64,000 bases of DNA from Streptomyces deccanensis (GTDB lineage Bacteria > Actinomycetota > Actinomycetes > Streptomycetales > Streptomycetaceae): NCBI RefSeq assembly GCF_022385335.1, contig NZ_CP092431.1, forward strand, positions 9,238,001 to 9,302,000, written 5' to 3'. Made by a program: the position numbers and the translations under genes. The number at the start of each line of letters is the position of its first letter. Positions within the stretch are counted from its first letter, which is position 1. This document shows positions 1 to 64,000 of this stretch, one piece after another. The notes beneath the pieces are model-generated. The model was not told the DNA's origin. It worked only from the letters and a program-made list of their open reading frames with translations, and did not search any database.

Positions 1-438
1 GTCGAGGGTGAGGTGCCCGACGGGCAGTCGGCAGGTGCCCCAGCCGCTGCCGAACTCGGGCCGGTGGTCCTGGACACGGCCGTGCTGCACGGTGAAGCGG
101 ATCCGGTTGGCGCCCGGCTCCTGGTAGATCATGCTGCCGAGCAGCCCGTCGCCGAGGAACGGGCCCTCGTACCAGCGCGTGGGCAGTCTGCTCCAGCGGA
201 GGTCCTGGCCGCGCAGGAACCGCTCCCAGGAACGGTCGGTGGTCATGGTGTCGCGGAGTCTCCAGGGGCGTCGTGCCCCCGCGGCCACCGCTTCGGTGCG
301 GGCGGACGGTGCCGCCGACGGTAAGGACGGTCCGGCGTGGGCCGTCCCGGGCAGGGCCGCCACCGCCGCTCCGCCCAGGGCCGTGCCGAGCACGGAACGG
401 CGGGGCAGGGGTGAGTCGTTCGCCGACTGCGAGGTCAT
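1..438 (-). CDS. Secreted glycoside hydrolase-like protein, N-terminal part only
   Basis: The gene runs off the left edge; 146 residues are visible. The start is an ATG at 438. Residues 12-18 read PRRSVLG, a twin-arginine signal, followed by an Ala/Gly-rich hydrophobic stretch and a likely AHA cleavage site near residue 41, so the product is probably exported folded. The mature part contains LPTRWYEGPFLGDGLLGSMI, typical of the N-terminal beta-sandwich of GH95-like and related glycoside hydrolases. The catalytic domain is outside the window, so substrate and reaction cannot be assigned. A 17-bp inverted repeat lies 34 bases upstream of the start. The gene is divergent from the small secreted lyase-like gene at 664. 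Confidence 0.7.
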   Translation of the reverse strand, partial: MTSQSANDSPLPRRSVLGTALGGAAVAALPGTAHAGPSLPSAAPSARTEAVAAGARRPWRLRDTMTTDRSWERFLRGQDLRWSRLPTRWYEGPFLGDGLLGSMIYQEPGANRIRFTVQHGRVQDHRPEFGSGWGTCRLPVGHLTLD

Positions 439-471
439 CGTCGTCCTCCAGACCTGACGGATCGGATCATT

Positions 472-488
472 GATACATCGGGTGTATC
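472..488. promoter_or_regulatory. Inverted repeat, candidate operator
   Basis: GATACA-TCGGG-TGTATC is a perfect 6-bp inverted repeat with a 5-base spacer. It lies 34 bases upstream of the glycoside hydrolase-like gene start, in the divergent spacer. Position and symmetry suggest a repressor site for the secreted enzyme genes. The regulator is not identified. Confidence 0.45.
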
Positions 489-663
489 GGCGAACCTAGG
501 CAGGGCTCGTGTACCTGTCAATGGTCGGGACGGTGGCGAGTTCCCGCGCAACGCGGGCTGAAAATAGGCTGTTTATCGTGCGGATCGGCCTCCATGCTCA
601 CTCTGGCAACATGGTCCAGACGTTTTCACCCATCCGATGTTTCCTGTGCGGGAGGACATTCCG

Positions 664-1317
664 ATGAAGAGACGCACGGTCCTGCGAGCGGGAGCCGGCC
701 TGCTGGCCGGCGGCACGGTCGCCGCCGCCCCGGCCGCCGATCCGACCGACGGCTGGACACGGACCTCGTTCACCCACAGCTGGCAGAAGCCCTGGAACCT
801 CGACCTGAGCGACCGCCACAGCTTCACCGGAGGCGTCCACCGCATGTGGGTGTACGCCACCGACGAGCCGTTCGAGGAGGGCAGCTCCACCGACCCCCGC
901 ACCGAGATGCGCTGGAAGAACGACTACAGCACCGGCGACCACATGTGGGACGCCGACGTCTACCTCCCGGCCGGCACCGACGGCGCGTCCTTCGTCCAGA
1001 CCCTGCGCACCCGGCGCCCCTCCGGCACCCCGGCCACCGACATCATGCTCAACGTGTACGACACCGGCGGCGGGACCGTGCGCCGCTACGACGGCACGGT
1101 CCTCAAGACCAATGCCTACGACACCTGGTTCAACGTGAAGATCGCCCACCAGGCGAGCAGCGGGACCGGCACCATCAAGGTCTACCTCGACGACTCCCTC
1201 GTCCTCACCGTCGCCGACCGGGGCCCCGCCACCCGCTACTTCAAGAACGGCGTCTACCACCACGGCTCCGGCCGCGCCGAGGCCCGCTTCCGCGACATCA
1301 CCTACTGGAGGCGCTGA
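664..1317 (+). CDS. Secreted polysaccharide lyase-like protein (jelly-roll fold)
   Basis: 217 residues. I chose the ATG at 664 because GGAGG lies 8 bases upstream and the protein then begins MKRRTVLRAG, a twin-arginine-type signal; an in-frame ATG at 637 would bury it. Cleavage is likely near residues 22-25. The mature domain contains RTEMR (79-83) and YFKNGVY (192-198), reminiscent of the RSE-R and YFKAG-Y motifs of alginate lyase PL7 and related concanavalin-like lyases. The QIH catalytic motif of PL7 is not evident (VQTL at 111-114), so exact family and substrate are open. It could be a glucuronan- or uronate-type lyase, or a binding protein of the same fold. A strong hairpin follows the stop. 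Confidence 0.6.
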   Translation: MKRRTVLRAGAGLLAGGTVAAAPAADPTDGWTRTSFTHSWQKPWNLDLSDRHSFTGGVHRMWVYATDEPFEEGSSTDPRTEMRWKNDYSTGDHMWDADVYLPAGTDGASFVQTLRTRRPSGTPATDIMLNVYDTGGGTVRRYDGTVLKTNAYDTWFNVKIAHQASSGTGTIKVYLDDSLVLTVADRGPATRYFKNGVYHHGSGRAEARFRDITYWRR

Positions 1318-1326
1318 CCGCGCCCA

Positions 1327-1362
1327 CCGCCGGACCGTACGGGGCGGGGGACGGTCCGGCGG
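1327..1362 (+). terminator. Hairpin terminator after the lyase-like gene
   Basis: A perfect 12-bp stem (1327-1338 with 1351-1362, arm CCGCCGGACCGT) closes a 12-base G-rich loop, 9 bases after the stop at 1317. There is no T-run, as is usual in Streptomyces. It separates the secreted enzyme from the cobalamin genes. Confidence 0.65.
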
Positions 1363-1496
1363 ACGCGCACCCCACCCGGGCACGGCCGCGCAGGTCACCG
1401 CCCAGTAGAGTGCGCGTCTGTCGCCCCCGGGAGCCGCCTGCCGTCCGACGGGAGCAGCCCCCGAGCACCGCCCCCGAACCACCGAGGTACCGCGCA

Positions 1497-2813
1497 GTGA
1501 CCCCCGCCCCACCAGGACCGCCGTACGCCGTCACCGTCGTCGGGATCGGCGCCGACGGCTGGCCGGGCGTCCCCGACGCCTCCCGGGCGGCCCTGCGCGA
1601 CGCCGAGGTCCTGATCGGCGGGCCCCGCCAACTCGACCTGCTGCCCCCGGAGTGCGCGGGCGAGCGGATCGCCTGGCCCTCGCCCCTGCGCCCCGCCGTC
1701 CCCGCGCTCCTCGCCGCCCACACCGGCCGCCGCATCGCCGTCCTGGCCAGCGGCGACCCCATGTTCTACGGCATCGGCCGGGCCCTCGCCGAGGAGGCCG
1801 GCGACCGGCTGCGCGTCCTGCCGCACCCCTCCTCCGTCTCCTACGCCGCCGCCCGCCTCGGCTGGCCGCTGGAGGACACCGAGGTCGTCACCCTCGTCGG
1901 CAGACCCACCGCCCGCCTCGCCGCCGCCCTGCACGAGGGCCGCCGGCTCCTCGTGCTCAGCGCGGACGCCGGCACACCCGCCGAGGTCGCCGCCCTGCTT
2001 CGCGACCGCGGCTTCGGCCCGAGCCGGCTGCGCGTCCTGGAACAGCTCGGCGGCGAGAAGGAACACACGACCGACGCCACCACCGCCGACGCCTGGACGG
2101 CACGGACCGACCCGCCCGGCGACCCCCTCAACATCGTCGCCGTCGAGTGCCGACGAGCCCCCGACGCGCTGCGGCTCGGCGCCGTCCCCGGCCTCCCGGA
2201 CGAGGCGTACGAGCACGACGGGCAGCTCACCAAGCGGTACGTCCGCGCCGCCACCCTGGCCGCGCTCGCCCCGGCGCCCGGCGAACTGCTCTGGGACGTC
2301 GGCGGAGGCTCCGGCTCCATAGCGATCGAATGGATGCGCACGCACCCCTCCTGCCGGGCGGTCACGGTCGAACGCGACCCGGTACGGGCCGACCGCATCA
2401 CCCGCAACGCCGACCGCCTCGGCGTCCCCGGCCTCCGGGTCGTCACCGGAGCCGCGCCCGCCGCACTGACCGAACTCGCCGCATGCCCCGAACTGCCGCC
2501 CCCGGATGCCGTGTTCATCGGCGGCGGCCTCACCGTGCCCGGCCTGCTCGACCGATGCTGGGACGCGCTACCGGTCGGCGGCCGGCTGGTCGCCAACACG
2601 GTGACACTGGAGTCCGACGCGGTGCTCGCCGCCGCCCACCGCCGCCACGGCGGCGAACTGATCCGGCTGGCGGTGGCGCAGGCCGTCCCCGTGGGCGGCT
2701 TCACCGGCTGGCGGCAGGCGATGCCGGTGACCCAGTGGGCCGTACGGAAGACCACCGGCGACCCCCGCCACATCGGCGACCCCCTCGACACCGCTCCGGG
2801 AGCAGACAGATGA
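1497..2813 (+). CDS. cobL: Precorrin-6Y C5,15-methyltransferase (decarboxylating), CbiE-CbiT fusion
   Basis: 438 residues. CobL methylates precorrin-6Y at C5 and C15 and decarboxylates the acetate side chain at C12, using S-adenosylmethionine, in the cytoplasm. Two domains are visible. An N-terminal CbiE-type tetrapyrrole methylase (about 8-200) has VVGIGADG and a LASGDPMFYG loop. A C-terminal CbiT-type class I methyltransferase (about 240-430) has the SAM loop DVGGGSGS near residue 266. The GTG at 1497 was chosen as it precedes the first conserved strand and has GAGG about 10 bases upstream; the open frame runs far further upstream but only as a high-G+C shadow. The stop overlaps the cobM start (ATGA), indicating translational coupling. 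Confidence 0.95.
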   Translation: MTPAPPGPPYAVTVVGIGADGWPGVPDASRAALRDAEVLIGGPRQLDLLPPECAGERIAWPSPLRPAVPALLAAHTGRRIAVLASGDPMFYGIGRALAEEAGDRLRVLPHPSSVSYAAARLGWPLEDTEVVTLVGRPTARLAAALHEGRRLLVLSADAGTPAEVAALLRDRGFGPSRLRVLEQLGGEKEHTTDATTADAWTARTDPPGDPLNIVAVECRRAPDALRLGAVPGLPDEAYEHDGQLTKRYVRAATLAALAPAPGELLWDVGGGSGSIAIEWMRTHPSCRAVTVERDPVRADRITRNADRLGVPGLRVVTGAAPAALTELAACPELPPPDAVFIGGGLTVPGLLDRCWDALPVGGRLVANTVTLESDAVLAAAHRRHGGELIRLAVAQAVPVGGFTGWRQAMPVTQWAVRKTTGDPRHIGDPLDTAPGADR

Positions 2814-3559
2814 CCGTGTACTTCATCGGCGCCGGCCCCGGTGCCGCCGACCTGATCACGGTCCGCGGCGCCCGCACCCTCGCCGCCTGCCAGGTCTGCC
2901 TGTACGCGGGCAGCCTCGTCCCCCGCGAACTGCTCGCCGAATGCCCGCCGGACGCGCGGCTCGTGGACACCGCGCAGCTCGATCTCGACCGGATCACCGC
3001 CGAGTTGGTCCGCGCGCACGAGGAGGGCCACGACGTGGCCCGGCTGCACTCCGGGGACCCCTCCGTGTTCAGCGCGGTCGCCGAGCAGATGCGGCGGCTG
3101 GACGCGGCGGGAGTGCCGTACGAGGTGGTGCCGGGGGTACCGGCCTTCGCGGCGGCCGCGGCCGCGCTGAAGCGGGAGCTGACCGTGCCGACGGTCGGGC
3201 AGACCGTCATCCTCACGCGGATCGCCCAGCAGGCCACGGCCATGCCGGACGGCGAGGACCTCGCCACGCTCGGGCGCAGTGGGGCGCTGATCGTGCTCCA
3301 CCTCGCCGCGCGGTACGTCGACCGTGTGGTCGAGGAACTCCTCCCGCACTACGGCGCCGACTGCCCCGCCGCGGTCGTGGCGTATGCCTCGCGGCCCGAG
3401 GAGCTGATCATCCGGGGGTCTCTGGACGAGATCGCCGATCAGGTGAAGGCGGCGGGTGTACTGCGTACGGCTGTCATCATGGTCGGCCGCACGTTGGGTG
3501 CGCGGCAGTTCCGGGACAGCCACCTGTACTCGTCCGAGCGGGATCGGCACGGGTGTTGA
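2810..3559 (+). CDS. cobM: Precorrin-4 C11-methyltransferase
   Basis: 249 residues. Transfers a methyl group from S-adenosylmethionine to C11 of precorrin-4, giving precorrin-5. The tetrapyrrole methylase fold is clear: N-terminal FIGAGPGAADLIT (5-17), an RLHSGDPSVF loop, then EVVPGVPAF. The length matches the family. The start overlaps the cobL stop by four bases, so the two are coexpressed. No riboswitch precedes this pair in the window. A large inverted repeat and then a cobalamin riboswitch follow the stop, so transcription of the downstream uptake operon probably starts anew. Confidence 0.95.
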   Translation: MTVYFIGAGPGAADLITVRGARTLAACQVCLYAGSLVPRELLAECPPDARLVDTAQLDLDRITAELVRAHEEGHDVARLHSGDPSVFSAVAEQMRRLDAAGVPYEVVPGVPAFAAAAAALKRELTVPTVGQTVILTRIAQQATAMPDGEDLATLGRSGALIVLHLAARYVDRVVEELLPHYGADCPAAVVAYASRPEELIIRGSLDEIADQVKAAGVLRTAVIMVGRTLGARQFRDSHLYSSERDRHGC

Positions 3560-3568
3560 GGGGCGGGT

Positions 3569-3760
3569 GGGGTGCGTTGTCGGGTGCGGGTGAGTGGGGC
3601 TTCTCGCGCAGTTCCCCGCGCCCCTAAAAGACCAGGCCCTGCGGGCCTGAAAGACCACGGCCCTGCGGGCCTGAAAAGCACGGGGCGCAGCCCGTGCTTT
3701 TCAGGGGCGCGGGGAACTGCGCGACCAGCCCCCACTCACCCGCACCCGACAACGCACCCC
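3569..3760. repeat. Long inverted repeat with internal tandem units (REP-like), copy 1
   Basis: The outer arms, about 57 bp (3569-3625 and 3703-3760), are nearly perfect reverse complements; they contain GCGCAGTTCCCCGCGCCCCT on the left and its complement on the right. The interior holds two copies of CCCTGCGGGCCTGAAA (3637-3652 and 3661-3676, the second ending next to the inner stem) and an inner stem AAAAGCACGGG / CCCGTGCTTTT. A nearly identical element lies at 54566-54708 with only one internal unit. It sits between cobM and the riboswitch of the uptake operon and would act as a strong transcript end or mRNA hairpin. The repeat class appears to be non-coding. Confidence 0.85.
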
Positions 3761-3767
3761 CCATTTG

Positions 3768-3885
3768 TTACGCTCCCCTCGCCTCCCGCGGGGAAAGTCC
3801 GGTGTGAACCCGGCGCTGACCCGCAACGGTGTGTGCGACGGCCGAGACGGCCCCGTCGTGCGAGCCCGATCGCCCGTGGGTGGTG
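3768..3885 (+). promoter_or_regulatory. Cobalamin riboswitch upstream of the uptake operon
   Basis: The stretch contains GGGGAAAGTCCGGTGTGAAC (from about 3790) followed by CGGCGCTGACCCGCAACGGT (3811-3830) and GAGCCCGATCG (3862-3872), the conserved core of an adenosylcobalamin-sensing riboswitch. It precedes a FecCD-type permease gene (4003), so the RNA would switch off corrinoid uptake when B12 is plentiful. Boundaries are approximate; the expression platform probably lies in 3885-4000. Confidence 0.88.
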
Positions 3886-4002
3886 CGACCCGTTGAACGC
3901 TCGCCGTGGACTGCGAGAGGGGACCGCACGGCGGGCATGCCGTACGGGCTGCTCCTGACCGACGTCCGACCAGGCGGCCCGAGGTGAAGGACCGCCCCGA
4001 CC

Positions 4003-5082
4003 GTGCGCCGCAGCCCCACCCGCAGCCCCACATCCCGCCGAACCCCGAGCCGTACACCCCTGCCCCCGCTCGTCCTCGGCCTCGCGCTCCTCCTCGTGCT
4101 GTCACTGATCGCCGGCACGGGCCTCGGCGCCGCCGGCATCGCCTGGCCGGACGTCCTCCGCTTTTTGTGGGCCGGCCTCACCGGCGGCACCGTGCACGCC
4201 GCCGACGCCGCCTCGTACACGATCGTCTGGGAGATCCGGCTGCCCCGCGTCGTGCTGGGCGCGACCGTCGGCGCCGGACTCGCGGCCGTCGGCGTGGCCG
4301 TCCAGGCGATCGTGCGCAACGCGCTCGGCGACCCGTTCGTGCTGGGGATCTCCTCCGGCGCGGCTGTCGGCGCCAACGCCGTGATCCTGCTCGGCGCGTT
4401 CGCCGGCCTCGGCGTCTGGGCACTGTCCGCGTCCGCGTTCCTCTCGGCCCTCGCCGCGATGGCCCTGGTGTACGCGGTGGCCCGCTCACCGCACGGACTG
4501 ACCCCGCTGCGGCTCGTCCTCACCGGCACGGCACTGGCGTACGGCTTCGAAGCGGTCACCACGGTCATGGTGTTCGGCGCCGCCCGGGGCGAGGCGGCCC
4601 GGTCGGCGCTGATGTGGCTGCTGGGCAGTCTCGGCGGGGCGACCTGGACCCAGGTGCCGCTCGTCGCCGTGACCGTCGCGGCGGGCTGGGCGTGGCTGCG
4701 GCGGCGGGCCGAGTCGCTCAACGCCCTCGCCATGGGCGACGAGACCTCGGCCGCGCTCGGTGTCCGGCCCGAGCGGCTGCGCCGGGAACTGTTCCTCGTC
4801 ACCGCCGCCGTGACCGGGACCGTCGTCGCGGTCAGCGGAGCCATCGGCTTCGTCGGACTGATGGTGCCGCACGTCGTACGGATGCTGGTCGGCGCCGACC
4901 ACCGCCGGGTGCTGGCCGTGGCCCCGCTCGTCGGCGCCGTGCTGCTGGTGTGGGCGGACGTACTGTCCCGGCTGCTGCTCGCCCCCGCCGAACTGCCCGT
5001 CGGAGTCATCACCGCCGTGGTGGGCGTGCCCGCCTTCCTGTTGCTGATGCGGCGCGGCGGCTACGCGTTCGGAGGCCGCTGA
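4003..5082 (+). CDS. btuC: Corrinoid ABC transporter permease (FecCD/BtuC family)
   Basis: 359 residues. Forms the membrane channel of a B12-type ABC importer, taking up cobalamin or cobinamide with the ATPase and binding protein encoded next. After an Arg/Ser/Thr-rich N-terminus of about 20 residues there are about ten hydrophobic segments. The family motifs RLPRVVLGATVGAGLA and GAIGFVGLMVPHVVRM are clear. The GTG at 4003 was chosen, with GAAGGA about 13 bases upstream. FecCD permeases also serve iron-siderophore systems; the cobalamin riboswitch in front is the reason for the corrinoid assignment. The stop is 2 bases before the ATPase start. Confidence 0.85.
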   Translation: MRRSPTRSPTSRRTPSRTPLPPLVLGLALLLVLSLIAGTGLGAAGIAWPDVLRFLWAGLTGGTVHAADAASYTIVWEIRLPRVVLGATVGAGLAAVGVAVQAIVRNALGDPFVLGISSGAAVGANAVILLGAFAGLGVWALSASAFLSALAAMALVYAVARSPHGLTPLRLVLTGTALAYGFEAVTTVMVFGAARGEAARSALMWLLGSLGGATWTQVPLVAVTVAAGWAWLRRRAESLNALAMGDETSAALGVRPERLRRELFLVTAAVTGTVVAVSGAIGFVGLMVPHVVRMLVGADHRRVLAVAPLVGAVLLVWADVLSRLLLAPAELPVGVITAVVGVPAFLLLMRRGGYAFGGR

Positions 5083-5084
5083 CC

Positions 5085-5879
5085 ATGCGACTCGACATCG
5101 AAGGGGTCACCGTCGAGGCCACCGGGGCCCGATTGGTCGACGACATCCGGCTCACCGTCGCGAGCGGCGCGTTCGTCGGACTCGTCGGGCCCAACGGCAG
5201 CGGCAAGTCGACGCTGCTGCGCTGTGTGTACCGGGCGCTGCGTCCGGCCGCCGGCGCGGTACGGCTGGACGGCGAGGACGCGCACGCCATGGAGTCCCGG
5301 GCCGCCGCCCGGCTGCTGGCCGCGCTGCCGCAGGAGTCGTCCGCGGAGTTCGACTTCACCGTGGCCGAGGTCGTCGCGATGGGCCGGCTGCCGCACCGGG
5401 AGCGGACGGCCGCCTCCGACACGGAGATCTGCGCGCGGGCCATGAGCTGCACGGGCGTGGACCATCTCGCCGACCGGGGGTTCCTGGCCCTGTCCGGCGG
5501 TGAGAAGCAGCGCGTCCTGCTGGCCCGCGCCCTGGCCCAGCGGCCCCGCGTGCTCGTTCTCGACGAACCCACCAACCATCTCGACATCGCCCACCAGTTG
5601 GACGTGCTGTCCCTCGTCCGCGACAGCGGCGTCACCGTGCTCGCCGCCCTGCACGACCTCAACCTCGCCGCCGCGCACTGCGACGTCCTGTATGTGATCG
5701 CGGGCGGCCGGATCGTCGCCTCGGGCCCGCCGGACGACGTCCTCCGGCCCGTGCTGCTGGCCGAGGTGTTCGGGGTCCGCGCCCATCCCGTACGCCACCC
5801 GGAGACCGGCGCCGTCCAACTCCTGTTCGACCTGCTCCCGGCCGCCCCGCCCACCCCGCTCCCCTCACCCACCACCTGA
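5085..5879 (+). CDS. btuD: Corrinoid ABC transporter ATP-binding protein
   Basis: 264 residues. Energises the importer by ATP hydrolysis on the cytoplasmic face. Walker A GPNGSGKST (about 34-42), Q-loop LPQES, signature LSGGEKQR, Walker B VLVLDEPTNHLD and the H-loop LAALHDLNLA are all intact, so the protein should be active. The sequence is of the FecE/HmuV/BtuD group. The gene starts 2 bases after the permease stop and ends 13 bases before the binding-protein gene, giving a three-gene operon. Confidence 0.87.
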   Translation: MRLDIEGVTVEATGARLVDDIRLTVASGAFVGLVGPNGSGKSTLLRCVYRALRPAAGAVRLDGEDAHAMESRAAARLLAALPQESSAEFDFTVAEVVAMGRLPHRERTAASDTEICARAMSCTGVDHLADRGFLALSGGEKQRVLLARALAQRPRVLVLDEPTNHLDIAHQLDVLSLVRDSGVTVLAALHDLNLAAAHCDVLYVIAGGRIVASGPPDDVLRPVLLAEVFGVRAHPVRHPETGAVQLLFDLLPAAPPTPLPSPTT

Positions 5880-5892
5880 GGAACCCACGCCC

Positions 5893-6903
5893 ATGCGCAA
5901 GCTGCTCGCCGCCGCCCTCTGCCTCGCCGCGACCGTCACCGCCACCGGATGCGGCGCGAACGTCGAATCGGCCGGGGACGCCAAGTCCAGGTCGTCCGAC
6001 CAGCTGGTCACGCTCACCAACTGCGGCCGGAAGATCACCTTCGACAAGGTCCCCGAACGCGTCGTCACCAACGACGTCGGGATCACCGAGCTGATGTTCG
6101 CCCTCGGCCTGGAGGACCGGATGGCGGGGTTCGCCATGCCCGACGACAAGGGCGATCTGAGCGGGGTGCCCTGGAAGGACGGCTACGACAGGGTGAAGTG
6201 GCTGTCGAAGGACCAGCTGACCAAGGAGAACGTCCTCGACGCCAGGGCCGACCTCGTCTTCGCCGGCTGGAACTACGGCTTCCGCGAGGACGCCGGCTTC
6301 ACCCCGGACGCCCTGAAAAAGCTCGGCGTCCCCTCGTACATCCTCACCGAGTCCTGCCGCAACGGCCGGACCGAGACCTCGCGCGGCATCATGCCGCCCC
6401 TCGACGCGCTCTACACCGACCTCACCAACCTCGGAAAGCTGTTCGGCGTCGAGCAGCGGGCGGCCACGCTGATCGCCGACTTCAAGAAGCGGATCGCCGA
6501 CGTCAGGAGCCGGGCACCGGAGAAGAGCCCCAAGGTCTTCCTCTACGACAGCGGCCAGGACCAGCCCTTCACCTCCGGCCGCTACGCCGCCCCCGAGCAG
6601 ATCATCACCGAGGCCGGCGGCGTCAACGTCATGCACGACGTCGAGGACTCCTGGACCACCGTCGGCTGGGAGAGCGTCGTCCAGCGCGACCCCGACGTCA
6701 TCGTGATCTGCGACTACGGGGACGTCACCGCCGAACAGAAGAAGAAGTTCCTGCTCTCCTACGCCCCGCTGCGCGACGTCTCCGCGATCAGGCACAAGCG
6801 GATCTTCGTCCTCGACTACGTCGACCTGGTCGAGAGCCCCCGCAACCCCTCGGCCGTCGCCCGCCTCGCCGACTACCTGCGGACGGTCACCGCCAAGAGC
6901 TAG
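5893..6903 (+). CDS. btuF: Corrinoid-binding lipoprotein of the ABC importer
   Basis: 336 residues. Captures the substrate outside the membrane and hands it to the permease. The N-terminus is a lipoprotein signal with lipobox TATGC (Cys20 acylated). The mature part is a helical-backbone (TroA/FecB-type) binding protein: KVPERVVTNDVGITELMFALG and DARADLVFAGW are the usual first-lobe motifs, and RDPDVIVICDYG belongs to the second lobe. It is the last gene of the riboswitch-controlled operon. Its TAG stop (6901-6903) overlaps the stop of the convergent cbiD gene (6900-6902), so the two genes share a CTAG. Confidence 0.85.
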   Translation: MRKLLAAALCLAATVTATGCGANVESAGDAKSRSSDQLVTLTNCGRKITFDKVPERVVTNDVGITELMFALGLEDRMAGFAMPDDKGDLSGVPWKDGYDRVKWLSKDQLTKENVLDARADLVFAGWNYGFREDAGFTPDALKKLGVPSYILTESCRNGRTETSRGIMPPLDALYTDLTNLGKLFGVEQRAATLIADFKKRIADVRSRAPEKSPKVFLYDSGQDQPFTSGRYAAPEQIITEAGGVNVMHDVEDSWTTVGWESVVQRDPDVIVICDYGDVTAEQKKKFLLSYAPLRDVSAIRHKRIFVLDYVDLVESPRNPSAVARLADYLRTVTAKS

Positions 6904-8051
6904 CGGACCGTACTACGGCCCACCACCGTGCCCGCCCGATCGATGCAGATGACGTCGACCGCGACGGGCGCGCCCCGCAGCACGGCCAGCGCCTCGTCGC
7001 GGGCCGTCTCCGCCACCAGGTCGCCGAGCGGCACCCCGGCCGCCGCGCACAACTGGAGCGCGGCGAGCCCGGTGTTGGCACCCGCCACCTCGGCGGCCAG
7101 GGCCTCGTCCGCGCCGCCGCGCCGGGCCAGGTCCGCGAGGAAGCCCTTGTCGACCTGGGAGCGGGCGGAGTGCAGGTCGAGATGGCCGGCGGCGAGCTTG
7201 GAGAGCTTGGCGAAGCCGCCGCAGATGGTCAGCCGCTCCACCGGGTGGCGGCGCACGTACTTCAGGACCGCGCCCGCGAAGTCGCCCATGTCCAGCAGCG
7301 CGTCCTCCGGCAGCGCGTACTCGGCGACGACCGTCCGCTCCGACGTCGACCCCGTGCACCCGGCGACATGCGTGCGCCCGGCCGCCCGTGCCACGTCCAC
7401 GCCCCGCCGGATGGAGTCGATCCACGCCGAGCAGGAGTACGGGACGACGATCCCGGTGGTGCCGAGGATGGACAGACCGCCGAGGATGCCGAGGCGGGGG
7501 TTCCAGGTGGAGCGGGCGATCTCCTCGCCGTGGTCCACCGAGACGGTGATCTCGACGTCGCCGGTACCGCCGTGCCGGGCGGCGACCTCGGCGACGTGGT
7601 CCCGCATCATCTGCCGGGGCACCGGGTTCACGGCGGGTTCCCCGACGGGCAGGGGCAGACCAGGACGGGTGATCGTGCCGACCCCGGGGCCCGCCCGGAA
7701 GACCACCCCCGACCCGGCGGGCAGCAGCCGTACCGTGGCCCGGACCAGCGCGCCGTGCGTGACGTCCGGGTCGTCACCCGCGTCCTTCACGATCCCCGCC
7801 ATCGCGCTGTCGCCGGTCAGCTCCTCGGCCGCGAGCGCGAACGCCGGGGTCTGCCCCTTCGGCAGGGTGATCGTCACCGGGTCCGGGAACTCGCCCGTCA
7901 GCAGCGCGGTGTACGCGGCCGTCGTGGCCGCCGTCGCGCAGGCACCGGTCGTCCAGCCGTGCCGCAGACCGGTGTGCTTGAGTTGGGCCGCGCGACCGCC
8001 CTTCGCCGCGCCGCCGCCCCCGTCGGCACCCTGCTTCTCGTCACCGCTCAT
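6900..8051 (-). CDS. cbiD: Cobalt-precorrin-5B C1-methyltransferase
   Basis: 383 residues. CbiD methylates C1 of (cobalt-)precorrin-5B during corrin ring contraction. Diagnostic motifs are LRHGWTTGACATAATTAAYT near residue 20 and CGGFAKLSKLAAGHLDLHS in the C-terminal half. The ATG at 8051 fits the family N-terminus, although the open frame extends 117 codons further. CbiD belongs to the oxygen-independent route, yet its neighbours CobG and CobN are of the oxygen-dependent route, so here it may replace CobF, which I do not see. It is divergent from cobK with only 18 bases between the starts. Confidence 0.93.
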   Translation of the reverse strand: MSGDEKQGADGGGGAAKGGRAAQLKHTGLRHGWTTGACATAATTAAYTALLTGEFPDPVTITLPKGQTPAFALAAEELTGDSAMAGIVKDAGDDPDVTHGALVRATVRLLPAGSGVVFRAGPGVGTITRPGLPLPVGEPAVNPVPRQMMRDHVAEVAARHGGTGDVEITVSVDHGEEIARSTWNPRLGILGGLSILGTTGIVVPYSCSAWIDSIRRGVDVARAAGRTHVAGCTGSTSERTVVAEYALPEDALLDMGDFAGAVLKYVRRHPVERLTICGGFAKLSKLAAGHLDLHSARSQVDKGFLADLARRGGADEALAAEVAGANTGLAALQLCAAAGVPLGDLVAETARDEALAVLRGAPVAVDVICIDRAGTVVGRSTVR

Positions 8052-8069
8052 GAACGGACCCGGACTCCC

Positions 8070-8816
8070 ATGCACGTACTGATTCTCGGCGGAACCACGG
8101 AGGCCCGCCGTCTGGCCGAACTGCTGCACGCCACCCCGGGCGTCCGCCTGACCAGCTCCCTCGCCGGACGGGTCGCCAGCCCCCGGCTGCCCCCGGGCGA
8201 GGTCCGCGTCGGCGGCTTCGGCGGGGCCGAGGGACTGGCGGCCTGGCTGCGCGAGCACGGGGTGGACGCGTTCATCGACGCCACGCATCCTTTCGCCGGG
8301 ACCATGAGTTTCCACGCGGCACGGGCGGCCGCCATGACCCATGTTCCCCTGCTCGCGCTGCGCCGGCCCGGCTGGGTGCCGGCCGCCGGTGACGACTGGC
8401 ACGACGTCGGTTCACTGGAGGAGGCCGCGCGGTTGCTGCCCACGCTCGGGCGGCGCGTGTTCCTCACCACCGGGCGCATGGGCCTGGCCGCGTTCGCCGC
8501 CCTGGACGACCTGTGGTTCCTCGTCCGGTCCGTCGACGCCCCCGAGGCCCCGCACCCGGCCCGGATGGAGGTGCTGCTCGACCGGGGCCCGTTCACCCTC
8601 GACGGGGAGCGGGACCTGCTGAGCCGCCACCGCGTCGACGTCGTCGTCACGAAGGACAGCGGGGGAGCGGCGACCGCGCCCAAGCTGACCGCCGCGCGGG
8701 AGGCGGGGCTGCCGGTGGTCGTGGTGCGCCGGCCGCCCGTGCCCGACGACGTCCCCGTGGTGACGGACCCGGCGGCGGCGACCCGGTGGGTGCGCGAGCG
8801 CCTCCACGCCCACTGA
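8070..8816 (+). CDS. cobK: Precorrin-6A (cobalt-precorrin-6A) reductase
   Basis: 248 residues. Reduces the macrocycle of precorrin-6A to precorrin-6Y (precorrin-6B) with NADPH. The N-terminus MHVLILGGTTEARRLAELL is the nucleotide-binding motif of the CobK/CbiJ family; DATHPFA and FLTTGRMGL are conserved, as is VVTKDSGG towards the C-terminus. The ATG at 8070 lies 18 bases from the divergent cbiD start, so both promoters must overlap the neighbouring coding region. The stop lies inside a 33-bp tandem repeat that fills the gap to cobIJ. Confidence 0.93.
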   Translation: MHVLILGGTTEARRLAELLHATPGVRLTSSLAGRVASPRLPPGEVRVGGFGGAEGLAAWLREHGVDAFIDATHPFAGTMSFHAARAAAMTHVPLLALRRPGWVPAAGDDWHDVGSLEEAARLLPTLGRRVFLTTGRMGLAAFAALDDLWFLVRSVDAPEAPHPARMEVLLDRGPFTLDGERDLLSRHRVDVVVTKDSGGAATAPKLTAAREAGLPVVVVRRPPVPDDVPVVTDPAAATRWVRERLHAH

Positions 8817-8950
8817 CGCCGGTGCGCGGCACGCGCACCGTCCCGCTGACGCCCGTCCGCCGCAGGCGCTCCCGCCCCGCTGACGCCCGCTCGTCGCACG
8901 CGCTCCCGCGCCGCTCACGCCCGTCCGCCGCACGCCCTCGTCCCGCTCAC
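8811..8950. repeat. About 33-bp tandem repeat between two cobalamin genes
   Basis: Five degenerate units begin at about 8811, 8844, 8878, 8912 and 8944, each opening with CGCTGACGCC or CGCTCACGCC and continuing with a CGTCCGCCGCACGC-like core. The first unit holds the cobK stop and the last holds the cobIJ stop (minus strand). The units are G+C-rich and show no clear open frame of their own. The array is probably slippage-derived filler between convergent genes. Confidence 0.7.
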
Positions 8951-10437
8951 GCCTCCGGATACCGGCGCGGCGTCCAGACGATCTCCTCGCCGTCCCCGCG
9001 CCGGACCGTCCGGGTCTGCGAGGAGCCGACCAGCAGGATCGTGCGCATGTCGACCTCGGCCGGGTCCAGCTCGGCCAGCCGTACGATCCGTACGCGCTCA
9101 CCGGAGCCGCCCACGTCCCGCGCGACCACGACCGGCGTGTCCGGTGCCCGGTGTTCGAGGAGCAGCTCGCGCGCCTTGCCCACCTGCCAGGTCCGGCTGT
9201 GCGACCCGGGGTTGTAGAGGGCGAGCACCAGGTCCGCCGAGGCCGCCGCGCGCAGCCGCTCGGCGATGACCTCCCACGGCTTGAGCCGGTCGGAGAGGGA
9301 GATCGTGGCGTAGTCGTGGCCGAGCGGGGCGCCCGCGCGGGCGGCGGCCGCGTTGGCGGCGGTCACCCCCGGCAGCACCCGCACCGGCACGTCCGCGTAC
9401 TCCTCCTGCGCGGCGACCTCCAGCACGGCCGTCGCCATGGCGAAGACCCCCGGGTCGCCCCCGGAGACCACCGCGACCCGCCGCCCGCGCCGGGCCAGGT
9501 CGAGGGCGAACTCGGCACGCTCCGACTCGACCCGGTTGTCCGAGCCGTGCCGCACCTGACCCGCCCGGCGCGGCACCCGTTCCAGGTACGTGGTGTAGCC
9601 GACGAGGTCGTCGGCGGCGGCGAGCGCGCCCCGCGTCTCGGGCGTCAGCCACAGCGGACCGGCGGGCCCGGTCCCCACGACCACGACCTCGCCCCGCTCC
9701 CGCGCCTCGGGCCGCTCGACGTCGACCTGGCTGGGCAGCACGGCCACCGAGAAGTACGGCACCGACTCCGGGTCCACGTCCGCCAGTTCGGCGAGCCGCT
9801 CCCCGGCCATGGTGGCCCGCTCCACATAGCGGGCCTCACCGAGCCGCCCCGAACTCCCCAGCGCGCTCCGCACCTTGGTGAAGGTGCGCCCCAGCTTCAT
9901 CACCACGGCCACGTCGGTCGCGGCGAGCCGCGCGGTCAGCTCCTCCTCCGGCAGGGTGCCCGGCAGGATCGTCAGCACCTCCTCGCCCTCGGCGAGCGGG
10001 GTGCCGAGCCGGGCCGCCGCCGCCGACACGGACGTGACACCGGGGATCACCTCGGTGTCGTAGCGGTCGACCAGCCGCTTGTGCATGTGCATGTAGGAGC
10101 CGTAGAACATCGGGTCGCCCTCGGCGAGGACCGCGACCGTGCGCCCGGCGTCGAGATGTGCCGCGAGCCGGGCCGACGCCTCCGCGTAGAAGTCCTCCAT
10201 CGCACCCTTGTAACCGCCGGGGTGGTCGGTGGTCTCCGTCGTCAGCGGATACATCAGCCGTTCCTCGATGTGGTCGGCGCGCAGATGCTTCGCCGCGATC
10301 GAGCGGGCGATGGAACGGCCGTGCCGGGCGCAGTGATACGCGATCACGTCCGCCTCGGAGATCACCTCGACGGCCCGCACGGTCATCAGGGACGGGTCAC
10401 CGGGGCCGAGCCCCACCCCGTACAGCTTGCCGCTCAC
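8947..10437 (-). CDS. cobIJ: Precorrin-2 C20-methyltransferase / precorrin-3B C17-methyltransferase fusion
   Basis: 496 residues carrying two tetrapyrrole methylases. The CobI half (about 1-240) begins [20 protein letters not shown] and has [16 protein letters not shown]. The CobJ half (about 248-496) begins with [17 protein letters not shown] and has [13 protein letters not shown] and [20 protein letters not shown]. The fusion performs the C20 methylation of precorrin-2 and, after CobG, the C17 methylation with ring contraction. CobI-CobJ fusions are common in actinobacteria. The GTG start (10435-10437) overlaps the cobH stop, so translation is coupled in a cobG-cobH-cobIJ operon. Confidence 0.95.
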
Positions 10438-11165
10438 TCTTCCTCACTCGCGATCGCGTTGAGCGCGGCGGCGGCGATGGCGCTCCCGCCGCGACGGCCG
10501 CGTACGACGAGGTGCTCCAGGCCCGACGGGTGCTCCGCCAGCGCGTCCTTGGACTCGGCGGCGCCGACGAAGCCGACCGGCACACCGATGACGGCGGCGG
10601 GCCGGGGCGCGCCCTCGTCGATCATCTCCAGCAGCCGGAAGAGCGCGGTGGGCGCGTTGCCCACGGCCACCACCGAGCCCTCCAGACGGTCCCGCCACAG
10701 CTCCAGCGCGGCGGCGCTGCGCGTGGTGCCCAGCTTCGCCGCCAGCGCGGGGACGGCCGGGTCGGAGAGCGTGCACAGCACGTCGTTGTCGGCGGGCAGC
10801 CGCTTGCGGGTCACCCCGCTGGCCACCATCTTGACGTCGGTGAAGATGGGCGCCCCGGCCCGCAGGGCCTCGCGGGCGCGGGCCACCACGTCGGGCGTGT
10901 ACGTCAAGTCCCGTACCAGGTCGACCATTCCGCAGGCGTGGATCATCCGGACCGCGACCTGGCTGACATCGGCGGGCAGGGCCGCGAGGTCCGCCTCCGC
11001 GCGGATGGTGGCGAAGGACTGCCGGTAGATCGCCGGGCCGTCCTTCTCGTAGTCGTAGGTGGTCACGGTGGTCTTCTCGCTGCTCTCGGTCGTCGTACGG
11101 GGGGCGTTCGTGCGGGGATCGTGCGTGCGGGTGTCGTTCGTGCGGGTGTCGTTCGTGGTGCTCAT
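10434..11165 (-). CDS. cobH: Precorrin-8X methylmutase
   Basis: 243 residues. Moves the C11 methyl group to C12, converting precorrin-8X to hydrogenobyrinate. The catalytic region (about residues 37-235) is typical: [23 protein letters not shown] with the catalytic His, and [15 protein letters not shown] with the [13 protein letters not shown] motif. The first 30 residues are unusual: four short units of the type TNDTRT/THDPRT/TNAPRT, encoded by near-perfect repeats at 11103-11158. The real start may therefore lie after the repeats, for example at a GTG internal to this stretch. Its stop overlaps the cobIJ start and its start overlaps the cobG stop. Confidence 0.92.
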
Positions 11166-12511
11166 GAGGTGATCGCCGTCAGGGCGTCGGCGAGTTGCCC
11201 GGGGTCGGCCATGGACGCGGTGCGCGGGGCCTGACCGGGAGCCGTGCGGGACAGCTCGTAGCCGCCGCCCCCCACCGCCACCACGTCGACGTGTTCACCC
11301 CGGGGGTGGCCGCAGCGGCGTTCGCAGCCGGACCAGTACAGGGGGAGCCCGGCGCGGCCCGCCGCCTCCAGAGTCTCGGTCGCGTCCGCCCGTACGTCCG
11401 CCAGGGACTTGGCGCAGCCGGGGCGTCCGATGCAGGCGCCGACGCGCAGCCAGGGGGAGGCGGGATCGGTGACGAGGCCGGTCACCGAGAGCCGGGCGAG
11501 CGCGTCGGTCGCCCGCTCCTCGTCCAGACCCGGTACGGGGACGACGACTCCGCGCCAGGGGGTCAGCCGCAGCTCACGGGAGGAAGCGGTGGCCGCCAGT
11601 GCGGTCAACTCCCGCCACTGGAGCGGGGTGAGGCGACCGAGCGGGACGTGTACGGAGAGGGCGTCGCCGACAACTCCCGGCGGCGGGCCGTCGGGTCCGG
11701 GGGGCGGGCCGTCGGTCGCGGCCGATGGGCCGTCGGGTCCGGCCGCGGTCGTCCCGCTCCCGTCGCCGACCCGGATCGCGGTGTCGACGCCGACGGCCGT
11801 CAGCCGGTTCCGGACCTCGTGGAGCAGCGCGTCCTGGGAGGGGAGTTCGGTCACACGCCAGACCCGCGCCCCGCTCTGCCGCGCCGCCTCCAGGAAGGTC
11901 TCGGCGGCGGCGAGCGCGGCCCGGGCCGCGTGCTCACCGGGGACCGACAGGCTCTCGCCGGCCGTCCCCAGGCTCAGCAGCGCGCCGTCGCCCCCGGTCG
12001 CCCGGACGGTCACATCGGCGTCCAGCGCGGCCACGTCCCCCCGCCCGTCGTCGAGCGCGAACAGGAACCGGCCCGACAAGCGCCGCGCCGCCTCGCTCGC
12101 GCACAGCGCGGTGTCCAGGGCGGTCAGCCAGGGCCGTACGTCGCGCAGACCGCGTCCGTCGAGACCGGACAGGGGCGAGGCGACGATGTTGCGCACCCGC
12201 TCGTGCCCGGCGGACGGCAACAGCCCCGCCGCGTCCAGCGCTTCGGCCAGCTCGCCCCCGCAGCCCTCGGGCAGCCCCCGCAGCTGCACATTGCCCCGGG
12301 AAGTGAGGTGAAGATCACCGTCCCCGAGCCGTCGCGCCGCCTCGGCGAGCGCCTCGGCCTGGCGGACGGTCAGCACACCACCGGGCACCCGGACCCGGGC
12401 CAGTGCCCCGTCGTCCGCCGCATGCAGCCGCAGTGTCCCCGGGCAGGCGTCGCCACGGTCCCGTGTGACCGCTGTGGCCTGGGACGATGAACGCAGGGGA
12501 GGCGTGGACAT
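11162..12511 (-). CDS. cobG: Precorrin-3B synthase (iron-sulfur/sirohaem-fold monooxygenase)
   Basis: About 449 residues. CobG is the oxygen-requiring enzyme that makes precorrin-3B. It has two ferredoxin-like halves of the nitrite/sulfite reductase type ([17 protein letters not shown] early; [14 protein letters not shown] later) and the cluster-binding cysteines CIGRPGC (C-x5-C) and CERRC (C-x3-C) near the C-terminus. An inserted, low-complexity Gly/Pro linker ([21 protein letters not shown]) separates the halves. The start is uncertain: ATG at 12511 was taken, but ATG at 12523 and GTG at 12535 are also in frame and none has a strong Shine-Dalgarno. It heads the cobG-cobH-cobIJ operon and is divergent from cobN. 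Confidence 0.9.
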
Positions 12512-12599
12512 GGCGGCGAGCATACCCACCGGCACATCGGACGTATCCTCCGCCCTTTTGGGGCAGCCTTCCTTTTGAGGCGACCCTTACTATGCTGCT

Positions 12600-12725
12600 C
12601 GGTGGATCATCCGGTCCATCGACGCCACCACGGCGACAGGGGAGGAAGCCCGGTGTGAGTCCGGCGCGGTCCCGCCACTGTGAGCCCGTCCCAGGAGGGT
12701 CGGGCGAGTCAGGAACTCCCTTCCC
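12600..12725 (+). promoter_or_regulatory. Cobalamin riboswitch upstream of cobN
   Basis: AGGGGAGGAAGCCCGGTGTG (from 12638) followed by GTCCGGCGCGGTCCCGCCAC (12659-12678) and then GCGAGTCAGGAACTCCC (12704-12720, the B12-box-like 3' element) form a classical cobalamin riboswitch. cobN begins 84 bases later. The RNA would repress cobalt chelation when B12 is abundant. Its core (GCCACTG type) differs from the riboswitch at 3768 (CGCAACGG type). Confidence 0.92.
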
Positions 12726-12809
12726 CGTACCCCTCGGCCCGCCCGAGCAGGGGAGACTTTCGATTCGACACCGCCCGGGGCGCGGACCCCGAGGAAGGCC
12801 AGCAGCCGC

Positions 12810-15800
12810 ATGCAGCCATCGTCCGGGGAGCGCTCCGCGCAGCCCCGCATCCTGCTCCTGTCGACCTCCGACACCGACCTGCTCAGCGCCCGCGCGGCCG
12901 CCGGCCCGGTCCCCTACCGCTTCGCCAACCCCTCGCGCCTCGCGCTGGAGGACCTCCCGGCGCTCCTCGACGGCACCGACCTGGTCGTCGTACGCCTCCT
13001 CGGTGGCATCCGCGCCTGGCAGGACGGCCTCGACCTGCTGCTCGCCGACGGCCGCCCGGTCGTCGTCCTCACCGGTGAACAGGCGCCCGACGCCCAGCTG
13101 ATGGCCGCCTCCACCGTCCCGGTCGGCATCGCCGCCGAGGCCCACGCCTACCTCGCCCACGGCGGCCCCGCCAACCTGGAGCAGCTGGCCCGCTTCCTCT
13201 CCGACACGGTCCTGCTCACCGGCCACGGCTTCGACGCGCCCGCGCCCGCGCCCTCCTGGGGCCCACTGGAGCGCACCGCCCGCGACACCGCCGACGGCCC
13301 GACCATCGCCGTGCTCTACTACCGGGCCCACCACATGAGCGGCAACACCGCCTTCGTGGGCGCCCTGTGCGAGGCGATCGAGGACAAGGGCGCCCGCGCG
13401 CTCCCGCTGTACGTGGCCTCCCTGCGGGCCCCCGAGCCCGAGCTGATCGAGGAACTCCGCGCCGCCGACGCCATCGTCACCACCGTCCTCGCCGCAGGCG
13501 GCACCAAGCCCGCCGAGGCGTCGGCCGGCGGCGACGACGAGTCCTGGGACGCTGGCGCCCTCACCGGCCTCGACGTGCCGATCCTCCAGGCCCTGTGCCT
13601 GACCGGCTCGCGCGCCGCCTGGGAGGAGAACGACGAGGGCGTGTCCCCGCTCGACGCGGCCAGCCAGATCGCCGTCCCCGAGTTCGACGGCCGCCTGATC
13701 ACCGTCCCGTTCTCCTTCAAGGAGATCGACGAGGACGGACTCCCGGCCTACGTCGCCGACCCCGAGCGCGCCGCCCGCGTCGCCGGGATCGCCGTACGCC
13801 ACGCGCGCCTGCGCCACATCGCCAACGCGGACAAGCGCCTCGCGCTCGTCCTCTCCGCCTACCCGACCAAGCACTCCCGCATCGGCAACGCGGTCGGCCT
13901 GGACACCCCCGCCAGCGCGGTCGCCCTGCTGCGCCGACTGCGCGGGGAGGGCTACGACTTCGGGACGGACGCCGAGGTGCCGGGTCTGGCCTCCGGCGAC
14001 GGCGACGAGCTGATCCGCGCGCTGATCGAGGCCGGCGGTCACGACCAGGACTGGCTGACCGAGGAGCAGTTGGCTCGCAACCCGGTCCGGATCCCGGCGG
14101 CCGACTACCGCCGCTGGTACGCCGAACTCCCCGAGGAACTGCGCACGTCCGTCGAGGAGCACTGGGGCCCGCCGCCCGGCGAGATGTTCGTCGACCGCAG
14201 CGCCAACCCGGAGGGCGACATCGTCCTCGCGGCACTGCGCTTCGGCAACCTGCTGATCCTCATCCAGCCGCCGCGCGGCTTCGGCGAGAACCCGATCGCG
14301 ATCTACCACGACCCGGACCTCCCGCCCTCCCACCACTACCTGGCCGCCTACCGCTGGATCGCGGCCCGCGCCGAGGACGGCGGCTTCGGCGCCGACGCGA
14401 TGATCCACCTCGGCAAGCACGGCAACCTGGAGTGGCTCCCCGGCAAGAACGCCGGCCTGTCCGCCGCGTGCGGCCCCGACGCCGCCCTCGGCGACCTGCC
14501 GCTGGTCTACCCGTTCCTGGTCAACGACCCGGGCGAGGGCACCCAGGCCAAGCGCCGCGTGCACGCCACCCTCGTCGACCACCTCGTGCCGCCGATGGCC
14601 CGCGCCGACTCCTACGGCGACATCGCGCGCCTGGAGCAACTCCTCGACGAGTACGCCCAGATCTCCTCCATGGACCCGGCGAAGCTGCCCGCGATCCGCG
14701 CCCAGATCTGGACCCTCATCCAGGCCGCCAAGCTCGACCACGACCTCGGTCTGGACGACCGCCCGGAGGACGACGGCTTCGACGACTTCCTGCTGCACGT
14801 CGACGGCTGGCTCTGCGAGGTCAAGGACGCCCAGATCCGCGACGGTCTGCACGTCCTCGGCAACCCCCCGGCGGACGCCGACCGCGTCAACCTCGTCCTC
14901 GCCATCCTCCGCGCCCGCCAGATCTGGGGCGGCACCCAGGCCCTGCCCGGCCTGCGCGAGGCCCTCGGCCTCGACGAGTCCGCCGCGACCCGCACGACCG
15001 CCGACGAGGCGGAGGACAAGGCCCGCGCGCTGGTGCAGGCGATGGAGGACGCGGGCTGGGACCCGGCCGCCGTCCCCACGGTCGTGGCGGCGAACGTCCC
15101 CGCCGAGCGCGGTGAACAGGTCGCCGCCATCCTGGAGTTCGCCGCCCGCGAGGTCGTGCCCCGGCTCGCGGCGACCACCGCCGAACTCGGCCACACCGTC
15201 CACGCCCTGAACGGCGGCTTCGTCCCCGCCGGCCCCTCGGGCTCCCCGCTCCGGGGCCTGGTCAACGTCCTGCCGACCGGCCGGAACTTCTACTCCGTCG
15301 ACCCCAAGGCCGTCCCCTCCCGCCTCGCCTGGGAGACCGGCCAGGCCCTCGCCGACTCGCTGCTGGAGCGCTACCGCGCCGACAACGGCGAATGGCCCAC
15401 GTCGGTCGGGCTGTCGCTGTGGGGGACGAGCGCGATGCGCACGGCCGGCGACGACGTGGCGGAGGCGCTGGCCCTGCTCGGCGTCCGCCCCGTCTGGGAC
15501 GACGCCTCGCGCCGCGTGACCGGCCTGGAGGCCGTCCCGGCCGAGGAGTTGGGCCGTCCCCGGGTCGATGTCACCCTGCGCATCTCGGGCTTCTTCCGTG
15601 ACGCGTTCCCGCACACCATCGGGCTGCTCGACGACGCCGTACGCCTCGCCGCGTCGCTCGACGAGCCGGCCGAGGTCAACCACGTCCGCGCCCACGTCCA
15701 GGCGGACCTCGCCGAGCACGGCGACGAACGCCGGGCCACCACCCGGATCTTCGGCTCCCGACCCGGTACGTACGGCGCGGGCCTGCTCCAGCTGATCGAC

Positions 15801-16466
15801 TCCCGGGACTGGCGCACCGACGCCGACCTCGCCGAGGTCTACACGGTCTGGGGCGGCTACGCCTACGGCCGGGAGCTGGACGGCCGTCCGGCCCGCGAGG
15901 AGATGGAGACCGCCTACAAGCGGATCGAGGTGGCCGCGAAGAACACCGACACCCGCGAGCACGACATCGCCGACTCCGACGACTACTTCCAGTACCACGG
16001 AGGCATGGTGGCCACCGTCCGCGCGCTGCGCGGCACGGCCCCCGAGGCGTACATCGGCGACTCCACCCGGCCCGAGACGGTCCGCACCCGCACCCTCGTC
16101 GAGGAGACGTCCAGGGTCTTCCGGGCCCGCGTCGTCAACCCCAAGTGGATCGAGGCGATGCGCCGCCACGGCTACAAGGGCGCCTTCGAACTCGCCGCCA
16201 CCGTCGACTACCTGTTCGGCTACGACGCCACCACCGGTGTGATCGCCGACTGGATGTACGACAAGCTCACCGAGACGTACGTCCTGGACGAGACCAACCG
16301 CGAGTTCCTGCAGCAGGCCAACCCCTGGGCGCTGCACGGCATCGCCGAGCGGCTGCTCGAGGCGGAGTCGCGCGGGATGTGGGAGAAGCCCGACCCGGCG
16401 GTGCTGGAGGGGCTGCGCCAGGTGTACCTGGAGACCGAGGGCGACCTGGAGGGCGGCGACAGCTGA
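12810..16466 (+). CDS. cobN: Cobaltochelatase large subunit
   Basis: 1218 residues, the usual CobN length. It is the porphyrin-binding subunit that inserts cobalt into hydrogenobyrinate a,c-diamide with the ATPase subunits CobS and CobT or ChlD-like partners, which are not in this window. Family motifs include LYYRAHHMSGNTAFV, LVLSAYPTKHSRIGNAVGLD, HLGKHGNLEWLPGK (about 530-545), GGFVPAGPSGSP and NGEWPTSVGLSLWGTSAMRT. The ATG at 12810 has GAGGAAGG about 12 bases upstream. It is controlled by the riboswitch at 12600. A strong bidirectional hairpin follows the stop. Confidence 0.96.
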   Translation: MQPSSGERSAQPRILLLSTSDTDLLSARAAAGPVPYRFANPSRLALEDLPALLDGTDLVVVRLLGGIRAWQDGLDLLLADGRPVVVLTGEQAPDAQLMAASTVPVGIAAEAHAYLAHGGPANLEQLARFLSDTVLLTGHGFDAPAPAPSWGPLERTARDTADGPTIAVLYYRAHHMSGNTAFVGALCEAIEDKGARALPLYVASLRAPEPELIEELRAADAIVTTVLAAGGTKPAEASAGGDDESWDAGALTGLDVPILQALCLTGSRAAWEENDEGVSPLDAASQIAVPEFDGRLITVPFSFKEIDEDGLPAYVADPERAARVAGIAVRHARLRHIANADKRLALVLSAYPTKHSRIGNAVGLDTPASAVALLRRLRGEGYDFGTDAEVPGLASGDGDELIRALIEAGGHDQDWLTEEQLARNPVRIPAADYRRWYAELPEELRTSVEEHWGPPPGEMFVDRSANPEGDIVLAALRFGNLLILIQPPRGFGENPIAIYHDPDLPPSHHYLAAYRWIAARAEDGGFGADAMIHLGKHGNLEWLPGKNAGLSAACGPDAALGDLPLVYPFLVNDPGEGTQAKRRVHATLVDHLVPPMARADSYGDIARLEQLLDEYAQISSMDPAKLPAIRAQIWTLIQAAKLDHDLGLDDRPEDDGFDDFLLHVDGWLCEVKDAQIRDGLHVLGNPPADADRVNLVLAILRARQIWGGTQALPGLREALGLDESAATRTTADEAEDKARALVQAMEDAGWDPAAVPTVVAANVPAERGEQVAAILEFAAREVVPRLAATTAELGHTVHALNGGFVPAGPSGSPLRGLVNVLPTGRNFYSVDPKAVPSRLAWETGQALADSLLERYRADNGEWPTSVGLSLWGTSAMRTAGDDVAEALALLGVRPVWDDASRRVTGLEAVPAEELGRPRVDVTLRISGFFRDAFPHTIGLLDDAVRLAASLDEPAEVNHVRAHVQADLAEHGDERRATTRIFGSRPGTYGAGLLQLIDSRDWRTDADLAEVYTVWGGYAYGRELDGRPAREEMETAYKRIEVAAKNTDTREHDIADSDDYFQYHGGMVATVRALRGTAPEAYIGDSTRPETVRTRTLVEETSRVFRARVVNPKWIEAMRRHGYKGAFELAATVDYLFGYDATTGVIADWMYDKLTETYVLDETNREFLQQANPWALHGIAERLLEAESRGMWEKPDPAVLEGLRQVYLETEGDLEGGDS

Positions 16467-16472
16467 CGACGG

Positions 16473-16510
16473 GCGGGGGTGCGGGGCCTCGCGCCTCCCC
16501 GCACCCCCGC
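16473..16510. terminator. Bidirectional hairpin terminator
   Basis: A perfect 14-bp stem (16473-16486 with 16497-16510, arm GCGGGGGTGCGGGG) with a 10-base loop lies between the convergent cobN and gamma-glutamyl hydrolase stops. It would end transcripts from both sides. Confidence 0.75.
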
Positions 16511-16520
16511 TCGCGCGCGT

Positions 16521-17243
16521 TCAGCACCGGTCCCCGGCGGCCCGTACGAGGGCGTCGAACAGGCCCTGCTGCGCGGGGTCCTCGTGAGCGGTGTCCTCGG
16601 GGTGCCACTGCACGGCGGTGAACCAGCCGGGGGAGCCGGGGAGTTCCAGCCCCTCCACCGTGCCGTCGGCGGCGCGGGCGGTGACCTCCAGTCCCTCGCC
16701 CAGCCGGTCCACCCGCTGGTGGTGGTAGCAGGACGCCTCCACCTTCTGCGCGCCGGTGGCCCGCTCCAGCAGGGTGCCGCGTCGGATCGCCACCGGGTGC
16801 ACGAGGTGGCGGTGTTCGTGTTCCGGGCCGCCCATGTCCTGCTCCAGGGTGCCGCCGAGGGCTACGTCGACGACCTGGAGGCCCCGGCAGACCGCCAGCA
16901 GCGGGATGCCCGAATCCAGGGCGGCGCGGGCGACTTCGAGGTCGAAGGCGTCCTGCACATCGTCGACGTCGTAGACGCTGGCGTGGGTGTCGGTGGCGCC
17001 GTAGCGGTACGGGGCGAGGTCGCCGCCGCCCGGGAGGAGGACCCCGTCGAAGCGGGCGAGACGCGCGGCCGCGTCGCCGTCGGGCGCCGGGTGGATGCTC
17101 GCGGGTTCACCGCCCGCCCGCCACACGGCCTCGATCAGCGCGCGGGCGTTGACCTCGGCGGCGTACCGCAGCGCGGAGGTCGTGGCGGCGAAACGGGCGG
17201 GTACCGCGATCAGTGGTCGGGGCCGGCCCGTGGGTCGGGTCAC
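16521..17243 (-). CDS. Gamma-glutamyl amide hydrolase (PuuD-like class I amidotransferase)
   Basis: 240 residues. The family (peptidase C26) hydrolyses gamma-glutamyl-amide bonds, as PuuD does for gamma-glutamyl-GABA in putrescine breakdown. The nucleophile Cys119 lies in LLAVCRGLQ, with His214 and Glu216 in QWHPED completing the triad; the oxyanion strand LLPGGGDLAP is present. The GTG start (17241-17243) overlaps the stop of the preceding aldehyde dehydrogenase (GTGA), so the two are coupled. It is the last gene of a permease-dehydrogenase-hydrolase operon headed by an operator at 20272. In this context it probably releases glutamate from a gamma-glutamylated intermediate made by the ligase at 26292. 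Confidence 0.85.
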   Translation of the reverse strand: MTRPTGRPRPLIAVPARFAATTSALRYAAEVNARALIEAVWRAGGEPASIHPAPDGDAAARLARFDGVLLPGGGDLAPYRYGATDTHASVYDVDDVQDAFDLEVARAALDSGIPLLAVCRGLQVVDVALGGTLEQDMGGPEHEHRHLVHPVAIRRGTLLERATGAQKVEASCYHHQRVDRLGEGLEVTARAADGTVEGLELPGSPGWFTAVQWHPEDTAHEDPAQQGLFDALVRAAGDRC

Positions 17244-18730
17244 AACTGGATCCAGGTCGTCTTCAGCTCGGTGTACTTCTCCAAGGCGTGGGCGGACTTG
17301 TCGCGTCCGTTGCCCGACTGCTTCATCCCGCCGAACGGGACGGTCAGATCGCCCTCCTCGTAGCAGTTGACCCACACCGTGCCGGCCTTCAGCGCGCGCG
17401 AGACCCGGTGGGCGGTGGACAGGTCGGAGGTCCACAGGCCGGCGGCGAGGCCGTACTCGGTGGCGTTGGCGAGTCTCACGGCCTCGTCGAGGTCGTCGAA
17501 GGTGAGCACGGACAGGACGGGGCCGAAGATCTCCTCGCGGGCCAGCCGCATCCCGGGGTCCACCCGGTCGAAGACGGTCGGCTCCAGGTAGCTGCCTCCG
17601 GTCTCGGCGTGGGCCCGGGAGCCGCCAACGCGCAGGCGGGCGCCCTCGGTCAGACCGCCGGCGATGTGGTCCCGTACGCGCTCCAGGTGGGCCTCGCCGA
17701 CCAGGGCGCCCATCTCGGTGGCCGGGTCGAGCGGGTCGCCGACGCGCAGTTCCCGGGCGCGGGCCACGATCGCCTCGGTGACGCGTTCGGCGACGGAGGA
17801 GTGCACCAGGAGCCGGGAGGGCGCGGTGCACATCTCGCCCTGGTTGAAGAAGATGCCCCAGGCGGCGGTGGCGGCGGCCTTCTCCAGGTCGGGGGCGTCG
17901 GGCAGGATGATGTTCGGCGACTTGCCGCCCAGCTCCAGCCAGACGCGTTTGAGGTTGGAGTCGGCGGCGTAGCGCAGGAAGTGCCGGCCGACCGCCGTGG
18001 ACCCGGTGAACGCCAGCACGTCCACGCCGGGGTGGAGCCCGAGAGCGCGTCCGGCCGTCGGTCCGTCACCGGTGACGACGTTGAGGACGCCCGGCGGCAG
18101 TCCCGCCTCGGTGGCGATCCGACCGAGCAGCAGGGCGGACAGCGGGGAGTTCTCGGACGGCTTCAGGACCACCGTGCAGCCGGCCGCCAGCGCCGGGGCG
18201 ACCTTCCAACTCGCCAGTGTGAGAGGGAAGTTCCACGGCACCACCGCGCCCACGACACCGGCGGGCTCCCGGGTGACCAGGGCCAGGGCGTCGGGGGCGG
18301 TGTGGGGCGACTCGTCGGTGAGTTTGTCGGCCAGCTGCCCGTACCAGCGGAACGTGTTGATCGCGGCCCGCAGTTCGATGTCGTGGGCCTCCGTGTACGG
18401 CTTGCCCATCTCCAGGGTGATGGTCAGGGCGAGCTTCTCCCGCTGCTCTTCGAGGAGTTCGGCGACGCGGAGGAGGACGCGGCCCCGGTCGGCGGGGGCC
18501 AGGCGGGGCCACGGACCGGAGTCGAAGGCCCGGCGGGCGGCGGTCACGGCGAGGTCGACCTCGGCGCTGCCGGCGTCGGCGACCTCGACGAGAACCTGCC
18601 CGTCTCGGGGTGACACGACGGCGAAGGAGGCGCCCCCGCCCGGCTCGTCCACCCCGTCGATGTGGTGCCGGCCGGGCAGCTCCAGTTCCTTGGCGCGACG
18701 GAGCAGGGTGTCGTGGGCGGGGGCGGGCAT
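17240..18730 (-). CDS. NAD(P)-dependent aldehyde dehydrogenase (PuuC-like)
   Basis: 496 residues. Oxidises an aldehyde to the acid. The ALDH active site is complete: Glu266 in ELGGKSPN, Cys301 in NQGEMCTAPSR, cofactor strand FTGSTAVGR and the C-terminal PFGGMKQSGNGRD. The sequence is closest in feel to gamma-glutamyl-aminobutyraldehyde and betaine/aminoaldehyde dehydrogenases. The ATG at 18730 follows AGGAG. It lies between the APC permease and the gamma-glutamyl hydrolase, matching the puu order of uptake, oxidation and deglutamylation. The true substrate is unknown. Confidence 0.87.
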   Translation of the reverse strand: MPAPAHDTLLRRAKELELPGRHHIDGVDEPGGGASFAVVSPRDGQVLVEVADAGSAEVDLAVTAARRAFDSGPWPRLAPADRGRVLLRVAELLEEQREKLALTITLEMGKPYTEAHDIELRAAINTFRWYGQLADKLTDESPHTAPDALALVTREPAGVVGAVVPWNFPLTLASWKVAPALAAGCTVVLKPSENSPLSALLLGRIATEAGLPPGVLNVVTGDGPTAGRALGLHPGVDVLAFTGSTAVGRHFLRYAADSNLKRVWLELGGKSPNIILPDAPDLEKAAATAAWGIFFNQGEMCTAPSRLLVHSSVAERVTEAIVARARELRVGDPLDPATEMGALVGEAHLERVRDHIAGGLTEGARLRVGGSRAHAETGGSYLEPTVFDRVDPGMRLAREEIFGPVLSVLTFDDLDEAVRLANATEYGLAAGLWTSDLSTAHRVSRALKAGTVWVNCYEEGDLTVPFGGMKQSGNGRDKSAHALEKYTELKTTWIQL

Positions 18731-18780
18731 CGGCTCTCCTCTTCTTGACCTTGTGTGGGCGGGTGTGACGGCTGCGGCGG

Positions 18781-20247
18781 TCAGTCCGTGGCGGTCCGGG
18801 CGCCCCGGGTCAGCCGTGCCACGACGAGCCCCAGGACCAACACCGCCGGAACGGTCAGCTGGAGCCATACGGCGGTGGTCTCGTCGCCGCCGATGAGCGT
18901 GGTGAAGTTCTCGATGATCAGCCAGATCGCCCCGGCGATGCCGAGCGCGCCGAGGACCGGTGCGATCAGGGTGTTCCAGGGCCGGGTGTCGGCACGGGAG
19001 CGGCGGAAGAAGACGACCACGGAGACGGAGGTCAGGAGGTACAGCAGCATCATCGCGAGGACGGCCACACCGCTGAACCAGGAGAACAGCGTCAGCACGG
19101 GGTCCTTGCCCAGCAGGGCGAACGGTAGGACCAGGCCCGCCGCGATCACGGTCTGGACGATGCCGGCCGCCCAGGGGGAGTGGCGCCCGTTCAGCGAGGT
19201 CAGCCCGCGCGGCAGCAGGCCCTCGCGGCCCAGGGAGAACAGATAGCGGTTGGCGGAGTTGTGGAACGCCAGGATGCCGGCGAACAGCGAGGTGGCCAGC
19301 AGTACGGGCAGCACGTCGCCGGTCCAGGCGCCGAACTCCGCCGCGATGGGTGCGAAGACCCAGCCCGCGGCGTCGCCGCCCTCCAGCGCCTTGCCCGCCT
19401 CGGCCGTCGCCCGGGACGCGCCGTGCGCGGAGACCAGCATCCACGAGGTGAAGGCGAAGAAACCGGTGACCACCGCGACCGACAGATAGGTGGCGCGCGG
19501 GACGGTCCTCCTGGGCTCCCGGGCCTCCTCGCCGTAGATGGCGGTCGCCTCGAAACCGAACATCGACGCCACGGCGAACATCAGCGCCACACCGGGAGCA
19601 CCCTGGAGCGCCGCGTCCGGCGAGAAGCTGTCGGCGAAGCCCAGCCCCTCGGGGCCGCCGCCCTTGACGAAGGTGACGACGGCGAAGGCGATCAGGACGC
19701 TGAACTCCGCCAGGACGAACACGGCCAGGACCTTGGCGCCCATCTCGATCCCGGCGGCGCCGAGGACCTGGACCACCACCATCGTGACCAGCGCCCACAC
19801 CCACCAGGCGATGTGCACCTCGGTGTAGTGCTCGACGAGGCCGCTCACCGTGGCGCCGTAGAGCCCGTACATCGCGGCCTGGATGGCGCAGTAGGCGAAG
19901 AGCGCGACGCCGGCGCTGCCGGAGCCGGCCGAGCGGCCCAGCCCCTTGCCGATGTACGTGTAGAAGGCGCCGGCGTCCACGACGTGGCGGCCCATGGCGA
20001 CGAAGCCGATGGAGAACAGCAGGATCACGACGCCGGCCGCGAGGTACGCGGCGGGGACGCCGGCCCCGTTGCCGATGACGACGGCGATGGGGACGGCTCC
20101 GGCGATGCCGGTCAGCGGGGCCTGGGCGGAAAGGACGAAGAAGAGGATGCCCAGGACGCCGAGGGAATCGGGCTTGAGCCTGCCTGCGGTGGATGGTTCC
20201 TGTGAGCTGTGCGGGGCGACCGCCGTCTGACTGTCCACTCGGATCAC
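18781..20247 (-). CDS. APC-family amino acid/amine permease
   Basis: 488 residues with about 12 membrane segments. The N-terminal half has the APC signature SAQAPLTGIAGAVPIAVVIG and later FGFEATAIYGEEAREPRRTVPRA, typical of amino acid/polyamine/organocation permeases. The predicted role is uptake of an amine or amino acid that feeds the neighbouring gamma-glutamylation genes. Two starts are possible: the GTG at 20247 given here, or the GTG at 20238, which has AGGTGA at a better distance. The operator-like palindrome at 20272-20289 is just upstream, and a 50-base gap separates the gene from the aldehyde dehydrogenase. Confidence 0.85.
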   Translation of the reverse strand: MIRVDSQTAVAPHSSQEPSTAGRLKPDSLGVLGILFFVLSAQAPLTGIAGAVPIAVVIGNGAGVPAAYLAAGVVILLFSIGFVAMGRHVVDAGAFYTYIGKGLGRSAGSGSAGVALFAYCAIQAAMYGLYGATVSGLVEHYTEVHIAWWVWALVTMVVVQVLGAAGIEMGAKVLAVFVLAEFSVLIAFAVVTFVKGGGPEGLGFADSFSPDAALQGAPGVALMFAVASMFGFEATAIYGEEAREPRRTVPRATYLSVAVVTGFFAFTSWMLVSAHGASRATAEAGKALEGGDAAGWVFAPIAAEFGAWTGDVLPVLLATSLFAGILAFHNSANRYLFSLGREGLLPRGLTSLNGRHSPWAAGIVQTVIAAGLVLPFALLGKDPVLTLFSWFSGVAVLAMMLLYLLTSVSVVVFFRRSRADTRPWNTLIAPVLGALGIAGAIWLIIENFTTLIGGDETTAVWLQLTVPAVLVLGLVVARLTRGARTATD

Positions 20248-20271
20248 CTGTCGGGGACGGGGAGGATGGGT

Positions 20272-20289
20272 TCGTTTAGGCCCAAACGA
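20272..20289. promoter_or_regulatory. Operator-like palindrome, site 1 of three
   Basis: TCGTTTAGGCCCAAACGA is an 18-bp palindrome with one mismatched pair, containing GTTTA-GGCC-CAAAC. The same GTTTR-N4-CAAAC pattern with the same spacing is found at 26141-26154 and 26249-26262. It lies 24 bases upstream of the permease start, so it should control the permease-dehydrogenase-hydrolase operon. A half-like CGTTTGGCA occurs at 20317-20325. The rest of the 20290-20515 spacer shows nothing I recognise. Confidence 0.7.
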
Positions 20290-20515
20290 GTTGCCTCATC
20301 GTGGGCTCGCCCTATCCGTTTGGCAAGGGGGTCGGGGGAAGATTTTCGGCCGGTGCGACAGGCGTGCGCGGGAACGCCGGAAGGCCCCGGACGTCGGACG
20401 CCCGGGGTCATGACCTGGGGCTCGTCGAGGACGAGCGGCTGCGGGACGAGACCGTCGAGTGCGCCGGAGACCAGCCGGGTGCGTGGCCGTCGGCTCCTCG
20501 GGACCCGTCGCGACG

Positions 20516-21361
20516 TCACCGCCGGGGCGGCCGGATGCCGCGGAACTCCCAGTCGCCGCCGAGCGCGGTGGACAGGACCTCCTCGGACTCGGTGGGCTGC
20601 GCGCCGACGTCGGTGCGCACGGCGGTGGGCCCGGTCACGATGTGGTTGGTGAGTCGGCCGAGACCCTCCACCTCCACCTCGACGACATCACCGGGCCGCA
20701 CGGGCCGGGAGTTGGCCGGGGTGCCGGACAGCAGCACGTCACCCGGATACAGCGTGATGGTGCGGGCGATGTCGGCGACGAGGTAGTGCATGTCCCATTT
20801 CATCTCGTCGGTCGAGCCGTCCTGGACGACCTCGCCGTTGACGTACGTCCGCAGCCGCTTGCCGTGGAAGTCCCAGTCGGTGACCAGGCCGGGGCCGAGG
20901 GGGCAGAGGGTGTCGGACCCCTTCACCCGCAGCATCGAACCGGCGTCGGTGTCACGGAAGTCGTGCAGGCCGTAGTCGTTGGCGATCGTGTAGCCGGCGA
21001 TGTACGCGCCCGCCTCGGCCGGTGCGATGTTCCTCGCCGTTCTCCCGATGACGATGGCGACCTCGCCCTCGTAGTTGAGCCACTTGCAGCCCTCGGGGCG
21101 GACGATCGCGCCCCTGTGGGAGTTGAGGGACGAGGTCGGCTTGTGGAAGTACGTGGGCGTGTCGGGAAGTTCGATCCGGAACTCGTCGACGCGGCTGCGG
21201 TGGTTGAGGTGGACGGCGACCACCTTCGACGGCACGACCGGCGGCAGATGGTGCGCCTCCTCGGTCTTGACGCGACGGCCGTCCCCGGCGACGAGTTCGT
21301 CCCCGTCGACGGTGACCTGGACGGCGGCGCCGTCGAGGAGGATGCGGCGGTACTCAGGCAT
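20516..21361 (-). CDS. Fumarylacetoacetate hydrolase-family protein (HpaG-like isomerase/decarboxylase)
   Basis: 281 residues. HpaG-type enzymes decarboxylate and isomerise the ring-cleavage product of homoprotocatechuate. The FAH-fold metal site is visible: Glu98 and Glu100 in NYEGEVAIVIG and Asp129 in ANDYGLHD; HKPTSSL and SGTPANSRPV are also conserved. The start ATG at 21361 overlaps the stop of the upstream dioxygenase gene by eight bases, so it is the third gene of an HpaE-HpaD-HpaG-like set. Other FAH members hydrolyse acylpyruvates, so the exact step is inferred from the neighbours. Confidence 0.82.
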   Translation of the reverse strand: MPEYRRILLDGAAVQVTVDGDELVAGDGRRVKTEEAHHLPPVVPSKVVAVHLNHRSRVDEFRIELPDTPTYFHKPTSSLNSHRGAIVRPEGCKWLNYEGEVAIVIGRTARNIAPAEAGAYIAGYTIANDYGLHDFRDTDAGSMLRVKGSDTLCPLGPGLVTDWDFHGKRLRTYVNGEVVQDGSTDEMKWDMHYLVADIARTITLYPGDVLLSGTPANSRPVRPGDVVEVEVEGLGRLTNHIVTGPTAVRTDVGAQPTESEEVLSTALGGDWEFRGIRPPRR

Positions 21362-22277
21362 GGGTGGGCTCCGTGGTGGTCGTAGGGATGCCGCCGGTCC
21401 AGCCGTCGGCGGGGCGGTCGAACCAGAGGTGGACCTGACCGGTACCGACGGAGTTCTCGTACTCCCCGTACTGCCGGGCCCTGGCGACACAGGCCCGCTC
21501 GCCCAGCGCGCCCGCCATCATCAGGTAGTGGAAGAACTTGGCCTCGGGCTTGAACTTCCAGAACTCGTCCATGGTGTCGAGGACCTTGTCGTGCCGGCCC
21601 TCCTTGAACCAGGCGATCCGCTCCTCGTCGGCCGCGCGGGCCTCCGGGGTGAAAATGTGGACCGGATCGCTGGCCTCGTGGTCGCGCAGCTCGCGCAGCG
21701 GCCAGAAGGTGTGCGACAGGGCACCCGAGGCGATGACCAGCACCCGTCGCCCGGGGGTGGCGGCGATGCCGTCGGCGAGCGCGCGCCCCAGCCGCAGATG
21801 GTCCTCCATGTCCCCGGTCTGGCAGACCCCGATGGTCACCCACCGCTTGTCGGGCAGCCCCTCGCCCAGGAACTTCCAGAGGTTGATCGTGGCGTAGTAG
21901 ATGGGCAGGTACTCGTCCTCGATCGCGGTGATCCACGTGCCGTGCTTGTCCGCGAACTTCTCGATGTTGAGGGCGAGTTCGGGGTCGCCGGGGAAGTCGT
22001 AGGGCATCCGGCACATCCCGCGCGGCAGCTCCTCGGAGGTGAAGAGGCCGGCGCGGCGCGCCTGTGCGGCGACGACGAACTCGACGGTGGTCGCCCAGTG
22101 CGAGTCGAGGACGACGACGGTGTCGTAGTCGTCACGGTCGAAGACGTCCCGGCGCAGCTCCCGCAGGCCGGTGACGAGGGTGATCTCCTTGCCCTCGTTG
22201 AGCTCCAGCCGGTCGGCCTCCGGCAGGACGATGGTGGGGACGTGGGCTAGGAGACCCGCCCCGACGATCTCACCCAT
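21354..22277 (-). CDS. Class III extradiol ring-cleavage dioxygenase (HpaD-like)
   Basis: 307 residues. The enzyme is predicted to open a catechol ring next to the hydroxyls using Fe(II) and oxygen. Likely metal or catalytic histidines are His12 (AHVPTIVLPE) and His60 (VLDSHWATT), and ASGALSHTFWPL holds a third conserved His; FHYLMMAGALG and GTGQVHLWF are typical of the 3,4-dihydroxyphenylacetate 2,3-dioxygenase branch of the LigB/HpaD superfamily. It overlaps the aldehyde dehydrogenase gene upstream (8 bases) and the FAH-family gene downstream. The natural catechol may be homoprotocatechuate or a relative. Confidence 0.87.
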   Translation of the reverse strand: MGEIVGAGLLAHVPTIVLPEADRLELNEGKEITLVTGLRELRRDVFDRDDYDTVVVLDSHWATTVEFVVAAQARRAGLFTSEELPRGMCRMPYDFPGDPELALNIEKFADKHGTWITAIEDEYLPIYYATINLWKFLGEGLPDKRWVTIGVCQTGDMEDHLRLGRALADGIAATPGRRVLVIASGALSHTFWPLRELRDHEASDPVHIFTPEARAADEERIAWFKEGRHDKVLDTMDEFWKFKPEAKFFHYLMMAGALGERACVARARQYGEYENSVGTGQVHLWFDRPADGWTGGIPTTTTEPTHA

Positions 22278-23730
22278 GGCTGTTCCATCCGTTCGGTGCG
22301 GTGACGGTGTTCTTCAGGTCGCAGTAGAAGTCGAAGCTCCAGGTGCCGCCCTCCCGGCCGACCCCGGACTGACGGGAGCCGCCGAAGGGCGCCTGGAGGT
22401 CGCGTACGAAGAAGCAGTTCACCCACACCGTTCCCGCGACCAGCCGTTCGGTGACCCGTGCGGCGCGCTCGGGGTCACCGGTGGCGAGGGTGGCGGCCAG
22501 CCCGAAGCGGGTGTCGTTGGCGAGCCGGACGGCCTCCTCCTCGTCGGTGAAGGTCTGCAGGGTCAGCACCGGCCCGAAGACCTCCTCCTGCACGATCTCC
22601 GAGTCCTGGGCGACATCGGTGAGCAGCGTGGGCGCGTAGTACTGGCCCTCGCCCGGGTGCCCGCCGATGACCACCCGGGCCCCCGCCGCGACGGCCCGCC
22701 GCACGAACCCGTCGATCTTCTCCAGCTGCCGGGGGTGGATGTTCGGCCCGATGTCGGTGGACTCGTCCCGGGGGTCGCCCTGGCGCAGGGCGCCGGCCCG
22801 CTCCACGAACCGCCGGGTGAACTCCTCGGCGACCGACTCCTCGACGAGGAACCGGGTCGCGGCCAGGCAGACCTGCCCGGCGTTGTCGTACTGCTCCACC
22901 GCGAGGTCCACCGCCAGGTCCAGATCGGCGTCAGCGAACACCAACAGCGGTGACTTGCCGCCCAGTTCGAGGCTGAGCGGGGTGAGGTTCGGTGCCGCCG
23001 ACGCGGCGATCCGCCGGGCCGTCGGTACCGATCCGGTGAAGCTGATCCGCCGGACGTCCGGGTGCGAGGTGAGCGCGTCGCCGATCTCCGAGCCGTACCC
23101 CTGGACGACGTTGAGCACCCCGGCGGGCAGCCCCGCCTCGGCGGAGATGTCCGCCAGCAGCGACGCGGTGAGCGGGGTCCACTCGGCCGGCTTCAGGATG
23201 ACCGTGTTGCCGGCGGCCAGGGCCGGGGCGACCTTCCAGGTGGCCAGCATCAGCGGCGCGTTCCACGGTGTGATCAGCACGGACGGCCCGGCCGGGTCCC
23301 AGCTCACGTGGTTGGTGTGCCCGCGGGTCTCGAAGTCCTCGTGCTCCAGCGTCAGCAGCCAGTCGGCGAAGAACCGGAAGTTGTGCGCCACCCGGGGCAT
23401 GACGCCGCGCCGGTGGGAGCGCAACAGCGCCCCGTTGTCGTGCGTCTCGACGATCGCCAGCTCTTCGAGCCGCTTCTCGACCCCGTCGGCGATGGCGTGC
23501 AGGACGCGGGCGCGCTCGGCGCGGGAGGTGGCGGCCCAGTCGGGGAACGCCTCCCGGGCGGCGGCGACAGCGGCCTCGACCTCCGCCGCACCACCGCGAG
23601 CGATCTCGCCGAGCACCTGCCCGTCGATGGGCGAGACATCGGTGAAGGTCTCGGCAGAGCCGACCCGCCGCCCACCGATCCAGTGCCGGGTGTCGACGGA
23701 AACGCCGGCGACGGTGATTTTGTGATCCAT
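22270..23730 (-). CDS. Aldehyde dehydrogenase (HpaE-like, hydroxymuconic semialdehyde dehydrogenase)
   Basis: 486 residues. Expected to oxidise the semialdehyde produced by ring cleavage. Active-site residues are Glu255 (LELGGKSP) and Cys288 (NAGQVCLAATR); PWNAPLMLATWKVAPALAAG and PFGGSRQSGVGREGG are typical of 5-carboxymethyl-2-hydroxymuconate semialdehyde dehydrogenases. The ATG at 23730 is taken; an eight-base overlap with the dioxygenase gene follows. Upstream, 122 bases containing a repeat element separate it from the acetoacetate-decarboxylase-like gene, so the operon may continue through. Confidence 0.87.
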   Translation of the reverse strand: MDHKITVAGVSVDTRHWIGGRRVGSAETFTDVSPIDGQVLGEIARGGAAEVEAAVAAAREAFPDWAATSRAERARVLHAIADGVEKRLEELAIVETHDNGALLRSHRRGVMPRVAHNFRFFADWLLTLEHEDFETRGHTNHVSWDPAGPSVLITPWNAPLMLATWKVAPALAAGNTVILKPAEWTPLTASLLADISAEAGLPAGVLNVVQGYGSEIGDALTSHPDVRRISFTGSVPTARRIAASAAPNLTPLSLELGGKSPLLVFADADLDLAVDLAVEQYDNAGQVCLAATRFLVEESVAEEFTRRFVERAGALRQGDPRDESTDIGPNIHPRQLEKIDGFVRRAVAAGARVVIGGHPGEGQYYAPTLLTDVAQDSEIVQEEVFGPVLTLQTFTDEEEAVRLANDTRFGLAATLATGDPERAARVTERLVAGTVWVNCFFVRDLQAPFGGSRQSGVGREGGTWSFDFYCDLKNTVTAPNGWNSHG

Positions 23731-23769
23731 GACAGAGGGTGCCTTTCTAGCGGAGGTGACTGCGCCTAC

Positions 23770-23833
23770 TCAGGGGCGCGGGGCTGTATCGATGTGCGGC
23801 TCCGCCGCGTGGGCGCGACCAGCCACGAGCGAC
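23770..23833. repeat. REP-like element related to the long inverted repeats
   Basis: TCAGGGGCGCGGGG at 23770-23783 and GCGCGACCAGCC at 23813-23824 match the ends of the right arm of the repeats at 3569 and 54566. The middle is replaced by a short unrelated stretch that includes CGGCTCCGCCG. It lies in the 122-base gap between two co-directional catabolic genes, where it could form a small mRNA hairpin. Confidence 0.55.
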
Positions 23834-23852
23834 CCGCAGCCGCCCACGAACC

Positions 23853-24665
23853 TCACCCGGCAGCCGCCTCGGACGTCCCGGACTCCAGCAGCCGCCCCCC
23901 GTCCCAAACGACCCCCACCTGCCGGTAGTACGCGGCGATCGGCTCCTCGACCGACAGCCGCGCCAGTTCCTCCGTCGGCGCCTCGAACAACTCCAACTCG
24001 GCGTCACCAACCCACGGTTGACCTCCCTCGAAGGCCGCCGCCCCGGTCTCGATCAACTCGTCCAGCGCCAACCCCTTCCCGGCCTCGATCGACGGCAGCC
24101 ACCGGTGATGCGCCATGGGATGCGCGTTCACGAACCCGTTCGTCTCCGCCGGCTCCCGCAGCGTCACCACCGCCTGGGCCAACCTCCGGTCCGCCGCGGC
24201 CAGGGTCGCCCCGAACCGGGCCCCGGCCGCGATCCGCGGAGCGGGCCCGTACGGATGGGGCCGCGTCTGGTGGATGGACCCGAGCTTCTTCGGATACCCC
24301 TGGTGCAGCCCGCGGGCGATCGCGAAGTCCTTGTCGACCCAGATGTAGACGCACCGCGAGTACGTCCGCCCCTTGTACCGGCAGCGGACGACCGCGAAGG
24401 CCTCCTTGTACTGGGAGCGCACCGGATCCAGCAGCTCCGTCCCCGACGCCGAGCAGGACTGCCAGTCGGCCCAGATCAGCGCGACCGCACCGGGGTCCTC
24501 GTCGGCCAACTCCAGCGGCTCGGGCAGCAGTTCACGCACCCGCGCCGGATCCGTGCGGTACTCGACGGTGAGCAGGTCGCCCGAGTAGTGCCACGGCGGC
24601 GACGGGATCAGCGACGAGGCACCGCTCGCCGTCTTGGGGTGGAAGTATCCACGGACACTGGTCAT
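23853..24665 (-). CDS. Acetoacetate decarboxylase-fold enzyme (possible hydratase-aldolase)
   Basis: 270 residues. The family uses a Schiff-base lysine; QGYPKKLGSIH at about 122-132 holds the adjacent lysines (Lys126/Lys127) that correspond to the catalytic pair of acetoacetate decarboxylase. SPPWHYSGD and RCRYKGRTYSRCVYIWVDKD are also family features. Members can be decarboxylases or pyruvate-dependent aldolase-dehydratases. Between ring-cleavage enzymes and an electron-transfer gene pair, a role in the lower meta-cleavage pathway is plausible, as no HpaH hydratase or HpaI aldolase is seen here. The ATG at 24665 is 13 bases from the preceding reductase stop. Confidence 0.75.
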   Translation of the reverse strand: MTSVRGYFHPKTASGASSLIPSPPWHYSGDLLTVEYRTDPARVRELLPEPLELADEDPGAVALIWADWQSCSASGTELLDPVRSQYKEAFAVVRCRYKGRTYSRCVYIWVDKDFAIARGLHQGYPKKLGSIHQTRPHPYGPAPRIAAGARFGATLAAADRRLAQAVVTLREPAETNGFVNAHPMAHHRWLPSIEAGKGLALDELIETGAAAFEGGQPWVGDAELELFEAPTEELARLSVEEPIAAYYRQVGVVWDGGRLLESGTSEAAAG

Positions 24666-24678
24666 GGTCGGGAGGTCC

Positions 24679-25923
24679 TTACGCGGTGAGGGCGGGCTGC
24701 CGGAGCAGTGCGGCGCGGTGGCGGGCGGCGGCGGAGACGGTCGCGGGTCCACCGAGCGCGACGACCCCGACCAGCCGGCCGCCGTGGTGGTAGCCGACCA
24801 GGACGTCGCCGTCGGGGTCACCGTCCAGGACCCGTACGTCGTCCCTGCCGAGGACGGGCGCGCCGAAGGACTGCAACCGGAAGTCGTGCTGGTCGCTCCA
24901 GAAGGTGGGCAGCGGGGCGAAGGGTGCGGGCTCGCCGCCGGTGAGGACCTTCGCGGCGTGCTTGGCGGTGTCCGTGGGAATGGACCAGTGCTCGACCCGG
25001 CGGGGTACGCCGTCGTAGCGGGCGTTGGGGAAGCGGGCGACGTCGCCGACCGCGACGACGTTCGCGTGGCCGCCGACCCGCAGCTGTTCGTCGGTGAGCA
25101 CCCCGTCGGTCAGGTCGAGGCCGTTGCCCTCCAGCCACTCCACGTTGGCGAGCGAGCCCACCGACTCCACGACCACGTCGGCGGCCAGCACGGTCCCGTC
25201 GTCGAGCGCCACACCCGTGACCCGGTCCCCGCCCTCGAACCCGGCGACACCCGTGCCGAGCGCGAACCGCACCCCGCGCTCCTCGTGCCGTCGCCGCAGG
25301 GCGTGCCCGAGCAGTTCGCCGAGCGGGCCGACCATGGGCAGCGGCAGCGGATCGACGACCGTCACCTCGGCGACGCCGAGGCCCACGGCGGTGGCGGCCA
25401 CCTCGCAGCCGATGAACCCGGCCCCGACGACGACCACCCGGACACCGGGCCGGGTCAGCTCGACCCGCAGGCCCTGGGCGTCGGCGAGGGTGCGGACGGT
25501 GTGTCGTCCGGCGAGCGGGCCGGGACAGGACAGGCGGCGGGGCCGCATACCGGTGGCGACGACCAGACCGTCGTACGCCAGCCGCGACCCGTCGTCGAGG
25601 ACGACGGTCCGCTCGGTGAGGCGGGAGGCGACGACCTTCGTGCCGAGCCGCCACTCCACGTCGGCCACGCTCGCGCGCGGCCGGAAGGCCAGCGACTCGA
25701 AGGGCGCCTGCCCGGCCAGCACCTCCTTGGAGAGCGGAGGCCGGTTGTAGGGCATGTGCGGTTCCTCGCCGACCAGGGTGATCGCCCCGGTCCAGCCCGC
25801 TGCGCGCAGCTGCTCGGCGGCGCGCAGCCCGGCCATGGAAGCGCCGGCGACGACCACGCGGCCCGCCCTCGCGTCCGCTACCGTCCCCGGCCCCGCGTCC
25901 GTCACCGTGTCCGTCCCTGTCAT
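24679..25923 (-). CDS. NAD(P)H-dependent ferredoxin reductase
   Basis: 414 residues. A putidaredoxin-reductase-type flavoprotein that passes electrons from NAD(P)H to the ferredoxin next door and on to a P450. The FAD-binding motif is GRVVVAGASMAGLRAAEQLR (21-40), the NAD(P)-binding motif VVVVGAGFIGCEVAATA is central, and VVAVGDVARFPN is the second FAD motif. PYNRPPLSKEVLAG is characteristic of ferredoxin reductases of oxygenase systems. The ATG at 25923 lies 5 bases after the ferredoxin stop, so the two are translated together. Confidence 0.92.
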   Translation of the reverse strand: MTGTDTVTDAGPGTVADARAGRVVVAGASMAGLRAAEQLRAAGWTGAITLVGEEPHMPYNRPPLSKEVLAGQAPFESLAFRPRASVADVEWRLGTKVVASRLTERTVVLDDGSRLAYDGLVVATGMRPRRLSCPGPLAGRHTVRTLADAQGLRVELTRPGVRVVVVGAGFIGCEVAATAVGLGVAEVTVVDPLPLPMVGPLGELLGHALRRRHEERGVRFALGTGVAGFEGGDRVTGVALDDGTVLAADVVVESVGSLANVEWLEGNGLDLTDGVLTDEQLRVGGHANVVAVGDVARFPNARYDGVPRRVEHWSIPTDTAKHAAKVLTGGEPAPFAPLPTFWSDQHDFRLQSFGAPVLGRDDVRVLDGDPDGDVLVGYHHGGRLVGVVALGGPATVSAAARHRAALLRQPALTA

Positions 25924-25928
25924 GGGGC

Positions 25929-26117
25929 TCAGCCCTCGATCCGGATGGCCTGGAGCGGGCAGACGTCGGCGGCTTCCTCGACCTCGTCCAGGAGCGCGTC
26001 GTCGGGGTCGCTGACATAGGCCAGCCGCCCGTTCGCGTCGAGCTGGAAGACGTCGGGGGCGGCGAAGACGCACTGTCCGTGGTCCTGGCACTTGTTCATG
26101 TCGACGACGACCTTCAT
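25929..26117 (-). CDS. Small 3Fe-4S-type ferredoxin for a P450
   Basis: 62 residues. An electron carrier between the reductase and the cytochrome P450. Cluster ligands are Cys10, Cys16 and Cys53 in C-x2-H-x2-C and a later CPLQAI. His13 takes the place of the second cysteine, the hallmark of the actinobacterial P450 ferredoxins that bind a 3Fe-4S cluster. The ATG at 26117 gives the standard family N-terminus MKVVVDMNKC. It is the first gene of a unit reading on into the reductase and ring-cleavage genes, with promoter and operator immediately upstream (26141-26183). Confidence 0.92.
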   Translation of the reverse strand: MKVVVDMNKCQDHGQCVFAAPDVFQLDANGRLAYVSDPDDALLDEVEEAADVCPLQAIRIEG

Positions 26118-26140
26118 GGCCGGTCCTCCGGGGGTAGCTC

Positions 26141-26154
26141 GTTTGACTCCAAAC
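26141..26154. promoter_or_regulatory. Operator-like palindrome, site 2 of three
   Basis: GTTTG-ACTC-CAAAC, a perfect 5-bp inverted repeat with a 4-base spacer. On the minus strand it starts one base after the candidate -10 element of the ferredoxin operon, so a bound repressor would cover the transcription start. Confidence 0.75.
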
Positions 26155-26183
26155 AACATATGAACCGGGCCACCCCTGGTCAA
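26155..26183 (-). promoter_or_regulatory. Candidate promoter of the ferredoxin operon
   Basis: On the minus strand TTGACC (26178-26183) and TATGTT (26155-26160) are separated by 17 bases, a good match to a housekeeping sigma-factor promoter. The GTTTG-N4-CAAAC site follows directly. Confidence 0.6.
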
Positions 26184-26221
26184 TACCTGTCCGAGTGGAT
26201 AATTTTTTCGGCCCCGGCCCC

Positions 26222-26250
26222 TTGCGGGCCGCTTCACCCGTTCCTATCGT
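26222..26250 (+). promoter_or_regulatory. Candidate promoter of the ligase-P450 operon
   Basis: TTGCGG (26222-26227) and TATCGT (26245-26250) are spaced by 17 bases. The operator-like palindrome at 26249 overlaps the end of the -10 element, the same arrangement as in the divergent ferredoxin promoter. Confidence 0.5.
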
Positions 26251-26262
26251 TTGGCATCAAAC
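26249..26262. promoter_or_regulatory. Operator-like palindrome, site 3 of three
   Basis: GTTTG-GCAT-CAAAC, again with perfect 5-bp arms and a 4-base spacer. It overlaps the candidate -10 box and start region of the glutamine-synthetase-like gene, 30 bases before its GTG. The pattern is shared with sites 20274-20287 and 26141-26154. Confidence 0.75.
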
Positions 26263-26291
26263 AAACGGCCTCAGTCGTCGAGGAGTCAACG

Positions 26292-27647
26292 GTGAGCGCA
26301 TCCGAAACACCGGCCGTCCGGCAACACCAGGAGCGGCTGGCCGCCGAGGGCATCGACGTGGTCCGGGTGACCTATCCCGACCTGATCGGTACCGACCGGG
26401 CCCGGGACGTGCTGCTCGACCAGTTGCCGACGGCCTGCGAGCACGGGCTCGCCTTCTGCCGGGCGGTCTACCACACCTCGCCCCAGGGCGACGTCGTCCC
26501 CGTGGCCGGTGGTCTGGACGCGGGCCTGCCCGACATCCACGTACGGCCCGACCTCGACACCCTGGTCGCCCTCCCCTGGGAGCCCGGCGTCGCCTCCTGC
26601 CTCGGCGAGGCCATCGACCCCGCGACGGGGGCACCCGCCCCCGAATCCCCCCGCGACCTGCTGCGCTCGGTGCTCGCCCACTGCGCCGACGAGGGTCTGC
26701 GCCCCGTGGTCGGCCCCGAACTCGAGTACTTCCTCTGCGACGCGGACCCCGCCTCCCCGAGCGGCTGGCGGCGCTACTCGGGCACCACCGGCGCCGTCTA
26801 CACCGCCGGCCTGCGCGCCGACCCCGACAACCATCTGCTGCCCACCCTGCGCCACCTCCGCGACCTGCGCATCGGCGTCACCAACGGCAACCACGAGTTC
26901 GACGGCGGCCAGTTCGAGATCAACCTGACGCACTCGGACGCCCTGTCCGCCGCCGACCGCTCCTTCCGCTTCAAGGCCGCCGTCAAGGAACTCGCCCGCA
27001 AGGAGGGCCGTCTCGCCACCTTCATGGCCAGACCCTTCAACGACGCGGGCGGCTCCGGCTTCCACCTCCACCTGTCCTGCGACGACGAGCACGGCCGCAA
27101 CGCCTTCGACGACCCCGAGGGCCACCACGGACTGTCCGACACCGCCCGCCACGCCATCGCCGGGGTCCTCGCCCACGCCCCGGCGCTCGCCGCCCTCGCC
27201 AACCCGACGGTCAACTCCTACAAACGCTTCGGCCCGGACACCCTCGCCCCCTGGCTGATCGACTGGGGCCTGGACAACCGCAGCGCCATGGTCCGCATCC
27301 CGCCCGAGCGCGGTTCCGGCGCCCGGCTCGAACTGCGCCTCGGCGACGCCGGCGCCAACCCGTACCTGCTGATCGCGGGCACGATCGCCGCCGCCCTGCT
27401 CGGCGTCCGGGCGGGCGAGGAACCCCCGGCCCCGCTGGAGGGCTACGGCTACGACACCGCCAGGTCGGCCGTGCTGCCGGCGAACCTCGCCGCCGCCCTC
27501 GACGCCCTGGAGGCGGACACCGCCCTCACCGAGATCCTCGGCAAGGCCTTCACCACCTCGTACCTCAGCTACAAGCGCGACGAGGTCGCACGCTTCCAAC
27601 GGCACGTCACCGACTGGGAGTTCACCGAGTACGCCTACCACCTGTGA
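26292..27647 (+). CDS. Glutamine synthetase-like gamma-glutamyl-amine ligase
   Basis: 451 residues. Members of this branch join glutamate to an amine using ATP, e.g. GlnA3/GlnA4 of Streptomyces, PuuA, IpuC and the anilide synthase AtdA1. GS active-site motifs are present: Glu143/Glu145 (GPELEYF), Glu209 (GQFEI), His258/His260 (GSGFHLHLS), NPTVNSYKR (304-312) and the arginine-rich stretch around LELRLGDAGANPYL. The GTG at 26292 follows GGAG and gives a family-length N-terminus. It is unlikely to be the housekeeping enzyme, given its position with a P450 gene 20 bases downstream and a PuuD-like hydrolase and APC permease in the same putative regulon. The amine substrate is unknown. Confidence 0.87.
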   Translation: MSASETPAVRQHQERLAAEGIDVVRVTYPDLIGTDRARDVLLDQLPTACEHGLAFCRAVYHTSPQGDVVPVAGGLDAGLPDIHVRPDLDTLVALPWEPGVASCLGEAIDPATGAPAPESPRDLLRSVLAHCADEGLRPVVGPELEYFLCDADPASPSGWRRYSGTTGAVYTAGLRADPDNHLLPTLRHLRDLRIGVTNGNHEFDGGQFEINLTHSDALSAADRSFRFKAAVKELARKEGRLATFMARPFNDAGGSGFHLHLSCDDEHGRNAFDDPEGHHGLSDTARHAIAGVLAHAPALAALANPTVNSYKRFGPDTLAPWLIDWGLDNRSAMVRIPPERGSGARLELRLGDAGANPYLLIAGTIAAALLGVRAGEEPPAPLEGYGYDTARSAVLPANLAAALDALEADTALTEILGKAFTTSYLSYKRDEVARFQRHVTDWEFTEYAYHL

Positions 27648-27667
27648 CGCCTGGGAGCACCTCCATC

Positions 27668-28966
27668 ATGACCACTTCAGCCCGCCCCGCCTCCGTGCGC
27701 GAGGCCGTGCAGGAACCCATGCCGCTGGACGACGTGGACCTCGCCGACCTCGACAACTTCACCGACGGTGTCACCCCGTGGCGCATGTTCCACACCCTGC
27801 GCCACCAGGACCCGGTCCACTGGCAGCCGGAGGAGGCCCCCAACTCCGGCTTCTGGGCGGTCACCCGGCACGTCGACATCGCCCGCGTCGACCGCGACGC
27901 CGAGACCTTCACCTCGACGAGGTTCGTCAACCTGGAGGAGGTCGACGAGGACCAGATCAGGACCCGCGCCTCCATCCTCGAACTGGACGGCGTCCGCCAC
28001 CGCGCCCTGCGCAGCGTGATCCAGCGCCAGTTCGGCGCGAGCGTCATCAACAGCTACACCGACTTCCTGCGCGGCCTGACCGCCACCACCCTCGACGCGG
28101 CCCTCGCCAAGGGCACCTTCGACTTCGTCGCCGACGTCTCCGCCGACTTCCCCATCAACGTCCTGGCCCGCCTCCTCGACGTCCCCCCGGAGGACAACCA
28201 GAAGCTCATCGACTGGGGCAACCGCATCATCGGCAACACCGACCCCGACTACGCGGACGTCCTGCTGAACAGCGCGGAGAGCGAGCGGTTCAAGCATCTG
28301 CCGTTCCGCTCGCCCGCCTCCCTCGAAGTCTTCGAGTACGGCCGCGAACTGGCCCGGCAGCGCCGCGGCGGCGACGGCACCGACCTGGTCTCCAGGCTGG
28401 TCAACACCACCCCGCGCGACGGGGTCCCGCTCTCCGCACAGGACTTCGACAACTACTTCCTGCTGCTGGTCGTCGCCGGCAACGAGACCACCCGCCACAC
28501 CATCACCCACTCCATGCTGGCCCTGCTCCAGCACCCGGAGCAGCTCGCCCGCCTCCAGGAGGACCCCTCCCTGATCCCGGTGGCGACGGAGGAGTTCCTG
28601 CGCTGGGCGTCCCCCGTCTACCACTTCCGCCGCACCGCGACCCGTGACGTCGAACTCGGCGGCAAACGGATCAAGGAGGGCGACAAGGTCGTCATGTGGT
28701 ACGCCTCCGGCAACCGCGACGAGGAGGTCTTCGGCAATCCCTACGACCTCGACGTCGCCCGCGCCGACAACGACCATGTCACCTTCGGCAAGGGCAGCCC
28801 TCACCTGTGCCTGGGCAACCTGCTGGCCCGCACCGAGATCCGCATCATGTTCGAGGAGCTGATCCCGCGCCTCGCCGACATCCGCCTGGTCGGTGACGTC
28901 CCGCGCGTCCGCTCCAACTTCGTCAACGGCATCAAGAAGCTGCCGGTCGAGGTGACCCTGGCCTGA
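27668..28966 (+). CDS. Cytochrome P450
   Basis: 432 residues. A haem monooxygenase fed by the ferredoxin and reductase across the divergent promoter. The haem-ligand loop is FGKGSPHLCLG with Cys381; the I-helix oxygen-activation motif is VVAGNETTRH; the K-helix ExxR is in EEFLRW. The sequence resembles the CYP124/125/142-type group of actinobacteria, whose members oxidise lipids and terpenoids, but fold-level similarity does not fix the substrate. It follows the ligase gene by 20 bases (same operon) and its stop is 3 bases from the convergent isomerase gene. No polyketide or peptide synthetase is near, so a catabolic role is more likely than biosynthetic tailoring. Confidence 0.92.
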   Translation: MTTSARPASVREAVQEPMPLDDVDLADLDNFTDGVTPWRMFHTLRHQDPVHWQPEEAPNSGFWAVTRHVDIARVDRDAETFTSTRFVNLEEVDEDQIRTRASILELDGVRHRALRSVIQRQFGASVINSYTDFLRGLTATTLDAALAKGTFDFVADVSADFPINVLARLLDVPPEDNQKLIDWGNRIIGNTDPDYADVLLNSAESERFKHLPFRSPASLEVFEYGRELARQRRGGDGTDLVSRLVNTTPRDGVPLSAQDFDNYFLLLVVAGNETTRHTITHSMLALLQHPEQLARLQEDPSLIPVATEEFLRWASPVYHFRRTATRDVELGGKRIKEGDKVVMWYASGNRDEEVFGNPYDLDVARADNDHVTFGKGSPHLCLGNLLARTEIRIMFEELIPRLADIRLVGDVPRVRSNFVNGIKKLPVEVTLA

Positions 28967-28969
28967 GCG

Positions 28970-29842
28970 TCAGCGGGACCCCAGCTCCTTGGTGATGCGC
29001 TCCAGCATGAACGCGGACGACTCCTTCGCCCGCTCCTCCCAGGCGAAGACGCAGGCGGTGGCCACCCCGTCGAAGTCCAGCTCGCGCAGGGTGCCGAAGA
29101 ACGCGTCCCAGTCCACCTCGCCCTGGCCGATGTCCAGGTGCTGGTGGATCCGGGCGGTCGTGCCGGGCGGGTTGAGGATGTAGCGCAGCCCGCTGGAGCC
29201 CTTGTGGTCGAAGGAGTCGGCGATGTGCACGTGCTTCAGCCGGTCGCCGGCGTACCGCATCATCGCCGCGATGTCCGCGCCGACCTGCGAGGCGCCGGAG
29301 AGGTGGAAGGAGTGCGGGGCGCAGTACAGGTAGTTCACCCAGGGCTTGTCGATCGCGCGGACCAGGTCGACGGCCGGGGTGTTCTCCTCGCAGAAGTCGT
29401 CCGGGTGCGCCTCCAGGTTCAGGGCGATGCCCTCCCGCTCGAACAGCGGCAGCAGTTCCTCCAGCGAACGCCAGAACGCCGCCTCGCTCTCGGCGGCCCG
29501 TTCGGGACGGCCGTTGAACTCCGAGTTCATCAGCGGGCATTCGAGGTCGGCGGTGATCTCGATCATCCGCTTCCAGTAGCGGACCGCGGCCTGCCGCTCG
29601 GTCTCGTCCGGTGAGGACCACTTGTAGAGCGGCAGCACCGAGGACAGCTGGACGCCGTGTGCGCGCAGGGAGTTCTTGAGTTCCGCGACGCGCGCGTCGT
29701 CCGCGCGGGGGTGCAGGAAGAACGGCATGAAATCGTCGCGCGGCGACAACTCGATGTACCGGTAGCCGAGTTCGGCGACCGTGCGCACCATCTCGTCGAT
29801 GGGCAGGGCCCGGAACATGTACGGGTCGAGGGCGATCTTCAC
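28970..29842 (-). CDS. Sugar phosphate isomerase/epimerase (xylose isomerase-like TIM barrel)
   Basis: 290 residues. The protein belongs to the AP endonuclease family 2/IolE-IolI-type TIM barrels, which isomerise or dehydrate sugars and inositol ketones at a divalent metal. Candidate metal or catalytic residues lie in [18 protein letters not shown] and HVHIADS. The GTG at 29842 follows GGAGGTG and overlaps the stop of the upstream dehydrogenase (GTGA). It is the last gene of an MFS transporter-dehydrogenase-isomerase operon under a LacI-type operator. An inositol- or sugar-acid-type substrate is likely. Confidence 0.83.
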
Positions 29843-30855
29843 GCGGCACCTCCGTAGAAGGGGGGACGGGGCTTGAGGTCGGTGGCGACGATCCGGCCCG
29901 ACTCCAGGGCCTCGAAGGTCGCCGCGGTGATGACGGTGGCGGCGTAGCCGTCCCAGGCGGACGGGCCCGTGGGCTCCGCGCCGGCGGCGACGCCCGCGAT
30001 CCATTCACGGAACTCGGTGTCGAAGGCGTCCGCGAAACGGCCCACCCAGTCGCCCGGCACCTCCGTGCTGTGCTGTCCGGCGGTGCGCAGCCCGACCGTC
30101 GCCGGATCGGGCAGCCGTACGAGACCCTCCTCGCCCACCGCCTCGCACTGGATGTCGTAGCCGTACTGGCAGTTGACGAAGACCTCCAGATCGATCCGGA
30201 CCCCCTTCGCGGTCTCGAAGAGCATGATCTGCGGGTCCTTGAGATGGGCGAACCGCCTGCTCGTCGGGCGGGGCGTGACCACCTGCGTGGAGACGATCTC
30301 GTCGTCGAGCAGCCAGCGCAGTACGTCCACCTCGTGCACGGCCGTGTCCAGCGCGGCCATGGCCGAGGTGTACGACTCCGGGACCGTCGGGTTGCGGTGG
30401 GCGCAGTGCACGATCAGCGGTGCGCCGATGCGGCCGGAGTCGATGACCCGCTTCATCCTCCGGTAGCCGGCGTCGTAGCGGCGCATGAAGCCGACCTGGA
30501 CCAGACGGCGCCCGAGGGCCGTCTCGGCCTCGACGATCCGCAGACAGTCCTCGGCGGTCGTGGCCAGCGGCTTCTCGCAGAACACCGGCTTGCCGGCGGC
30601 GATCGCGGTCAGTACGTGCTCCGCGTGCGTCGGGCCCCAGGACGTCACGAGGACGGCGTCCACGTCCGAGGCGGCGATCAGGGCGGCGCCGTCGGGCAGC
30701 ACCCGCGCCCCGACCGGGGCCGCCGCCTCCTCGGCGCGGGCGGCGTCGATGTCGGTGACCGCGGTGACGCGGGCACCCGTGACGGTCTCGGTGAGCCGCC
30801 GGATGTGGTCCTTGCCGATCCAGCCGGCGCCGACGACACCTACACGTACGGTCAT
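29839..30855 (-). CDS. Gfo/Idh/MocA oxidoreductase (inositol 2-dehydrogenase-like)
   Basis: 338 residues. An NAD(P)-dependent dehydrogenase of cyclic polyols or sugars. The Rossmann motif is [17 protein letters not shown]; the substrate-domain EKPLATT and [12 protein letters not shown] stretches and [17 protein letters not shown] with the catalytic histidine resemble IolG. It lies between the MFS transporter (25 bases upstream) and the TIM-barrel isomerase (overlapping). A paralogue sits at 38643. Confidence 0.87.
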
Positions 30856-30880
30856 GGTTGTTTCCTCACAGGGGGGTGAA

Positions 30881-32317
30881 CTAGGAGAAGCGGGACCGGA
30901 GTTCGGCTTCGAGGGTTTCCAGCGAACGGCCCCGGGTCTCGGGGACGCAGAGCTTCACGAAGGTGAGCGAGAAGACACCGGCCACCACGAAAAGGAAGAA
31001 GGTGTTGGAGACACCGATCGCGTCGACCAGCGACGGGAAGACCAGCCCGATCAGGAAGTTGGTCAGCCACAGCACCACCGCCGCGACCCCCATCCCGAAG
31101 CCGCGCATCCGCATGGGGAAGATCTCCGACAGCATCAGCCAGGTCACCGGCGAGATCGCCCCCTGCTGGAAGGCGAGGAAGGTGACCGTCATCGCCAGCA
31201 CGGCGTACGCCCGGCCGTCGCCGGCGGGCAGCGTCAGGGAGAAGACGCCGATCAGCAACAGGGCGACCGTCGTGCCGATCTGACCGGTCATCAGCATCGG
31301 GCGGCGACTGACCCGGCCCAGCAGCCAGATGCCGACGAACGTGGCCAGCACGGAGATGACCCCGTTGGCGATGTTCGCGGTGAGCGCGCCGTCGGAGGTG
31401 AAACCGGCGTCCGTGAGGATCTCGGTGCCGTAGTACATGATCGTGTTGACGCCGGTGATCTGCTGCACGACCGCGATGCCGAAGCCGACGAGCATCAGCT
31501 TGCGCACCCACGGCGTGGCCCTCATGTCCTGCCAGCCGCCGAGCCTCTCCCGCTCCTCCTGGACGGCGAGCGCGGACACCTCGCTCAGCTCGGCCTCGGC
31601 CCGCTGCCGGGACCGCACCTGCCGCAGCACCTCCAGCGCCTCACCGAACCGGGTCCTGGAGGCCAGCCAGCGCGGACTCTCGGGCATCACCAGCATGCCG
31701 AACCACAGCACGACCGCCGGCAGCGTCGCGAGCACCAGCATCCAGCGCCAGACCTCCCCGGACTCCCCGCCGACACGGGCGATGACCGCGTTGGAGGTGA
31801 AGGCCAGCAACTGCCCGGTGACGATCATCAGTTCGTTACGGGTGACCAGCGCGCCCCGTCGTTCGGCGGGGGAGATCTCCGCGAGATAGACGGGCACGGT
31901 CACCGACGCGCCGCCCACCGCGAGGCCGAGCACGAAGCGGGCGACCACCATGACCGCCGTGTTCGGCGCCAGCGTGCACCCCAGCGCGCCGACGAAGAAC
32001 ACCACGGCGAGCACGAGGATCGTCCGGCGCCGCCCGCGCGCGTCCGACAGCCGGCCGCCGGTGATCGCGCCCAGGGCCGCGCCCAGGAGCAGCGAACTGG
32101 TGACCATGCCCTCGGTGAAGGGCGTCAGCCCGAGGTCGTCGGACATGTACGGCAGGGCGCCGTTGATCACGCCGGTGTCGTAGCCGAAGAGGAGTCCGCC
32201 GAAGGTGGCGATGAGTGTGATGAGCCGCAGCCGCCGCGCGACGGCCGGGGACGCGTCGTCCGTGACCGGGCCCGGGCCTGTCGTGCCGTACTTGGCGGTG
32301 CCGTCCTTGACAACCAT
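30881..32317 (-). CDS. MFS sugar/polyol:proton symporter
   Basis: 478 residues, 12 membrane segments. Family signatures are the N-terminal [26 protein letters not shown] after helix 2, PESPRWL before the central loop, [17 protein letters not shown] in helix 7 and a C-terminal [13 protein letters not shown]. These resemble inositol/xylose/glucose symporters such as IolT. The ATG at 32317 follows GGAG. The operator ACTAGCGCGCTCTAGT lies about 100 bases upstream, so the LacI regulator encoded divergently probably controls it. First gene of a three-gene operon. Confidence 0.9.
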
Positions 32318-32417
32318 GCGCGCTCCTACCGTTCGAGGGTCGGACGCCGGGTACCCGTCGGGCCGTGGCCGAGAGACCACGCCGACGGACGACGAGAAGT
32401 AGAAGTTGTCGCGCTCT

Positions 32418-32433
32418 ACTAGCGCGCTCTAGT
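32418..32433. promoter_or_regulatory. LacI-type operator candidate, transporter side
   Basis: ACTAGCGCGCTCTAGT has palindromic ACTAG/CTAGT ends around CGCGCT. A near-identical ACTAGTGCGCTCTAGT is found at 34760-34775 in front of the sugar-binding lipoprotein gene. The site lies in the spacer between the transporter and the LacI gene. Confidence 0.7.
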
Positions 32434-32572
32434 TCGAGTACGATGACCCCTGTCCAAATGTCATGTCAATAGCCTGTCGCCGGAAGAATGCGCGACCCCG
32501 GTCAGGGCCCGCCCCAGGTGGCCGCCCCGGACAGGCCCTAAGGTGGGCGGCGGACGGAGGGTGGGTTCACAG

Positions 32573-33598
32573 GTGGATGCATCGGGGAAGCAGCGGCCCA
32601 CGATGGCGGACGTCGCCGCGAAGGCGGGCGTCTCCCGGGCGCTCGTCTCGATCGTGTTCCGCAACCAGCCGGGGGCGAGCGAGGAGACGCGGGAGCGGGT
32701 GCTGCGGGTCGCCGACGAGATCGGCTACCGGCCCGACAGCGCGGCCCGGCTGCTGGCACGCGGCCGCAGCCGCACGCTCGGCGTGATGTTCACGGTCCAC
32801 CAGACCTTCCACACCAACCTCATCGAGGGCATCTACCCCGAGGCCGAACGCCTCGGCTACGAGGTCCTGCTCTCCGGCGCCACCCGGGGGCGCAGCGAGG
32901 AGAAGGCCGTCGAGGCGCTGCTCAGCCACCGCTGCGAGGCCCTCATCCTGCTCGGCTCCTTCGCCGAGCCCGCGTTCCTCGAAGAGCTGGGCCGCCGTAC
33001 GGTCGCCGTCTCCGTCAGCCGCCGGGTCCCGGGGGCCCACGTCGACTTCGTGCACTCCGCCGAGGGCAAGGGCGTACGGCAGGCGATGGACCATCTCGTC
33101 GAGCTGGGACACCGGCGGATCGCGCACCTCGACGGCGGCCGGGGGCCCGGTTCGGCCGAGCGGCGGCGCGCCTACCGGGCCGCGATGCGCCGGCACGGTC
33201 TGGAGTCCGAGGCCCGGGTGGTGCCCGGCGACCACACGGAGGAGTCCGGCATCGAGACCGGCCGGCTGCTGCTCGCCGAACGCGACCGGGGGCAGGACCT
33301 GCCGACGGCGGTCCTCGCGGGCAACGACCGCAGCGCGATGGGCCTGTTGATGTCGCTGACCCGGTCCGGGGTCGAGGTGCCGCGCGATCTGTCGGTCGTC
33401 GGCTACGACGACAGCCACCTCTCCCACCTCATGCCGATCGGTCTGACCACCGTCCGGCAGGACGCCGTGCTGATGGCCGAGCACGCGGTGCGGTTCGCGG
33501 TGGAACGGCTGGAGCGGCCGGAACTGGAGCCGCGTGAGGCGGTGTTGGAGCCGAAGCTCGTCGTCCGGGGGACCAGCGGGCGGGCGCCGACGCGGTAG
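32573..33598 (+). CDS. LacI-family transcriptional regulator
   Basis: About 341 residues. The N-terminal helix-turn-helix and hinge (TMADVAAKAGVSRALVSIVF followed by VLRVADEIGYRPDSAAR) are typical, followed by a periplasmic-binding-protein-like effector domain ending LTTVRQDAVLMAEHAVRFAV. The start is not certain: the GTG at 32573 is used (GGAGG 12 bases upstream); GTGs at 32561 and 32543 are also in frame. It is divergent from the MFS operon and convergent with the sugar-binding lipoprotein gene. The shared operator at 32418 and 34760 suggests it represses both until its sugar is present. Confidence 0.87.
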   Translation: MDASGKQRPTMADVAAKAGVSRALVSIVFRNQPGASEETRERVLRVADEIGYRPDSAARLLARGRSRTLGVMFTVHQTFHTNLIEGIYPEAERLGYEVLLSGATRGRSEEKAVEALLSHRCEALILLGSFAEPAFLEELGRRTVAVSVSRRVPGAHVDFVHSAEGKGVRQAMDHLVELGHRRIAHLDGGRGPGSAERRRAYRAAMRRHGLESEARVVPGDHTEESGIETGRLLLAERDRGQDLPTAVLAGNDRSAMGLLMSLTRSGVEVPRDLSVVGYDDSHLSHLMPIGLTTVRQDAVLMAEHAVRFAVERLERPELEPREAVLEPKLVVRGTSGRAPTR

Positions 33599-33686
33599 GG
33601 GTGATCCACGGCGGGGGAGCGGCCGACGCCGCGGGCGCGCCGCCGGCCGCCTTCGTCGCCGTCGTACCGGGGTGGGGGCGCGGCGG

Positions 33687-34691
33687 TCAGCGGGTGCCCT
33701 TCGCCGCGAACTCGGCCACGGCGTCCACGTTCTCCGGGGTGATGAACGCGGGCCCGGTGAGGACGGGCGCGGTGCCGCCGCCGCTGACGTTTCCGTTCGT
33801 CCGGTGCAGCCACAGTCCGTCGACGGCGAGGTAGCCCTGGAGGTACGGCTGCTGGTCGACGGCGAACTCGACCTCGCCGTCCTTGACGGCCCGCACCAGG
33901 TCCTTGTTGAGGTCGAAGGTCGCGAGCTTCGCCTTGCTCGACGCGTCGGCGAGCGACTGCACGGCGGTCAGGGCGATCGGGGCGCCCAGGGTGACCACCC
34001 GGTCGATGGAGGAGTCCTGCTTGAGCTTGGCGGTGATCGTCGACTTCACGGAGGGCATGTCGGTGCCGTTGACGTAGAGGATGTCGGTGGTCCCGCCGAA
34101 GCCCTTCTTCAGCCCGGCGCACCGTGCCTCCAGGGCGACCTGGCCCTGCTCCTGGATGACGCACAGGGCGTGCCGGGCGCCCGCCTCGTCCAGACGTTCG
34201 CCGAAGGCCTGGCCGGCGATGTTCTCGTCCTGGCCGAAGTACTCCAGCATGCCGAGCTCCTTCCAGTCGTCGAGGCCGGAGTTGAAGCCGACGACCGGGA
34301 TGCCCGCGGCGGTGGCCTTGGCGACGACGTCCTTCATGGCGTCGGGCTTGGCGGCGGTGAGGGCGATGCCGTCGACCTTCTGGTCGATCGCGTTCTGCAC
34401 CAGGTTGGCCTGGTTGCCGGCGTTGGGGTCGGCGGAGTAGACGAGCTCGATGTTGTCCTTGGCGGCCGCCGCCTGGGCGCCCTTGCGGACGATGTCCCAG
34501 AAGGTGTCGCCGGGGGCGGCGTGGGTGATCACGGCCACGGTCATGCGGGGGGTGTCGGCCCTGCCCTCGGCCGCGGAGTCCCCGCTCTCCGTGGACTTCT
34601 TGCCGCCGGAGCTGCTGGAGCAGCCGGCGGCGAGCAGGGCGCCGGTCAGGACGGTGGCGGTCAGAGCGGCGACTCGATGGTGTCTGTGCAT
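33687..34691 (-). CDS. Sugar-binding lipoprotein (ABC or sensor type), orphan
   Basis: 334 residues. The lipobox LAAGCS puts an acylated Cys24 after a hydrophobic signal. The mature protein is a periplasmic-binding-protein type I fold as in ribose- and inositol-binding proteins (TVAVITHAAPGDTFWDIVRKG, VDGIALTAAKPDAM, GIPVVGFNSG). No ABC permease or ATPase gene lies beside it, so it must share a transporter encoded elsewhere or act only in sensing. The promoter region carries the ACTAG operator (34760-34775), linking it to the LacI/MFS group. Confidence 0.88.
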   Translation of the reverse strand: MHRHHRVAALTATVLTGALLAAGCSSSSGGKKSTESGDSAAEGRADTPRMTVAVITHAAPGDTFWDIVRKGAQAAAAKDNIELVYSADPNAGNQANLVQNAIDQKVDGIALTAAKPDAMKDVVAKATAAGIPVVGFNSGLDDWKELGMLEYFGQDENIAGQAFGERLDEAGARHALCVIQEQGQVALEARCAGLKKGFGGTTDILYVNGTDMPSVKSTITAKLKQDSSIDRVVTLGAPIALTAVQSLADASSKAKLATFDLNKDLVRAVKDGEVEFAVDQQPYLQGYLAVDGLWLHRTNGNVSGGGTAPVLTGPAFITPENVDAVAEFAAKGTR

Positions 34692-34759
34692 GTCCCTCGC
34701 ACCTCGCTGTGCTGGTCAGGGTGGGTGTGTGGACCGGGGCCCGATGACTAGCGCGCTCG

Positions 34760-34775
34760 ACTAGTGCGCTCTAGT
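34760..34775. promoter_or_regulatory. LacI-type operator candidate, binding-protein side
   Basis: ACTAGTGCGCTCTAGT differs in one base from the site at 32418-32433. An overlapping ACTAGCGCGCTCGACTAGT (34747-34765) may be a second half of a double site. It lies about 70 bases upstream of the lipoprotein start on the minus strand. Confidence 0.7.
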
Positions 34776-34947
34776 GGCATGACTATGGAGCCGTCCCCCG
34801 GTGATGTCAACGGGTATGTCAGGACGTCTCAACAAATCGAGGGCGGCGGTACCGGCGCGGTCCCCACCCGACCGGAACGGGCACAGGATGTCGGGTGGGG
34901 CGGGGTGGCCGCTTCCTAGCGTGGTGGTCGAAAGGAAGGAGGCCGGG

Positions 34948-35808
34948 GTGCTGGAGCGGCTCAACCAGGCCATGGAGCACATCGAACGCCATCTCGATCA
35001 GCCGATCGACGTGGCGGACCTGGCGCGGATCGCGGTGACGTCGGAGTACCACCTGCGGCGGCTCTTCTCCGCGCTCGCGGGCATGCCGCTGTCGGAGTAC
35101 GTGCGACGACGGCGGCTGACCGTGGCCGGTGCCGAGGTGCTGGCCGACGAGCGGACGCTGCTGGAGATCGCGGTGCGCTACGGCTACGGCTCCGGGGAGG
35201 CGTTCGCACGGGCGTTCCGCGCCCTGCACGGCGTCGGCCCCGGGGAGGCCCGGCGGACCGGTGCGAGTCTGCGGTCGCAGCCCCGGATGTCCTTCCGCCT
35301 CGTCGTCGAAGGGAGCAGCAGCATGCGATACCGCATCGTGGAGAAGGAGGAGTTCCGGGTGGTGGGGAGGAAGACCCGTGTCCCGCTCGTGCACGAGGGG
35401 ATGAACCCGGCGATCGCCGACTTCATCCGGGGCCTCGGACGGGAGACGCTCGACCGCATCGAGAGCCTGTCCGACCAGGAACCGAAGGGGATCGTCTCGA
35501 TCAGCGACAACATCGACGCGGGCCGGGCCGAGGGCACGGAACTCGACTACTTCCACGGGGCGGTGACACGGGTTGCCGCCCCCGAGGACATGGACGAGCT
35601 GGTCGTCCCGGCCGGGACCTGGGCCGTGTTCGAGAACTCCGGGCCCTTCCCGCAGGCGCTGCAGCATCTGTGGCGGGACGTGTTCACCCAGTGGTTCCCG
35701 TCCAACCCGTACCGGAGCCGTCCGGGCCCCGAGATCCTGCGCACCAGGCTCTCACCCGACGCGGCACAGGCCGACGCGGAACTGTGGATCCCGGTGGAGC
35801 GGGGCTAG
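34948..35808 (+). CDS. AraC-type regulator with GyrI-like effector domain
   Basis: 286 residues. The N-terminal AraC/XylS double helix-turn-helix (about 1-110; LERLNQAMEHIERHLDQPID and IAVRYGYGSGEAFARAFRAL) is joined to a GyrI-like small-molecule-binding domain (about 125-286) of the Rob/BmrR type. The GTG at 34948 follows AAGGAGG at about 8 bases, so the longer frame from 34801 is not used. Such proteins usually respond to hydrophobic or cationic drugs and stress. A TAGCGT -10-like hexamer lies at 34916. No obvious target gene is adjacent. Confidence 0.87.
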   Translation: MLERLNQAMEHIERHLDQPIDVADLARIAVTSEYHLRRLFSALAGMPLSEYVRRRRLTVAGAEVLADERTLLEIAVRYGYGSGEAFARAFRALHGVGPGEARRTGASLRSQPRMSFRLVVEGSSSMRYRIVEKEEFRVVGRKTRVPLVHEGMNPAIADFIRGLGRETLDRIESLSDQEPKGIVSISDNIDAGRAEGTELDYFHGAVTRVAAPEDMDELVVPAGTWAVFENSGPFPQALQHLWRDVFTQWFPSNPYRSRPGPEILRTRLSPDAAQADAELWIPVERG

Positions 35809-35840
35809 CGTCGTCGGTCGGCTCATGTCCGGTGCGGGGC

Positions 35841-35920
35841 GTGGGACGCGCGTCTGCGGTGCCCGTGGGGCGTGGGACGCGCGTCAGTTGTGTCCGCGTG
35901 GGTGTGGGACGCGCGTCTGC
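35841..35920. repeat. Threefold GTGGGACGCGCGTC repeat in a 326-base spacer
   Basis: GTGGGACGCGCGTC occurs at 35841, 35872 and 35904, i.e. every 31-32 bases. Each unit contains the perfect 10-bp palindrome GACGCGCGTC. The spacer (35809-36134) shows no coding potential that I can support. The array could be a cluster of protein-binding sites or simple duplicated hairpins. Confidence 0.6.
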
Positions 35921-36134
35921 CGTACCCTGCGGGGCCTGGCGCGCGGATCTGCCGCGTCGCGCCCCGCTCACCGGCGGCCATAGGGCGCCGTCGCCCGGAG
36001 CAGGCGTGAGCTGAACGGCAGGCCCTCGCTCTGAGCCTCTGAGCACCCGCGCGCGGTGACTTCGCGTCGTCGCGCGGCTGCCCCCGCCTCTCGTCCGCCG
36101 GTAGCGTGGAACGACGTCGACCTGGGGTGGGGGC

Positions 36135-37310
36135 ATGAGGGCGATCGTCGTGGGGGCGGGCATCGGCGGACTGGCGGCGACCCTGAGCCTCGGGCGCGCC
36201 GGCTGCGAGGTGACGCTCGTCGAGCAGGCGCCCCGGTTCACCGAGGTCGGCGCGGGCATCCAGCTCGCGCCCAACGCCACCCGCGTCCTGCGCCGGCTCG
36301 GCCTGCTCGACGCGGTCGACGCCCACTCCGTCCGGCCGTCCCGGCTGAGCTTTCGCATCTGGTCCGACGGCACCGAGATCTGCCACTACGCGCTCGGACG
36401 CGAGGCCGAGGAGGCCTTCGGGGCGCCGTACCTTCAGGTCCACCGGGCCGATCTGCACCGGGCGCTGGCCGACTCCGTTCCGGCCGGTTCGGTGCGGCTG
36501 GACACCAGGGTCGTGGGCATCGGACAGGACGACAGGTCGGCGTGGGTGACGACGGCCGGGGAAGAGCGCCTGCGGGCGGACCTCGTCGTCGCCGCGGACG
36601 GTATACGGTCGGCGGCCCGCCAGTGGCTCTTCGGCGCCGACGCGGCCCTGTATTCGGGAACCGCCGCCTACCGGGCCCTGCTGCCCGCCGAGACGGTGGC
36701 GGATCTGGACCTGCCGGAGTACGCGCTCTGGCTCGGACCCGGCCGGCACTTCGTGCACTACTGGGTCCGTCGCGGCGAACTGCTCAACGCCGTCGGCGTC
36801 GTCGGGATCGACACCGCGCCGGAGTCGTGGACCGCCCGCGCCGAGCCGGAGGAGCAACTGCGCGCGTTCCAGGGGTGGGACCCCCGGGTCCTCGACGTCC
36901 TCGGCCGCGCGGGGACGGTCCTGCGCCACGGCATCCACACCCGCGCCCCGCTCGCCCGCTGGAACACCGGCCGGATCACCCTGCTCGGCGACAGCGCCCA
37001 CGCGATGGTGCCCTTCCAGGCGCAGGGCGCGGCCCAGGCCCTGGTCGACGCGGCCGTGCTCGGGGACTGCCTCGCCGGCGCGACACCCGCCGACGTACCC
37101 GAAGCGCTCGACCGGTACGTCAGCCGCCGACTGGCCACCGCCACGCGGGTGCAGGCCGGTTCCGCGCGGGCGGGCGAGGACTACCACCTGCCGGACGGAC
37201 CGGAGGCCGACGCCCGCAACGCGCGCATGGCGGCGGGGGCCGCCGAGAACGGGTTCGGGCCCCACGCGGGCGCCTGGGGAGTCGACGCGTTCGAGGAGCC
37301 GTCGGCGTAG
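36135..37310 (+). CDS. FAD-dependent aromatic-ring monooxygenase (salicylate hydroxylase-like)
   Basis: 391 residues. The class A flavoprotein motifs are AIVVGAGIGGLAATLSLGRA (3-22), the DG motif VVAADGIRSAAR (about 155) and GDSAHAMVPFQAQGAAQAL (about 285), where FAD and NADPH bind. The sequence resembles salicylate or 3-hydroxybenzoate hydroxylases. The ATG at 36135 is 15 bases after a run of purines. The gene stands alone and is followed by a broken dicarboxylate symporter; the aromatic substrate is not predictable. Confidence 0.85.
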   Translation: MRAIVVGAGIGGLAATLSLGRAGCEVTLVEQAPRFTEVGAGIQLAPNATRVLRRLGLLDAVDAHSVRPSRLSFRIWSDGTEICHYALGREAEEAFGAPYLQVHRADLHRALADSVPAGSVRLDTRVVGIGQDDRSAWVTTAGEERLRADLVVAADGIRSAARQWLFGADAALYSGTAAYRALLPAETVADLDLPEYALWLGPGRHFVHYWVRRGELLNAVGVVGIDTAPESWTARAEPEEQLRAFQGWDPRVLDVLGRAGTVLRHGIHTRAPLARWNTGRITLLGDSAHAMVPFQAQGAAQALVDAAVLGDCLAGATPADVPEALDRYVSRRLATATRVQAGSARAGEDYHLPDGPEADARNARMAAGAAENGFGPHAGAWGVDAFEEPSA

Positions 37311-37393
37311 GCCGGGGGAAGGGGCGCGGCCGTTCGAGACCGACACGACCGGTGCGCGACGGCACGGAGTGCCCGTCACCGTCGCAGCCCCGG

Positions 37394-37560
37394 CGCGCAG
37401 CCCGTCTGCTGCGCACCTCACTGTTCCTCCAGATCGGCCTCGCCCTCGTCCTCGGGCTTCTCGTGGGACGGCTCTGGCCCGACGTGGGCACGGCCGTCCA
37501 GCCACTGGGCGACGGCTTCGTGCGGCTCATCAAGGCGGTGATCGCGCCGCTGGTGAAGGG
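37394..37560 (+). pseudogene. Remnant of a C4-dicarboxylate/cation symporter (DctA-like)
   Basis: In one frame the stretch reads LLRTSLFLQIGLALVLGLLV and then GTAVQPLGDGFVRLIKAVIA, an excellent match to the N-terminal helix 1 and PLG-GFI-LIKM motif of DctA/GltP symporters. After APLV the similarity ends abruptly and no more family sequence follows, so about 90 percent of the gene is missing. No stop codons interrupt the fragment itself. The rest of 37311-37666 shows nothing recognisable. Confidence 0.65.
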
Positions 37561-37666
37561 TCCCCACGATGTCGTCCCGGACGGGCGTCGAGTCCGTGTG
37601 CCCCCGCCCGACGGCGTCGGTGAGCGGAGCGCAGGCCGCCGGACCGCGGCGGAGCCCGACGGTGCG

Positions 37667-38425
37667 TCAGGTCGCGGGCTTCCAGCCCGGGAGTGTCGGC
37701 AGGACCTTCTCGGCTACGCGGAACAGGGCCTCATCGTCGGGTATCTGGGTGTCCTGGCGGTAGATGACGAGTTCGAAGGTGCCGCCGCTGTCCTTCGGGT
37801 CGGTCGCGACCAGCAGCCGCCGGGCGACCCCGCCGGGGCCGGACTGCGCGTCACTGCCGTCGAGCCGGAACGAGATGGAGATGGTCTGGCCCGAGTACAG
37901 GGCCGCCGCGTGTCCCAGGACCGTCTTCGTCTCGACCCCCGCCCCCAGATAGCCGACCGACTCGGCGACCGGGAGGTCCTCGTCCGACGCCGACAACTCC
38001 ACGGTGTAGGTGTCGAGTTCGACGCTCGCCTCGGGGGTGACGGTCTTGGTGCCGTCGAACCAGGTGGACTCGTTCTCGCTGCCCGACGCGGTCACCGCCT
38101 GCTCGGTGGGCGTCCCGAGGAGCTTCGGCAGGTCGGCGCGGTTCAGCGCGGTGCACAGCTGTGCGCCCGAGACCTTGCCCCGGGCCGCCGGAGAGGCGTC
38201 GTCCGACGACGAGCAGACGGCCGGACCCACGCTCTCCGGGGTCGTGTCGAGGAGGTCCGCCAGCAACCACATCCCGCCCAGCAGCACACCGACGGTCGCC
38301 ACCGCCGAGACCACCTGGGCCGCCGTCCCCATCTCCTTCGGCGGACCCCCTCGGGAATCCGTTCGCCGCCCCGTGTCCTGATCCGCTGTCGAGCCCGCTC
38401 CGGAATCGGCGAAATCGTCGACCAT
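37667..38425 (-). CDS. Single-pass membrane protein of unknown function
   Basis: 252 residues from the ATG at 38425. A short charged cytoplasmic N-terminus (about 35 residues) precedes one membrane helix (VVSAVATVGVLLGGMWLLAD). The rest is extracytoplasmic, Ser/Thr-rich, with two cysteines (VCSSS and QLCTAL) that could form a disulfide, and a C-terminal domain with AALYSGQTISISFRLDG. It resembles actinobacterial hypothetical proteins, possibly of the DUF6215 type, but I cannot assign a function. A longer in-frame start at 38683 would remove the sensible topology. Confidence 0.7.
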   Translation of the reverse strand: MVDDFADSGAGSTADQDTGRRTDSRGGPPKEMGTAAQVVSAVATVGVLLGGMWLLADLLDTTPESVGPAVCSSSDDASPAARGKVSGAQLCTALNRADLPKLLGTPTEQAVTASGSENESTWFDGTKTVTPEASVELDTYTVELSASDEDLPVAESVGYLGAGVETKTVLGHAAALYSGQTISISFRLDGSDAQSGPGGVARRLLVATDPKDSGGTFELVIYRQDTQIPDDEALFRVAEKVLPTLPGWKPAT

Positions 38426-38642
38426 GTCCCCCGTGCCCCCACCTTGATGTGCACACGCCTGACGTGCGCCGGGGGAGCCTAACCGGTGATCGTCCGAGGG
38501 GAAACGGAATTCCGCGCGGGCCGCTCCCCTCGCGGGCGAACCCGCCGCACAGGCGTGAGGAAGGGCTTCCCAGGGGAGACCGACACCCTGTGCGCCCGCC
38601 GACGACGGGCGCCGTCGCGGCCCCACGAAAGGAAGAACCGGT

Positions 38643-39662
38643 ATGACCCAGCAGGGCTCCCTCGGCGTCGCCGTCGTCGGCACCGGCCGGATGGGCGCGG
38701 ATCACGTGCGCCGGATCTCCGAGGTGATCAGCGGCGCCCATGTGGCCGCCGTCGTCGACCCCGACACCGACCGCGTCCGGGCGATCGCCGCCGGCGTCGA
38801 GGGGTGCGCGGCCTACGGCGACCTCGCCGAGGCACTGGCCGCGCCGGGCGTCGACGCCGTCCTCGTCGCCTCCCCGGGCCCCGCGCACGAGGCGGCTCTG
38901 CTCGCCGCGTTCGCCCACGACCTGCCCGTTCTGTGCGAGAAGCCCCTGACCCCCGACACCGCCTCCGCGCTGCGGCTGCTGGAGGCGGAGGAGCGGTTGG
39001 GTCGGCGCCGGGTGCAGGTGGGTTTCATGCGTCGCTACGACCGTGAGTACGTCAAGCTCAAGGCCCTGCTGGACAGCGGCGATCTGGGCAGGCCGCTGCT
39101 GCTGCACCACCGGCACCGCAACGCCGCGCCCCCGCCCGGTTTCACCGACGCCATGGCCATCAACGACTCCGTGGCCCACGAGATGGACGTCACCCGCTGG
39201 CTGCTCGGCCAGGAGATCACCGCCGTCACCGTGCTGCGGCCCCGGCCGTCCGCGCACGCCCCCGAGGGCCTGAGCGACCCGCAGCTCGTGCTCTTCGAGA
39301 CCGACGGCGGCGCGGTGGTCGACGTCGAGATCTTCCTCAGCGCCCGCTACGGCTACCAGGTGCAGGCCGAGGCCGTCTGTGAGGACGGCACCGCCCGGAT
39401 CGGCGAAGGGCACGACATGCTCGTCAACGCGGCGGGCCGCTGGGGTGGCACGGTCACCCCGAGCTATCTGGAGCGGTTCGAGGACGCCTACGACCGACAG
39501 GTCCAGGCCTGGGTGGACGCCACCCGGCGCGGCGAGGTCACCGGGCCCGGCATCTGGGACGGGTACGCCGTCGCGGCGATCTCCGAGGCGGGCGTCCGCG
39601 CCCAGTACGAGGGTGTCCGCACGGAGGTGGAACTCGTCGAACGCCCCGCCCTCTACCGCTGA
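38643..39662 (+). CDS. Gfo/Idh/MocA oxidoreductase (inositol 2-dehydrogenase-like), paralogue
   Basis: 339 residues. Rossmann motif [17 protein letters not shown], then [13 protein letters not shown] and [15 protein letters not shown], with [17 protein letters not shown] carrying the catalytic His. The sequence parallels the dehydrogenase at 29839 closely throughout (same motifs and length), so the two probably arose by duplication and may act on epimeric inositols. AAAGGAAG lies just before the ATG at 38643. It stands alone, convergent with the L-idonate dehydrogenase gene. Confidence 0.88.
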
Positions 39663-39779
39663 CCCCCGGCCCCCGAGCCATCGAGCCACCGAGCCATCGA
39701 TCGCCGACGCCTGCACCGTGGGAGTCATGTGATGTCTGTCCTCGGGTGACCCCTTGAATCACCGCCTACGACAGTCAAC

Positions 39780-40820
39780 TCACGCACGATCGGTCAGATC
39801 CAGCAGCACCTTGGAGGCGACCGTACGGTCCTGGGCGGTCTCGAAGGCGGCCACGGACCGCTCCAGCGGGAAGGTGTGCGTGACGACCGGATCGACGGGG
39901 AGGCCCTGGGCCAGCAGGGACAGGGCCTCGTCGAACTCGGTGTCGAAGCGGAAGGAACCCCGCAGTTCCAGTTCACGGGTGACCGCCACATTGCCGAGCA
40001 GCCCGATCTCCCCGGGCGGCAGCAGCCCCAGCATCACCACGGTGCCGCCCCGCCGCGCCCGCTCCACACAGCCGCGCAGCCCGGCGGGCGCGCCGGACGC
40101 CTCCACGGCCACATCGAAGACCCCGGCCCAGTTCGGGTCGTCGGGCCGGTCCGCCCGTACGGTCGCGGTCGCGCCCACCTCGGACGCGATCCGCAGCGGC
40201 TCCTCGTGCAGATCGCCGGCGACGACCTCGGCGGCTCCGGCGTGCCGCAGCGCGGCCACGACCAGACAGCCGATCGGACCGGCCCCCGTGACCAGGACCC
40301 GCCTGCCCCGTACCTCGCCCGCCCGGCGCACGGCGTGCAGTGCCACCGCCAGCGGCTCGGCGAGCACTGCACGGCGCAGGTCGAGCCCGGCGGGCAGCTC
40401 CCGCACCTGACCGGCGGGCACGGCGAGGCGCTGCGCGAAGCCGCCCTGCACATGCGGGGTGTGGGCCGCGCTGCCCAGATAGCGGGTGTGGGCGCAGACG
40501 TTGCGGGTGCCCCGCGCGCACTCGGGGCAGACCCCGCAGGGCGTCGCCGGATGGATCGCGACCGGCGCGCCGACCGCCGGGACGTCCGGCCCCTCGACCC
40601 CGGGGCCGAGGGCGGCGACATGGCCGACCACCTCGTGGCCGAGCACCATGGGCTCGCTCACCGCGAAGTCGCCCACCCGGCCCCGGTGGTAGTAGTGCAG
40701 ATCGGACCCGCAGATCCCGCCGAGCGCGACGGCGACCTCGATCTCACCGGGCGCCGGACCGTCGTACGGCCGCTCCTCGACCCGGAGGTCACCGGCTCCG
40801 TGGACAACACACGCGTGCAT
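39780..40820 (-). CDS. Zinc-dependent L-idonate 5-dehydrogenase-like alcohol dehydrogenase
   Basis: 346 residues. A medium-chain dehydrogenase: catalytic zinc ligands are in GGICGSDLHYYHRG (Cys) and LGHEVVG (His, Glu), the structural zinc site in PCGVCPECARGTRNVC, and the cofactor site in VLVTGAGPIGCLVVAAL. IdnD oxidises L-idonate to 5-ketogluconate. The gene follows the gluconate 5-dehydrogenase-like gene by 26 bases, matching the idnO-idnD pairing and giving a two-gene operon controlled by the IclR regulator. Start ATG at 40820. Confidence 0.87.
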   Translation of the reverse strand: MHACVVHGAGDLRVEERPYDGPAPGEIEVAVALGGICGSDLHYYHRGRVGDFAVSEPMVLGHEVVGHVAALGPGVEGPDVPAVGAPVAIHPATPCGVCPECARGTRNVCAHTRYLGSAAHTPHVQGGFAQRLAVPAGQVRELPAGLDLRRAVLAEPLAVALHAVRRAGEVRGRRVLVTGAGPIGCLVVAALRHAGAAEVVAGDLHEEPLRIASEVGATATVRADRPDDPNWAGVFDVAVEASGAPAGLRGCVERARRGGTVVMLGLLPPGEIGLLGNVAVTRELELRGSFRFDTEFDEALSLLAQGLPVDPVVTHTFPLERSVAAFETAQDRTVASKVLLDLTDRA

Positions 40821-40846
40821 GGGGGGCTCCTTGGGGGTCGGCCGGG

Positions 40847-41620
40847 TCACAGGACGGACAGCATGCCGCCATCGACGTACAGCAACTGGCCGTTGACGAA
40901 GTCGGAGGCGGGGGAGGCGAGGAAGAGCAGGGCGCCGACGAGGTCCTCGACCTTCCCCCAGCGGCCGGCCGGGGTCCGGCCCCGCACCCAGGAGCTGAAC
41001 TCCTCGTCGGCGACCAGCGCCGAGGTCAGCTCGGTGTCGAAGTAGCCGGGGCCGATGCCGTTGACCTGGATGCCGTGCGGCCCGAGGTCGGCGCACATGC
41101 CCTTGGTCAGCATCTTCAGGCCGCCCTTGGTGGCCGCGTAGGGCGCGATGCCGGGCCGTACCGCCTCGCTCTGCAGCGAGCAGATGTTGACGATCTTGCC
41201 GTGGCCCCGGGGGACCATCCGGCGGGCGACCTCGCGGCCCACGAGGAAGGCGCTGGTGAGGTTGGTGTCGAGCAGGGTGTGCCAGTCCTCGTCGGTGAAG
41301 TCGAGGAACGGGGCGCGGCGTTGGGCGCCGGTGTTGTTGACCAGGATGTCGAGGGGGCCGGCCCCGTCCTCGATCCGGGCGACGGCGCCGGCGACCGACG
41401 CGGGGTCGGTGACGTCGAAGGCCTCCGCGAGGACCGCGTCGCCGAACGTGCCGGCCAGCTCCTCGCGGGTGCCCTCGAGGGCGACCGTGTCCCGGCCGTT
41501 GAGGACCACCGTGCAGCCGGCCTCCAGGAGACCGACGGCCAGCGCGCGGCCGATGCCCCGGCTCGACCCGGTGACCAGGGCGACCTTTCCGGTGACGTCG
41601 AAGAGGGGGTGGCTCGTCAT
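40847..41620 (-). CDS. Short-chain dehydrogenase, gluconate 5-dehydrogenase-like
   Basis: 257 residues. Classical SDR: TGSSRGIGRAL cofactor motif, NNTGAQ, catalytic Ser in NICSLQSE and YAATKGG (Tyr-x3-Lys). The sequence fits IdnO, which reduces 5-ketogluconate to gluconate, after the action of the next gene's product. It is first in the operon; its promoter region contains the palindrome TTTCCCACTGAGTGGAAA (about 17 bases upstream of the start), likely bound by the divergent IclR protein. Confidence 0.87.
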   Translation of the reverse strand: MTSHPLFDVTGKVALVTGSSRGIGRALAVGLLEAGCTVVLNGRDTVALEGTREELAGTFGDAVLAEAFDVTDPASVAGAVARIEDGAGPLDILVNNTGAQRRAPFLDFTDEDWHTLLDTNLTSAFLVGREVARRMVPRGHGKIVNICSLQSEAVRPGIAPYAATKGGLKMLTKGMCADLGPHGIQVNGIGPGYFDTELTSALVADEEFSSWVRGRTPAGRWGKVEDLVGALLFLASPASDFVNGQLLYVDGGMLSVL

Positions 41621-41636
41621 GCGTAGGGTCTCCCTA

Positions 41637-41656
41637 TTTTCCCACTGAGTGGAAAA
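41637..41656. promoter_or_regulatory. IclR operator candidate on the dehydrogenase side
   Basis: TTTTCCCACTGAGTGGAAAA is a near-perfect palindrome upstream of the gluconate 5-dehydrogenase-like gene. A related site is at 41720-41738, and a half site CTCAACGGAAAA lies at 41675-41686. Confidence 0.75.
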
Positions 41657-41719
41657 GTTGTCTGCTCAACGGAAAAACATCGTGGGTGCGGCGGACGGTC
41701 GCTGTCAACCGTGGAAGGC

Positions 41720-41738
41720 TTTTCCACTCAGTGGTAAC
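41720..41738. promoter_or_regulatory. IclR operator candidate on the regulator side
   Basis: TTTTCCACTCAGTGGTAAC repeats the palindrome of 41637-41656 (core TTCCACTCAGTGG). It ends 8 bases before the IclR gene start, so the regulator probably represses its own synthesis. Confidence 0.75.
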
Positions 41739-41746
41739 TTTCCGGC

Positions 41747-42514
41747 GTGAGCGGCGGTGAGGTACCCACGGACGTGGTCGGACGGGCGATCAGGCTGCTC
41801 GTCCTGGTCGGCGAGCACCCGCACGGCATCACCCTGTCCGCACTGGCCCGAGCCAGCGGTGTCCCCGTCAGCACGGCCCACCGGCTGGTCAACTCCCTCT
41901 GCCGCGAGGGCCTGGTGGAGTTCGAGACCGACGGCAAGCGCTACAAACCGGGTCTGCGGCTCTTCCAGCTCGGCCAACAGGCCGGTCAGGTGTACGGCTT
42001 CGCCGGCACCGCCCTCCCCGTGATGCAGCGCGTGACCCGGCAGACCGAGGAAGCCACCCTGATGTCCGTCCTCGACGGCACCCGGCACCTGTACGTGCAC
42101 TACGTGGACGGCCCCCTCCCGGTCGGCGTCCGCAGCGACCCGGGCCACCACGGCCCGCTGCACTGCACCTCGATGGGCAAGGTCCTGATGGCCTTCGCCC
42201 CCGCCGACGTACGCGCCGACCTCCTGGACCGCGTCGACCTCACCCCGCACGGGCCGAACAGCGTCACCGACCGCGACGTCCTGCGCGCCCACGTCGCCCG
42301 CGCCGCCGAACTCGGCTACGCCACCGCCGACGAGGAACACCATCCCGGCCTGCGCGCCGTGGCGGTGCCGATCCTGCGCCCCGACGGCACCGTCTTCGCC
42401 GCCCTCTCCACCGCCGCGCCCGCCTTCCGCCGCGGCATGGACGACCTGGTCGCCATGGTGCCGCTGCTGCGGTCGGCGGCGGCCGAGCTGGGCGTCCGGC
42501 TGCCGGCCCGTTGA
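41747..42514 (+). CDS. IclR-family transcriptional regulator
   Basis: 255 residues. N-terminal winged helix-turn-helix (about 8-75; GITLSALARASGVPVSTAHRLVNSL) followed by the IclR effector domain (SMGKVLMAFAP, LGYATADEEHHPGLRAVAVPI). The GTG at 41747 is the only good start and lies beside its operator. Divergent from the idnO-idnD-like operon, which it most likely controls in response to a sugar acid; a second dehydrogenase gene follows in the same direction. Confidence 0.9.
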   Translation: MSGGEVPTDVVGRAIRLLVLVGEHPHGITLSALARASGVPVSTAHRLVNSLCREGLVEFETDGKRYKPGLRLFQLGQQAGQVYGFAGTALPVMQRVTRQTEEATLMSVLDGTRHLYVHYVDGPLPVGVRSDPGHHGPLHCTSMGKVLMAFAPADVRADLLDRVDLTPHGPNSVTDRDVLRAHVARAAELGYATADEEHHPGLRAVAVPILRPDGTVFAALSTAAPAFRRGMDDLVAMVPLLRSAAAELGVRLPAR

Positions 42515-42583
42515 CCCCGGCCCCCGTCTGCGGTGAACTGCCCGGAGTCGGGGGCGAGTTCACGGCTGAGGGGGCTGACGGAC

Positions 42584-43381
42584 ATGGGAGACCCGGACCG
42601 GGGGAGCGCCGGACCGCTCGACGGGAAGACCGCACTGGTCACCGGCGCCGGCACCGGCATCGGCCGGGCGACGGCCCTGATGCTCGCCGAGGAGGGCGCG
42701 ACGGTGGTCCTCGTCGGCCGGCGACCCCACCCCCTCGACGAGGTGGCCGCCGCGGTCGTCGCCGCCGGGGGCACCGCCCTCGCCCGCCCGGCCCACGTCG
42801 AGAACGCCGCCGACGTGGAGGAGCTGATCCGCTGGACCCGGGACACGGCGGGCCCCGTCGACGTCCTCGTCAACAACGCGGGCGGAGCCGGCCGGACGGG
42901 CGACGTCCGCCGGGTCGGCGAGGACGAGTGGCACGCCGTCGTCGACGTCAACCTCACCGCGGTCTATCTGCTCACCCGCGCCGTCCTCCCGGACATGCTG
43001 GAGCGCGGCGGCGGCTCGATCATCACGATCTCCTCGCTCGCCGCCGTACGGCCCACATCCCTCGGCGGAGCCCCCTACGGCGCGGCCAAGGCGGGCGTGC
43101 GCAACTTCATGACCTACCTGCGCCACACCTACGGCGACGACCTCGTCCGCGCCACCTGCGTCCTGCCGGGCGCGGTCGACACCCCGGTCCTGGACAGCCG
43201 CCCGGAACCACCGGGCGCGGAGCTGCGGGCTGCCATGGTGCGGCCGGAGGACGTGGCCCGCGCCGTACTGCTGTGCGCCACGCTCCCTCCGCGCACGGTG
43301 ATCGAGGAACTCGTCATCGCCCCCACCCGGTCGGGACGGACCGGGGGCCGACCCGCGTCAGGGCCGCCGCGGCCGTCTTGA
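42584..43381 (+). CDS. Short-chain dehydrogenase/reductase
   Basis: 265 residues from the ATG at 42584. Motifs: TGAGTGIGRATAL cofactor loop, NNAGGAGR, Ser in ISSLAAV and YGAAKAGV (Tyr-x3-Lys). It lies 69 bases downstream of the IclR gene and is probably cotranscribed, so it may belong to the same sugar-acid pathway. Sequence alone does not give the substrate. The gene ends before a spacer with the katG terminator. Confidence 0.82.
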   Translation: MGDPDRGSAGPLDGKTALVTGAGTGIGRATALMLAEEGATVVLVGRRPHPLDEVAAAVVAAGGTALARPAHVENAADVEELIRWTRDTAGPVDVLVNNAGGAGRTGDVRRVGEDEWHAVVDVNLTAVYLLTRAVLPDMLERGGGSIITISSLAAVRPTSLGGAPYGAAKAGVRNFMTYLRHTYGDDLVRATCVLPGAVDTPVLDSRPEPPGAELRAAMVRPEDVARAVLLCATLPPRTVIEELVIAPTRSGRTGGRPASGPPRPS

Positions 43382-43462
43382 GCAGCGGCTGCTTCGAGGC
43401 GGGGTCCCAGGCGGTCAGGGTGGTCTCGTCCGACGAATGCCGCGGCGCACGCGAAAAAGCGA

Positions 43463-43492
43463 CCGGGCCGGCTCCGTGAGGAGCCGGCCCGG
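43463..43492 (-). terminator. Terminator of the furA-katG operon
   Basis: A perfect 13-bp G+C-rich stem (CCGGGCCGGCTCC) with a GTGA tetraloop lies 17 bases past the katG stop. On the minus strand it is followed by a run of five T (complement of 43454-43458), so it is a classical intrinsic terminator. Confidence 0.85.
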
Positions 43493-43509
43493 CCGCCGTG
43501 ATCGCGTCG

Positions 43510-46198
<2,689 letters not shown>

Positions 46199-46205
46199 GG
46201 CGACC

Positions 46206-46248
46206 AACCTACCCCCATAAACACGAACAGTTCAAGAAAACGAACTGT
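46206..46248 (-). promoter_or_regulatory. furA promoter with inverted-repeat operator
   Basis: On the minus strand TTGAAC (46230-46235) and TAGGTT (46206-46211) are separated by 18 bases. The -35 overlaps the perfect inverted repeat ACAGTTC (46227-46233)-N8-GAACTGT (46242-46248). This AT-richer patch is the obvious FurA site. The -10 ends 7 bases before the ATG, suggesting a leaderless transcript. Confidence 0.65.
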
Positions 46249-46296
46249 GCAAGTTTTGGGGTGGCTCGCGCCGGGCGACGGCATCGGTCCATGGGA

Positions 46297-47238
46297 TCAG
46301 CCCAAAGTGAGCAGCAGGATCGCGATCATGGCGCCGAGGAGTCCGGCCGTCTGCCGGAAGTTCACCCGTTCGTGGAGCAGGGTCAGACCGAGGACCGTGG
46401 GGACGGCCGGGTACAGGGACGCCAGGACGACGACCACGGACACCATCTGCCGCTGGGCCGCCCAGAGGTAGAGGATCAACGCGAGCGCGGCCCCCGCCCC
46501 GATCGCGGCCGCCGCACCCCACACCGCCACCGGCTGCCGGAACCGTCCGGCCGACCGCCACAGGCCCGGTACCAGCAGGAGGACCGCCGCCGCCCGCCCC
46601 GCGACCACCGGCCACACCCCGCTCCCCGCACCGGCCTGGGCCAGCCCGAGGTACTGCACCGCGACACCCACGCTGGCGAGCAGCCCGTCCAGGGCCGCAC
46701 CCGCCCGGAACCCGGGCACCCCGCCGCCGTCACCGGCCCCCGTCGCGGGGGCGTCACCGTGCCCGACCCCGCCCGACCCGGCCCGGCTGTCGGGCCGGCC
46801 GCCGTACGACACCAGCCACAGCGCCGGCACCGTGAGGCCGATGCCCAGCCACGCCACACCTGCGGGCCGGTCACCGAGGAGGAGGACACCGCACAGCACG
46901 GACAGCGCGACCCCGGTGAGCGCGCTGACCGGCACCACCACGGTCATGCCGCCCCGGCTCAGACCCCGGTTCAGATACGTCATCGCCATGGCGCTCCCGA
47001 GGCCGGAGAGCGCGCCCCACGCCACGTCCACGAGTCGAACGTCCGGCGCCGGCACGGCGAACGCCACCACCAGAGCCAGCAGCAGGCCGCCCGCCTGGCC
47101 GAGCAGCGTGACCACGGCGAAGTGCACCCGGCGGGACAACATCCCCCCTGCGAAGTCGACGATGCCGTACAGCGCGGCGGAGGTGAGCGCGAGAAGGGCG
47201 GCCATCCGTCCGTGGGTGCCCCACGGGAGCCGATCCAT
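46297..47238 (-). CDS. EamA/DMT-family transporter
   Basis: 313 residues with about ten membrane segments in two five-helix repeats (LLALTSAALYGIVDFAGGML starts the first; AVPTVLGLTLLHERVNFRQ is the typical end of the second). The family exports or imports small metabolites such as amino acids. A Gly-rich hydrophilic loop of about 25 residues separates the halves. The ATG at 47238 is used, but an internal ATG after 11 residues is possible. It stands alone, and there is no evidence on its substrate. Confidence 0.82.
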   Translation of the reverse strand: MDRLPWGTHGRMAALLALTSAALYGIVDFAGGMLSRRVHFAVVTLLGQAGGLLLALVVAFAVPAPDVRLVDVAWGALSGLGSAMAMTYLNRGLSRGGMTVVVPVSALTGVALSVLCGVLLLGDRPAGVAWLGIGLTVPALWLVSYGGRPDSRAGSGGVGHGDAPATGAGDGGGVPGFRAGAALDGLLASVGVAVQYLGLAQAGAGSGVWPVVAGRAAAVLLLVPGLWRSAGRFRQPVAVWGAAAAIGAGAALALILYLWAAQRQMVSVVVVLASLYPAVPTVLGLTLLHERVNFRQTAGLLGAMIAILLLTLG

Positions 47239-47372
47239 GGTGCATCCCGGTGGGAGAGGGGTACCCGGAATCAGCCCCGAGCCGGACCCCTGCGCGGCGC
47301 TCGGGCTCCGTCGAGCGCTGCCGCCCCGGCGAAGCGCTCCGGCCGGGCTTCCCGCCCGAGGAGGTGCCCCGG

Positions 47373-47970
47373 ATGAGCCCCATCGAGCACGCGCGCCCCA
47401 CCAAGGCGCCCGCCGCGGACCCGCGCGCGTACGACGCCGAGCCGTTCCTCCCTGACCGCGGCGGCCTCCCCGCTCACCGCCGGGCCGCGGCCGACTGCCG
47501 GGGCTGCCCCCTGTACGAGGACGCCACCCAGACCGTCTTCGGCAAGGGCGACGCGTCCGCCCGGCTCCTCCTCGTCGGTGAGCAGCCTGGGGACCAGGAG
47601 GACAGACAGGGCGAGCCCTTCGTCGGCCCCGCCGGGCGGCTGCTGCGGCGCGCCCTCGACGAGGCCGGCATCGACGCGGACACGACCTATGTGACCAACG
47701 CGGTCAAGCACTTCAAGTTCACGCGGCCCCCGGGCGGCGGCAAACGCCGTATCCACAAGGCGCCCGACCTGCGCGAGGTCGCCGCCTGCCGCCCCTGGCT
47801 GCTCGCCGAACTCCGCCTGGTCCGGCCCGAGATCGTACGTCGTCGCCACCCTGCACCCCTCCGCCGTGCTCCGCGCCGACGACCGCGACGCCGCGTACGC
47901 GGGACTGGTGTCCGACCTCAGGGTGGCCGCCGAGGCGTTGACGGAGAGTGGCCCGCGATCCCGACCCTAG
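47373..47970 (+). pseudogene. udgX: UdgX-type uracil-DNA glycosylase, broken by deletion and frameshift
   Basis: The ATG at 47373 follows GAGGAGGTG. About 155 residues are in frame: GEQPGDQEDRQGEPFVGPAG and GGGKRRIHK, whose His forms the covalent uracil adduct in UdgX. At 47832-47840, just after LVRPEIV, the family sequence stops and resumes in the +1 frame at about 47836 with VVATLHPSAVLRADDRDAAY, ending at a TAG at 47970. About 45 residues of the usual core are missing, a deletion not divisible by three. The uninterrupted frame instead runs into a basic nonsense tail. An assembly error is possible. The stop overlaps the lutC stop (shared CTAG). Confidence 0.8.
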
Positions 47971-48626
47971 CCCTGGCCGTCACCCCCGGTCACCAGGACC
48001 ACCTCCAGGGTGCGCGGGCCGTGCACCCCCTCCACCCGGTCCAGTTCGATGTCGCTGGTGGCGGACGGGCCCGAGATCCACGTCAACGGGCGGGTCGGGT
48101 CCAGGAGTTCGAGTGCCTGCGGCACCGACGACACCACCTGGTCCGGTACCCGGACGACGCAGATGTGGTGGTCGGGCACGAGGGTGATCCGGCGGCGGCC
48201 CTGGTCGGGGGAGCCGTCCAGCACGATCGTGCCGGTCTCGGCGATCGCGAGGGCACAGGCGGTGACGACGCTGTCGACCCGGTCCAACTCGTGCGCGGTG
48301 CTCTCGCCCCGGTCCGGCACCCGTGCCAGGTCGGTCGCCGACAGCCATTCCTCGCGCAGCCCCGGCGGCACCAGCACCGTCTTCGAGCCGTGCGCGTGCA
48401 ACAGCCCGGCGATCATTTCCGCGAGCCCGTCCGCGTCCGCGCGGTGCACGAGCGCCCGATAGTCCGCCAGGTTCTCCGCCAGCAACTCCACCGTCTCGGC
48501 GGGGGCCAGCTCCCCGTGCTCGCGGAGATAACCCCGCGGCACGGCCTGCTCGTACGGTGTGTCGTCCCGGCGTACGTCGGCGAGGGCGCGTCGCACCCGA
48601 CCCAGGATCAGATCCCTGCTGCTCAC
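47967..48626 (-). CDS. lutC: L-lactate utilization protein C (LUD domain)
   Basis: 219 residues. LutC/YkgG family, a LUD-domain protein needed with LutA and LutB for L-lactate oxidation to pyruvate. ETGTIVLDGSPDQGRRRITLVP and VPDHHICVV are the conserved core. The GTG at 48626 overlaps the lutB stop (GTGA), so it is the last coupled gene of lutABC. Its stop is shared with the broken udgX gene on the other strand. Confidence 0.9.
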   Translation of the reverse strand: MSSRDLILGRVRRALADVRRDDTPYEQAVPRGYLREHGELAPAETVELLAENLADYRALVHRADADGLAEMIAGLLHAHGSKTVLVPPGLREEWLSATDLARVPDRGESTAHELDRVDSVVTACALAIAETGTIVLDGSPDQGRRRITLVPDHHICVVRVPDQVVSSVPQALELLDPTRPLTWISGPSATSDIELDRVEGVHGPRTLEVVLVTGGDGQG

Positions 48627-50101
48627 TTGCCCGTGTCCTTTCCGCCGTTCGTCCTCTGCCACCAGTCCCGGAACGGCTCCGGGGGCAGCGCGGGAAGATC
48701 ACGGCTGGCGCTCCACGCCTTGCCGGGGCCCGGCAGCGTACGGGGATGGAAGCGCCGCGAGCGCGACGCGAGCCGCTGCCCGGTGCGCAGCGCGCCGGGG
48801 CGGCTGAACGCCCACCGTGCCGCCCGCATCGCCGCCCGCTCGGCGCCGTGCCCCTTCGCGGGCTTGAGAACGACCTTGTTGCCGTTCTCCGTCACCGGCC
48901 CACCCTGCGCGACCCGCTCCCGCAGATGCACCAGCACCTCGGGGATGTCGATGGCGACCGGGCACACCTCGTAGCACGCGCCGCACAGCGAGGAGGCGTA
49001 CGGCAGCGAGGAGTCGATCTCGCTTCCCGTGCCCCGGAGTTGAGGGCTGAGGATGGCACCGATCGGGCCCGGGTACACCGAGCCGTACGCGTGGCCGCCC
49101 GCCCGCTCGTACACCGGGCATACGTTGAGACAGGCCGAGCAGCGGATGCAGCGCAGGGCCTGCCGGCCGACCTCGTCGGCGAGCGTGTCGGTGCGGCCGT
49201 TGTCGATGAGGACCAGGTGGAAGTTCTGCGGCCCGTCCTCGTCGGTCGTGCCCGTCCAGGTGGAGGTGTACGGGTTCATCCGCTCGGCGGTCGAGGAGCG
49301 GGGGAGGGTCTGCAGGAACACCTCCAGGTCCTGCCAGGTCGGCACGATCTTCTCGATGCCGACCACCGAGATCAGTGTCTCGGGGAGGGTGAGGCACATC
49401 CGGCCGTTGCCCTCGGACTCCACGACCACCAGCGTGCCGGTCTCCGCGACCATGAAGTTGGCGCCGGAGACCCCGACCTTGGCCCGCAGGAACTTCTCCC
49501 GCAGGTGCAGCCGCGCCGCCTCCGCCAGCTCGGCCGGCGTGTCGGTCAGACCCTCGGGGGCCGGGCGGCCCCACTCGCTCATCTCGCGCGTGAAGATGTC
49601 CCGGATCTCGCCCCGGTTGCGGTGGATCGCCGGGACCAGGATGTGCGAGGGCCGGTCCTTGCCCAACTGCACGATCAGCTCGGCGAGATCGGTCTCGTAG
49701 GCGTGGATGCCCTCGGCCTCCAGCGCCTCGTTCAGCCCGATCTCCTGCGTGGCCATCGACTTGACCTTGACGACCTCGCTCTCACCGGTCGCCTTGACGA
49801 GATAGGTGACGATCCGGTTGGCCTCGTCCGCGTCGGCGGCCCAGTGGACCGTGCCACCCGCCGCCGTGACCGACTCCTCCAACTGCTCGAGATACCGGTC
49901 GAGATGACGGAGCGTGTGGTCCTTGATCTGCTTGCCCGCCTCGCGCAGCTCCGCCCAGTCGGACACCTCCGCGACCGCGGTCGCGCGCTTGGCGCGGATG
50001 GTGTGGGTGGCGTGGCGCAGGTTCCCGCGCAGGGTCGTGTTGTGGACGGCCTCGTGCGCGGCCTTCGGGAACGCCGGCATCCCGACGAATGTCCCGCTCA
50101 T
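48623..50101 (-). CDS. lutB: L-lactate utilization iron-sulfur protein B
   Basis: 492 residues. Has an N-terminal LUD domain (ATQEIGLNEALEAEGIHAYE; ETGTLVVVESEGNGRM) and a ferredoxin-like segment with CIRCSACLNVCP and CGACYEVCPVAI, which bind two 4Fe-4S clusters. It is the electron-transfer subunit of the LutABC L-lactate oxidation complex. The ATG at 50101 overlaps the lutA stop (ATGA). The arginine-rich C-terminus is longer than in Bacillus but shows no further domain. Confidence 0.92.
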   Translation of the reverse strand: MSGTFVGMPAFPKAAHEAVHNTTLRGNLRHATHTIRAKRATAVAEVSDWAELREAGKQIKDHTLRHLDRYLEQLEESVTAAGGTVHWAADADEANRIVTYLVKATGESEVVKVKSMATQEIGLNEALEAEGIHAYETDLAELIVQLGKDRPSHILVPAIHRNRGEIRDIFTREMSEWGRPAPEGLTDTPAELAEAARLHLREKFLRAKVGVSGANFMVAETGTLVVVESEGNGRMCLTLPETLISVVGIEKIVPTWQDLEVFLQTLPRSSTAERMNPYTSTWTGTTDEDGPQNFHLVLIDNGRTDTLADEVGRQALRCIRCSACLNVCPVYERAGGHAYGSVYPGPIGAILSPQLRGTGSEIDSSLPYASSLCGACYEVCPVAIDIPEVLVHLRERVAQGGPVTENGNKVVLKPAKGHGAERAAMRAARWAFSRPGALRTGQRLASRSRRFHPRTLPGPGKAWSASRDLPALPPEPFRDWWQRTNGGKDTGK

Positions 50102-50853
50102 ACCAGCGGCTCCTCTTCCGTGCTCGCCAGGATCTCCGCGATGTGGACCGGCCTGACGGCCGTCCGCAACCGGGTCATCGTGCCGCCGATGTGCATCAGG
50201 CAGGAGTTGTCGGCCGCGCACAGCACCTCGGCGCCCGTCGACTCGGCGTTGCGCACCTTGTCCGCGCCCATCGCCGCCGAGACGTCGGAGTTCTTCACGG
50301 CGAACGTGCCGCCGAAGCCGCAGCACTCGTCGGCACCGGGCAACTCCACCAGCTCCAGCCCCTTCACGGCCTGGAGCAGCCGTCGGGGCCGCTCCCCGAG
50401 GCCGAGGCTCCGCAGCCCGTGGCAGGTCGGGTGGTAGGTCACCTTGTGCGGGTAGTACGCGCCGACGTCCGTCACCCCCAGCACGTCCACCAGGAACTCG
50501 GTCAGCTCGTACGTCTTCGGCACGACCGGTGCCAGCGTCCGCGCCAGGCCGTCACCGCGCCCCTCCGCCCGCGCCCGCTCGCCCATCCGCGGATACAGCT
50601 CCCGCACCATCGCCCCGCACGAGCCGGATGGCGTCACGATCGCCTCGTAATCCCGGAATACATCGGAGAACTTCCGGGCCAGTGGCTCGGCCTCGTGGCG
50701 GTACCCGGTGTTGTAGTGCGCCTGCCCGCAGCAGGTCTGACCCATCGGGAAGTCGACGTCCACACCCAGCCTGGTCAGCAGTTTCACCACGGCCCTGCCG
50801 GTGTCGGGATAGAGCGTGTCGTTGACACAGGTCAGGAACAGAGCGACACGCAT
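50098..50853 (-). CDS. lutA: L-lactate utilization iron-sulfur protein A
   Basis: 251 residues with two CCG-type cysteine-rich domains (QTCCGQAHYNTGYRHEA and DECCGFGGTFAVKN) that bind iron-sulfur clusters, as in LutA and GlpC/HdrB relatives. Family start MRVALFLTCVNDTLYPD is present. It is first of lutA-lutB-lutC. The rhamnulokinase gene ends 148 bases upstream, with a hairpin between, so readthrough could couple lactate oxidation to rhamnose breakdown, which yields L-lactaldehyde or L-lactate. Confidence 0.92.
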   Translation of the reverse strand: MRVALFLTCVNDTLYPDTGRAVVKLLTRLGVDVDFPMGQTCCGQAHYNTGYRHEAEPLARKFSDVFRDYEAIVTPSGSCGAMVRELYPRMGERARAEGRGDGLARTLAPVVPKTYELTEFLVDVLGVTDVGAYYPHKVTYHPTCHGLRSLGLGERPRRLLQAVKGLELVELPGADECCGFGGTFAVKNSDVSAAMGADKVRNAESTGAEVLCAADNSCLMHIGGTMTRLRTAVRPVHIAEILASTEEEPLV

Positions 50854-50927
50854 CGCGGCTCCTCGGGGGTCGGTCATCGGATGAGTGCAGACTACGACGC
50901 GCGTACGCGAAGAGCGAGGGGTCCCGC

Positions 50928-50971
50928 GCGACGATCGGCGGGGACGGGCGAATCCGCACGCCGATCGTCGC
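50928..50971 (-). terminator. Hairpin between rhaB and lutA
   Basis: A perfect 13-bp stem (50928-50940 with 50959-50971, arm GCGACGATCGGCG) and an 18-base loop lie in the 148-base gap. A 15-base direct repeat CCGGGGGAGGCCCCG follows twice (50971-51001). It may terminate most rhamnose transcripts or tune readthrough into lutABC. Confidence 0.6.
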
Positions 50972-51001
50972 CGGGGGAGGCCCCGCCGGGGGAGGCCCCG
51001 C

Positions 51002-52465
51002 TCACCTCTGGGTGAGCCGGGCCTCCGCCGCGTGCCAGGCCGCCGGGTCGCCCTGCGGCTCGTACCGCACCAGCGGCTGGGTGCGGGCGAGCAGCCGCCG
51101 CATCGAGGCGCGGTCGCCGACCAGGCCGTGGGTGCGGGCCTGGACGAGGACGTTGCCCAGGGCCGCGGCCTCCGCCGGTCCGGCCACCACCGGCAGCCCG
51201 CAGGCGTCGGCGGTGAGCTGGCAGAGCAGGGCGTTGCGGGTGCCGCCGCCCACGATGTGGACGACGTCGACGGGGTGGTCGGCCAGCGCCTGGGCCTCGG
51301 CGACGGCCCTCCTGTGGGCGAGGGCGAGGGAGTCCAGGATGCACCGGGTGATCTCGGCGGGCGTCTCCGGGACGGGTTGCCCCGACTCCCGGCACGCCTC
51401 CGCGATCCGCTCGGGCATCCGGCCGGGCGCGAGGAACGCCGCGTCCCCGGCGTCCACCACCGACCGCAGCGCGGGCACCGCGGCGGCCTCCCGCAGCAGT
51501 TGACCCAGATCCGGGTCACCCCACGCCCGTACGCACTCCTGCAGCAGCCACAGCCCCATGATGTTGCGGAGGTAGCGGACCGTGCCGTCGAGCCCCAGCT
51601 CGTTGGTGAAGTTGGCCGCCCGGCTCGCCTCCGTCAGCACCGGGGCGTCCAGCTCCAGGCCGGCCAGCGTCCAGGTGCCGGTGCAGATGTAGGCGAACCG
51701 CTCGCCGGTCGCCGGCACGGCCGCCACCGCCGAGGCGGTGTCGTGCGACCCGACCGTCGTCACCGGAACCGGGCCGGAGAGCCCCGTGGCCTCCAGCACG
51801 TCCGGTCGCAGCAGGCCCGCCGGGTCACCGGGCTGCCGCAGCGGTGCGAACAGGCCGAGGTCGATGCCCAGCCGGTCCGCGACGTCCCGCGACCAGTCAC
51901 GGGTGCGGGGGTCGATCAGCTGCGTGGTGGAGGCGTTCGTCAGCTCGGTGCCCTGCTCCCCGGTCAGCCAGTACGTCAGCAGATCGGGGACGAGCAACAA
52001 TCGCGCGGCATACGCGAACTGGGCGGACGACCGGGCGGCGACCAGCTGGTACAGCGTGTTGAAGGGCGCGTACTGCAACCCGGTCGCCGCGTACAGCTCG
52101 GCGGCGGGCACGGTCGCCCACACCTTCTCCGCGACACCCTCGGTACGGGCGTCCCGGTAGTGCACCGGATTGCCCAGCAGGGCCCCGTCCGCGTCCAGCA
52201 GCCCGTAGTCGACGGCCCAGCTGTCGATCCCGACGGAGTCGACCTGCCCGGAGGCCTTGAGCCCGTCGAGCACCCCCGCGTACAGCGACAGCACGTCCCA
52301 GCGCAGTCCCTCGGGCGTGCGCACCGGCCGGTTCGGGAACCGGTGCGCCTCGACGAGGTCCAGCGAGTCCCGCCCCGCGCGGCCGACCATGACGCGCCCG
52401 CTGGACGCACCGAGGTCGACCGCCGCGTACGACTTCACGGACCCGCCGGTCGCACGCGTGCTCAT
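51002..52465 (-). CDS. rhaB: Rhamnulokinase
   Basis: 487 residues. Phosphorylates L-rhamnulose to rhamnulose 1-phosphate with ATP. FGGY-kinase motifs: AAVDLGASSGRVMVGR (N-terminal phosphate site), IDSWAVDYGLLD (catalytic Asp), VGSHDTASAVAAVP and VHIVGGGTRNALLCQLTAD. The ATG at 52465 overlaps the aldolase-dehydrogenase stop (ATGA). It is the last rhamnose enzyme of the minus-strand group. Confidence 0.94.
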   Translation of the reverse strand: MSTRATGGSVKSYAAVDLGASSGRVMVGRAGRDSLDLVEAHRFPNRPVRTPEGLRWDVLSLYAGVLDGLKASGQVDSVGIDSWAVDYGLLDADGALLGNPVHYRDARTEGVAEKVWATVPAAELYAATGLQYAPFNTLYQLVAARSSAQFAYAARLLLVPDLLTYWLTGEQGTELTNASTTQLIDPRTRDWSRDVADRLGIDLGLFAPLRQPGDPAGLLRPDVLEATGLSGPVPVTTVGSHDTASAVAAVPATGERFAYICTGTWTLAGLELDAPVLTEASRAANFTNELGLDGTVRYLRNIMGLWLLQECVRAWGDPDLGQLLREAAAVPALRSVVDAGDAAFLAPGRMPERIAEACRESGQPVPETPAEITRCILDSLALAHRRAVAEAQALADHPVDVVHIVGGGTRNALLCQLTADACGLPVVAGPAEAAALGNVLVQARTHGLVGDRASMRRLLARTQPLVRYEPQGDPAAWHAAEARLTQR

Positions 52466-54501
52466 CGGAGGAAGGCGGCGGCCACGCCGGCGTCGACCGG
52501 GACGTGCAGACCGGTGGTATGCGTCAGCTCCCCGCCGGTCAGCGCGAACACCGCGTTGGCCACGTGCTCGGGGAGCACCTCGCGCTTGAGGATGGTCCGC
52601 TGGGCGTAGAACTCGCCGAGCTTCTCCTCCTCGATCCCGTAGGTCGCCGCGCGCTGGGCGCCCCAGCCGGCCGCGAAGATGCCCGAACCGCGCACCACAC
52701 CGTCGGGGTTGACCCCGTTGACGCGGATGCCGTGCTCGCCCAGCTCGGCGGCGAGCAGCCGCACCTGGTGGGCCTGGTCGGCCTTGGTGGCGGAGTAGGC
52801 GATGTTGTTGGGCCCGGCGAAGACGGCGTTCTTCGAGGCGATGTAGACGATGTCGCCGCCCAGCCCCTGCGCGATCATCACGCGGGCCGCCTCACGGGAC
52901 ACCAGGAACGAGCCGCGGGCCATGATGTCGTGCTGCAGGTCCCAGTCCTTCGCGGACGTCTCCAGGAGCGGCTTGGAGATCGAGATGCCGGCGTTGTTGA
53001 CGACGAGATCGACCCCGCCGAAGGCGAGCGCGGCGGCCTTGAACGCCTCGGTGATCTGCCCCTCGTCCGTCACGTCGACGGTCACGGCGACGGCCTTGTC
53101 CGCCCCGCCCAGCTCCTCGGCGACGGCGGCGGCGTTCTCGGCGTTGAGGTCGGCGACGACGACACAGGCCCCCTCGGCCACCAGCCGGTGCGCGATGGCC
53201 TTGCCGATCCCGCTGCCCGCACCCGTGACGAGCGCGACCCGGGTCGCCAGCGGCTTGGGCTTCGGCATCCGCTGGAGCTTGGCCTCCTCCAGCGCCCAGT
53301 ACTCGATGCGGAACTTCTCCGACTCCTCGATCGGCGCGTACGTCGACACCGCCTCGGCGCCCCGCATCACGTTGATCGCGTTGACGTAGAACTCGCCGGC
53401 CACCCGCGCGGTCTGCTTGTCCTTGCCGAAGCTGAACATGCCCACGCCCGGGATCAGCACGATCGCCGGGTCGGCGCCGCGCATCGCGGGGGAGTCGGGC
53501 TCGGCGTGCCGCTGGTAGTAGGAGGCGTACTCCTCGCGGTACTCGGCGTGCAGCTCCTTGAGCCGGGCGATCGCGGAGTCCAGATCGGTGGTCGGCGGCA
53601 GGTCCAGGACCAGCGGCCGGACCTTCGTCCGCAGGAAGTGGTCGGGGCACGAGGTCCCCAGCGCGGCGAGCCGCGGGTGCTCGGCGGCGGCCAGGAAGTC
53701 GAGGACCACGTCGGAGTCGGTGAAGTGGCCGACCTGCGCCTTGTCCTGCGAGGCGATCGCCCGGACGTGCGGAGCGAGAGCGGCGGCCCGCGCACGGCGC
53801 TCGGCGGTGCCCAGCGCCTCGTATCCCTCTATGACGGGCCCGAAGGGCTCCGCCTTGCCCCTCTCCGCCAGGAACGTCTCGGCGGTACGGATGATGTGCA
53901 GCGAGTTCTTCTCGCACTCCTCGGCGGTGTCGCCCCAGGCGGTGATGCCGTGCCCGCCGAGGACGCAGCCGACGGCCTGCGGGTTGGCCTCCTTGATGGC
54001 CGCGATGTCCAGCCCCAGCTGGAAGCCGGGCCGCCGCCACGGCACCCACACCACGCTGTCCCCGAAACATTCGGCGGTCAGCTTCTCCCCGTCGGCCGCG
54101 CAGGCGAGCGCGATCCCGGAGTCGGGGTGCAGATGATCGACGTGCGCGGCGTCCACGAGACCGTGCATCGCGGTGTCGATCGACGGCGCCGCGCCGCCCT
54201 TGCCGTGCAGGCAGTAGTCGAACGCCGCCACCATCTCGTCCTCGCGCTCGACGCCCGGGTAGACGTCGACGAGCGCCCGCATCCGGTCCAGCCGCAGCAC
54301 GGCGAGCCCGGCCTCGGTCAGGGTGCCCAGGTCGCCCCCGGACCCCTTCACCCACATCAGCTCCACATCACCCCCGGTGACGGGGTCGGTGTCGGTGCCC
54401 TTGGCGGACGTGTTGCCGCCGGCGTAGTTGGTGTTCCGGGGATCGGCACCAAGCCGCCGCGACCGGGCGAGCAGGGCTGCGGCTTCGGGGTGGGTTGCCA
54501 T
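52462..54501 (-). CDS. Bifunctional rhamnulose-1-phosphate aldolase / short-chain dehydrogenase
   Basis: 679 residues with two domains. The N-terminal class II aldolase (about 1-410; NTNYAGGNTSAKGTDTD, VDHLHPDSGIALACA, VLGGHGITAWGDT) splits rhamnulose 1-phosphate into dihydroxyacetone phosphate and L-lactaldehyde. The C-terminal SDR (about 420-679; TGAGSGIGKAIAHRLVAEGA, NNAGISISKPL, YSATKADQAHQ) oxidises lactaldehyde towards L-lactate. This fusion (YuxG/RhaEW type) is common in Bacillus and actinobacteria. The ATG at 54501 follows AAGGA. A long repeat lies upstream, between it and rhaI. Confidence 0.93.
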   Translation of the reverse strand: MATHPEAAALLARSRRLGADPRNTNYAGGNTSAKGTDTDPVTGGDVELMWVKGSGGDLGTLTEAGLAVLRLDRMRALVDVYPGVEREDEMVAAFDYCLHGKGGAAPSIDTAMHGLVDAAHVDHLHPDSGIALACAADGEKLTAECFGDSVVWVPWRRPGFQLGLDIAAIKEANPQAVGCVLGGHGITAWGDTAEECEKNSLHIIRTAETFLAERGKAEPFGPVIEGYEALGTAERRARAAALAPHVRAIASQDKAQVGHFTDSDVVLDFLAAAEHPRLAALGTSCPDHFLRTKVRPLVLDLPPTTDLDSAIARLKELHAEYREEYASYYQRHAEPDSPAMRGADPAIVLIPGVGMFSFGKDKQTARVAGEFYVNAINVMRGAEAVSTYAPIEESEKFRIEYWALEEAKLQRMPKPKPLATRVALVTGAGSGIGKAIAHRLVAEGACVVVADLNAENAAAVAEELGGADKAVAVTVDVTDEGQITEAFKAAALAFGGVDLVVNNAGISISKPLLETSAKDWDLQHDIMARGSFLVSREAARVMIAQGLGGDIVYIASKNAVFAGPNNIAYSATKADQAHQVRLLAAELGEHGIRVNGVNPDGVVRGSGIFAAGWGAQRAATYGIEEEKLGEFYAQRTILKREVLPEHVANAVFALTGGELTHTTGLHVPVDAGVAAAFLR

Positions 54502-54565
54502 GTGCGGTCAGTCCTTACGGTGAGATGAGTACGGGGTACGGAGTACGGGGTTCAGCTCGGGACTC

Positions 54566-54708
54566 GGGGTGCGTCGCCGGGTGCGGGTGAGTGGGGCTTC
54601 TCGCGCAGTTCCCCGCGCCCCTAAAAGACCAGGCCCTGCGGGCCTGAAAAGCACGGGGCGGAGCCCCTGCTTTTCAGGGGCGCGGGGAACTGCGCGACCA
54701 GCCCCCAC
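54566..54708. repeat. Long inverted repeat (REP-like), copy 2
   Basis: The left arm matches copy 1 (3569) over about 69 identical bases, from GTGCGGGTGAGTGGGGCTTC through the first CCCTGCGGGCCTGAAA unit. The right arm AGGGGCGCGGGGAACTGCGCG is also shared. Copy 2 has one internal unit instead of two, and its inner hairpin reads AAAAGCACGGGGC / GCCCCTGCTTTT. It lies between rhaI and the aldolase gene, where the RNA would form a very stable structure. Confidence 0.85.
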
Positions 54709-54757
54709 CGGGCCCGCGGCCCGCGACGAACAAGAACAGGCAGACGGAACCCGGAGA

Positions 54758-55918
54758 TCAGGCGCCCCACCCGGCCTGCTCTCCCCCCACCCGCTCCTCG
54801 ACGATCTTCCCCGCCCACCCCGACGCCCGGTACGCCTTCAACGGCTCGGGGTCCAGCCCCATCTCCTCCCGCACCTCCCGCAGCAACGGCCGCACATCCG
54901 TGTTGTACGCGTCCATCACGACCGCGTTCGCCTCCAGCACATCCCCGTCGCGCTGAGCAACAGCAAGGGCCCCCCGGTCGACAAGCAGCGCCTTCGCCGT
55001 GGCCTCCTGCACGTTCATCACCGACCGGATGATCGCCGGGATCTTCGCCTCGATGTTGTGGCACTGGTCGAGCATGAACGCGACCTCGGGAGTGAACCCG
55101 CCCCCACGCACGACCTCGTACATGATCCGGAACAGCTGGAACGGGTCGGCCGCGCCCACCATCAGGTCGTCGTCGGCGTAGAACCGCGAGTTGAAGTCGA
55201 ACGCGCCGAGCTTCCCCTCCCGCAGCAGCGTCGCCACGATGAACTCGATGTTGGTCCCCGGCGCGTGGTGCCCGGTGTCGACCACGACCTGCGCCTTCGG
55301 CCCGAGCTTCAGGCAGTGGGCGTAGGCGGTGCCCCAGTCCGGCACATCGGTCGTGTAGAACGCCGGCTCGAAGAACTTGTACTCCAGCAGCATCCGCTGG
55401 TCGTCCCCGAGCCGCTCGTACACCTCGGCGAGGCCCTCGGCCAGCCGGTCCTGGCGCCCGCGGATGTCGTCCTGGCCGGGATAGTTCGTCCCGTCCGCGA
55501 ACCACAGCTTCAGATCGCGCGAACCGGTCGCGTCCATGATGTCGACGCACTCCAGCAGGTGGTCGACGGCCTTGCGGCGGATCGCCGCGTCCGGGTGGCA
55601 GATGCTGCCCAGCTTGTAGTCGTCGTCCTGGAAGGTGTTGGAGTTGATGGCGCCCAGCTTCACGCCGCGCTCCTCGGCGTGCTTCGCCAGCGCCGCGTAG
55701 TCGTCCACCTTGTCCCACGGGATGTGCAGCGCCACGGTCGGCGCCACGCCCGTGAACTCGTGGACCTTGCCGGCGTCGTCCAGCTTCTCCCAGGGGTCGC
55801 GCGGTACACCCGCCTGGGCGAACACCTTGAAACGGGTTCCGGAGTTTCCGTACGCCCACGACGGCGTCTCGACGGCCTGTGTCTTGAGGGCGGCCTTCAC
55901 CGCGGCGAGCTCGGTCAC
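54758..55918 (-). CDS. rhaI: L-rhamnose isomerase (RhaI type)
   Basis: 386 residues. Converts L-rhamnose to L-rhamnulose at a divalent metal site in a TIM barrel. Of the Pseudomonas stutzeri/Rhizobium branch, not E. coli RhaA: TPSWAYGNSGTRFKVF, LLEYKFFEPAFYTTDV and VVVDTGHHAPGTNIE. The GTG at 55918 follows GGAG. First gene of the minus-strand rhamnose group; the LacI-type site TGAAACGATTCA lies 27 bases upstream. Confidence 0.93.
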   Translation of the reverse strand: MTELAAVKAALKTQAVETPSWAYGNSGTRFKVFAQAGVPRDPWEKLDDAGKVHEFTGVAPTVALHIPWDKVDDYAALAKHAEERGVKLGAINSNTFQDDDYKLGSICHPDAAIRRKAVDHLLECVDIMDATGSRDLKLWFADGTNYPGQDDIRGRQDRLAEGLAEVYERLGDDQRMLLEYKFFEPAFYTTDVPDWGTAYAHCLKLGPKAQVVVDTGHHAPGTNIEFIVATLLREGKLGAFDFNSRFYADDDLMVGAADPFQLFRIMYEVVRGGGFTPEVAFMLDQCHNIEAKIPAIIRSVMNVQEATAKALLVDRGALAVAQRDGDVLEANAVVMDAYNTDVRPLLREVREEMGLDPEPLKAYRASGWAGKIVEERVGGEQAGWGA

Positions 55919-55944
55919 GTCAGGGCTCCTACCGGCTTTGATGT

Positions 55945-55958
55945 CTGAAACGATTCAG
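55945..55958. promoter_or_regulatory. LacI-type operator candidate for rhaI
   Basis: CTGAAACGATTCAG, an almost symmetrical LacI-family site with a central CG. A relative, TGAAACCTTTCA, lies at 56111-56122 in front of the importer operon. Both lie in the divergent rhaI-rhaT spacer and are likely sites for the regulator encoded at 62861. Confidence 0.7.
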
Positions 55959-56041
55959 CACCGGAAACTATGAGCGACACGCCGGGCTGTCAACCCCCCA
56001 GGTCAAGCCAGCTTTCCGTGACTCGGTCGTGACCTCTCATA

Positions 56042-56056
56042 TCGAAAAATTTTCGA
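56042..56056. promoter_or_regulatory. AT-rich palindrome upstream of the rhamnose importer
   Basis: TCGAAAAATTTTCGA is a perfect 7-bp inverted repeat around a single A. It sits just upstream of the candidate -35 at 56067, where an activator or second regulator could bind. The AT-rich patch stands out from the surrounding G+C. Confidence 0.5.
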
Positions 56057-56066
56057 CCGAAACCCA

Positions 56067-56096
56067 TTGACGTGACCTGCGAGTGATGCCTAACGT
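56067..56096 (+). promoter_or_regulatory. Candidate promoter of the rhamnose importer operon
   Basis: TTGACG (56067-56072) and TAACGT (56091-56096) are 18 bases apart. The LacI-type site TGAAACCTTTCA (56111-56122) follows at about +10 to +20, the usual repressor position. The importer gene starts at 56177. Confidence 0.65.
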
Positions 56097-56110
56097 CCCG
56101 GCAACCAAGT

Positions 56111-56122
56111 TGAAACCTTTCA
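56111..56122. promoter_or_regulatory. LacI-type operator candidate for the rhamnose importer operon
   Basis: TGAAACCTTTCA has TGAAA/TTTCA arms identical to one arm of the rhaI site at 55946-55957. It lies downstream of the promoter at 56067. Confidence 0.65.
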
Positions 56123-56176
56123 CGACGCAGTGAGGCAGCTTCTCCGCTAGCCACCGGCCGTCGTCGAGGAGCCCCC

Positions 56177-57694
56177 ATGACCCACCGGTCCGACAAGGGT
56201 CCGGCCCCCGTTCTCGCTCTGAAGGGCGTCTCCAAGTCCTTCGGCGCCGTACGCGCCCTGCGGGACGTGTCCCTGGAACTGTTCCCGGGCGAGGTGCACG
56301 CACTAGCCGGAGAGAACGGCGCGGGCAAGTCGACCCTCATCAAGAGCCTCGCCGGGGTGCACCGACCGGACTCCGGTCAGGTGCTCCTCGACGGCGAGCC
56401 CACCGTGTTCCACGGCCCGGCCGACGCACGGGACGCCGGCATCGCCGTCATCTACCAGGAGCCCACGCTCTTCCCCGACCTTTCGATCGCCGAGAACATC
56501 TTCATGGGCCGCCAGCCGCGGCGCGCCCTCGGCCGCATCGACCACAAGGCCACCCACGCGGCCACCCTCGCGCTGATGCAGCGGCTCGGTGTCGAACTCG
56601 ACCCCGACCGCCCCGCGCGCGGCCTGTCCATCGCCGACCAGCAGATCGTCGAGATCGCCAAGGCGCTCTCCTTCGACGCCCGCGTCCTGATCATGGACGA
56701 GCCGACGGCGGCCCTCACCGGCAGCGAGGTGGCCCGGCTCTTCGGTGTCGTCCGCACGCTGCGCGAGCAGGGCTCGGCCGTCCTCTTCATCTCCCACCGC
56801 CTGGAGGAGATCTTCCAGATCTGCCAGCGCGTCACCACCCTGCGCGACGGGGCCTGGATCTCCAGCGAACCGATCGACGGCATGACCGAGGACGACCTGG
56901 TCCGCCGCATGGTCGGCCGCGACCTGGACGAGCTGTACCCGAAGCAGGAGGTCGAGCCGGGCGAGGTCGCGCTCAGCGTGCGCCGGCTGACCCGCGAGGG
57001 TGTCTTCACCGACGTCTCCTTCGACGTCCGCCGGGGCGAGATCGTCGGCCTGGCCGGCCTCGTCGGCGCCGGCCGTACGGAGGTCGCGCGCGCCGTCTTC
57101 GGTGTCGACCGCTGGGACGCGGGCGAGGTCACCCTCGACGGCAAGGCGCTCACCAACGGCGCCCCCTCCACCGCGATGGCCGCCGGGCTCGCCCTGGTCC
57201 CCGAGGACCGCCGCGCCCAGGGCCTGGTGATGGACATGTCCATCGAGCGCAACATCGGCCTCACCGGACTCCGTACGACCGTGAAGGCCGGCCTGATGGA
57301 CCGGGGCGCCGAGCGCAGCCGCTCCCTCGACTGGGCGGTCAAGCTCCAGGTCAAGTACGCCCGGATCGCCGACACCGTCAACACCCTGTCGGGCGGCAAC
57401 CAGCAGAAGGTCGTCCTCGCCAAGTGGCTCGCCACCGGACCGAAAGTGCTGATCGTCGACGAGCCCACCCGGGGCATCGACGTCGGCACCAAGGCCGAAG
57501 TGCACCGTCTGCTCAGCGAGTTGGCCGCCGACGGCGTGGCCGTGCTGATGATCTCCTCCGACCTGCCCGAGATCCTCGGTATGGCCGACCGCGTGCTCGT
57601 GATGCACGAGGGCCGGCTCACCGCCGAGATCCCTCGCTCCGAAGCCACCGAGGAATCCGTGATGGCCGCAGCCACCGGGAGGGCCGCCGCATGA
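56177..57694 (+). CDS. rhaT: Rhamnose ABC importer, double ATP-binding protein
   Basis: 505 residues with two ABC ATPase halves, the carbohydrate-uptake-2 (ribose) arrangement. The first half has GENGAGKST and [13 protein letters not shown]; the second half has [25 protein letters not shown] and [14 protein letters not shown] with [12 protein letters not shown]. It energises import by the two permeases encoded next. The stop overlaps the rhaP start (ATGA). The first gene of a rhamnose importer-mutarotase operon. Confidence 0.92.
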
Positions 57695-58731
57695 CGGTGA
57701 CCACCCCTCAGAACACCCCCGTCACCGAGGTGCCCAAGTCCAGCGGCACCCGGCTGGTGGACCGCGTCTTCAAGATGCGCGAACTCGCCATCCTGGTCGT
57801 CTTCCTGGTGATGATCGTCGTCACCCAGCTGGGCAACAGCGAGTTCCTCACCGAGCAGGGCATCAAGGACCTGCTGCTCAACGGAACCATCCTGGTGCTG
57901 GTCGCCGTCGGCCAGTCACTGGTCGTCATCACCCGCAACGTCGACCTCTCGGTCGGCTCCACCCTCGGCATCAGCGCCTTCGCCGCCGGTACGTACCTCC
58001 AGGGCGGCGGCAACGCGGTCGTGGCCGTGCTCATGGCGGTCCTGATGGGCATCGGCTTCGGCCTGCTGAACGGGCTGCTCGTCAGCCTCGGCCAGGTGCC
58101 CGCCCTCGTCGTCACCCTCGGCACGCTGTACATCATCCGCGGCATCGACTCCATCTGGGTCGGCTCCCGCCAGATCGTCGCCTCCGGACTCCCCGACGGC
58201 TTCATCGACTTCGGCTCCGGCGGCATCTCCGCGGTGCCCTACCTCGCCCTGATCGCGCTGGCGGTCCTGGTGGCCACGGCGTACTACCTGAAGCACTTCG
58301 GCAGCGGACGCGAGCTGTACGCGCTCGGCTCCAACCCGGAGGCCGCCCGCCTGGCCGGCATCCCGGTCCGCAAGCGGATCCTGATGGCGTACACCTTCTG
58401 CGGCGCCCTCGCCGGCCTCGCCGGCGCGCTCTACCTGGCCCGCTTCGGCAACGTCGACTCCAGCACCGGCAACGGCTACGAACTCACCGTCGTCAGCGCG
58501 GTCGTGGTCGGCGGCGTGGTCTTCACCGGCGGCTCCGGCAGTGTCTACGGCGCGGCGCTCGGCGCCCTGCTGCTGACCTCCATCAACAGCGTGCTGCCCG
58601 CCCTCGGCGTCAGCTCGGTGTGGGTGCTCGCCATCAACGGCATCCTGCTCATCCTCGCCATCGCCGTGGACCGCGTGGTCGCGGTGCGTGTGGCGACCGC
58701 TCTGAAGAAGAGGAACGCCCGCCATGGCTGA
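57691..58731 (+). CDS. rhaP: Rhamnose ABC importer permease 1
   Basis: 346 residues, BPD_transp_2 (ribose-type) permease with about nine to ten membrane helices. Motifs: [18 protein letters not shown] and [15 protein letters not shown], the latter contacting the ATPase. It pairs with the next permease. Overlaps rhaT by four bases and rhaQ by eight. Confidence 0.9.
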
Positions 58732-59737
58732 CTCCACCCTGTCGCGTGCGATCCGCTGGGACACGGTCGTCGGCGCCCTCCTCATCGTGGTGCTCCTGCT
58801 GTCCTTCACCACCGTCGACGGTTTCGGCAACGCGCTCAATCTGTCCTTCCTCATCGGCAACACCCTGCCGATCGCGCTGGTCGCCCTGCCGATGACCCTC
58901 CTCGTGGTCTCCGGCGAGATCGACCTGTCGGTCGCCTCCACCGCCGGTCTCTCCGGCGCGGTGATGGGCGCCCTGTGGAACCAGGGCATGACCATCGAGA
59001 CGATCATCCCGATCTGTCTGGCCCTCGGCGTGGTCTGCGGACTGATCAACGGCCTGCTGGTCACCAAGCTCGGCCTGTCCTCGCTCGCCGTCACCATCGG
59101 CACGCTCGCCGCCTACCGGGGCATCGCGCAGATCGTCCTCGGCTCCGACGCGGTCACCGACTTCCCCACCCCGTACCTGGACTTCGCGGCCGGCCGGATC
59201 GGCGACAGCTTCGTCCCGCAGGCCTTCATCCCCTTCCTGGTCCTGCTGGTGATCGCCGTGATCGCCCTGCACGCCACCCCCTTCGGCCGCTCGGTCTTCG
59301 CGACCGGAGCGAGCGAGGAGGCCGCCCGGTTCGCCGGCATCCGCGTCAAGCGGCAGAAGCTGATCCTCTTCACGGTGACCGGCCTGATGGCCGCCCTCAC
59401 CGGCGTCTTCTGGGCCCTGCACTACGCCAGCGCCCGCTACGACAACGCCACCGGGCTCGAACTCTCGGTCGTCGCGGCCGTACTCCTCGGCGGTATCGAC
59501 TTCGACGGCGGCAAGGGCACCCTCGGCGGCGCGATCGCCGGCGTGTTCCTCCTCGGCACCCTGCAGAACGTCATGAGCCTCCAGGACGTCTCCGCCCAGT
59601 CGCAGATCGTCGTCACCGGCGTCCTGCTCGTCCTCTCCGTGCTCGGCCCCCGGGTCGCACGCCAGATCTCCGTCGCCAGGGCCGGCCGCAGAGCCGCCTC
59701 GGCGCCGGTCACCAAGGCGCCCACTCCAGCCCCCTGA
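58724..59737 (+). CDS. rhaQ: Rhamnose ABC importer permease 2
   Basis: 337 residues of the same permease family as the preceding gene (VVSGEIDLSVASTAGLSGAV, FATGASEEAARFAGIRV, GLELSVVAAVLLGGIDF). Two distinct permeases together form the channel, as in the Rhizobium RhaP/RhaQ pair. Start ATG at 58724 overlaps the rhaP end, so translation is coupled. Confidence 0.9.
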   Translation: MADSTLSRAIRWDTVVGALLIVVLLLSFTTVDGFGNALNLSFLIGNTLPIALVALPMTLLVVSGEIDLSVASTAGLSGAVMGALWNQGMTIETIIPICLALGVVCGLINGLLVTKLGLSSLAVTIGTLAAYRGIAQIVLGSDAVTDFPTPYLDFAAGRIGDSFVPQAFIPFLVLLVIAVIALHATPFGRSVFATGASEEAARFAGIRVKRQKLILFTVTGLMAALTGVFWALHYASARYDNATGLELSVVAAVLLGGIDFDGGKGTLGGAIAGVFLLGTLQNVMSLQDVSAQSQIVVTGVLLVLSVLGPRVARQISVARAGRRAASAPVTKAPTPAP

Positions 59738-59805
59738 CGGCTGGGCCCCCACCGCCGACCCCCGCACCGCACACCCGCCCGCCCCTCCGTATCAAAGGAC
59801 CCCTC

Positions 59806-60888
59806 ATGCGCAAGGCAACCCTCCGCCGTTCCTGTGCGGCGCTCGCCGCCGTCACCTCCTTCGCCCTCGGCGTCACCGCCTGCGGCGGCACCACGAAGAG
59901 CGACGTCAAGGACGACTCCGCCTCCGCACAGGCCACCGGCAAGGCCGACCCCAACGCCGAACTGAAGAAGGGCCTGACCGTCGGCTTCCTGCCGAAGCAG
60001 GTCAACAACCCGTACTTCACCTCCGCGGACAAGGGCGGCGAGACGGCGCTGAAGGAGCTGGGCTCCAGCTACAAGGAGGTCGGCCCGTCCAGCGCCACGG
60101 ACACCTCCGGCCAGGTCACCTACGTCAACACGCTCACCCAGCAGCAGGTCGACGCGATGGCCGTCTCCGCGCAGGACCCGGGCGCCCTGTGCCCCGCGCT
60201 CAAGCAGGCCATGAGCAACGACATCAAGGTCGTCACCTACGACTCCGACACCAAGCCGGAGTGCCGCAACGCCTTCGTCTCGCAGGCCAGCGCCGAGGAC
60301 CTCGGCCGCACCGAGGTCCAGCTGCTCGCCGAGCAGATCGGCTACAAGGGCGAGATCGCGATCCTGTCCGCCGCGCAGACCGCGACCAACCAGAACACCT
60401 GGATCGAGTTCATGAAGGACGAACTCAAGGACCCCAAGTACAAGGACATCAAGCTCGTCAAGGTCGCCTACGGTGACGACGACGCCCAGAAGTCCTTCCA
60501 GCAGACCCAGGGCCTGCTCCAGGAGTACCCGAACCTGAAGGGGATCATCTCCCCGACCACGGTCGGCATCAAGGCCGCCGCCCAGTACCTGTCGGGCTCC
60601 AAGTACAAGGGCAAGGTCAAGCTGACCGGCCTCGGCACCCCCAACGACATGCGCAAGTACGTCAAGGACGGCACGGTCGAGGGCTTCGAGCTGTGGGACC
60701 CGGCGAAGCTCGGCGAGCTGGCCGCCCGCACCGCCGTGGCCCTGGTCTCCGGCCAGATCACCGGCAAGGAGGGCGAGACCTTCACCGCCGGTGACATGGG
60801 CGAGTACACCATCGGCAAGGACGGCGTCATCAGCCTCGGCAAGCCCACGGTGTTCAACAAGGAGAACATCGACAAGTTCAACTTCTGA
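59806..60888 (+). CDS. rhaS: Rhamnose-binding lipoprotein of the ABC importer
   Basis: 360 residues. Lipobox VTACG gives an acylated Cys26. The mature protein is a type I sugar-binding fold (LTVGFLPKQVNNPYFTSADK, VDAMAVSAQDPGA, ELWDPAKLGELAART). It delivers rhamnose to RhaPQ. The ATG at 59806 was chosen; it lies 68 bases after rhaQ. Confidence 0.91.
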   Translation: MRKATLRRSCAALAAVTSFALGVTACGGTTKSDVKDDSASAQATGKADPNAELKKGLTVGFLPKQVNNPYFTSADKGGETALKELGSSYKEVGPSSATDTSGQVTYVNTLTQQQVDAMAVSAQDPGALCPALKQAMSNDIKVVTYDSDTKPECRNAFVSQASAEDLGRTEVQLLAEQIGYKGEIAILSAAQTATNQNTWIEFMKDELKDPKYKDIKLVKVAYGDDDAQKSFQQTQGLLQEYPNLKGIISPTTVGIKAAAQYLSGSKYKGKVKLTGLGTPNDMRKYVKDGTVEGFELWDPAKLGELAARTAVALVSGQITGKEGETFTAGDMGEYTIGKDGVISLGKPTVFNKENIDKFNF

Positions 60889-60940
60889 TCACCGCAGCCG
60901 AGTTACAGCCACCCCCCTCACCCCCCAGGAGCGGTATCTC

Positions 60941-61261
60941 ATGCAGCGCGTCTGCTTCCTCCTCAAGGTCCGCCAGGACCGGATCGACGAGTACCGCGAG
61001 CGGCACGCCGCCGTGTGGCCGGAGATGCTCGAAGCACTCTCGGCCACCGGCTGGCACAACTACTCCCTCTTCCTGCGCGACGACGGCCTGCTCGTCGGCT
61101 ACCTGGAGACCGAGGACTTCCAGGCCGCGCTCGCCGGCATGGAGGCCGCCGAGGTCAACGCCCGCTGGCAGAAGGAGATGGCGCCGTTCTTCGAGTCCCT
61201 CGACGGCGCCCGGCCCGACGAGGCCATGAAGCCGCTCACCGAGGTCTTCCACCTCGCCTGA
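60941..61261 (+). CDS. rhaM: L-rhamnose mutarotase
   Basis: 106 residues, the standard RhaM/YiiL size. It interconverts the alpha and beta anomers of L-rhamnose before the isomerase acts. The catalytic Tyr18 and His22 (DEYRERHAAVWPEM) occupy the same positions as in E. coli RhaM, and WHNYSLFL and FHLA are conserved. AGGAG precedes the ATG. Downstream of the importer, before the BNR-type gene. Confidence 0.94.
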   Translation: MQRVCFLLKVRQDRIDEYRERHAAVWPEMLEALSATGWHNYSLFLRDDGLLVGYLETEDFQAALAGMEAAEVNARWQKEMAPFFESLDGARPDEAMKPLTEVFHLA

Positions 61262-61322
61262 GCCCCCCGACGCAGCACCCTCCCCCCCCTCCCCACCTCG
61301 CTCGACAACGGAGTCCCCCGAG

Positions 61323-62747
61323 ATGAAGAGACGTACGCTGCTCGGCGCCGCACTCGCCGGTGCCGTCGTGAGCCCCGCCCTCGGCGCCGCCACCGCCCGC
61401 GCCGCCGACCCCGGCCCCTCGGTCACCCAGACCGGCAACACCCTGCTCGACAGCCAGGCCATCTACTTCGTGTCCTACGACGGTCTGGTCAACAACAACG
61501 CGTTCCAGAAGAACGCCCTGCTCACCTACAAGGGCTACCAGTACGCCGTCTGGTACACCGCCGACCGCAACGCCGTCGTCGGCCGCCGCGTCCTCGGCTC
61601 CGGCACCTGGTCCACCGTCAAGGTCGGCCACACGCTGCGCTACAACGACTCCCACAACGTCATCTCCATGGGCGTCTCCAAGGTCGACGGCCGCCTCCAC
61701 CTGAACATGGACTCGCACAGCGACGGCTTCACCTACGTCAAGTCCGTCGCCGGGCTCATGGACAACCCGGCCGGCCTGAGCTGGACCACGAGCCGCTTCG
61801 GCGCCCCGCAGTCCACCCTCGACGGACTCGCGCTCACCTCGCAGTTCACCTACCCGCAGTTCATCTCGATGCCCGACGGCAAGCTCCAGCTGAGCTACCG
61901 CGCCGGCATCTCCGGCAACGGCCGCAACGCCCTCGCCGAGTACAACGGCACCTCCTGGACCAACCTCGGCGAGTGGACGTCCTCCACCGGCACCTACACC
62001 AGCGAGCACGGCTCCTCGACGGCCCGCAACATGTACCTGCACGGCATCGACTACGACCGCAACGGGCGCCTGCACGCCCTGTTCACCTGGCGCGAGCAGA
62101 ACAACGCCGTGATGTGCAACAGCGGCGGCATCACCAACCACGACACCGGCTACGTGTACTCCGACGACCTCGGCCGCACCTGGCGCAACAACGCGGGCGC
62201 CGTCGTCGGCACCACCGGCGGCTCCGACAAGGTCTCCGTCACCGACGCCGGCCTCGTCGTGGACGCGCTCAACCCGGACCACTCCCTGATGAACCAGGAG
62301 AGCCAGTGGACCGACTCCGCCGGCCGACCGCACGCCATCATCAGCTACGTCCCCGGCCGCTTCGGCCAGTGCACGACCAACTACGTCGCCAACCGCACCG
62401 CCAACGGCCGCGCCTTCCTCGTCCGCAAGAGCGCCTCCGGCCCCTGGACGAAGACCGAGATACCGGTGCCGCTGAACTCCAGCCAGCGCACCAAGCTGGT
62501 CATGGACAAGTACAACAACGCCTACGCGCTCTTCCCGTTCGGCCGGATCGCCGGAGCCACGGCGGCCTCCGGGCACACCGACTGGAAGATCCTGTTCGAC
62601 GGGTCCGGGCTGAACGCCTTCGGCGAGGTCGTGTTCGACGAGAGCCGGATCGCCCAGGACAACGTCCTGTCCGTGATGTACCAGGTGAAGTCGAGCGGCA
62701 CCACACCGTCGGCGCTCCGCGTGATCGACTTCGCCCTGCCCGCCTGA
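61323..62747 (+). CDS. Secreted BNR_4-type beta-propeller protein, possible ulvan/rhamno-glucuronan lyase
   Basis: 474 residues. MKRRTLLGAALAG is a twin-arginine signal with cleavage near ARA-AD (about residue 28), so it is exported. The mature part is the seven-bladed BNR_4 propeller: DSHNVISMGVSKVDGRLHLN with HSDGF, then FTYPQFISMPDGKLQLSYRA with GISGNGRNALAEYN. Known BNR_4 enzymes include the ulvan lyases of PL24 and PL25, which cut polysaccharides containing rhamnose and glucuronate; the histidines noted correspond to that group. Its position in the rhamnose operon supports release of rhamnose-bearing oligosaccharides. Lyase activity is inferred; it could also be a sialidase-like hydrolase or binder. 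Confidence 0.7.
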   Translation: MKRRTLLGAALAGAVVSPALGAATARAADPGPSVTQTGNTLLDSQAIYFVSYDGLVNNNAFQKNALLTYKGYQYAVWYTADRNAVVGRRVLGSGTWSTVKVGHTLRYNDSHNVISMGVSKVDGRLHLNMDSHSDGFTYVKSVAGLMDNPAGLSWTTSRFGAPQSTLDGLALTSQFTYPQFISMPDGKLQLSYRAGISGNGRNALAEYNGTSWTNLGEWTSSTGTYTSEHGSSTARNMYLHGIDYDRNGRLHALFTWREQNNAVMCNSGGITNHDTGYVYSDDLGRTWRNNAGAVVGTTGGSDKVSVTDAGLVVDALNPDHSLMNQESQWTDSAGRPHAIISYVPGRFGQCTTNYVANRTANGRAFLVRKSASGPWTKTEIPVPLNSSQRTKLVMDKYNNAYALFPFGRIAGATAASGHTDWKILFDGSGLNAFGEVVFDESRIAQDNVLSVMYQVKSSGTTPSALRVIDFALPA

Positions 62748-62860
62748 CACCCCCGTACGAGGGTAACGTTCCACCTCCTGACCGGGCCGTTCGCGCGGCG
62801 GCCCGGCGGTAATGTGAACGTATGCCCGCCGCTCCGTACCTTTCTGGAGGTCCCCGTCCG

Positions 62861-63886
62861 ATGTCGCAGTCGGTGGGTATCAAGGACGTCGCCGCCGCCG
62901 CCGGAGTCTCCGTCGGCACGGTCTCGAACGTCATCAACCGGCCGGACTCGGTGGCCTCCGGCACCCGGGCCCGTGTGCTGGCCGCCATCGACCGCCTCGG
63001 CTACGTCCGCAGCGAGTCGGCGCGCCAGCTGCGGGCCGGGCGGAGCCGCATCATGGGGCTGCTCGTGCTCGACATGGGCAACCCCTTCTTCGTCGACGTC
63101 GCGCGCGGTGCCGAGCGGGCCGCGCGCGACGCCGGACTCGGCGTGATGGTCTGCAACAGCGCGCAGAGCGCGGGGGAGGAGTCCGAGTACCTCTCGCTCT
63201 TCGCCGAACAGCGCGTGCGCGGGGTGCTGCTGACCCCCGCCGACGCCACGGGACGCAACATCGCGGCGTTCCGCCGCCACGGCATCCCCTTCGTCCTCGT
63301 CGACCGGGTCGCCGAGGGCACCACCGAGTGCTCGGTCTCCGTCGACGACGTCGCGGGCGGTGCCCTCGCCGTGCGTCACCTGGTGGACGCGGGGCACCGT
63401 TCCATCGCGTACGTCAGCGGACCGGCCGGTCTCAACCAGGTCCGCGACCGCCGTACGGGTGCCCTGAACGCCCTGCAGGAGGCGGGACTCGGCCCCGAGG
63501 CCCTGCGGGAACTGCCCACCGAGCGCCTCGACGTGGCCGCCGGCCGGGACGCGGGCGCCCGCCTCCTCGGCCTCGCCGACCGCCCCACCGCCGTCTTCTG
63601 CGCCAACGACCTGCTCGCCCTCGGTGTGCTCCAGGCCATGTACGCGGCCGGGGTGAGCGTCCCCGGCGACCTCGCCATCGTCGGCTACGACGACATCGAG
63701 TTCGCCGCCGCGGCCGCCGTCCCCCTCACCTCCGTACGGCAGCCCGCCGTCACCATGGGCGCCCTCGCCGCCGAACTCCTGCTGGAGGAGACCGAGGCCG
63801 AGACCGCGACCGTCCCGCACGAGCACCGGCGGGTCGTCCTCCAGCCGGAACTGGTCGTGCGGCGCTCCAGCCTCTCGGCGCGCTGA
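62861..63886 (+). CDS. LacI-family regulator, probably of rhamnose genes
   Basis: 341 residues. N-terminal HTH/hinge (GIKDVAAAAGVSVGTVSNVI then ARVLAAIDRLGYVRSESARQL) and a periplasmic-binding-like effector domain (LLVLDMGNPFFVDVARGAER, GYDDIEFAAAAAVPLTSV). The ATG at 62861 follows GGAGG; an ATG at 62822 is in frame but less likely. At the end of the importer operon it is the natural candidate to bind the TGAAA...TTTCA sites at 55945 and 56111 and release them with rhamnose or rhamnulose. The window ends 114 bases after the stop without further features. Confidence 0.88.
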   Translation: MSQSVGIKDVAAAAGVSVGTVSNVINRPDSVASGTRARVLAAIDRLGYVRSESARQLRAGRSRIMGLLVLDMGNPFFVDVARGAERAARDAGLGVMVCNSAQSAGEESEYLSLFAEQRVRGVLLTPADATGRNIAAFRRHGIPFVLVDRVAEGTTECSVSVDDVAGGALAVRHLVDAGHRSIAYVSGPAGLNQVRDRRTGALNALQEAGLGPEALRELPTERLDVAAGRDAGARLLGLADRPTAVFCANDLLALGVLQAMYAAGVSVPGDLAIVGYDDIEFAAAAAVPLTSVRQPAVTMGALAAELLLEETEAETATVPHEHRRVVLQPELVVRRSSLSAR

Positions 63887-64000
63887 GCGCCCGTTCAGTA
63901 GTCGGGCACCGGCGGCGGCCGGCGTACTGAGCCCCGGTTCAGCGAGAATTTCTTGATCCACGGGGTCGGCCGGGCGGAGAATCTGTGCTGGACTGGACCA

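Follow-up and report, generated by a model that had tools for sequence, protein, structure and literature searches.

Why genes for a glutamine synthetase (GS)-like ligase and a cytochrome P450 lie beside genes for aromatic ring cleavage is the question raised by a locus of Streptomyces deccanensis, studied here within a window of 64,000 nucleotides, which is the whole stretch of DNA analysed (GCF_022385335.1, NZ_CP092431.1 positions 9,238,001 to 9,302,000). The original prediction saw in it a possible undescribed pathway under a single regulon, in which an aromatic amine would be gamma-glutamylated, oxidised by the P450 and then opened by meta-cleavage, and no description of such a route was found in the literature searched. 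With a confidence slightly above even, and on the basis of sequence comparisons, we propose that the locus would serve the regulated catabolism of tyramine- or dopamine-type amines, the amine being shielded as a gamma-glutamyl amide while the ring is cleaved.

Gene content of the locus

Family searches, covering most genes between about 8.9 and 37.3 kb of the window, together with PDB searches and translations, recovered at 16521..28966 all the genes that had been named beforehand; two others had been missed, namely those of a PuuC-type aldehyde dehydrogenase (ALDH) and of an acetoacetate-decarboxylase-like (ADC) protein related to MppR and 4zbo. The resulting eleven-gene set (PuuD, PuuC, permease, HpaG, HpaD, HpaE, ADC, reductase, ferredoxin, GS and P450) can fairly be read, as predicted, as three adjacent transcription units, permease-PuuC-PuuD, ferredoxin-reductase-ADC-HpaE-HpaD-HpaG and GS-P450, with a palindrome before the first gene of each.

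The first unit, on the minus strand, encodes an APC-type amino acid/amine permease of 488 aa (18781..20247; PF00324/PF13520), the PuuC-type ALDH of 496 aa (17240..18730) and a PuuD-like gamma-glutamyl hydrolase of the Peptidase_C26 type, 240 aa (16521..17243). For the ALDH, scored on its longer ORF, the best NCBIfam model is PuuC (562 of 850 bits) and the best PDB chain is the gamma-glutamyl-gamma-aminobutyraldehyde dehydrogenase 4lih (586 bits; then 5iuu, KauB). The hydrolase, likewise scored on a longer ORF, matches PF07722 (E 1.9e-48) and, as best NCBIfam model, PuuD (64 of 266 bits), and its PDB relatives include PuuD 6vtv, ranked under Lin1909 and other amidotransferases.

The second unit, also on the minus strand, starts with a small ferredoxin of 62 aa (25929..26117), recognised from its translation by a CxxHxxC...CP motif, which we take to mark a 3Fe-4S type, followed by a ferredoxin reductase of 414 aa (24679..25923; Pyr_redox_2 and Reductase_C) and the ADC-like protein of 270 aa (23853..24665). 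The latter matches PF06314 (E 2.6e-58) and the MppR model (180 of 380 bits), and its YPKKLG aligns with FPKKLG, MPKQFG and YPKKIG of 4zbo, MppR and 5upb, respectively, the first lysine being common to all and the second to all aligned sequences but MppR. The active-site lysine of the PK motif of ADC-family pyruvate aldolase/dehydratases (MppR, 4zbo), presumably a Schiff-base lysine, is therefore present. Three ring-cleavage genes complete the unit, each product scoring under the equivalog cut-off of its model: an HpaE-like semialdehyde dehydrogenase of 486 aa (22270..23730; HpaE, 541 of 638 bits), an HpaD-like extradiol dioxygenase of the LigB fold, 307 aa (21354..22277; HpaD_Fe, 121 of 316 bits), whose best PDB chain is a 3,4-dihydroxyphenylacetate 2,3-dioxygenase (8iq8), and an HpaG-like FAH-family isomerase/decarboxylase of 281 aa (20516..21361; HpaG-C-term, 210 of 276 bits; PF01557 present).

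On the plus strand, the third unit encodes the GS-like protein, a proposed amine:glutamate ligase of 451 aa (26292..27647; PF00120), and a P450 of 432 aa (27668..28966; PF00067), CYP125/124-like by its PDB neighbours, the nearest solved structures being mostly lipid, steroid and terpene hydroxylases. In GSI numbering (E327 as in PMC6529630), the ligase has Leu in place of E327 and a gap at Y179, and keeps the other active-site residues. E327 is Leu or Thr in all six aligned cluster ligases and Glu in the GSI of the same genome. At the DGSS loop, the acid D50 is not clearly lost: four of the six have an Asp aligned with it, placed beyond an insertion of 11 residues, and S53 is not conserved. 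By family model, the ligase scores 262 of 650 bits with GGputSyn, under type III GS (302 of 470). In the part of PMC6529630 devoted to it, GlnA4 of S. coelicolor is argued to be an amine ligase from the loss of E327 and Y179; there too an E327-less GS-like ligase opens the catabolism of a monoamine, by a gamma-glutamylethanolamide route, although the substrate is aliphatic and the route, as set out in that part, lacks P450 and ring cleavage.

Conservation and regulation of the gene set

Among 107 close, non-duplicate loci, with dioxygenases more than 70% identical, all eleven genes are present in 77, in identical order in 76 of these. Since, in the stretches compared, three flanking genes used as a control were almost never shared (CobN in 4 of 107 loci, the other two in none), the set is not a chance assembly; the synteny that had been proposed as a check thus holds in close relatives. 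PuuC is missing from 15 of the 107 loci, and PuuD from 15 as well; three loci among them (L078, L081 and L082) belong to genomes with a 53% PuuC relative elsewhere. Of 199 genomes sampled from the genus, 47 have the dioxygenase marker, 4 of the 47 being 57-58% relatives. Further away, no PuuC match at E<=1e-120 was found in 8 of 18 distant genomes, and among the 10 with a match, 5 have PuuC relatives (51-61%) that are linked, four of them (G346, G365, G444 and G492) no farther than about 25 kb from the dioxygenase and one (G513) some 2 kb away from ADC. A Novosphingobium plasmid carries GS, P450, ferredoxin, HpaE/D/G-like genes, ADC, MarR and a second ALDH together, the latter not PuuC-like by NCBIfam, and has no annotated PuuD within 24.9 kb.

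The palindrome, of the pattern GTTTG-N4-CAAAC, was located by pattern search as GTTTAGGCCCAAAC before the permease operon (20274..20287), GTTTGACTCCAAAC before the ferredoxin operon (26141..26154) and GTTTGGCATCAAAC before the GS-P450 operon (26249..26262). Within the window alone it is only mildly unusual, with 6 strand-matches at up to one mismatch versus 1.45 expected, a count reached in 2 of 100 shuffles. A longer version of the pattern has three exact matches in the 10.1-Mb genome, all inside the cluster, and the reversed control pattern has none; one mismatch adds three places, beside a MarR gene, at 3.11 Mb and at 3.76 Mb. In the 77 complete loci, the palindrome precedes the ferredoxin gene in 77, GS in 76 and the permease in 73, which supports the predicted single regulon. 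It is absent from 7 of 20 distant loci and from the Novosphingobium plasmid locus. The MarR gene, whose product weakly matches the HpaR model (44 of 121 bits), lies inside the locus in 56 of the 107 close loci and about 65 kb off in S. deccanensis, and the cluster is probably controlled by this MarR acting on GTTTG-N4-CAAAC. Besides, 91 of the 107 loci have a TetR-type regulator gene, placed between HpaG and the permease in the relatives read, of which the window keeps a remnant (20411..20504, minus strand), detected by blastn/tblastn against L091, L133, L153 and L061.

A predicted route to GABA and pyruvate

After uptake of the amine by the permease, the GS-like ligase would convert tyramine into gamma-glutamyl-tyramine, to which the P450, served by the ferredoxin and reductase, would add a second ring hydroxyl to yield gamma-glutamyl-dopamine. 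The HpaD-like enzyme would then perform 2,3-extradiol ring cleavage, the HpaE-like enzyme would oxidise the semialdehyde, and the HpaG-like enzyme would isomerise and decarboxylate the product to R-CH2-CH=CH-CO-COOH. Through its Schiff-base lysine, the ADC-like protein would hydrate and split this compound into pyruvate and R-CH2-CHO; with R = CH2CH2NH-gGlu, the aldehyde would be precisely the compound on which PuuC acts, 4-(gamma-glutamylamino)butanal, whose oxidation would give gamma-glutamyl-GABA, to be hydrolysed by the PuuD-like enzyme to GABA and glutamate. PuuC and ADC would thereby complete the chemistry. Glutamylation would prevent cyclisation of the amine onto the aldehyde formed by ring cleavage, and would likewise prevent aminobutanal from closing to a pyrroline. 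The proposed route holds no step for the LLM, GATase1 and amidohydrolase proteins.

No PuuB oxidase was found among the cluster proteins scanned, nor HpaH among their family matches at E<=0.001; the absence of HpaI (TIGR02311) from the window extends to the whole genome, with zero matches, and the likewise noted absence of an HpaF-type isomerase (CHMI, PF02962) agrees with a single weak, unlinked genome match (at 2.9 Mb, 31.9 bits). PuuB, HpaH and HpaI had been taken as missing pieces, a view that the proposed route makes unnecessary: if the amide is retained while the ring is opened, an amine oxidase becomes dispensable, and the ADC-like protein, a proposed pyruvate hydratase-aldolase, can replace the hydratase and the aldolase. 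In 394 genomes of the class, ADC and dioxygenase occur together in 29, the dioxygenase only in 1, ADC only in 2 and neither in 362. Likewise, in 72,556 plasmid records, ADC (E<=1e-50) was found in 5, corresponding to 5 of the 6 that bear the dioxygenase (E<=1e-40); the sixth, from Sphingobium TomTYG64, is annotated with the aldolase HpcH and the hydratase HpcG, and its annotation shows neither GS nor P450 nor ADC within the 20.9 kb read. In Saccharolobus solfataricus, the ADC-related Sso1221/Sso1222 are induced with a phenol meta-cleavage pathway, and the passages of PMC7820114 on them suggest an aldolase-like role from likeness to MppR; an ADC-family protein accompanies meta-cleavage in both systems, whereas those passages describe neither glutamylation nor an assay of the two Sso proteins.

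Tyramine and dopamine, already named as candidates, gain support from linked decarboxylase genes. A tyrosine-decarboxylase-like gene, whose top family models are tyrosine decarboxylases, with scores of 125 of 905 and 121 of 299 bits that fall far short of the curated thresholds, lies in 6 of 16 P450-less loci versus none of 91 P450-bearing ones, one of the former (L087, with the decarboxylase) ending at a contig edge and seven others being short. Both P450 and decarboxylase are absent over about 20 kb in L084, L166 and L168, the first of which lacks GS as well. On a plasmid of S. lunaelactis, this decarboxylase gene accompanies GS, PuuC, PuuD, ADC and HpaE/D/G, and a P450 is missing from the annotation. 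In the distant loci L191 and L202, no P450 was labelled and a Rieske oxygenase and reductase are found. Of the 199 genus genomes, 28 have relatives of the decarboxylase gene, which sit at the dioxygenase locus in just 5 of these genomes, and a second decarboxylase, with a DOPA decarboxylase as best PDB chain, is found in 8 of 20 distant loci.

The cluster resembles the homoprotocatechuate (Hpa/Hpc) pathway in its HpaD/HpaE/HpaG-like enzymes, their chemical order and the weakly HpaR-like MarR, but adds ADC, GS, P450, PuuC and PuuD. With the Puu pathway it would share a GS-like ligase, a PuuC-type ALDH, a PuuD-type hydrolase and the predicted intermediate gGlu-gamma-aminobutyraldehyde; the Puu pathway makes its aldehyde with an amine oxidase, whereas the cluster would use ring cleavage and retro-aldol cleavage. 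That this amounts to a complete new tyramine/dopamine route, Hpa and Puu fused at one intermediate, with the core joined to a distant ligase and P450 in a second phylum, we put at a little under an even chance. If so, a function would be named for a cluster whose dioxygenase marker recurs in the genus, an orphan group of ADC-family proteins would gain one, gamma-glutamylation would find its reason in protecting a reactive amine while the ring is opened, catecholamine breakdown would be predicted to yield GABA and pyruvate, and the P450/ligase pair might be useful to make catecholamines.

Other readings of the locus

The same logic could serve another aryl-alkylamine (a methoxylated, N-methylated or beta-hydroxylated phenethylamine, or benzylamine), the P450 being a demethylase or other hydroxylase that feeds gamma-glutamyl-catecholamine into the route; we hold this rather unlikely. 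The PDB neighbours of the P450 do not point to tyramine, and one-carbon or demethylase-type neighbours recur in relatives, with FolD in 11, PurU in 6, a second P450 in 17 and GcvT-like in 2 of the 107 close loci, and PurU in 5, FolD in 1, GcvT-like in 1 and a Rieske oxygenase with its reductase in 4 of the 20 distant ones. None of these was seen beside the window cluster, however, the tyrosine/DOPA-decarboxylase-like genes indicate tyramine or dopamine, and the PuuC similarity suits a C4 aminoaldehyde. It is quite improbable that the P450 strips the amine, alpha-hydroxylating gamma-glutamyl-dopamine to give glutamine and an arylacetaldehyde, which PuuC would oxidise to homoprotocatechuate for the ordinary Hpa pathway. 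While the gene set permits this and the ring enzymes resemble HpaD/E/G, P450-free variants keep GS, a close P450 relative being absent genome-wide from G165, G055 and G096 (best 39%), the genome has the ADC protein and no HpaI, the PuuC model outscores phenylacetaldehyde dehydrogenase models (562 vs 474 bits), and little would be left for PuuD to do.

The analogy first drawn was with aniline degradation, in which gamma-glutamylanilide is oxidised to catechol and then cleaved. A GS-like ligase, an amidotransferase-fold hydrolase, an oxygenase and ring cleavage are indeed co-located, and the order of glutamylation, oxygenation and meta-cleavage is that of Atd/Tdn. There, a Rieske dioxygenase acts and the amine nitrogen is lost prior to ring cleavage, whereas no Rieske dioxygenase turned up when the cluster proteins were scanned with Pfam; the Rieske pair of the distant loci occurs in none of the close ones. 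A single P450 would not be expected to convert an anilide to catechol, and neither PuuC nor ADC nor the linked amino-acid decarboxylases would be accounted for, so that the analogy hardly stands. P450, ferredoxin, reductase and a GS gene also characterise morpholine/piperidine-type degradation, and a cyclic secondary amine pathway with the ring-cleavage genes as an unrelated neighbour would account for a similar combination. It is nevertheless very improbable, given that ferredoxin, reductase and ADC are co-directional with HpaE/D/G and have palindromes in common with GS-P450, and that the genes travel together in the complete loci and most of them in another phylum. Lastly, lincosamide-type pathways use extradiol cleavage, and a secondary-metabolite cluster might do so here; the three 57-58% identical dioxygenase loci fetched (L088-L090, Streptomyces-type) lack the rest of the set, two lying by eye beside asparagine-synthase-like ORFs. 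Such a role is scarcely credible for the present locus, as the genes of the set are of a catabolic kind and 8 families of the class have the dioxygenase marker.

Composition and spread of the cluster

The genome of Streptomyces deccanensis forms a single contig of 10.1 Mb, with the window at 9,238,001-9,302,000, and its nearest named relative by dioxygenase is Streptomyces caniscabiei (98%). The cluster (16521..28966) comprises eleven genes in three likely transcription units, namely permease-PuuC-PuuD, ferredoxin (Fdx)-ferredoxin reductase (Red)-ADC-HpaE-HpaD-HpaG, and a divergent unit made of the glutamine-synthetase-like ligase (GS) and the P450. The gene names of the original prediction hold in gene-by-gene family scans, whose scores were obtained on the longest ORFs, some exceeding gene length, but two genes had been overlooked: a PuuC-type aldehyde dehydrogenase (17240-18730) and an acetoacetate-decarboxylase-like protein related to MppR (ADC, 23853-24665).

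The dioxygenase marker was found in 47 of the 199 sampled Streptomyces genomes, with 48 matches, from which 40 loci were taken (the window itself, G001, G045, G073, G081, G099, G147 and G150 being left out). To these were added 80 named loci, the best 80 of 247 relatives; removal of ten loci with an identical dioxygenase stretch brought the resulting 120 to 110, and removal of L088, L089 and L090, which do not reach the required >70% dioxygenase identity, left 107 close loci. These three loci of the same genus carry 57% identical LigB dioxygenases without other cluster genes in 20 kb. Since the best relatives were sampled and some genomes contribute two loci, the locus counts are biased towards close relatives and cannot be treated as independent. 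In addition, 20 distant loci come from 20 of the 21 non-Streptomyces genomes with a dioxygenase match (G529 was left out); L204 and L205, of low GC, in which crude gene calling gave no cluster genes, both remain in this n=20.

By tblastn, HpaE is present in all 107 close loci, HpaG and ADC in 106 each, GS in 98, Fdx and Red in 97 each, PuuC and PuuD in 92 each, P450 in 91 and the permease in 87, some of the absences being artefacts because several locus stretches stop early. All eleven genes occur in 77/107 loci, with identical order and orientation in 76 of these 77; S. spinoverrucosus (L119) is one streptomycete that has the complete set. As this gene set and order are kept while the flanking genes differ, the cluster genes travel as a unit through varying surroundings. 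CobN (common to only 4/107 loci) and two neighbouring inositol-type genes (0/107) were rejected as cluster members.

The association of ADC with the dioxygenase extends to 394 genomes of the class, of which 29 have both, one the dioxygenase alone, two ADC alone and 362 neither (Fisher p ~2e-40, kinship ignored). Among 72,556 plasmid records, six carry the dioxygenase, five of them with ADC and four with GS (E<=1e-60). The Streptomyces lunaelactis plasmid pSLUN1 bears GS, MarR, ADC, PuuD, PuuC, HpaE, HpaD, FAH, the PLP decarboxylase of P450-free close loci (85%) and a permease, with no P450 annotated within 24.9 kb. In another phylum, the Novosphingobium plasmid pABRDHK22 encodes FAH (76%), ADC (56%), dioxygenase (55%), HpaE (53%), P450 (39%), GS (35%), a 2Fe-2S ferredoxin, MarR and a second ALDH (39%) that is not PuuC-like; PuuD is absent from its annotation. 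By contrast, Sphingobium TomTYG64 (dioxygenase 37-38%) has a hydratase and an aldolase, and GS, P450 and ADC are all absent from the annotation in 20.9 kb.

A shared palindrome and candidate regulators

Across the 77 complete loci, 272 copies of the palindrome GTTTG-N4-CAAAC (<=1 mismatch) were counted: 254 precede GS, Fdx, the permease or PuuC, and the other 18 lie at different positions. This distribution points to a single regulon. It precedes Fdx in 77/77 complete loci, GS in 76/77 and the permease in 73/77, distances being counted from the start of each tblastn match (-60 to +260); a single site between Fdx and GS can score for both. At least one site is present in 13/20 distant loci and none in 7/20, and a search of the Novosphingobium plasmid found none. 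On two Embleya plasmids, the palindrome also lies between the GATase1 and amidohydrolase genes (L228) or between the LLM and GATase1 genes (L229).

Within the S. deccanensis genome, a longer form of the pattern has three exact matches, all within the cluster, and three more places at one mismatch, including position 9,331,723, immediately downstream of a MarR gene. Relatives of this MarR sit inside the locus in 56/107 close and 15/20 distant loci. It scores 44 of 121 bits, below cut-off, on the model of HpaR, the regulator of the homoprotocatechuate pathway, and slightly higher on another MarR model. We infer that MarR recognises the palindrome. The MarR gene is grouped with those of an F420-type LLM oxidoreductase and an amidohydrolase at G000:C1:9331789-9335282 (L018:13789-17282), ~65 kb from the cluster, and in certain other genomes relatives of these genes are located inside the cluster locus. 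At 20411-20504, the window retains a remnant of a TetR-type regulator gene that 91/107 relatives possess; in L052, L061, L091 and L133 this gene lies between HpaG and the permease.

A proposed route through gamma-glutamylated catecholamines

In the proposed route, the amine would be kept as its gamma-glutamyl amide while HpaD would cleave the catecholamine ring at the 2,3-position, HpaE would oxidise the resulting aldehyde, and HpaG would perform isomerisation, the former C2 leaving as CO2, yielding R-CH2-CH=CH-CO-COOH, whose hydration and retro-aldol cleavage would give pyruvate and R-CH2-CHO. This scheme of cleavage, oxidation, decarboxylation and retro-aldol is derived from textbook chemistry. 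Starting from homoprotocatechuate, where R is CH2COOH, the aldehyde released is succinate semialdehyde; starting from gamma-glutamyl-dopamine, R would be CH2CH2NH-gGlu and the aldehyde 4-(gamma-glutamylamino)butanal, a known PuuC substrate. PuuC and PuuD would thereby fit beside the ring-cleavage genes and, as ring cleavage itself would deliver the PuuC substrate, PuuB would not be needed. In the same line, the top NCBIfam family of the PuuC-like protein is PuuC (562 bits, the next family reaching 485), and its top solved chain in a PDB search is a gamma-glutamyl-gamma-aminobutyraldehyde dehydrogenase. A weak point of the route is that, at E<=1e-120, PuuC was not found in 8/18 distant genomes.

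Regarding the final cleavage, a profile search found no match to HpaI anywhere in the S. deccanensis genome. By alignment, the ADC-like protein shares the PK-motif lysine with 4zbo, which has aldolase-dehydratase activity, as well as with MppR and 5upb. In the GS-like ligase, clear changes affect only E327 of ordinary GS, replaced by Leu (Thr in L078), and Y179, which aligns to a gap; the checked metal, ATP and glutamate residues are retained and the alignment at D50 is ambiguous (the own-genome GS paralogue in L005, out of frame, was left out). From the loss of such residues, GlnA4 was argued to be an amine ligase prior to its in vitro assay, according to PMC6529630. MppR condenses pyruvate with an aldehyde, as cited in PMC7820114, whose authors also propose that ADC-related proteins take part in the phenol meta-pathway of an archaeon.

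The original prediction had likened the cluster to aniline degradation, with the P450 in the oxygenase role. This model was rejected: the cluster proteins include no Rieske oxygenase, and the model offers no explanation for PuuC, ADC or the decarboxylases of related loci. Deamination of the glutamylated amine by the P450 is likewise disfavoured, since P450-free variants of the cluster exist. Within the proposed ring-cleavage route, the P450 step could instead be a demethylation, the remaining pathway being unchanged. Each half of this route, Hpa ring cleavage and Puu amine masking, is already known; no description of gamma-glutamyl-tyramine or -dopamine catabolism, or of the Hpa and Puu combination, was found in the literature searched, which excludes most subscription journals, and the combination makes a clear and testable prediction.

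Variation in the oxygenase and in neighbouring genes

In a PDB search, the solved structures closest to the P450 are for the most part hydroxylases of lipids, steroids and terpenes, a weak point of the proposed route. Sixteen of the 107 close loci have no P450, and six of these (L078, L081, L082, L087, L121, L137) carry a PLP decarboxylase, which occurs in 0/91 loci with P450 and whose top models are tyrosine decarboxylases, at scores far under cut-off. The decarboxylase-bearing loci may be read as decarboxylating DOPA to dopamine, which would make ring hydroxylation unnecessary. The other ten comprise seven short loci and L084, L166 and L168 (~20 kb), without P450 or decarboxylase. A close P450 relative is absent genome-wide from G165, G055 and G096 (best 39%) and from G158, whereas for L087, L121 and L137 the genome encodes one (92-93%) outside the locus. 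Decarboxylase relatives occur in 28/199 Streptomyces genomes, in five of them at the dioxygenase locus.

Among the distant loci, P450 is labelled in 13/20 and GS in 15/20, and a different decarboxylase, whose top solved chain is DOPA decarboxylase, is present in 8/20. L191 and L202 lack a labelled P450 and have a Rieske oxygenase with its reductase, as if another oxygenase stood in for the P450; such a pair lies inside or adjoining the distant clusters L186, L191, L200 and L202. A family of ~513 aa is located at the reductase/decarboxylase end of L194, L196, L197, L198 and L200; its L198 member, when scanned, matched no NCBIfam or Pfam model within the thresholds applied.

Several neighbours fall outside the proposed steps, namely relatives of LLM (24/107 close and 13/20 distant loci), GATase1 (19/107 and 15/20) and the amidohydrolase (8/107 and 1/20). 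Methoxylated or N-methylated amines may be additional entry substrates, as suggested by the one-carbon and demethylase-type genes that adjoin the cluster in some loci. L149, L135, L104 and the S. canus plasmid L227 carry a second P450 between HpaG/TetR and permease and FolD past PuuD, suggesting a demethylation branch; in L149, L135 and L104, FolD is accompanied by PurU.
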